DNA from: a virus
Length of the DNA stretch: 22,552 nucleotides
Direction: 5' to 3' (one strand)
Virus record (IMG/VR): IMGVR_UViG_3300006641_000198
Span: 1-22,552 of that record
A program made the translations under genes and the position numbers. The stretch's first letter is position 1. Every line of letters begins with the position of its first letter. Of the stretch, positions 1 through 22,552 are shown in pieces. A model generated the notes under the pieces. The model was not told the DNA's origin and searched no databases. It saw nothing but the letters and a program-made list of their open reading frames with translations.

Positions 1-149
1 ATAGTCTTTTCTCCATTATCAATATCGGTTATTATTTCGACTTGCTGATGAAATCCGTATTTATTAATCTGACTTTCTAATTCAGATAATAGTCTGTTTA
101 AAAAATGACTGCGTGAATTTAGAGAACAGATTAGAACGCTTAATATCAT
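1..149 (-). CDS. glycosyltransferase, family 2-like (partial, cut by window edge)
   Basis: The first 49 codons are visible, starting at the ATG at 149-147, which overlaps the stop of the FkbM-like gene as ATGA. The N-terminus reads MILSVLICSLNSRSHFLNRL, followed by LLSELESQI and, further on, VEIITDIDNGEKT. A beta strand (SVLICSLNSR), a helix with LESQI, then a strand leading to a D-x-D-like stretch is the start of a GT-A fold of family 2 glycosyltransferases. The gene at 2005-2574 begins the same way (LSILIPSIPER, then KLESQI), so the two may be paralogues. The active site and C-terminus lie outside the window, so substrate and activity cannot be judged. It is the most distal visible gene of the late operon. 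Confidence 0.7.
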   Translation of the reverse strand, partial: MILSVLICSLNSRSHFLNRLLSELESQINKYGFHQQVEIITDIDNGEKT

Positions 150-745
150 TTACCATAAATTAAATTCTCTCCGTTACTATAAATGTGTCTGAATTGCTGC
201 CTGTGGAATAGCCCGTGATATTTTTCTTTTTCTTTTCCATTATATTCAACACATACCAAACGACATCCTACTTCATTTAAAGATATTTGTGAAAGCACCT
301 GAAAGTCCATTTCCTCAACGTCTATATTAATAAAGTCGAATTTTTTATAAATGGTTTCTTGTAAAAGAGTATTAAAAGTAATTATCCGGCTTGTAACGTT
401 TTTATATTTTGTACCGTAACCTTTCGCCCACTTTTCAGCATGACTTGCAACAGTAGTTCCTATTGCATCACCACCGCTATCAAAGAATGATATTTCACCA
501 TCATAAGTTCCTACACAGGTCTGAATTATTTGAATTTCTTTATCCTGTTCAAAGTATTTTTTAAGTACGTTGTAATTCATTTCAGCAGGCTCTATTAAAA
601 CTCCTTTCCAGCCCTTGCCATATAACGCTCTGGTATTACTGAATACTTCAGGGTCATAAGCTCCAATGTCTAAGTAAGTGCCACGTTCCTGATCTTTAAA
701 GTAGTTTAAAATAATTTCTTCTTCGTTGTTTTGTGAGTATTTCAT
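146..745 (-). CDS. FkbM family SAM-dependent methyltransferase
   Basis: This 199-aa protein has the motifs of the FkbM methyltransferases, which transfer a methyl group from S-adenosylmethionine, often to a sugar hydroxyl. Motif I is YLDIGAYDP (residues 24-32), followed by GVLIEP (48-53), whose acidic residue would bind the SAM ribose. The family signature DFINIDVEEMDFQVL is at 137-151. The length is near the usual FkbM core, so it looks complete. The start at 745 overlaps the stop of the TylF-like gene by 4 bp, and its own stop overlaps the next start by 4 bp, so translation is probably coupled. The neighbours are glycosyltransferases, so a sugar substrate is likely, but this is inferred from context. 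Presence in a phage structural operon is unusual. Confidence 0.85.
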   Translation of the reverse strand: MKYSQNNEEEIILNYFKDQERGTYLDIGAYDPEVFSNTRALYGKGWKGVLIEPAEMNYNVLKKYFEQDKEIQIIQTCVGTYDGEISFFDSGGDAIGTTVASHAEKWAKGYGTKYKNVTSRIITFNTLLQETIYKKFDFINIDVEEMDFQVLSQISLNEVGCRLVCVEYNGKEKEKYHGLFHRQQFRHIYSNGENLIYGK

Positions 746-1371
746 ATTATTAAGTCTTTGTTTTTCTGAAAGTAAATTACTGTTTTTGTGTTTTGGACTA
801 TCTTAAATTTGAAGTTGCCGAAGTATTCGTGAACTGCTTTAAAACAACCCGTTAATCCGTAATCGTCAATAATCACCCAGCCCCCATCAACTACTTTGGG
901 ATAAAGATATTCTAAACACACCTTTGTAGAATTATATAAGTCCCCGTCTAATCTAAGCAAAGATATTTTTTCAATCTTATTTAATGTTAATGTTTCTTCA
1001 AACCACCCTTGCACATATTCAAAGTTTTCATCATTTACATTCCATTCAGCAAAGTGTTGTTTAACTTGCTCAATACTTACAGCTGTTATTCCTGAAGTCG
1101 TAAGTAAGTACCCGTTTACATCGTGTGAAATTACTCCAATACCCGGCTGAGTAGTGTCATATTTGCTTGCTAATGGAATACCCTCAAAGCTATCAAATAG
1201 CCATATCTTTTTTGACGAACACGCTCTATACATTGCCGCTACCTGACTACCGGCTGCAACACCACATTCTACAAAGTCCCCGTCTAAATCACAACATAAT
1301 TGAGCAAGGTCGAAACTGTTTTGTAGTGTTTCGTAATTTGAATACGCTCTTTGTGCTAAGTCTTTAAGCAA
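742..1371 (-). CDS. TylF/macrocin O-methyltransferase family protein
   Basis: This 209-aa protein matches the TylF (macrocin O-methyltransferase) family, SAM- and metal-dependent enzymes that methylate hydroxyls on sugars. The SAM-binding segment GDFVECGVAAGSQVA is at residues 31-45, followed by WLFDSFEGIP at 57-66. The metal-binding and catalytic acids are probably D142 and D144 in RLDGDLYNST and the pair D169-D170 in GGWVIIDDYG. The usual closing element GCFKAVHEYF follows at 175-184. It appears full length. Its start overlaps the end of the upstream glycosyltransferase-like gene by 8 bp and its end overlaps the FkbM-like gene by 4 bp. Two different sugar-methyltransferase families side by side suggest methylated sugars on a glycan, an inference from neighbourhood. 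Confidence 0.87.
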   Translation of the reverse strand: MLKDLAQRAYSNYETLQNSFDLAQLCCDLDGDFVECGVAAGSQVAAMYRACSSKKIWLFDSFEGIPLASKYDTTQPGIGVISHDVNGYLLTTSGITAVSIEQVKQHFAEWNVNDENFEYVQGWFEETLTLNKIEKISLLRLDGDLYNSTKVCLEYLYPKVVDGGWVIIDDYGLTGCFKAVHEYFGNFKFKIVQNTKTVIYFQKNKDLII

Positions 1372-2008
1372 GTCCTTGAAGTTTTATAGTTACCGTTTCG
1401 TTATTTACAGGCGTGTCAGGCGCACCGTATTGTAAGTAGTTTTGACCATACTGTAACTTCATTCCTAATCGGTGTGCAATTATACTTCCTGCCTGCATAT
1501 CGTGTCTATGATTACTCCAATCCCCTTTAAACACTCCTGCATTTGCAGCATCTAACCACTGATTTAAAAACTTTATTCCAATTTCAGATTTTAAGTTAAG
1601 ACCAAAACACCCTGCTGTAAACATAGGAATAGTCATTGCTTCTTCGCGTGTCAATCCAAAGTATTGAAGCGAATTATCATTTGCCCATGTTCCAGTCCAA
1701 TGCCCTGCTTCGTGCATGAAATATCCGTCCGCTTCAACTATGTCTAAAATAGGCTGAATGTCTTTAATTAAATAACATGAAGCATCCATCCAAAAAACCA
1801 CATCGTAATCTTTACTCATTGCCTGTAAAAAAGCATACGGTTTAAACGCATAAGGATTTACAGAATGTTTAGGGCAGCCGTTAATCTGAAACTCATTCTG
1901 CCAGCTCATTACGGGTATCTTTGGGCTATATCTTTGAACGGATTGTTTCAGTCGTTCCTGACCTTTTAAATAGCGTCCTGTTGATAGATTTATAATTACT
2001 GCGTTCAT
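1364..2008 (-). CDS. putative glycosyltransferase (GT-A-like, DxS motif)
   Basis: This 214-aa protein looks like a small GT-A-fold sugar transferase. It begins with a strand-forming segment AVIINLSTGRYLKGQERLKQ, then NPYAFKPYAFLQAM (51-64) and VVFWMDASCYL (70-80), where the D-A-S triplet takes the place of the DxD motif that binds the metal and nucleotide sugar. A later segment, MFTAGCFGLNLKS, resembles the acceptor-side strand of nucleotide-diphospho-sugar transferases, and HRHDMQAGSIIAHRLGM (167-183) looks like the C-terminal acidic element. I do not recognise a specific family. The DxS form may still bind metal. It sits between a GT2 gene (4-bp overlap) and the TylF-like gene (8-bp overlap), which supports a glycan role. 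Confidence 0.65.
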   Translation of the reverse strand: MNAVIINLSTGRYLKGQERLKQSVQRYSPKIPVMSWQNEFQINGCPKHSVNPYAFKPYAFLQAMSKDYDVVFWMDASCYLIKDIQPILDIVEADGYFMHEAGHWTGTWANDNSLQYFGLTREEAMTIPMFTAGCFGLNLKSEIGIKFLNQWLDAANAGVFKGDWSNHRHDMQAGSIIAHRLGMKLQYGQNYLQYGAPDTPVNNETVTIKLQGLA

Positions 2009-2574
2009 ACTGCCCTTGTTAAATTACTGTCAAATCTGTAAAAGTGCAACACCTTATTAATATGTGTTTCAGTTAAAGCGTTTTTAGCACAACATTCAGA
2101 AAAGAAACTATCCTCACCATAGTTTATGTTAGGGAAAAAACATCCTGCGCAAATACTCCTTTTCCATGCGCAAACGTGAAAAGGTTTTCTTTTAATATCT
2201 GCCCAAAAACCGTCTATCTTGTGCGCTTCTTCATTCTCATTCTTTAATCTAAATTCTACCTGAAAAGGCTCATCATTTATAAACGACATTTGCCTGAACG
2301 TAATCACATCTTTTCCTTCATCAGTTGCTTTTAAAATCTCTGAAACATAAAGCGGTGAAATATCGTCATCGTCATCTACAAAAGCAAAATATTTACCTTG
2401 TGCCAATTCAAATAAGTGCTGTCTTTTTTCCCCGATAGTCATATTCATATTATCAATCAAACAAAGTATTTCTACTTCCTTTCGGTCTAATATCTGACTT
2501 TCTAACTTAGCAACTAAATCGGCTGTTTTATTGAGCCTTTCTGGTATTGATGGAATAAGTATGCTTAATTTCAT
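2005..2574 (-). CDS. glycosyltransferase family 2 protein
   Basis: This 189-aa protein is a compact family 2 glycosyltransferase. The opening strand MKLSILIPSIPERL is typical. The segment GEKRQHLFELAQGKYFAFVD (48-67) followed by a run of aspartates (67-71) and ISPLYV is the nucleotide-sugar and metal site: the stretch before it, with K50 and R51, matches the new-conversation helix of GT2 enzymes and the D-run holds DxD. NYGEDSFFSE at 151-160 carries the E-D pair expected for the catalytic base. The protein is at the short end of GT2 length and lacks a membrane segment, so it would act in the cytoplasm on a soluble or protein acceptor. It has 4-bp overlaps on both sides. Donor and acceptor are unknown. 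Confidence 0.85.
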   Translation of the reverse strand: MKLSILIPSIPERLNKTADLVAKLESQILDRKEVEILCLIDNMNMTIGEKRQHLFELAQGKYFAFVDDDDDISPLYVSEILKATDEGKDVITFRQMSFINDEPFQVEFRLKNENEEAHKIDGFWADIKRKPFHVCAWKRSICAGCFFPNINYGEDSFFSECCAKNALTETHINKVLHFYRFDSNLTRAV

Positions 2575-3227
2575 TTAAAATCGTTTCTTTTTCGTTGTTC
2601 GTAAATGCGTTTATCTACGTTATAAAAACTTTCGTTGCGTGTCATTAATTGGTCGTATTGTTCGCCTTTCCATACCGGGTGTTCGTGTTTGAAAAGTATT
2701 AAATCAGATTTATATTCTTTTCCTAACATTCTGCTAACTTGCATAAATTCGTCATCACAAAAAAGAGAATTATAAGAGGGGTGGTAAATGTAGTTAAATC
2801 GGTTGTAGTAAGTGCGACCCATTATACACATCGTATTAAGTTGAGTATATCCGTCTGGGTAATATAATACCCCATCTAAATCAGCGAAATTTCGCTGCAT
2901 ATCTTTTCGTATTTGTTCGTCCCATCCTTGCACCTGACAAATCATATCGTCTGAAGCTAATACTAAAACATCCCAATCTTTAACTAAATGAATATCTCTG
3001 TTACACGCTTCAATCTTGTTTCGGCTTATTCCCTGAATTACTATTACATTCTTATGTAATGCACGGGCTTTTTCAATGACTTCTTTTGTCATTGTTGGGT
3101 CGTTCAAATCAATAGAAATAAGGTAAATAATATCTTCATTATTATTTGCTTTACTAACGTAATCCGATAGTACACTTATAAACTTTGCAGGGCGCGAACG
3201 GGTAGGAAATTTAACAAGTATTTTCAT
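2571..3227 (-). CDS. putative glycosyltransferase, GT2-like
   Basis: This 218-aa protein starts with MKILVKFPTRSRPAKF, a GT2-like first strand with an R-rich loop. A central segment, SRNKIEACNRDI (68-79), resembles the N-x-x-R helix that precedes the DxD in GT2 enzymes. It is followed by WDVLVLASDDMICQVQGWDE (85-104), with D93-D94 in the position of the metal-binding acids. CDDEFMQVSRMLG at 157-169 would be the catalytic acidic region, and FKHEHPVW (179-186) the C-terminal histidine element. The order of motifs supports a GT-A fold; divergence makes the exact family uncertain. It overlaps its upstream neighbour and the following GT2 gene by 4 bp each. With 2005-2574 and 1364-2008 it forms a block of three consecutive probable sugar transferases. 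Confidence 0.7.
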   Translation of the reverse strand: MKILVKFPTRSRPAKFISVLSDYVSKANNNEDIIYLISIDLNDPTMTKEVIEKARALHKNVIVIQGISRNKIEACNRDIHLVKDWDVLVLASDDMICQVQGWDEQIRKDMQRNFADLDGVLYYPDGYTQLNTMCIMGRTYYNRFNYIYHPSYNSLFCDDEFMQVSRMLGKEYKSDLILFKHEHPVWKGEQYDQLMTRNESFYNVDKRIYEQRKRNDFK

Positions 3228-3433
3228 CCGCCTGTTGCTAAAATAATATTTCTGTCATGCGATAATTCAAACTCATAATGCCATGTTTCGTGTGTTTCAA
3301 AAACAACTCTATACATTAATGACTTTTCTAATATCTGAATTGAGGTTACTATTCTTTTCTTTTGGTCTGGGTCTGTTACCAAATAAGCGAAATCACCGAT
3401 TGAAAACCTGTTATCTATTTTCACAGATTGCAA
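3224..3433 (-). CDS. small beta-rich protein of unknown function
   Basis: This is a 69-aa protein with no family that I recognise. The visible pattern is a short beta barrel: FSIGDFAYLVTDPDQKKRIV, then MYRVVFETHETWHYEFELSH, alternating hydrophobic strands with glycine-aspartate turns, reminiscent of SH3-like or KOW-like small barrels. It lies directly between the MuF-like head gene (9-bp gap) and the glycosyltransferase block (4-bp overlap with 2571-3227), so it is co-transcribed with both. It has no signal peptide and no cysteine. A head-tail joining or regulatory role is possible, but nothing in the sequence decides it. Confidence 0.6.
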   Translation of the reverse strand: MQSVKIDNRFSIGDFAYLVTDPDQKKRIVTSIQILEKSLMYRVVFETHETWHYEFELSHDRNIILATGG

Positions 3434-3442
3434 ATATAAAAA

Positions 3443-4333
3443 CTATTTTTCAAACTTTGCACGTAATTCTTTTGGAACTCGCTCTTTTGATACGGCAGGC
3501 ATTAAGTGCCTGCAATTATAACCACCGCGCAATGTTTGTAAATTATTCTCATTCGTTCCTTCAATCATTCCTTGCGGTAGTCCTGTCTTTTGATATATTT
3601 CGCATTGTTTGCCGTCTATTTCGCCTTTAACAATGGTGCTTAATTCGGACTTATGAATAAAATGCTTTTTAACCATTCTATCACAGAAACATCGACTATC
3701 TCTAACAAGTCCGCCTACATATTCAAACCATTCTAACCCTAAATCGTCTGTTACAATCTGTTGATACGTTGCTGAATATTGATGTAATGTATCTGTTACT
3801 ACTTGTTTACTCCAACGGGCTAAACGTCCGTCCGTTTCGGGTGAACTAACTATAAAGTCACGCAATGATTTATTAAGATCATAAAAAGAAGATGAACCGT
3901 AAATATCATTCTTAATAATATCCAACATTCCGTCAACCACGTTTGTATTTATTCCGCTACCTTTAAGGCTTTCGGAAAGCTCTAACATAGTAACAGCCTT
4001 TACTTCCTTTAATACTTCTGGAGCTGTGAAATCTTCGACCATCTTCGAAAAGTAGTTTTCATTAGCATCGGTAATAACTACTAAATTCTTTTCTAAATTC
4101 TCAAAAGCTAAATTGTATTTTCCCGTGTTGAGTATCTTTTGGATTTCTTTTCTAAGGTCTTTTAATAGCCTTAAATTTTTAACAGTAGGTCGTATCTTTC
4201 CGCCCTTTGTATCTAACTTGCCGATTAGTATTTCTACCTTATTAGCTATGTCCTTTTCAATAAATGGGAGTGCTTGCTCAAATTCATCTATTGAGCCGTC
4301 AACTGCTTTTATTAGCTTTTCTAAGTCTGTCAT
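3443..4333 (-). CDS. phage minor head protein (MuF/SPP1 gp7-like head morphogenesis protein)
   Basis: This 296-aa protein resembles the minor head proteins that sit next to the portal in Mu (gpF) and SPP1 (gp7) and help capsid assembly or DNA ejection. The diagnostic part is the C-terminus: RDSRCFCDRM (211-220), then about 50 residues later GGYNCRHLMPAV (270-281), the paired Cys / G-x-x-C-R-H arrangement of the MuF domain. The first 200 residues are helical and charged. It begins 1 bp after the portal stop, the standard portal-MuF neighbourhood, which supports the call independently. No toxin or enzyme domain is fused to it, unlike many polymorphic MuF proteins. Confidence 0.8.
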   Translation of the reverse strand: MTDLEKLIKAVDGSIDEFEQALPFIEKDIANKVEILIGKLDTKGGKIRPTVKNLRLLKDLRKEIQKILNTGKYNLAFENLEKNLVVITDANENYFSKMVEDFTAPEVLKEVKAVTMLELSESLKGSGINTNVVDGMLDIIKNDIYGSSSFYDLNKSLRDFIVSSPETDGRLARWSKQVVTDTLHQYSATYQQIVTDDLGLEWFEYVGGLVRDSRCFCDRMVKKHFIHKSELSTIVKGEIDGKQCEIYQKTGLPQGMIEGTNENNLQTLRGGYNCRHLMPAVSKERVPKELRAKFEK

Positions 4334-6262
4334 TTATGGATTTCCGTAAACCTTATTCCCACTTTCACTTAAATAATAATAACCACCTTTTTCTCCTTTT
4401 AACCATTCTTTTTGGCTGTTGGCTGTTGGCTGTTGGCTGTTGGCTGTTGTTGATTTCGTTTCAAATGTAGGGTTTCCATTATTATCTCTTACTACTACTT
4501 TGCCTTCTGCTTTTGGCATCTTTTCAGGAACGTATGAGTATAGTATTTCAATTTGTTTATCTGTGTCTAAATCTAAGAAATTAGCGTTTTCACGCACCGC
4601 TTTATCAATAAACGGAATAATATAAACCGATAATATTACATCTTCTTTTTTAGCCGTTCCACTTAGCATTAGGTTTTCTTTTTCTTCATTACTCATTCCT
4701 GCAAATGGGTCTAACTCTTTAGCTGCAACAAAACGTTTTCTTAAATCGGGTCTACCTGCAAATTTCTTATTTATGTACTCAATCTCCAATGCGTTGATTA
4801 CATTTAAATCGGCATCACTATCAACCAATGATTTTATTTCCGCTGTCATTCCCGCCAACGTTTCAATATCAAAGTTTAACGGAATAGAAATATCGGGGGT
4901 CATTTCTTCCTGTTGCTCGTAAGATAAACGTGGATAACGCTCCATTGCTATCATTTCGTTAATCTCACTAATATTGTGAGCCGCTGAACGTGCAATTTCA
5001 GAAAGGAAGTTATTTATTTCATCCCTGTCAATAGACTTAGCCTCACCTGAAATATTTAGCGGTGTTTGGTCTAAGAAGTTCAGATTAATAGCAGACAAAG
5101 CATCGTATTTATGAGCCTTAATCCTCTCATCTTGCAGCTTTATTATAGTAGTGTCTTTTTCAATATATCCAGCCGGTGGTGTTGGTATTGCCTGCTGCCC
5201 TGCATCTTGCGGCTTTACTGAAATATCTTCATATGGACTATGTTTTATTCGTCCGTTTCCTTTGCACTCTCCACAAATTACATTCTTGCCTAATTTACGC
5301 ACTTGCCCTGTTCCTGCACACGCTCCGCATTCCTGCCCTGAGAAATACCACATAGTCGGATAAAGATGTAACACAACAGCCGCATCTAAGTCTGAACTTT
5401 CACGGGCTGCTTGGTCTAAACTTGGTAACATCGGTGAAACATAACTATCGTAAATCGGTGTTATTCCATGCTGTTCACGATATTTGCCGCCTATTCTCCA
5501 ACACGCTAAATCGTCCGTTGGTAGTGGTGCAAATATCTCAGGCTCATCGTAAGTTTTATCTTGTTTTACAAATATCTTAGTCAAAGAACCTTTCTGAATT
5601 AACCAATAGACATGACCTTCTTTTTCTTTTCCTTCTTTGTCGAAATATTTAAACTTTTCGTTTGAATGAATAAAGGCGTGTTCATCGTAAACGTAATCTA
5701 ATACTGCCTCAGAAGGAATAAATATTGCAATCGGTTTTTTATATTCGTTTTCCGGGTATTTGTCTAATTCTTCTTTGTTGAGATAATACTCATAAGGCAT
5801 TACAAAAATAAGTCCGTTAGGGTCTTTTAATTGACATTCTAATCCTGTATTGAAATACCAGTTTTCAACTGACCCATAAACAGGATAATCTTCTGTAACG
5901 TAACTCTCAAATGAATATTCATCAGGCACTATTGATGTCTTTTTGGTATCAGCAAAGTTTATTTTCCAGCCTAATGAACGCGGTATTTTCTTCATGGTAG
6001 CAACTACCTTTGAGCAAACCTGCTTAGTTATCGGGGTATATTGCTTCTTACGATGTTCCCAAATATTTATTCCTTCGCTTGGTCTGCGTTCCTCAATCAG
6101 TATCTTAAAATACTTATTCTCTTTTTCATAAGGATAAATAATATTCTTAACTCCGTCAAAGTGGAATTTAAGGTGTGAAGAAATATCGACCGTGTTATCA
6201 TAAAAGAAATGCTTTTGGTCATTCTTAATGTAGTAGTCGAAATAGTTTTTATCAAAAATCAT
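4334..6262 (-). CDS. phage portal protein with DnaJ-type zinc motif
   Basis: This 642-aa protein is the probable portal, the ring at the capsid vertex through which DNA enters and leaves. The call rests on length, its place immediately before the MuF-like gene, and a helical, charged middle (SAINLNFLDQTPLNISGEAK, then an Asp/Glu-rich helix) like portal stem and wing regions. Two CxxCxGxG units (C312/C315 with G317 and G319; C330/C333 with G335 and G337) can form one zinc site of the DnaJ rubredoxin-like type. This looks like an insertion in the portal fold. Near the C-terminus a 7-bp tandem repeat encodes TANSQQP cycles, followed by about 25 residues (EWLKGEKGGYYYLSESGNKV and more) that look like a separate tail peptide. 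Confidence 0.75.
   Translation of the reverse strand: MIFDKNYFDYYIKNDQKHFFYDNTVDISSHLKFHFDGVKNIIYPYEKENKYFKILIEERRPSEGINIWEHRKKQYTPITKQVCSKVVATMKKIPRSLGWKINFADTKKTSIVPDEYSFESYVTEDYPVYGSVENWYFNTGLECQLKDPNGLIFVMPYEYYLNKEELDKYPENEYKKPIAIFIPSEAVLDYVYDEHAFIHSNEKFKYFDKEGKEKEGHVYWLIQKGSLTKIFVKQDKTYDEPEIFAPLPTDDLACWRIGGKYREQHGITPIYDSYVSPMLPSLDQAARESSDLDAAVVLHLYPTMWYFSGQECGACAGTGQVRKLGKNVICGECKGNGRIKHSPYEDISVKPQDAGQQAIPTPPAGYIEKDTTIIKLQDERIKAHKYDALSAINLNFLDQTPLNISGEAKSIDRDEINNFLSEIARSAAHNISEINEMIAMERYPRLSYEQQEEMTPDISIPLNFDIETLAGMTAEIKSLVDSDADLNVINALEIEYINKKFAGRPDLRKRFVAAKELDPFAGMSNEEKENLMLSGTAKKEDVILSVYIIPFIDKAVRENANFLDLDTDKQIEILYSYVPEKMPKAEGKVVVRDNNGNPTFETKSTTANSQQPTANSQKEWLKGEKGGYYYLSESGNKVYGNP
4414..4448 (+). 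repeat. perfect heptanucleotide tandem repeat, 5 x GGCTGTT
   Basis: Five exact copies of GGCTGTT (AACAGCC on the coding strand) lie inside the portal reading frame, about 27 codons before its stop. Because 7 is not a multiple of 3 and the unit has no stop in any frame, all three frames read the same seven-residue cycle (T-A-N-S-Q-Q-P). Gain or loss of one unit would leave the repeat open but change the frame after it. One alternative frame stops about 5 codons downstream and the other about 16, removing the native C-terminal tail. Confidence 0.95.
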
Positions 6263-6264
6263 TG

Positions 6265-7155
6265 CTATAAATTTGCACGTTCTTTTACAAAGGTTCTTTT
6301 ATCTCTAAAAGGTGACACGGGTAAACCAAATTGACCTGCATAAAATTGAGCCAGTTGATTATATACGTCTTTCATTCTGTTGTTCGCTGCTATATGTCCG
6401 CCTGCTGAATATCCTATGTAGTTTTCAGTTCTTTGTGAACCGTATAGTTGAATAGTATTGTAGCTTTTCTTTTCAGCACTTTCCCAATAGATAGGTCTGT
6501 AACCTTTTTCGTGTGGGGCTAAACCATTTAAAAGCATTGCTATACTCAAAGGCAACTCATCGGGAATACCACCGCCAAAACGCTTATAATTGACTTTCAT
6601 ATTATCGTAAATCTTTAAAGCGTCATTAAATAGTTTTTTATTCTCTTTGGTCTTTTTAAAGTAGATGAACTCAGAAGAAATATAATAGAAAGTTCCACCT
6701 GTAACCGAATATTCTTTTTTTATTTCCTGCAAATTAGCCCACATATCCGGCTGAGTGTCTGTTGAAACATCGTAGTCACTTCTATTTTGAATAGTGAAAT
6801 TTACATCTTGCAACTCATTAAATATGTCATTTACATTACGTCCTTTCGGAAACATAATCACATCAGCATCTATAAACAAAGTTTCGTCAAAAGGAGTGAG
6901 TGAGTAAGCGTATAATTTCGCTTTATAAGGTTGATATACTCCGTTTGAATAAAAGCATTCGTTTGGTATTATGTGAAGTTCGCTGAATAACTTATAATGT
7001 ACATCTCTAAAATGTCCTATTGCGGTGTTATCGTGTAATAAGGCAATCTTAATATCAGGGCAACTGAATTTTATTGACGCTGCTAAATTAGCCGCATACA
7101 TACCATAATACGGGTGTCCGTATGCCATTATCAATATGCCTTTTGTTTTACTCAT
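6265..7155 (-). CDS. putative glycosyltransferase (GT8-like, DAD motif)
   Basis: This 296-aa protein has the layout of a GT-A glycosyltransferase with a GT8-like flavour. ILIMAYGHPYYGMYAANLAA (7-26) forms the first strand and helix. IKIALLHDN follows, then YQPYKAKLYAYSLTPFDETL (75-94), the K-x-x-x-Y element seen before the metal site, and FIDADVIMF (95-103) with D96 and D98 as DxD. VTGGTFYYISSEFIYFKK resembles the acceptor strand, and the G-G-G-I-P-D-E-L-P segment the catalytic loop. It is unusual in sitting between a tail/virion gene and the portal gene, 3.0 kb away from the other sugar genes, with a TAATG junction upstream. It could modify a virion protein made from the same transcript. Donor unknown. 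Confidence 0.72.
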   Translation of the reverse strand: MSKTKGILIMAYGHPYYGMYAANLAASIKFSCPDIKIALLHDNTAIGHFRDVHYKLFSELHIIPNECFYSNGVYQPYKAKLYAYSLTPFDETLFIDADVIMFPKGRNVNDIFNELQDVNFTIQNRSDYDVSTDTQPDMWANLQEIKKEYSVTGGTFYYISSEFIYFKKTKENKKLFNDALKIYDNMKVNYKRFGGGIPDELPLSIAMLLNGLAPHEKGYRPIYWESAEKKSYNTIQLYGSQRTENYIGYSAGGHIAANNRMKDVYNQLAQFYAGQFGLPVSPFRDKRTFVKERANL

Positions 7156-7670
7156 TACAATTCAATTATTCTGTAAAGAACATAAACTTTAATATCTGAA
7201 TTTCCTGCTGTTGGGTTACCTGTTTTAACTTTTACTTGTAAAGCCTTATTTTCAATTATTTGAGTGTCAGAAATACCTATTACTGGTATGCTTCCTAATA
7301 TTCCTATCTGCGAAGATGTGGCGTCTAATAATCCGCTTTCAGCCTGTGAAATTGTTGCTGTATCTGTTATTGCCTGCAATGTTAAATTAGTATCATAAGC
7401 AACTGAATTATAAGTTATAGAGCAAGATGCGCTTATTACTTGTATAGCATACCCAGCTCCCGGTGCTGCCACAATCTCCAAAGGTGTCGCATTTAAAGTT
7501 AATACGCTTGCCGTTGGTATGCTTAATGAAGCCTGTTGAACGTTACCAAAAGCCTCTTTAATAGATGAAAATGGTAATTGATATTCTGTCCCGTTTTGTC
7601 CGAAATAAAATACATCGCTGTCTGCTATTGTGAGTGAACCACCCGATGGAAATTGAAATAATGTTGGCAT
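7155..7670 (-). CDS. probable small virion structural protein
   Basis: This 171-aa protein is rich in Ser, Thr, Ala and beta-branched residues, starts with MPTLFQFPSGGSLTIADSDV and has a middle segment TASVLTLNATPLEIVAAPGA (53-72) of the kind seen in beta-sandwich phage structural proteins. A C-terminal strand, ALQVKVKTGNPTAGNSDIKV, closes it. I read it as a virion component, perhaps a tail-tip, decoration or fibre-associated protein; the exact role is not readable. It lies 1 bp after the stop of the 539-aa tail protein and 1 bp overlaps the glycosyltransferase start, so all three are translated together. It has no signal peptide or cysteine-rich motif beyond one Cys. Confidence 0.6.
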   Translation of the reverse strand: MPTLFQFPSGGSLTIADSDVFYFGQNGTEYQLPFSSIKEAFGNVQQASLSIPTASVLTLNATPLEIVAAPGAGYAIQVISASCSITYNSVAYDTNLTLQAITDTATISQAESGLLDATSSQIGILGSIPVIGISDTQIIENKALQVKVKTGNPTAGNSDIKVYVLYRIIEL

Positions 7671-7671
7671 T

Positions 7672-9291
7672 TTATAATCTACTTGAAAGTGTTACTTGTA
7701 ATCCTGTTGATGTAAATAAGTGTCCGCCTGAAGCTGTTTCAACTTCCTGCGCTGTTAACGAACCGACCTCGATATTATCGGAGCAATTCTTGTTCTGCAA
7801 AAGTAAAGTTTTCTTTTGATATTCTATATCAACGTCATATACGTTAAAGAACTTGTTAGGCTTTGGCTCTGGAAATTCATCTTCTGCTGCAAATACTTCT
7901 ACCGTGTCAATGTAAACATGATCAGCACCGATAGTCAAAGATAAGAAGTCAATGATGTGTTCCGGCTGTCTTAATACTTTTAGCCTCCAATTTTTATCAC
8001 CTGTAAAATAATCGACACGCTTAAAACCCTGACTTGTTTTAGTCTTTATTCGTTCCTGGGGATAACCCGATAATATTGCCTTACTTTCTATTCTTGCACG
8101 CGGAATAAATCCTGTGTTTACAAAACCCATTCCAAAACTATTTTCATTGCATACAAGTGAAATCATGTGAGTGCATGATGTTGTTTCTGAATAAACAAAT
8201 TTGTTTGAAGTGTAATCGGCTTGCAGTTGGCTGTCAATTACTGTTACGCTTAAATCTGTTACCCAAAAGTTAGACGGGTTTACAGTTGATGCGAAATTCA
8301 TACTAAATGAAGTTCCACCGCTTACTATTGTTTCCGTGTAAGTTCCGTTTGCGCTTCTTGAAGCACCCAAAGTTCCACCTGCATTTATCTGAAACGTTGC
8401 GTTTCCTGCGTGTCCTGCTAATGTATAAGTAAATGTGTATGATTTACCACTACACAATTCACCGATGCTTGTTAGACTACCCGTTCCTACAACTGAAGTA
8501 GAGGCGTATAACCAAACGTTATTCAGCAAAGTAAATGTAGTTGTAATGTTATTGTTTACTGCCTTAGTCCAAAAGTTAGTATTATAAAATGTTTGGTCTG
8601 GTATGTAAAGCTGCGAACAGGTATTAGTACAATCGTCTGCAACTCCAAAATAATAACAACCATAAGAAAGTCCCAATGCGTCCCAATCAATCGTAACTGT
8701 TAAATAAGGTGCTTTTACGTTAAAGTAACCATCTGAATAATCTAATATTGCTGCTTGAGTGCCGTCTAAATGATAGATAATTACTTTTAGATAATTAACA
8801 TTGTAAACCAAGCATGAAACAAATACAATATCACCCTGAAAATCAGAAGATGCTACAAAGTTTAGTCCGCTGCCAAAGATTAGTCCGTCTTGATTAAATG
8901 TATAAGTACCATTTGCTGAAACAGTCCCCTTATTTGTTAGTCCGCATTTAACCTGACACGATCCGCTTGTTACATTCTGAAAAGTTACTGTTATTTGATA
9001 AAAAGCACTTGCCGTAAATGGAACGTTTTGCGTTAATGTTCCTGCCGTTCCTGCTGTGTGACGTGCTATGTTACCTGCGATATTCCAGTTACTTCCTAAT
9101 GTCCAATTTGAACTACTTGTAAATGTCCCGTTGGTTACTATGTCAGGCGAACTTGAACACGGCTCAATTAATAGCTGAAACTGCGTATTATCACCTGACT
9201 GAACAGGCATTGAATATCCTGAAGTATTAAGTAAACAAGTATCTATCTGTTCGTCAAAAACTACAGGTTGAAAAGGTATGTAATTAGCCAC
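7672..9291 (-). CDS. tail protein with two glycan-binding-like beta domains
   Basis: This 539-aa protein is probably part of the tail tip. Two jelly-roll-like domains interrupt a common scaffold. The first (about residues 50-165) begins VTNGTFTSSSNWTLGSNWNI and ends near the FQGDIVFVSCLVYNV strand. The second (about 236-352) begins FYNTNFWTKAV and ends FWVTDLSVTVI. Both follow the order expected for carbohydrate-binding-module-like domains: N-terminal W/N-rich strand, T-rich strand leading into YQITVTF or YTFTYTL, then an N-G-T-Y strand, then a closing strand naming a position. The scaffold resumes at 353-539 (Cys-rich, then GFVNTGFIPRARIESKAILS). Cysteines are plentiful. It starts inside the stop of the 638-aa gene (8-bp overlap). 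Receptor binding is an inference. Confidence 0.65.
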   Translation of the reverse strand: MANYIPFQPVVFDEQIDTCLLNTSGYSMPVQSGDNTQFQLLIEPCSSSPDIVTNGTFTSSSNWTLGSNWNIAGNIARHTAGTAGTLTQNVPFTASAFYQITVTFQNVTSGSCQVKCGLTNKGTVSANGTYTFNQDGLIFGSGLNFVASSDFQGDIVFVSCLVYNVNYLKVIIYHLDGTQAAILDYSDGYFNVKAPYLTVTIDWDALGLSYGCYYFGVADDCTNTCSQLYIPDQTFYNTNFWTKAVNNNITTTFTLLNNVWLYASTSVVGTGSLTSIGELCSGKSYTFTYTLAGHAGNATFQINAGGTLGASRSANGTYTETIVSGGTSFSMNFASTVNPSNFWVTDLSVTVIDSQLQADYTSNKFVYSETTSCTHMISLVCNENSFGMGFVNTGFIPRARIESKAILSGYPQERIKTKTSQGFKRVDYFTGDKNWRLKVLRQPEHIIDFLSLTIGADHVYIDTVEVFAAEDEFPEPKPNKFFNVYDVDIEYQKKTLLLQNKNCSDNIEVGSLTAQEVETASGGHLFTSTGLQVTLSSRL

Positions 9292-11200
9292 TTGGCTTAG
9301 AATTAATCGTTACTTGGCTTTCGCCTGTGGTAATGTTACGGCTGATTTCGTTTAACCAACCCGATATTTTTTGCTGCTGCCCGTTTCCGTCTGCAAAGTT
9401 AATCAAAAATGTTTTAAATGGTGTGGATTTTATTTCTGCCCACTTATCACATGAAATATTATATTGTAATGAATTTTCTATTAAATCCATATCCAAAGAA
9501 CTGTAATTTTGAACAACACCTCCTCCTGTTACTGCAAAAGTACATTGAAAAGATGTTCCTTCATGCAAAACTCCGTTACCATCGCCATAAGGCTCTCCAA
9601 CAATCTGAATATAATCTCCTACATTCATCTGCATTCCCCACGTATAATCTAATACATAAATAGAATTATTTATTACAGTTTGATTTCCACAAACATTTGT
9701 AAGACCACAAACAAAGGGAGGTACATAAGCACCTCCATAAATAAATTCTTGAATTACGTTTACTGAATTATACCTATTTATTAATGAAGTATAAGAACCA
9801 CCTGAAACTAATTGCGTTAAACGAAACGCATAAAATCCTGCAACTGGGGCAGTATATCTACCTGTTGCCGTATTATAATTTCCATTTACGTCATGGTTTG
9901 GCGAAGTACTATCGTCTGGAAATATAATATTTGCCTGTGTTAATACAGGAATAGTCTGAGTAGTTGAAACAAAAGAAGCCCTAAATGTATCGTCACCATT
10001 ACCTATAAATTGGGCTATTGACTGAGGTATTCCGCCAAACCAATAAACAGAAACGTTATAATTAGTTAAAGGCTTATTATAATAGTATGTAGTGCCTCCA
10101 ATCGTGACATCGCTAACATTTGTATTAGTGCTATTTAAAACAATTAGAAAATTATTATTATCGTATGATGTGTTTCCAGTTCCGCTTGGTAGCACATCCT
10201 GAATAATATTAGTATCTGTTATAATCTCCGAAAGTTGCAAGTCTAATATTGCCTGCGAATTACATTCGCCTAATAAGTGATATTCTTCTTGTTCAAAACC
10301 ATTAAATAAAACGTCTGGTAAATATGTAAAATTTTCTGATACCTGTGAGCTTCCAAATTTAACCTTTGCATATAGTTTTTCCTTGCTTATTCTTTGGCTT
10401 AATTGTGCAGGGTCTGTAAAATAGTTTATCTCTGAATATTGCTTATAATAGCTTTTGGGTTCTATTCTTATCGTTGGTATTCCATTGATAAATTCAATAG
10501 AAAAAGCTATATTAAACAACTTATTAATGTCATTATAGAAATCTTCATAACTTATGTATGCAAGATTGTTAGCTGCTCCTGTTCTTATTTCTTGCCCGTT
10601 TATAAGTACCGTATATTTTGCCGTTTCGTCAGTTCCTGTTCCATTGGGGTCAAAATAATCTGAAACAAAATTAACACTACCATCGGTTATAAAAGCAATT
10701 AAAAAAGTAAACGCATCAAATATTCTATAAGCTGTTCCAGTTGTAATATCATTTACGTTTGCATTATCTCTCAAAATTATTCCGGTTGTAGCATTTGAAA
10801 AAGCTGTTATATCAACATCGTTCTTTGACCTGTTTACGCCTAAATAACATTTGATTGACTTATTATTATCAATCTTAGATATAAAAGAATTATCGACAAA
10901 CTCAACCTTTGCAATACACTTTATTAAATCAAATTCAATATCTGAAATAAATATCAATCCTTCAAATATTTTCTTTTCGTTTCCGTCCGCACAATTATCT
11001 GTTATTAATACTGAAACGGTTTCACAAATACCACTTAAAAACAATCCGCGCAGATACGAAAAAGCACCGCCAAACCACTCAACAGTTCCGCTTATTTCAG
11101 TTAAATATCCGCCCACAACATCAGTAAAATAAACCCTTTCCTTTAAGGTTTCCCATAAATAAGGATTTTCATACTCAGTACCGTCTAAATAGAATTTCAT
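9284..11200 (-). CDS. tail tip/baseplate-like protein with internal C1q-like domain
   Basis: This 638-aa protein directly follows the tape measure gene (TAATG junction), the usual place of distal-tail or tail-associated proteins. The first 400 residues begin MKFYLDGTEYENPYLWETLK and look like a hub or baseplate scaffold of no family I can name. About residues 400-540 hold a C1q/TNF-like jelly roll: DDTFRASFVSTTQTIPVL opens it, YNTATGRYTAPVAGFYAF (G447 within it) is the central C1q signature, and SFQCTFAVTGGGVV ends it. In other phages such C1q domains mediate host or glycan contact. The C-terminus (FADGNGQQQKISGWLNEISR) returns to a scaffold style. The domain looks inserted rather than terminal. 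Confidence 0.65.
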   Translation of the reverse strand: MKFYLDGTEYENPYLWETLKERVYFTDVVGGYLTEISGTVEWFGGAFSYLRGLFLSGICETVSVLITDNCADGNEKKIFEGLIFISDIEFDLIKCIAKVEFVDNSFISKIDNNKSIKCYLGVNRSKNDVDITAFSNATTGIILRDNANVNDITTGTAYRIFDAFTFLIAFITDGSVNFVSDYFDPNGTGTDETAKYTVLINGQEIRTGAANNLAYISYEDFYNDINKLFNIAFSIEFINGIPTIRIEPKSYYKQYSEINYFTDPAQLSQRISKEKLYAKVKFGSSQVSENFTYLPDVLFNGFEQEEYHLLGECNSQAILDLQLSEIITDTNIIQDVLPSGTGNTSYDNNNFLIVLNSTNTNVSDVTIGGTTYYYNKPLTNYNVSVYWFGGIPQSIAQFIGNGDDTFRASFVSTTQTIPVLTQANIIFPDDSTSPNHDVNGNYNTATGRYTAPVAGFYAFRLTQLVSGGSYTSLINRYNSVNVIQEFIYGGAYVPPFVCGLTNVCGNQTVINNSIYVLDYTWGMQMNVGDYIQIVGEPYGDGNGVLHEGTSFQCTFAVTGGGVVQNYSSLDMDLIENSLQYNISCDKWAEIKSTPFKTFLINFADGNGQQQKISGWLNEISRNITTGESQVTINSKPSG

Positions 11201-13425
11201 TAGTAACCGCCTCTCTTTTTATTTGAACCACTTATTACCCTTACTAAGGTTTCAGTTAATTCCCTATCTTGCTTTATACCTTTCTTCATTAGTTTTTCTA
11301 ATGGGTAGGTATCAAAATCCTGCGAACTACCTAAAACCTTTATTAGTCTATTCTCGAATGATTTATTTTGTTGTTGGGTTAATCCTTGCTTCAATAACTT
11401 AGGCGAAATAACGCCTTTATTTAACATTTCAAGGTTATCAAATCCTATTTTTCGGGCAGCCCGTTTGTTAATAATAAACTCATCTCCCTCAAGTTCTGCA
11501 TGAACACCGCCCTCTTTATGGCTTTTACCTTTTACTTTACCGCCCTTTTCAAATTGTGGTATCGGTGTTGCTGAGATAATTGCAATTTCAGCTATACCTA
11601 AAGCGGCTGCGATTGCAGCACCAACAACCCCAGCATCTTCAAACCCTTTTAAAGTAGCTAAAGCTGCACTAATTGTAGCCTTTATAATAGCCGCCTCTTT
11701 ATTCTTTTCTGCTTGGTCTTTTAATATTGCTTTTCTTTGAGAATTATATTGAGATTGAGTTATTTTTTCAGCATCATACTCCTGTTGAATTAGTTGTAAT
11801 TTTGCATCTGTTGACTGTTGTTCTAATGACATTTGATAATCTAAAGCCATTGTAATTAATTGCGCTGTTGCATAAATTAACTGTTGCTCAATTTCTTTTT
11901 TTCTTTCCGCTTCATCTTCTGCCCTTTTTATTCTTTCGTCACTTGCCGCCTTATCCTTTTCGTCTTGTTCGCTGTGCAATTTATCAATGTGCTTCATTAA
12001 TTCCTTTTCATTGTCAGCAATAGCATCAGCAGTTTTCTTTTCTTCGTCTATTCTTTTTTGCGCTGCCTGCTTTTGCCCCTCTGCCATATTTTGAAGCATT
12101 TCGGTAGCAACAGGGTCTTCCAACTCCTTCTTCTGTTCCTTTATCTTTTCGGTGGTCTTGCCGAATATTGCGTCTAACTCTTTCTGAACTGCTACAAGGG
12201 CTGCATAATCATCTTTATTTTCCTGTACTGTTTTGCCATTCTTTTCTAATTCATCAGATAACCTCTTTTTCTCCGCTGTTAAAAAAGCAATATTTCTTAT
12301 TTGATTTTCAGTTGCCTTATTTTCTTCTGTTGTAGATTGAATATTCTTTTTTGCCTGCTCATCAATGTATTTTTGATTTTCAGCAACCAAATCAGCTATT
12401 GATTTTGTTTTCTTTTCGGCAATACCTAATTTATCTGACAACCAATTAAAACCTTCTGCGTTTTTCTCTATAATCCAATTTAAAGCCCTAAACGGTTCTG
12501 ATAAAGCCTTAATAATATTCTTTGTAAGGAAGGTAATTACATTAAATCTATCTGCCTCATCGCTTGCCATTCCAAACTTTCTTGCAAGTTCTGAAATCTC
12601 TGTGTTTGTATTACTTATTTCATTGGCTATGTCTTTAAATATAGGTGCTGCACCAATTAAAATACTATTCCCCAACTCTTCCTGTAATTCGCCAAACTGA
12701 TTTTGTAAAGCCTTTATTTTACCAGAGGTAGTTTCTAATTCGGCTTCTGCAAATCCTTTGTATTTTTCAGCAACTAAGTCAACCGCTGCACCATTTTCTA
12801 ATTGAGCCTGAGTTAGCTTTTTAAAGTTGCTATCCATTTTACCCAAACGCCCTATGCTCCCCTCATAAGTAGCATCTAACTTTTCAACGCTTGATTGTAA
12901 ACTTTCACCTGTTACTGCGCTTAGATTTGTAGCTGCACGAATAACTTTATTTATTTGTTCTTCTGTTCTTCCTTGTGTGGCAAGGAATGTTTGGGCAGAT
13001 ATTATACTATCGTCATCATATACGGTAGTCTTTTGATATTCGGAAGCCGATTTAGTAAGCCTATCAAATGCAGCCTGATTTTTGTTTAGTGCGTTAAATA
13101 ATAATTTATTCCCTCTTTCGGCTTCTATTGCAGCGTTTATTGATGCTTTCCCAAACTGTATAACTGACTGGAGGGCAAATGCACCGGCAATTACAGAACC
13201 TAAATTTTTAAACTGATTGCCTATATTTGTAGTAACAGATGAAGCTGTACTTTCGGTTGCTTTTAGGCTTTTCCTTGTTTCTTCTTGTTGTTTCTGAAAC
13301 TGTGCATTATTCTTTTTGAACTGAGCAGCATTCTTAGCATCAACAGCACCCAACTTTTCAAGGTCATTAATAGTCGGCTGTAAATTCTCTTTGCCACTTA
13401 CTTCAATTACTACTTTCTCAACCAT
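11200..13425 (-). CDS. tail tape measure protein
   Basis: This 741-aa protein is a tape measure, which sets tail length and is threaded inside the tail tube. An N-terminal region with Q- and K-rich helices precedes a hydrophobic segment (SVIAGAFALQSVIQFGKASI) typical of tape measures. A long charged coiled coil (roughly 340-540) runs through repeated K/E/Q-rich stretches, followed by Ala-rich hydrophobic helices (AAIIKATISAALATLKGFED, then VVGAAIAAALGIAEIAIIS). It ends with KGKSHKEGGVHAELEGDEFI and INKRAARKIGF, an ending seen in many tape measures. By the rule of about 1.5 angstrom per residue the tail would be near 110 nm. Its start overlaps the stop of the frameshift segment (TAATG). No lytic enzyme domain is seen in it. 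Confidence 0.85.
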   Translation of the reverse strand: MVEKVVIEVSGKENLQPTINDLEKLGAVDAKNAAQFKKNNAQFQKQQEETRKSLKATESTASSVTTNIGNQFKNLGSVIAGAFALQSVIQFGKASINAAIEAERGNKLLFNALNKNQAAFDRLTKSASEYQKTTVYDDDSIISAQTFLATQGRTEEQINKVIRAATNLSAVTGESLQSSVEKLDATYEGSIGRLGKMDSNFKKLTQAQLENGAAVDLVAEKYKGFAEAELETTSGKIKALQNQFGELQEELGNSILIGAAPIFKDIANEISNTNTEISELARKFGMASDEADRFNVITFLTKNIIKALSEPFRALNWIIEKNAEGFNWLSDKLGIAEKKTKSIADLVAENQKYIDEQAKKNIQSTTEENKATENQIRNIAFLTAEKKRLSDELEKNGKTVQENKDDYAALVAVQKELDAIFGKTTEKIKEQKKELEDPVATEMLQNMAEGQKQAAQKRIDEEKKTADAIADNEKELMKHIDKLHSEQDEKDKAASDERIKRAEDEAERKKEIEQQLIYATAQLITMALDYQMSLEQQSTDAKLQLIQQEYDAEKITQSQYNSQRKAILKDQAEKNKEAAIIKATISAALATLKGFEDAGVVGAAIAAALGIAEIAIISATPIPQFEKGGKVKGKSHKEGGVHAELEGDEFIINKRAARKIGFDNLEMLNKGVISPKLLKQGLTQQQNKSFENRLIKVLGSSQDFDTYPLEKLMKKGIKQDRELTETLVRVISGSNKKRGGY

Positions 13426-13730
13426 TAGTCAGGCTTTTTACTCTGTATTTCTATCTCCTCACGTAACAAATGCCACTCAATAAATGTGAATTTACTAAAT
13501 GGTATTCCTAATGGCTTGCTGAAGTCAGCAACTCTAATGTTTTGAATAAATCTCTGTTCACTCCTGTTTTGGAAATGGACTGCGATAGGCTCTTTATCTG
13601 TTCCTTTGTCAACGCTTCCCCCACTTGCATATAAATTCTCAAATCTGCTTCTGACATATTCAGATAGGGCAACAGTTTGTTTATAGGCGTATTCAAAAAA
13701 AAAGCAGCTACGTCCTTTTCCTTTTGCCAA
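13425..13730 (-). CDS. frameshifted C-terminal segment of tail assembly chaperone (gpT-like)
   Basis: This frame is open from 13730 (only a TTG there) to 13425 and lies in the -1 frame relative to the longer chaperone gene, which it overlaps by 223 bases before running 83 bases beyond that gene's stop. It ends in TAATG with the tape measure start, so something should translate it. The C-terminal part reads FSKFTFIEWHLLREEIEIQS. This matches the gpG/gpGT organisation of lambda-like tails, where -1 slippage makes a longer fusion. If slippage occurs at the T9 run, the fusion would be about 246 aa (156 from the first frame plus 90 here). The true slip point could be later in the overlap. Confidence 0.55.
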   Translation of the reverse strand: MAKGKGRSCFFFEYAYKQTVALSEYVRSRFENLYASGGSVDKGTDKEPIAVHFQNRSEQRFIQNIRVADFSKPLGIPFSKFTFIEWHLLREEIEIQSKKPD

Positions 13731-14164
13731 AGTTTTATCTTTTCTATTCCATAACGATAGTCATAATCATACGGGTTTTCAGTTTCATCAAAGAATACTA
13801 CTGAGGCTAATTTCCAAACGGTATCACTTGCAATTACCATGTCTAAACGTTCCTTTAATTGGTCGTTTAATTTCTTCATGGCAAAGATGTCTATCTTTTC
13901 AGATGTCAATATTGCTTCTGTTGCTTCAACGTGCAACTTTAACATTTCTTTTGTGGTGCGCATCTGAGCTTCTTCATATACTTCCATTGCCCGGAACGCT
14001 CTCGCATGGCATAGCTGAAATATGTCCTGAAACTGATAATACTTTACCCCTCCACTTTCAAAAGCAAATATTATAGGATGCAAAGTTTCAACAGCAAACT
14101 TAGGCTTAGTGTCTTTTTTTATTAACTCTTTAAAATTTGCTTTAACCTGTGAAAACACTTCCAT
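13508..14164 (-). CDS. tail assembly chaperone (gpG-like)
   Basis: This 218-aa protein is read as a tail assembly chaperone, which holds the tape measure while the tail tube polymerises. The call is by position (just before the tape measure) and by the second overlapping frame, not by sequence motif. It begins MEVFSQVKANFKELIKKDTK and contains a helical middle (AMEVYEEAQMRTTKEMLKLH and VEATEAILTSEKIDIFAMKK). ERLDMVIASDTVWKLASVVF at 105-124 and LNMSEADLRIYMQVGEALTK further on keep the helical character up to the stop. The first 23 bases overlap the upstream small gene. A run of nine T (13695-13703) falls at codons 154-157. Alternatives are a head-tail or other tail assembly factor. Confidence 0.65.
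   Translation of the reverse strand: MEVFSQVKANFKELIKKDTKPKFAVETLHPIIFAFESGGVKYYQFQDIFQLCHARAFRAMEVYEEAQMRTTKEMLKLHVEATEAILTSEKIDIFAMKKLNDQLKERLDMVIASDTVWKLASVVFFDETENPYDYDYRYGIEKIKLWQKEKDVAAFFLNTPINKLLPYLNMSEADLRIYMQVGEALTKEQIKSLSQSISKTGVNRDLFKTLELLTSASH
13697..13703 (-). promoter_or_regulatory. candidate -1 ribosomal frameshift site, T TTT TTT
   Basis: On the minus strand nine T in a row occupy 13703 to 13695. In the chaperone frame the heptamer reads T TTT TTT, so both Phe codons (155 and 156) keep perfect pairing after a -1 slip into the frame that continues to the tape measure start. The run could also cause transcriptional slippage. Other stretches of the overlap (for example one with GTG GGG GAA) do not allow re-pairing of both codons. 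Confidence 0.5.
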
Positions 14165-14372
14165 AAATCTGATTAAAAGTTTCTGTTGTTCCTTGTCTTA
14201 TTGTTCGTCCTTGATGTCTTATTTCAAATCTGTCCGCCTTTACCCCTACTCTCATTTCATAACCGATATTTGTCGGGTGATTGTATTTATACATATTAGT
14301 CGAACAACCACAAGTACCGATATACCTCCATCCCGCACCTATTAAATAGTCCCTTACTTCTGTTAAGGTCAT
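14142..14372 (-). CDS. small protein of unknown function
   Basis: I choose the ATG at 14372-14370 because it makes an ATGA junction with the stop of the upstream gene; a TTG two codons earlier is less likely. The 76-aa product starts MTLTEVRDYLIGAGWRYIGT and has a CGC pair near residue 22 and an alternating beta pattern (EMRVGVKADRFEIRHQGRTI). I do not recognise the family. The gene overlaps the chaperone start by 23 bp, so the two are translated together. In the usual order between terminase and tail genes this is the place of head-tail joining proteins, but nothing in the sequence proves that. Confidence 0.55.
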   Translation of the reverse strand: MTLTEVRDYLIGAGWRYIGTCGCSTNMYKYNHPTNIGYEMRVGVKADRFEIRHQGRTIRQGTTETFNQIYGSVFTG

Positions 14373-14629
14373 AAGCAATCTTCATCTTGAATTTTAACGT
14401 ATGTTCTTATAAATGTACTCAAACTTGTCAAATGTTCACTGCCAACATTCCACCTATCAAAACCATATCTATTATTACCAAATTTATATGTAGTAACCTG
14501 CGCTTTTTCAATCTGTGCAATATCTTTAAATGCCGCTATTCTTGCATCTTTATCTGCATGACCAGCCCGTAAATATACTCTTTGTGTATTTCTACAAGTT
14601 TTTTCTTCTGATGCAAAACACTTACTCAT
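14369..14629 (-). CDS. small protein of unknown function
   Basis: This 86-aa protein starts MSKCFASEEKTCRNTQRVYL and continues with a charged helix (HADKDARIAAFKDIAQIEKA) and a C-terminal YVKIQDEDCL. There is no known family that I can name. It overlaps both neighbours by 4 bp and lies between the membrane protein and the 76-aa protein in the late operon. Composition and codon use look like those of its neighbours, which supports a real gene. Confidence 0.55.
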   Translation of the reverse strand: MSKCFASEEKTCRNTQRVYLRAGHADKDARIAAFKDIAQIEKAQVTTYKFGNNRYGFDRWNVGSEHLTSLSTFIRTYVKIQDEDCL

Positions 14630-14937
14630 AAGTCAGCAACTACGGTTAATATTCTATTCATTCCTGCAAGTGCAAAGATATAAAAAAATACGATACAAAT
14701 ATCTAAATGCAAATAATTTCTAAACACAAATAGAAAAAGTAACCCGTGAACAGAAGCCATACAAGTCACACACCCGATTATAGGTTTAAATAGATAGTTT
14801 AAAACTTTCTTTTCTGGCTTCCATAGCTTAAATGCCGGGTAAGGGTTTATTTTCTCAAATATCATTCCATCCTGAAACGATTGATAAAGCCCTACAATGT
14901 AAAGCGAATTAATCATTATCATTACTAAGTATTCCAT
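14626..14937 (-). CDS. small integral membrane protein, CxxC motif
   Basis: This 103-aa protein has about three hydrophobic segments: MEYLVMIMINSLYIVGLYQS at the start, GLLFLFVF near 65-72 and CIVFFYIFALAGMNRIL near 81-97. Between them is KPIIGCVTCMASVHG (51-65) with a CxxC pair followed by A-S. This C-x-x-C-M-x-S pattern next to a membrane helix recalls DUF1360-like membrane proteins, but I cannot confirm it. The start at 14937 overlaps the terminase end by 29 bases; ATGs at 14922 and 14916 are also possible. Being in the late operon next to the terminase, it might be a holin-like or assembly-associated protein, with no direct evidence. Confidence 0.6.
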   Translation of the reverse strand: MEYLVMIMINSLYIVGLYQSFQDGMIFEKINPYPAFKLWKPEKKVLNYLFKPIIGCVTCMASVHGLLFLFVFRNYLHLDICIVFFYIFALAGMNRILTVVADL

Positions 14938-16204
14938 GCTTGGGTAGTTTTAAAATGTTTTTATAAAGGAGATTTATTAAGTAGCGGAAGTTATCCAAGC
15001 TGTCAGCATTTCGTTTGTCGTTTGCGCGGTCTTTTACCAGCTTATTATTTTCATCAACCTCACAATAGGTAAGGTCGTATATTAATGGTTGACAAAGTTG
15101 ACTATCTATTTTAATATCACGGGTTTGCAAAACAGCATTCACAACTACTCTATTCTCAATTAATCGAGGGTTTATCATTGGAACTTTCAACTGCCCGTCT
15201 GTTAATTCTAATTGTTGTTTTATTACTTTAAAGTAGTTTAGTTGGTCACGAACCAAAGCAGAAGTAGAACGACCTGTTGCATCTCCTGTTACGATATAAA
15301 GACATTCAGGATAAGTAGCCCTAATCACATCACATAACTGATAAATGTCTGAATTTTCTAATTTAAACGACTTTAAACAATATGTAGTATCGTTGTAGTA
15401 TTGAGCTGCTAAACACGTTATTGGATTTACGTTAAAGTCAAAGCTAAGATACAAAGCAAAGTCTGGATTAAATGAAAGTGAATTAACTACGTGCTTTTCT
15501 TTATCGAATGCGTATGCGAATTTACCTGACTTATCCTCCACACCCCACTCTCCCAAACAATATATTTGGTAGTATAGTGGATTGGTTAATCTTAGCCCCT
15601 CAAGCGTTTGTTTATCCTGATCTGAAAGGTAGTGATTGTGTTTATAGTTGCTTAGTATTACGGTCTTATTCGGAAATCCGTCACCTTCTACCAGCTTACT
15701 CTTTAACCAGTGGTTCTCGCTTATCGGATTGAATGACAGTATGTATTGCACATAGTTGGGTTTATCGCCTCTTATCCTTAGTAATAATTGACTGAAATCG
15801 TCAAACGTTAGTTCCGTTGCTTCCTCAATCCACATTGACGTTATACCTTGCACCGACTTTATCTTTTCAGGCTCATCTAAGCCTTTACAGATTATTTCAT
15901 TCCCGGTAGGTTTATGATAAAAAGCCTTTTCTGTCTTATTAATCTCAAATTCATTGTATACATCAAACTCTAATATAACGTCTTTTAACAACTGAAATAC
16001 GCTGTCTTTTAAAGTGTTTCCTACTTTACGAATAACTAAGAACCGATGTCCTTTTTCAGTTAAACAGCGTAATATTATCTTCTGAGCCGCAAAGTATGAC
16101 TTGCCTGACGAAGCCGAGCCAAACAATATAAGGATAAGTGAACTATCTTGTATAGCAGGCTCATAAATGTCGTTGTAGTATAGCTGTTTACTTGTTTCTG
16201 TCAC
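14909..16204 (-). CDS. terL: terminase large subunit (packaging ATPase and nuclease)
   Basis: This 431-aa protein is the DNA-packaging motor. The N-terminal ATPase shows Walker A GSASSGKS (residues 29-36), Walker B MWIEEA (124-129) with the catalytic glutamate pair, and the coupling motif LSFNP (156-160). The C-terminal nuclease has an RNase H-like set of acids: D256 in LSFDFNVNP, D308 in VTGDATGRS and D401 near RNADSLDNF. The length is normal. The gene starts inside the end of the small subunit gene (17-bp overlap) and its stop overlaps the following membrane protein. The call is firm; the packaging type (cos or pac) cannot be read from it alone. Confidence 0.95.
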   Translation of the reverse strand: MTETSKQLYYNDIYEPAIQDSSLILILFGSASSGKSYFAAQKIILRCLTEKGHRFLVIRKVGNTLKDSVFQLLKDVILEFDVYNEFEINKTEKAFYHKPTGNEIICKGLDEPEKIKSVQGITSMWIEEATELTFDDFSQLLLRIRGDKPNYVQYILSFNPISENHWLKSKLVEGDGFPNKTVILSNYKHNHYLSDQDKQTLEGLRLTNPLYYQIYCLGEWGVEDKSGKFAYAFDKEKHVVNSLSFNPDFALYLSFDFNVNPITCLAAQYYNDTTYCLKSFKLENSDIYQLCDVIRATYPECLYIVTGDATGRSTSALVRDQLNYFKVIKQQLELTDGQLKVPMINPRLIENRVVVNAVLQTRDIKIDSQLCQPLIYDLTYCEVDENNKLVKDRANDKRNADSLDNFRYLINLLYKNILKLPKHGILSNDND

Positions 16205-16469
16205 TTGCTTTACCTAATACAAATGAACGCACCTGAATAGCATCTCCGTCCTGACCTGTTAATTCTGTTCGTGCAAGTTTGGGGCGAATATACTCCTGTA
16301 AATCATTCCACATCTTTGCCCTCTCAATAGGCTCAAGTTCTGCAATATCTTGGCAAATAGTTTCATCTAAAAGGCTTAAAACCTTTTCAAAACGACTTAT
16401 AAATTCCTGCGTTTTTTTATTTCTTTTGCCTTTTGGCTTATAACCAGAATGACCTTTTTTGAATGGCAT
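16188..16469 (-). CDS. terS: terminase small subunit
   Basis: This 93-aa protein is probably the DNA-recognition subunit that brings the terminase to the packaging site. It begins MPFKKGHSGYKPKGKRNKKT, a very basic stretch with a G-x-x-P pattern, followed by a helical pair (EFISRFEKVLSLLDETICQD and ELEPIERAKMWNDLQEYIRP). This basic N-terminus plus K-x-x-L-A-R-T near the end is common to short terminase small subunits of Bacteroidota phages. It is shorter than many, but directly precedes the large subunit with a 17-bp overlap. It is the first gene of the late operon, about 100 bases downstream of a consensus promoter. Confidence 0.75.
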   Translation of the reverse strand: MPFKKGHSGYKPKGKRNKKTQEFISRFEKVLSLLDETICQDIAELEPIERAKMWNDLQEYIRPKLARTELTGQDGDAIQVRSFVLGKASDRNK

Positions 16470-16492
16470 ATAATTGAATATAAATTATATCT

Positions 16493-16510
16493 AAAAAAGT
16501 AGCGGCTACT
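16493..16510 (-). terminator. candidate weak attenuator hairpin with T-tract in terS leader
   Basis: On the minus strand AGTAG, loop CCG and CTACT form a 5-bp stem, followed directly by a run of T ending at 16493. It lies about 25 bases before the terS start and about 60 bases after the predicted transcription start. It resembles a small intrinsic terminator or attenuator, but the stem is short, so strength is doubtful. Confidence 0.3.
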
Positions 16511-16516
16511 CCTTTC

Positions 16517-16550
16517 GTTTCACCGTTACCCCAACCTAACTAAGGGAAAC
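16517..16550 (-). repeat. nested inverted repeats in terS leader
   Basis: On the minus strand GTTTCCC (16550-16544) can pair with GGTGAAAC (one bulged T, ending at 16517), enclosing a second stem GTTA/TAAC around an eight-base G/T-rich loop. The element lies in the predicted 5' leader of the late transcript between the promoter and terS. Function unknown; candidates are a translation control structure or a terminase recognition site. Confidence 0.35.
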
Positions 16551-16572
16551 AACGCCCTCCATGAAAACATTG

Positions 16573-16604
16573 CAAAGATATAAAACATTTTTAAAAGAAA
16601 CAAA
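16573..16604 (-). promoter_or_regulatory. late-operon promoter, Bacteroidota type
   Basis: On the minus strand TTTG (16604-16601) and TATCTTTG (16580-16573) are spaced by 20 bases, an exact match to the TTTG-N19-21-TAnnTTTG pattern of Bacteroidota primary sigma factor promoters. Transcription would start near 16566, giving about a 97-base leader before terS. It is the likely driver of the whole structural operon. Confidence 0.75.
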
Positions 16605-16740
16605 GAAAGTGAAAACAAGTTTTAGAAGAAAATCAAAAGAAAGAAAGAAAAAGACCCAATGAAAAACAAACTCCTCGCTGCAATAGCAGCATTTACCTGA
16701 GCCAAACATCTTCTATCTTTATTAAGTGATGCAAGTTTAT

Positions 16741-16850
16741 TTAAACACAAAACCCCACCAATATAACTTGATAGGGTCGGGTGAAGGTTTTGCTCGGACG
16801 TTTCCGATAGTATGTTTAATTACGATTATGACCCTATCACAAGTTAAATC
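16741..16850 (-). ncRNA. candidate structured small RNA or long leader
   Basis: A long stem closes this stretch: TAACTTG plus ATAGGGTC (16764-16778) pairs with GACCCTAT plus CAAGTTA (16830-16846), giving 15 pairs with a 2-base bulge (16838-16839). Inside is a hairpin TCGGA-CGTT-TCCGA (16794-16807). On the minus strand a consensus promoter at 16857-16888 would start RNA near 16850, so the 5' arm of the long stem begins within about 5 bases of the RNA end. That arrangement, a terminal stem at the transcript start, is typical of stable small RNAs and 5' structured leaders. No RNA family is recognised. The 3' end is not clear; a GTTTAAATAAAC palindrome lies near 16740. Direction is inferred from the promoter. 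Confidence 0.45.
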
Positions 16851-16856
16851 GTGCAG

Positions 16857-16888
16857 CAAAAATACACAAAACATCAATCCACAACAAA
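16857..16888 (-). promoter_or_regulatory. minus-strand promoter upstream of structured RNA
   Basis: On the minus strand TTTG (16888-16885) and TATTTTTG (16864-16857) are separated by 20 bases, fitting TTTG-N19-21-TAnnTTTG. Start is predicted near 16850, at the foot of the long stem. It could also feed the late operon as a second promoter. Confidence 0.55.
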
Positions 16889-16944
16889 AATAACTAAAAA
16901 TAATTAGCCTGACTTTCAAGCAGTTACACGGCTAACCAAAAATA

Positions 16945-16964
16945 TTTACATTTTATTTTGTAAA
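16945..16964 (+). promoter_or_regulatory. inverted repeat over the -33 box of the early promoter, possible operator
   Basis: TTTACA (16945-16950) and TGTAAA (16959-16964) are inverted repeats separated by 8 bases. The right arm overlaps the TTTG of the early plus promoter. A similar palindrome overlaps the -33 region of the promoter at 22128-22162, with the shared word TTTTGTAAA. A repressor or activator could bind both, but only two examples exist. Confidence 0.35.
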
Positions 16965-16989
16965 CCTATTAATATTTAATATACATTTG
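16957..16989 (+). promoter_or_regulatory. early-operon promoter, Bacteroidota type
   Basis: TTTG (16957-16960) and TACATTTG (16982-16989) are spaced by 21 bases, matching the Bacteroidota promoter pattern. Transcription should start near 16996, about 26 bases before the first early gene at 17022. Confidence 0.7.
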
Positions 16990-17021
16990 TACCGTCAAAC
17001 TAAACAACTAAACAAAACAAC

Positions 17022-17216
17022 ATGAAAGCACTGGTAAAATTTAAGAACAAAAACAATAACGTATTAGCAATAGTGAACAGGTCTTTTTCAAGAGGCGGAG
17101 TTCATTATTACAACCTTACATTAAATTCATTGGAAAATGTTTTAGATTTCAAAGCAGGCGAAACTAAACTTTTTAACGAAACCGAAATAGATAAACTAAC
17201 TTACATAATGTCATAA
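17022..17216 (+). CDS. small protein of unknown function, first early gene
   Basis: This 64-aa protein begins MKALVKFKNKNNNVLAIVNR and has alternating strands (GVHYYNLTLNSLENVLDFKA) suggesting a small beta-rich fold. No family recognised. The ATG follows AACAAAACAACATGAAA, the same 17-base start context found at 18952, with no Shine-Dalgarno sequence, as expected in Bacteroidota. First genes of early operons often encode host take-over or anti-defence proteins, but there is no sequence evidence here. Confidence 0.6.
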   Translation: MKALVKFKNKNNNVLAIVNRSFSRGGVHYYNLTLNSLENVLDFKAGETKLFNETEIDKLTYIMS

Positions 17217-17273
17217 TAAAAAACAGGGTGCAGCATCTGAACAACTGCAATAACAATCAAAACCAAAACAACC

Positions 17274-17456
17274 ATGAAACTAACAACACTCGACATTATC
17301 ATTAACAACGAACCACGCATTAACTCCGCGTGTAAACTATCTAACCTTATGCCTTTACTCAAAATAGAGGCGAGAATACTTGGGGTGAAGATTAACACAC
17401 TAAGCGGATTAAAGAAGTGTTACAGGGCTTTAAATCGTTCAATAATTTTAAACTAA
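17274..17456 (+). CDS. small protein of unknown function
   Basis: This 60-aa protein starts MKLTTLDIIINNEPRINSAC and ends CYRALNRSIILN; the C-terminal half is helical and basic. The ATG follows an A/C-rich stretch (CCAAAACAACC) like other early starts here. Its TAA overlaps the next ATG (TAATG), which supports translation of both. No family recognised. Confidence 0.5.
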   Translation: MKLTTLDIIINNEPRINSACKLSNLMPLLKIEARILGVKINTLSGLKKCYRALNRSIILN

Positions 17457-18067
17457 TGAATTGCAATAATCTTTATTATATTCAATATTCAAAAGGCATT
17501 GAGTATCTTGAAAAGGCTATTATGTTTTGCGATTTGGGACAACGTGGAATATTATCTAAAATAATACAAGTTCATAGAGATGAAATAAATAAAATGCAAT
17601 TACAAAGCCTCGTTGTAATTAATCCAACTAAAACAGAATTAGGAACAATAAGAAGCGCATTTAAAAAAATTGTAAGAGCGTATTATTTAACTCCAATATC
17701 AAAAATATTAAAAAGCAAAATTAATGCCATTGACCCAGATTTTATTTGTGATGAATTAACAGATGATGAGTATAGTAGAATGTTGGATATTTATTGGGCT
17801 GAGAAAAAGGAATACTTAGACAGCCCATATTTAAAGCTAAAAGAAGAATTAAACAAATTGTGCGACAAAACAGAAATACCGGATTTTATTATATCATCTA
17901 AAATACTTTTACAAAGAAAAACAAACAATAATTATTTTACAAGGAATGAACTTGAAAACGAATTAAATGAACACCTTAACTTATTAATGCTAAAAGAATT
18001 TCAAAACAAAAACGAAGAATTTATAAAAACTAATCTAAACCCCAAAAACTATGAAACCAGTAAATAA
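17456..18067 (+). CDS. protein of unknown function, helical, lysine/asparagine-rich
   Basis: I choose the ATG at 17456 because it overlaps the previous stop (TAATG); an upstream GTG at 17417 would lie inside that gene. The 203-aa product begins MNCNNLYYIQYSKGIEYLEK and appears to be mainly alpha-helical (FKKIVRAYYLTPISKILKSK, then LKLKEELNKLCDKTEIPDFI). No motif or family stands out. Codons are more A/T-rich than in the neighbours downstream, which may indicate a recent acquisition. The end overlaps the next gene by 17 bases. Confidence 0.6.
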   Translation: MNCNNLYYIQYSKGIEYLEKAIMFCDLGQRGILSKIIQVHRDEINKMQLQSLVVINPTKTELGTIRSAFKKIVRAYYLTPISKILKSKINAIDPDFICDELTDDEYSRMLDIYWAEKKEYLDSPYLKLKEELNKLCDKTEIPDFIISSKILLQRKTNNNYFTRNELENELNEHLNLLMLKEFQNKNEEFIKTNLNPKNYETSK

Positions 18068-18296
18068 CAAAAGTATGCTTGCCTTTCTGTTTGACCAAAT
18101 GGAAAAACTAAACGCAAAAGAAATTTCGGTAGAGGAAGCAAAGGCACAGGCTAACCTTGCCAAACAAGCCAATAACTCTTTAAGGTATGAATTAGAGCGT
18201 TCTGCTATACTAATAAAGATAGACGAATACAACTCTTTAAACACTACAAAAACAAAGATTGAGTTAAGAGAAGTTGAAAGTAAAAACTTTGACTAA
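18051..18296 (+). CDS. small conserved-looking helical protein
   Basis: This 81-aa protein starts MKPVNNKSMLAFLFDQMEKL and continues with a heptad-like helix (NAKEISVEEAKAQANLAKQA, NNSLRYELERSAILIKID). The pattern suggests a coiled coil or small DNA-binding helix bundle. I have an impression that such short proteins are frequent in Bacteroidota phage early operons, but no function is known to me. It overlaps the preceding gene by 17 bases and the next start by TAATG. Confidence 0.6.
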   Translation: MKPVNNKSMLAFLFDQMEKLNAKEISVEEAKAQANLAKQANNSLRYELERSAILIKIDEYNSLNTTKTKIELREVESKNFD

Positions 18297-18469
18297 TGAT
18301 TGACATCTGGGAAACATACTACTGCGAAAACTGCGGACATAAAGTAGTCAGCAACTGCGGAAACCCTTTACACGGCTTTGAGAAAGGCTTAGATAATATG
18401 CAGGTCTGCGAAGATTGTTTAACCGAATTAGAAAAGGAAGCAAATGATACTGATGAATATGTGGATTAA
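18296..18469 (+). CDS. small zinc-ribbon-like protein
   Basis: This short gene encodes 57 aa. It begins MIDIWETYYCENCGHKVVSN and has C10-x2-C13 and C38-x2-C41 (QVCEDCLTE), two CxxC pairs separated by 24 residues, the arrangement of a zinc ribbon, with one extra cysteine (C21) between them. The start overlaps the preceding stop as TAATG, and its end overlaps the next gene by 26 bases, so it is translated within the early block. Zinc ribbons of this size often bind nucleic acid or proteins; the target is unknown. Confidence 0.65.
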   Translation: MIDIWETYYCENCGHKVVSNCGNPLHGFEKGLDNMQVCEDCLTELEKEANDTDEYVD

Positions 18470-18758
18470 GAAAAAGACCTACTCACAGGAACGGGCGGAC
18501 AGATTGAACGCGGAAAAGGCAATCATGGAAGCTAAGAAGGAAAAGTTAGTGCCGGATAGGTTAACTTCGCTATGCTGCAAAGCAACGATTACAACTATCT
18601 ATAACCCGAAAGCTATGGAGAATGAAGTCCGCACAATCAGAATGTGTAATAACTGCAAAAGCGAAGCACCTAAATTAGAACTATTCCACGAATTAGATTA
18701 CGACAAAATACCACAGTTTTATATTGACTTACATAATCACTCAACACTAAACAAATGA
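18444..18758 (+). CDS. zinc-ribbon-like small protein
   Basis: This 104-aa protein begins MILMNMWIKKKTYSQERADR (ATGs at 18453 and 18459 are alternative starts) and has a Lys/Glu-rich helix, then two cysteine clusters: SLCCKATITTIYN near 42-54 and MCNNCKSEA near 68-76. The CC ... C-x2-C spacing suggests one zinc site. The C-terminus is acidic and aromatic (FHELDYDKIPQFYID). It follows another zinc-ribbon gene with a 26-base overlap. No family assigned. Confidence 0.6.
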   Translation: MILMNMWIKKKTYSQERADRLNAEKAIMEAKKEKLVPDRLTSLCCKATITTIYNPKAMENEVRTIRMCNNCKSEAPKLELFHELDYDKIPQFYIDLHNHSTLNK

Positions 18759-18889
18759 ACCAATACGAAAAGGAAATGCTCGAAGAGTATCATGAAGCGG
18801 CTGAACGCTTTAAAAACTTATGCTATCTGCTATTCATTGCAGGAATGGTCTTCGGAACTATCGGAACTTTAATTTACATTAATCTTTAA
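18755..18889 (+). CDS. small single-pass membrane protein
   Basis: This 44-aa gene starts with an ATGA overlap on the previous stop. The product has an acidic helical N-terminus (MNQYEKEMLEEYHEAAERFK) followed by one hydrophobic helix (LLFIAGMVFGTIGTLIYI) to the end. It is too short to assign a family. A role in superinfection exclusion or membrane anchoring is conceivable but not shown. Confidence 0.5.
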   Translation: MNQYEKEMLEEYHEAAERFKNLCYLLFIAGMVFGTIGTLIYINL

Positions 18890-18894
18890 AAAAG

Positions 18895-18925
18895 TTTGCA
18901 GAACTAAAAACTATTACTAACTTTG
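18895..18925 (+). promoter_or_regulatory. internal early promoter before the recombination genes
   Basis: TTTG (18895-18898) and TAACTTTG (18918-18925) are spaced by 19 bases, fitting the Bacteroidota consensus. Transcription would start near 18932, 20 bases before the ATG at 18952. It allows the recombination block to be expressed separately from the first early genes. Confidence 0.7.
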
Positions 18926-18951
18926 CACCCCTAACTTAAAAACAAAACAAC

Positions 18952-19227
18952 ATGAAAACAGAACTCGAATTATTAAAAGAATGGATTACCGAACAGCGTC
19001 ACAACTACACTATCACTAACTTTGAAAGTGACGAAAAGAAACTCGAAGCAATAGAAAGACAGCTAACTTTAAATGAGGTTATGCTGCAAATTGCAATCTT
19101 TGAAAAGATGACATCCAACGCGGTTATTGAAAGTTGGGGCAAAGAAAATAAGATGCCAGACTATATGCACATCAGCCCTGAACAGAGAAAACTATTTGAC
19201 GAATTATTTGAAAATCGTAACAAATAA
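18952..19227 (+). CDS. helical protein of unknown function
   Basis: This 91-aa protein begins MKTELELLKEWITEQRHNYT and is almost entirely helical and charged (EAIERQLTLNEVMLQIAIFE), ending HISPEQRKLFDELFENRNK. No family recognised. It is the first gene after the internal promoter, with start context AACAAAACAACATGAAA identical to that at 17022. Its place ahead of the annealing protein and exonuclease suggests a DNA-metabolism accessory, by context only. Confidence 0.6.
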   Translation: MKTELELLKEWITEQRHNYTITNFESDEKKLEAIERQLTLNEVMLQIAIFEKMTSNAVIESWGKENKMPDYMHISPEQRKLFDELFENRNK

Positions 19228-19259
19228 ATCACTATCTTTAACACTAAACTAAAAATAAA

Positions 19260-19529
19260 ATGACAGACAAACTATTCTGCGGAAGCGGCAAAGAACAACA
19301 AACGAAATTCGGCAAGATGCTGAAAATCTCATTCTCTAAAAAAGACTTAGATATGCTAAACAGCCAACTAAATAACGGGTGGGTAAACTGCGTAGTAAAA
19401 GAGAAGAAAGACAAAGTTGAAGGCAAGCCTACTCACTACCTTGAGATTGATTTATGGAAACCCAAAGAGGGCGCAGCAGGAACGACTGTAAACCCGGTAG
19501 TAACACCTAATCAAGATTTTCCTTTTTAA
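19260..19529 (+). CDS. small protein with SSB-like acidic-aromatic C-terminus
   Basis: This 89-aa protein does not look like a normal OB-fold SSB, but its last residues (NQDFPF after a Pro/Thr/Val linker) resemble the C-terminal tip D-D-(I/L)-P-F of single-strand DNA-binding proteins, used to recruit partner enzymes. The core has a strand pattern (KFGKMLKISFSKKDLDMLNS, then WVNCVVKEKK and THYLEIDLWKPK) followed by a flexible linker (GAAGTTVNPVVTPN). The gene sits directly before ERF annealing protein and YqaJ exonuclease, where SSB genes are common. I infer a single-strand DNA or partner-binding role, not proven. An unrelated unknown protein with a chance tail is the alternative. Confidence 0.5.
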   Translation: MTDKLFCGSGKEQQTKFGKMLKISFSKKDLDMLNSQLNNGWVNCVVKEKKDKVEGKPTHYLEIDLWKPKEGAAGTTVNPVVTPNQDFPF

Positions 19530-19541
19530 ACTAACAAGGGC

Positions 19542-19584
19542 GCAGGGGTGATGGGTATATTTGAGGCTACTACGTCACCCTTGC
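19542..19584 (+). repeat. 10-bp hairpin in the leader of the ERF gene
   Basis: GCAGGGGTGA (19542-19551) pairs with TCACCCTTGC (19575-19584) with one G-U pair, around a loop of 23 bases. A competing upstream arm CAAGGGCG (19535-19542) could pair with the same right arm. The loop contains TATATTTG, a promoter-like word without a convincing -33 box. Two mutually exclusive stems in front of a start codon (19608) suggest leader control of translation. Confidence 0.4.
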
Positions 19585-19607
19585 CAACCCTCTAACTAAA
19601 CTAAACC

Positions 19608-20135
19608 ATGAAAAACATAGCAATCGCCTTAGTAAAGGCACAAATGGAAATGGATACCGCCACAAAAGGTTCTAAAAACCCGTTTTTTAAATCTTCTTAC
19701 GCTGACTTAAATGCAATACGTGAGGCGTGTATTCCTGCACTTAATAAACACGGAATTGTAGTATTGCAGCCAACAGTTCACATTGACGGTAAAAACTTCG
19801 TTAAAACACTTTTACTGCATGAAAGCGGTGAACAGATTGAAGGGCTTACTGAAATCATTTACAATAAGGCAAATGATGCACAGGCGCAAGGTTCTGGTAT
19901 TACTTACGCAAGGCGTTACGGTTTACAATCTCTTTGCAACGTTGGAGCAGAAGACGATGACGGAAATCATGCAAGCGCACCCGCAAAAGTTGAAAAGCCT
20001 AAACCCGCATTTACTATTGAAAAGTTCCAAGCAGCATTCGACAAAGGCTTTGACATTGCGAAGATTAAAGAAACACACTACGTAGCACCGGATATTGAAG
20101 CAAAGTATTTACTATTTAAAAACGCACAGAAATAA
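19608..20135 (+). CDS. erf: ERF family single-strand DNA annealing protein
   Basis: This 175-aa protein is an ERF-type recombinase, which anneals complementary single strands in phage recombination and genome circularisation. The family hallmarks are present: NPFFKSSYADLNAIREA (24-40), then an alternating core (GIVVLQPTVHIDGKNFVKTL), and QGSGITYARRYGLQSLCNVG followed by AEDDDGNH (94-121), the most diagnostic element. The C-terminal 50 residues are variable and end with a basic helix, as usual. Its stop overlaps the exonuclease start (TAATG), matching the annealase-exonuclease pairing of lambda Beta/Exo-like systems. Confidence 0.92.
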   Translation: MKNIAIALVKAQMEMDTATKGSKNPFFKSSYADLNAIREACIPALNKHGIVVLQPTVHIDGKNFVKTLLLHESGEQIEGLTEIIYNKANDAQAQGSGITYARRYGLQSLCNVGAEDDDGNHASAPAKVEKPKPAFTIEKFQAAFDKGFDIAKIKETHYVAPDIEAKYLLFKNAQK

Positions 20136-20761
20136 TGGAAGCACACGAACAATTATCACCTGAATGGTTTAAGCAAAGACATGGAAAGTTCACGGCTTCG
20201 GAGTGCCACAAACTACTTGGGATAAAGGGATTAGGCGAAACAGGAAAGTCTTATTGCTTCAAAAAAGCGGTTGAATTATTATATGGTGAAAATGAAGAAG
20301 AAAGATTTTCATCATTTGATACTGAGCGCGGAATACGCTTAGAACCCATTGCCTTTGCTAAATTTAAGGAACTAAAAGCAGCTGAATTTATTAATGTTGA
20401 AAAAGCTATATTCTTTCCATACGGAGAAAATGCTGGGGCTTCACCGGATTGTTTAGTTGGACCTGATGCAATAGGTGAGTTCAAATGCCCACGTTCTGAA
20501 AAGTTCTTTCGATTAGTAGCAGAAGGTATTGAGGCAATCGACAAAGAGTATATTGCACAAATGCAAATGCAAATGTTATGTAGTAATTCAGTCCGCGCCC
20601 ACTTTTTCAACTATCTTATTTTTAACGGTGAGGAATTTTACCATGAGATTATAGTTCCCCGTGACGAGGCAATGATTGAAAAGATAAAGGAACGCATTGA
20701 TGAAGCGGTAAAAGTGCGTGATGAATACGTTAAACAATTACAAGCAAATATTCAGTTCTAA
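20135..20761 (+). CDS. YqaJ-like viral recombinase exonuclease
   Basis: This 208-aa protein is a lambda-exonuclease-like (YqaJ) 5'-3' nuclease that makes 3' tails for the annealing protein. WFKQRHGKFTASECHKLLG (11-29) is the family start; GIRLEPIAFAKF (66-77) carries the acidic helix; ASPDCLVG (102-109) holds D105; IGEFKCPRSE (113-122) holds E115 and K117; EYIAQMQMQM (138-147) holds the Tyr/Gln motif. These match the PD-(D/E)xK arrangement. It appears intact and is joined to ERF (TAATG) and to the next gene (TAATG). Activity is expected from complete catalytic residues. Confidence 0.92.
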   Translation: MEAHEQLSPEWFKQRHGKFTASECHKLLGIKGLGETGKSYCFKKAVELLYGENEEERFSSFDTERGIRLEPIAFAKFKELKAAEFINVEKAIFFPYGENAGASPDCLVGPDAIGEFKCPRSEKFFRLVAEGIEAIDKEYIAQMQMQMLCSNSVRAHFFNYLIFNGEEFYHEIIVPRDEAMIEKIKERIDEAVKVRDEYVKQLQANIQF

Positions 20762-21105
20762 TGACACCAGACCAACAGGCAATAAAACACATTGATGAAT
20801 GTGTAAAGGAATACAGACAAATGGAAGTATTAGAAGGTAACAGGCTAAACGAACTATTAAGAGAGATTTCTGGAACTTTGCACTATCTTGAGGGAGTAAG
20901 GTCTGAAGTCCATAATGAGTGGCAGATATTAGTATCTAAATTGGTTTCTGAGGGTAATTCAGTTGCAAGGGCAGAAAACCAAGCTCACATAGAATTTCCA
21001 TTAATGTATTTACTAAGGCATAAAATGAATAGTTCTTATGAGGTAATCGGAGCAATTAGAACAAACATAAGCTATCTAAAATCTGAGCGCAATGCCACGA
21101 TGTAA
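20761..21105 (+). CDS. protein of unknown function in recombination block
   Basis: This 114-aa protein begins MTPDQQAIKHIDECVKEYRQ and is helical throughout (EVHNEWQILVSKLVSEGNSV, then a segment ending in RHKMNSSYEVIGAIRTNISY). No motif or family is recognised. It starts within the exonuclease stop (TAATG) and overlaps the NinG gene by 14 bases, so it is made with the recombination enzymes; a structural or accessory role for them is plausible. Confidence 0.6.
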   Translation: MTPDQQAIKHIDECVKEYRQMEVLEGNRLNELLREISGTLHYLEGVRSEVHNEWQILVSKLVSEGNSVARAENQAHIEFPLMYLLRHKMNSSYEVIGAIRTNISYLKSERNATM

Positions 21106-21646
21106 GTCCTGCAAAACAAAGTTTGAGCCGAAGTTCTTTTTGCAAAAGTTTTGTTTAGGAACGGAGCAATGCAAGGTAGATGCCACGATGTTTGGAATAG
21201 CAGAGGTAAAAAAGAAAAGTGAACGTGACTGGCAGAAGGAAAAGAAGGTACTGAAAGAGAAACTGAAAACTCACAAAGATTATTTAAAAGAGTTGCAGAT
21301 TGTTTTTAATACATATATCCGTCTTCGAGATATTAATAAAGGCTGTATAAGCTGCGGGCGTTCTTTGGTAGGGGTAAAGTTTGATGCCGGACATTTTTAT
21401 TCTGTTGGCGGAAATCCTGCACTCAGATTTAATGAGAATAATGTTCACGGGCAGTGCGTTCACTGTAACAGAGATAAGCACGGAAACCTACTTGAATATG
21501 CTGAAAGGCTACCAGAAAGAATAGGACAAATAAGATTTGATGTTTTGAAGATGGAAAGAAACAACGTTTTAAAACCAAGTATTCAGGAATTGATTGCAAG
21601 AACCGCACACTATAAAAGTTTAATTAAAATACTATCAGAAAAATGA
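21092..21646 (+). CDS. ninG: NinG/Rap-like recombination endonuclease
   Basis: This 184-aa protein matches NinG (Rap, also called Orf), a nuclease of lambdoid phages that processes recombination branches. A zinc-binding N-terminus (C4, C7, C21, C27 in MPRCKSCKTKF and FCLGTEQC) is followed by a lysine-rich helix and then an HNH-like core: C85/C88 (GCISCGRS), DAGHFYSVGGNPALRFNEN (98-116), VHGQCVHCNRDKHGN (118-132) with C122/C125. Spacing between cysteine pairs fits the family. It overlaps the preceding gene by 14 bases and the next by 4. The call is firm on the HFYSVGGNPALRF signature. Confidence 0.9.
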   Translation: MPRCKSCKTKFEPKFFLQKFCLGTEQCKVDATMFGIAEVKKKSERDWQKEKKVLKEKLKTHKDYLKELQIVFNTYIRLRDINKGCISCGRSLVGVKFDAGHFYSVGGNPALRFNENNVHGQCVHCNRDKHGNLLEYAERLPERIGQIRFDVLKMERNNVLKPSIQELIARTAHYKSLIKILSEK

Positions 21647-21879
21647 AATTAAGCGAAACTTTATTTATCGGTGTTGTAATAATCTTAATATTCGCACTTG
21701 GTTTATATTGCGGAGATAAGGACAAAATTTGTCCAACGCTACAACTTAACCCGGAAGCTGCGTTCATTCTCGAAAGTGTGGAAAAAGATACGTTAATCCA
21801 GTCCTACATTCTTAGCCCGACATTCAGAGAAAGGACACGCCAAGCCGTAAAAGAATTTAACCAAAAACACCATAAATAA
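21643..21879 (+). CDS. single-pass membrane-anchored protein of unknown function
   Basis: This 78-aa protein has one N-terminal membrane helix (LFIGVVIILIFALGLYCG, residues 7-24) and a soluble C-terminal domain (ESVEKDTLIQSYILSPTFRE, then RTRQAVKEFNQKHHK), so it is likely anchored with the C-terminus outside the cytoplasm or, if reversed, inside. It overlaps the NinG stop by 4 bp and is followed 5 bases later by a lipoprotein gene. That pairing recalls spanin genes, but the soluble part is short and the location is early, so I leave the function open. Confidence 0.6.
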   Translation: MKLSETLFIGVVIILIFALGLYCGDKDKICPTLQLNPEAAFILESVEKDTLIQSYILSPTFRERTRQAVKEFNQKHHK

Positions 21880-21884
21880 CTAAC

Positions 21885-22115
21885 ATGAAAAAACTATTAT
21901 TCCTTTCTATTATCTTAATCGGTTGTTCAAAAGAAGAAGAGCCTACACCCTGCAACTGCGGAACGATTGCCAATGATGGCGCGGACGGCTGCTATTGGCT
22001 TGAGATACGTAACGATTGCAGCGGCAATAAAAAAACGTTCTGTTTTGATGAAGACGTGTGGATGAATGCCTATGTAGGTAGTAACTTTTGTGTTACTAAT
22101 GAACCAGCTTGGTAA
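21885..22115 (+). CDS. small cysteine-rich lipoprotein
   Basis: This 76-aa protein has a lipoprotein signal peptide: MKKLLFLSIILIGC, with the lipid-modified cysteine at position 14. The next residues, SKEEE, resemble the acidic lipoprotein export signal that sends Bacteroidota lipoproteins to the cell surface. The mature part has several cysteines (TPCNCGTIANDGADGCYW and NDCSGNKKTFCF), compatible with disulfides. Phage lipoproteins of this kind can block superinfection at the surface or serve in lysis, but the sequence alone does not choose. The nearby 78-aa membrane protein may be a partner. No hydrolase motif. Confidence 0.75.
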   Translation: MKKLLFLSIILIGCSKEEEPTPCNCGTIANDGADGCYWLEIRNDCSGNKKTFCFDEDVWMNAYVGSNFCVTNEPAW

Positions 22116-22120
22116 TTATT

Positions 22121-22136
22121 TTTACAATTTTGTAAA
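22121..22136 (+). promoter_or_regulatory. palindrome TTTACAATTTTGTAAA overlapping a promoter
   Basis: Arms TTTACAA and TTGTAAA flank two bases. The right arm supplies the TTTTG of the promoter's -33 region. The same TTTTGTAAA word lies at the early promoter (16956-16964), making these two sites candidates for a common regulator. Confidence 0.4.
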
Positions 22137-22162
22137 AGGTATTGTTTAATTTAGTATATTTG
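22128..22162 (+). promoter_or_regulatory. promoter before a structured leader and replication-side genes
   Basis: TTTTG (22128-22132) and TATATTTG (22155-22162) are spaced by 22 bases, slightly longer than the optimum of the Bacteroidota pattern. Predicted start is near 22169, where a long-range stem begins. Confidence 0.6.
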
Positions 22163-22167
22163 CAATC

Positions 22168-22281
22168 GTTCGTTCAGATATTAATATGATTTATAAAAAC
22201 ACCCCGAAAGTATCACTGCCTAAGTAACCGCTGTAAAGCCGTTCTCTGGACGAACCTTTGATATGAGTAGGGATTTTTTTT
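22168..22281 (+). ncRNA. candidate structured leader RNA or small RNA
   Basis: GTTCGTTCAGA (22168-22178) pairs with TCTGGACGAAC (22245-22255) over 11 positions with one G-U pair, enclosing about 66 bases. Inside, GCTGTAAAGC can form a mini-hairpin with a GTAA tetraloop. The 5' arm begins at the predicted transcription start, and a run of eight T (22274-22281) follows, so a transcript of about 110 bases ending there would have a terminal stem and a U-tract. It is either a small RNA or a leader for the gene at 22315. I recognise no known family; Flavo-1 or 6S-like RNAs are worth comparing. The middle of 22116-22314 has no gene. Confidence 0.45.
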
Positions 22282-22287
22282 ACCGAG

Positions 22288-22307
22288 TAATTGCCGTTAA
22301 GCAATTA
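22288..22307 (+). repeat. hairpin just before the start codon at 22315
   Basis: TAATTGC and GCAATTA are perfect 7-base inverted repeats with loop CGTTAA, ending 8 bases before the ATG. It could influence ribosome access to the start, together with the upstream structured RNA. Confidence 0.45.
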
Positions 22308-22314
22308 GAAAAAC

Positions 22315-22521
22315 ATGGTTACATTAGATTTTCATTCCACTGAAAGAAGTAGCGCAAATTCTGTACTAAGAGTTTACTACAATTCACACAACGAATTATT
22401 TATAGAAATAGAGCATGAGGAATATCCCCCATCTTTTATTTGCTTAGATAAGGAAACAGCTATTAAATTAGCAAAGGAAGTACGTAAACAAATATCATTT
22501 ATTCAAGAAGATACTTTCTAA
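22315..22521 (+). CDS. small protein of unknown function
   Basis: This 68-aa protein begins MVTLDFHSTERSSANSVLRV and has an alternating beta core (YYNSHNELFIEIEHEEYPPS) followed by a helix (DKETAIKLAKEVRKQISFI). No family recognised. The TAA overlaps the next ATG (TAATG). The gene is downstream of the structured leader RNA and a start-proximal hairpin, hinting at control of its translation. Confidence 0.55.
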   Translation: MVTLDFHSTERSSANSVLRVYYNSHNELFIEIEHEEYPPSFICLDKETAIKLAKEVRKQISFIQEDTF

Positions 22522-22552
22522 TGGCTATATTTAGAAAAATACACACATCATT
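22521..22552 (+). CDS. start of a probable phage replication protein (partial)
   Basis: Only ten codons are visible, MAIFRKIHTS, cut by the window edge. The overlap with the preceding stop (TAATG) supports a real start. The pattern M-A-x-x-R-K-x-H-x-S is how many phage replisome-organiser or DnaD-like initiation proteins of Bacteroidota begin, and the position after recombination genes fits, but ten residues cannot prove it. Confidence 0.4.
   Translation, partial: MAIFRKIHTS

Follow-up and report, generated by a model that had tools for sequence, protein, structure and literature searches.

A portal-coupled glycosyltransferase gene, gtE, and an accessory cassette of further glycosyltransferases and methyltransferases probably form a two-layer module that decorates phage particles with a methylated, strain-variable glycan, a reading to which we give a probability of roughly 0.6. 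Both layers lie in the window, that is, the whole 22,552-bp stretch of DNA analysed here, a virus record that is probably a fragment. The source phage is uncultured and probably one of Bacteroidota, a host assignment that derives from one MAG. The adjacency of gtE to the portal gene, its likeness to glycogenin, its invariant DxD motif, the constraint on the genes and the recurrent linkage of cassettes to head genes point towards a role in the virion, as far as sequence can indicate one. A preliminary description of this DNA had proposed that the phage decorates its own virion or alters the host envelope; the linked glycosyltransferase/methyltransferase cassette in a structural block on which that proposal was built is borne out, whereas the strongest link to the virion proved to be gtE and not the cassette.

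The late block lies on the minus strand and begins with TerS, TerL (PHROG 3717, E 5.9e-60), small genes, a tail chaperone pair and the tape measure gene, followed by o638, o539, o171, gtE, the portal gene, a MuF-like gene, orf69 and gtD-gtC-gtB-tylF-fkbM-gtA; recombination genes (Erf, exonuclease and NinG) occupy the plus strand. The genes o218 and o101 overlap in the -1 frame (13425-14164) with a T9 run at 13695-13703 inside the overlap, the layout of a G/GT programmed frameshift in tail-assembly chaperones; several relatives keep o101. The five cassette genes and a sixth cut by the edge were all found where the preliminary description had placed them, on the minus strand, and the overlaps that it gave as 4-8 bp measure 4, 4, 8, 4 and 4 bp from gtD to gtA. 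Upstream of them, gtE, portal, MuF-like gene and orf69 are co-directional with gaps of 0-9 bp, the MuF-orf69 gap being 9 bp and the orf69/gtD overlap 4 bp. No terminator-like site was detected on the minus strand of positions 1-7700, and a sigma-70 promoter scan gave no signal clearly above shuffles. The proposed single unit with portal and head genes is upheld in direction and in the lack of a terminator-like site, but its "head genes" reduce to the portal and the MuF-like protein, no capsid gene being found inside the window.

The portal gene (4334..6262, minus; 642 aa) was assigned through PHROG 7376 (portal, E 1.6e-9), and a search with it against isolated phages returned no match. Near its 3' end (4412-4449, minus), a perfect 7-bp tandem repeat, TTGGCTG x5.4, encodes repeats of the peptide ANSQQPT, and a gain or loss of copies would frameshift the portal C-terminus. 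The MuF-like minor head protein (3443..4333, minus) matched no Pfam or PHROG family and is named for its position and conservation beside the portal, which its gene follows in nearly all relatives. Between it and the cassette, orf69 (3224..3433, minus) encodes a small protein with relatives only as near-identical copies.

Directly upstream of the portal gene throughout the clade lies gtE (6265..7155, minus; 296 aa), which encodes a glycogenin/GT8-like glycosyltransferase. This fifth glycosyltransferase-like gene had been overlooked in the earlier count of four, all of which (gtA-gtD) were matched by Pfam, PHROG or fold. The AlphaFold model of gtE (pLDDT 94.1) retrieved glycogenin first in Foldseek (E 3e-9), and its profile matched glycogenin at 1e-5; D96/D98 (DxD) are invariant in 50 sequences, and D199-E200 form a conserved acidic motif. 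The GT-A fold, the DxD motif and the profile similarity together place gtE among the GT8/glycogenin-like enzymes. An alignment scan gave 166 relatives, and in 78 of the best 80, which were retained, a portal gene lies at most 60 bp downstream; the remaining two loci either end or show no portal. Across all loci, gtE stands immediately upstream of 63 of 74 distinct portals, a figure biased upward because the sample was retrieved with gtE itself. Among phages retrieved with TerL, gtE is beside the portal in seven (window included) and not in four. The coupling of glycosyltransferase genes to structural genes that is expected of phage virion glycosylation is thus found here. No close gtE relatives were detected in isolated phages, where the matches were weak (one cyanophage, beside tail-fibre genes, and one huge phage), and a search of an open-access library found nothing relevant on portal-adjacent glycosyltransferases.

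The cassette opens with gtD (2571..3227, minus; 218 aa), a GT-A-like glycosyltransferase (PHROG 14945, 2.5e-11) with an invariant SDDM motif. Next to it, gtC (2005..2574, minus; 189 aa) is a GT2 glycosyltransferase, scoring 28.4 bits against the PF00535 cut-off of 23.3 (E 1.9e-6; PHROG 8858, 7.5e-33) and carrying DDDD and ED motifs. The GT2-like gtA (1..149, minus) is cut by the window edge after its first 49 aa; the stub matches PHROG 14775 (glycosyltransferase, E 0.0024) and is GT2 by homology, aligning to a full-length 186-aa homologue in a relative (L064) with DDDD and ED motifs. Predicted structure gives gtB (1364..2008, minus; 214 aa) the GT-A fold of a glycosyltransferase, possibly GT6/GT8-like: its AlphaFold model (pLDDT 96.9) matched BoGT6a best (4ayj/4cj8, E 2e-7), at a TM of about 0.6 and an rmsd above 5, with many other GT-A matches. 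BoGT6a is a metal-independent bacterial enzyme. D75, R168 and D170 of gtB are invariant in 50 sequences; neither Pfam nor PHROG matched gtB, and its 50 homologues had no Pfam match. Profile searches recognised TylF, FkbM and gtC in Pfam and gtD and gtA in PHROG, and left gtB to be recognised by fold only.

The two methyltransferase assignments were confirmed well above family cut-offs. The product of tylF (742..1371, minus; TTG start, 209 aa) scores 136.4 bits against 23 for PF05711 (E 1.3e-39), and its alignment to the solved O-methyltransferases 5i10, 4cdz, NovP (2wk1) and MycF retains LDGD and IIDDY; that of fkbM (146..745, minus; 199 aa) scores 50.3 bits against 22.7 for PF05050 (E 3.8e-13), with DIGA and IDxE (IDVE) kept in 6 phage relatives, and its profile found no match in the PDB. 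No relative of tylF was detected in viral contigs or isolated phages at the sensitivities used, marking it as the most divergent or a recently acquired part of the cassette. FkbM and TylF enzymes methylate small molecules and sugars, and on this family basis we infer that the methyl groups are placed on sugars. Conserved acidic motifs occur in all glycosyltransferase families examined (gtC/gtA, gtD, gtB and gtE), and metal-binding/catalytic motifs are conserved. Transmembrane segments were absent from the window's cassette proteins and from the recognised glycosyltransferase and methyltransferase genes of 14 relatives, and no flippase, polymerase, lipid-carrier transferase or membrane protein was recognised among the cassette enzymes of the window or relatives, in agreement with the earlier statement that the cassette holds no membrane transporter or polymerase.

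Gene maps of the relatives come from basic ORF calling and from profiles seeded with proteins of the window, the E-values of the collection scans marking candidates only. A TerL search retrieved a 99.99% identical contig, viral contigs at greater distance and, in a Bacteroidetes MAG, a relative at 72%. In that MAG, one contig (L011) carries the window's block through MuF, and a second (L064) carries gtC-gtB-fkbM-gtA together with an ORF of 86 aa and the opening part of a head-region gene of 290 aa; we infer that the two represent one phage. This nearest relative has no tylF, its gtB and fkbM overlapping directly, and other relatives show the same gene order with variations. Of 38 complete spans from the portal to the 290/370-aa head gene, 11 hold a same-strand cassette (6 after MuF and 5 before gtE), 2 hold antisense FkbM/TylF-containing blocks and 25 have no cassette. 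The methylation cassette is accessory, and most gtE-carrying relatives are without it. Outside the clade, 65 distinct gtB loci were compared: 52 have FkbM or TylF on the same strand, and 45 have gtD. Some gtB-bearing blocks lie directly before TerL, and in one locus (L174) the cassette sits between a head maturation protease (PHROG 94) and a portal (PHROG 11226) of other PHROG families. The co-occurrence of cassette and portal that the preliminary description had suggested checking is real and extends to an unrelated head module, but it is neither constant nor fixed in position.

Sister cassettes also encode GDP-mannose 4,6-dehydratase, a second epimerase, GT25, GT7 and GT47 enzymes and further methyltransferases. 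The dehydratase lies in the portal-side cassettes of L231 (5754-7866, with the second epimerase) and L197 (8622-9587), which suggests a phage-supplied GDP-deoxyhexose. Antisense accessory blocks occur between MuF and the head genes in L097 (11848-16720), where GT7 galactosyltransferase-like and GT47 exostosin-like genes stand beside FkbM, in L104 (11829-16741) and in L010, with FkbM and TylF. In L053, portal and MuF are separated by a gene (5471-7093) for a 540-aa virion structural protein of PHROG 1645, and a further gene in its cassette (2278-2754) is for an HNH endonuclease. The 370-aa gene that follows the insertion site (for example, L055 9041-10156) is conserved in 22 aligned phages and presumably encodes the clade's major capsid protein; it matched nothing in PHROGs or the PDB sequence set. 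Two candidate generalizations were rejected: gtE is not obligatory with the cassette, which occurs in at least L229 and L261 with no gtE beside the portal, and the gtD of Streptomyces phages (22-25% identity, outside the structural block in the one examined) was not accepted as the same system.

Because the genes are 64-73% identical to those of the nearest relative, with little non-synonymous change, they are not chance reading frames. Synonymous sites are near saturation, whereas gtB, fkbM and gtE show only about 0.2 non-synonymous changes per site, a level shared by the portal and TerL genes. The gtD tree clusters sequences mostly by insertion position; this favours a cassette passed down in place and seldom moved over a freely hopping element, a notion that was discarded.

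In the proposed mechanism, the soluble, portal-coupled gtE would attach a sugar, either the first of a chain or the only one, to a hydroxyl group on a virion protein or on gtE, an O-glycosylation in the cytosol timed to head/tail production. The genes gtD-gtC-gtB-(tylF)-fkbM-gtA would be read from the same late mRNA; gtA-gtD would extend the glycan with host nucleotide sugars, FkbM and TylF would cap it by O-methylating sugar residues, and the product would presumably shield the particle or alter adsorption. Gene anatomy, families, folds, motif conservation, synteny and constraint are the observed basis of this scheme; what the enzymes do, with which sugar and on which acceptor, in what order they act, where the methyl groups go and what the phage gains are conjectural. 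A virion protein would be the simplest substrate because the cassette has no transmembrane segment, no lipid-carrier enzyme was recognised and the acceptor would be co-produced. Candidate acceptors are the portal, a capsid protein encoded outside the window and two tail-region proteins singled out by their Ser/Thr-rich composition: o539 (7672..9291, minus; 21%), conserved upstream of gtE-portal, and o171 (7155..7670, minus; 20.5%), which sits between o539 and gtE in the window and in L011. Against a virion acceptor, LgtC, a GT8 member, acts on lipo-oligosaccharide, and cytosolic glycosyltransferases working on lipid-linked envelope sugars would equally be free of membrane segments. The pairing of gtE as initiator with the cassette as extender is also not strict, given that most gtE carriers have no cassette and that at least two loci show the reverse. 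In one set of bS21-coding phages, an FkbM gene is among the most transcribed, together with the capsid gene (PMC9723584).

A serious though less probable alternative is that, late in infection, the cassette instead alters an envelope glycan of the host, such as LPS, O-antigen, capsule or S-layer glycan, for instance preventing progeny from binding debris or excluding competitors, with the head-gene linkage reflecting late expression only. GT2, GT25, GT7, GT47 and FkbM enzymes are frequent in envelope gene clusters, GT25 of the sister cassettes is an LPS biosynthesis family found there with GT7, GT47 and GDP-sugar enzymes, and the gtC-family profile is akin both to wall teichoic acid transferases and to the adhesin-glycosylating GalT1. 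An envelope role, however, sits poorly with cassettes in which neither membrane proteins nor enzymes for flipping, polymerisation or lipid-carrier transfer were recognised, and it offers no obvious reason for gtE-portal coupling to persist in divergent phages. Improbable in our estimation is a split in which gtE is a part of head/portal assembly, structural or self-glycosylating, and the cassette an unrelated passenger in a tolerated MuF-capsid insertion site: gtE is core and the cassette accessory, the site also hosts antisense accessory genes and some cassettes occur without gtE, yet glycan genes in either orientation make up many of the inserts at this site in the clade, and the cassette lies immediately before gtE in at least five phages. 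Hypermodification of phage DNA with glycosylated bases against restriction is highly implausible, for although DNA glycosylation by phage glycosyltransferases is on record (as cited in PMC12619734) and gtD weakly matches a long PHROG family annotated as DNA methyltransferase (1.3e-5), the 22.5-kb window, itself a fragment, shows no recognisable enzyme for base hydroxymethylation or related nucleotide chemistry, the genes are grouped with late structural and not replication genes, and FkbM and TylF are small-molecule/sugar methyltransferases.

If virion decoration is correct, a widespread uncultured phage group makes glycosylation part of particle building, with a glycosyltransferase as a near-constant portal neighbour and a variable methylating cassette. 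Particle glycans of tailed phages are documented in few systems. The modelling of environmental phage capsids (adsorption, shielding and recognition) would then change, and "auxiliary" FkbM and glycosyltransferase genes in virome surveys would become candidate virion genes and not host-metabolism genes. A bolder and more doubtful extension is that gtE is a core assembly gene across a large uncultured clade, its exchangeable cassettes yielding phage-specific methylated virion glycans as a counterpart of surface-antigen variation.

Among known systems, glycogenin (GT8) is the closest to gtE in both fold and profile, with DxD conserved in both; identity over the structural match is about 13-15%, and gtE differs in being portal-linked. 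Glycogenin glucosylates protein and modifies itself. Serotype conversion by GtrABC likewise depends on phage-carried glycosyltransferases, but it employs a membrane flippase and lipid-carrier enzymes (a bactoprenol glycosyltransferase), whereas no transmembrane segment and no match to such families was found in the window's cassette; GtrABC genes lie near the integrase, and the window's genes lie in the late structural block instead. Mycobacteriophage virion glycosylation was reportedly described by Freeman et al. in 2023. These are also tailed phages with their own glycosyltransferases, and decoration of their capsid and tail tube is documented (cited in PMC12619734); compared by description and not by sequence, they differ in their actinobacterial host, and no FkbM/TylF cassette is mentioned for them in work citing that study. 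In PBCV-1, A064R combines two rhamnosyltransferase domains with a sugar methyltransferase and builds the capsid glycan, which sits on the major capsid protein (PMC7019647). That N-glycan pathway resembles the window's system in its virus-coded soluble glycosyltransferases without signal peptides and its sugar methyltransferase (PMC7019647), a likeness of description and not of homology; PBCV-1 is an algal giant virus with a fused GT-GT-MT protein and an N-linked glycan, and has no portal-coupled glycogenin-like glycosyltransferase. Phage virion glycosylation as such is known, but a portal-coupled glycosyltransferase core joined to an exchangeable methylating cassette looks like a new form of it.
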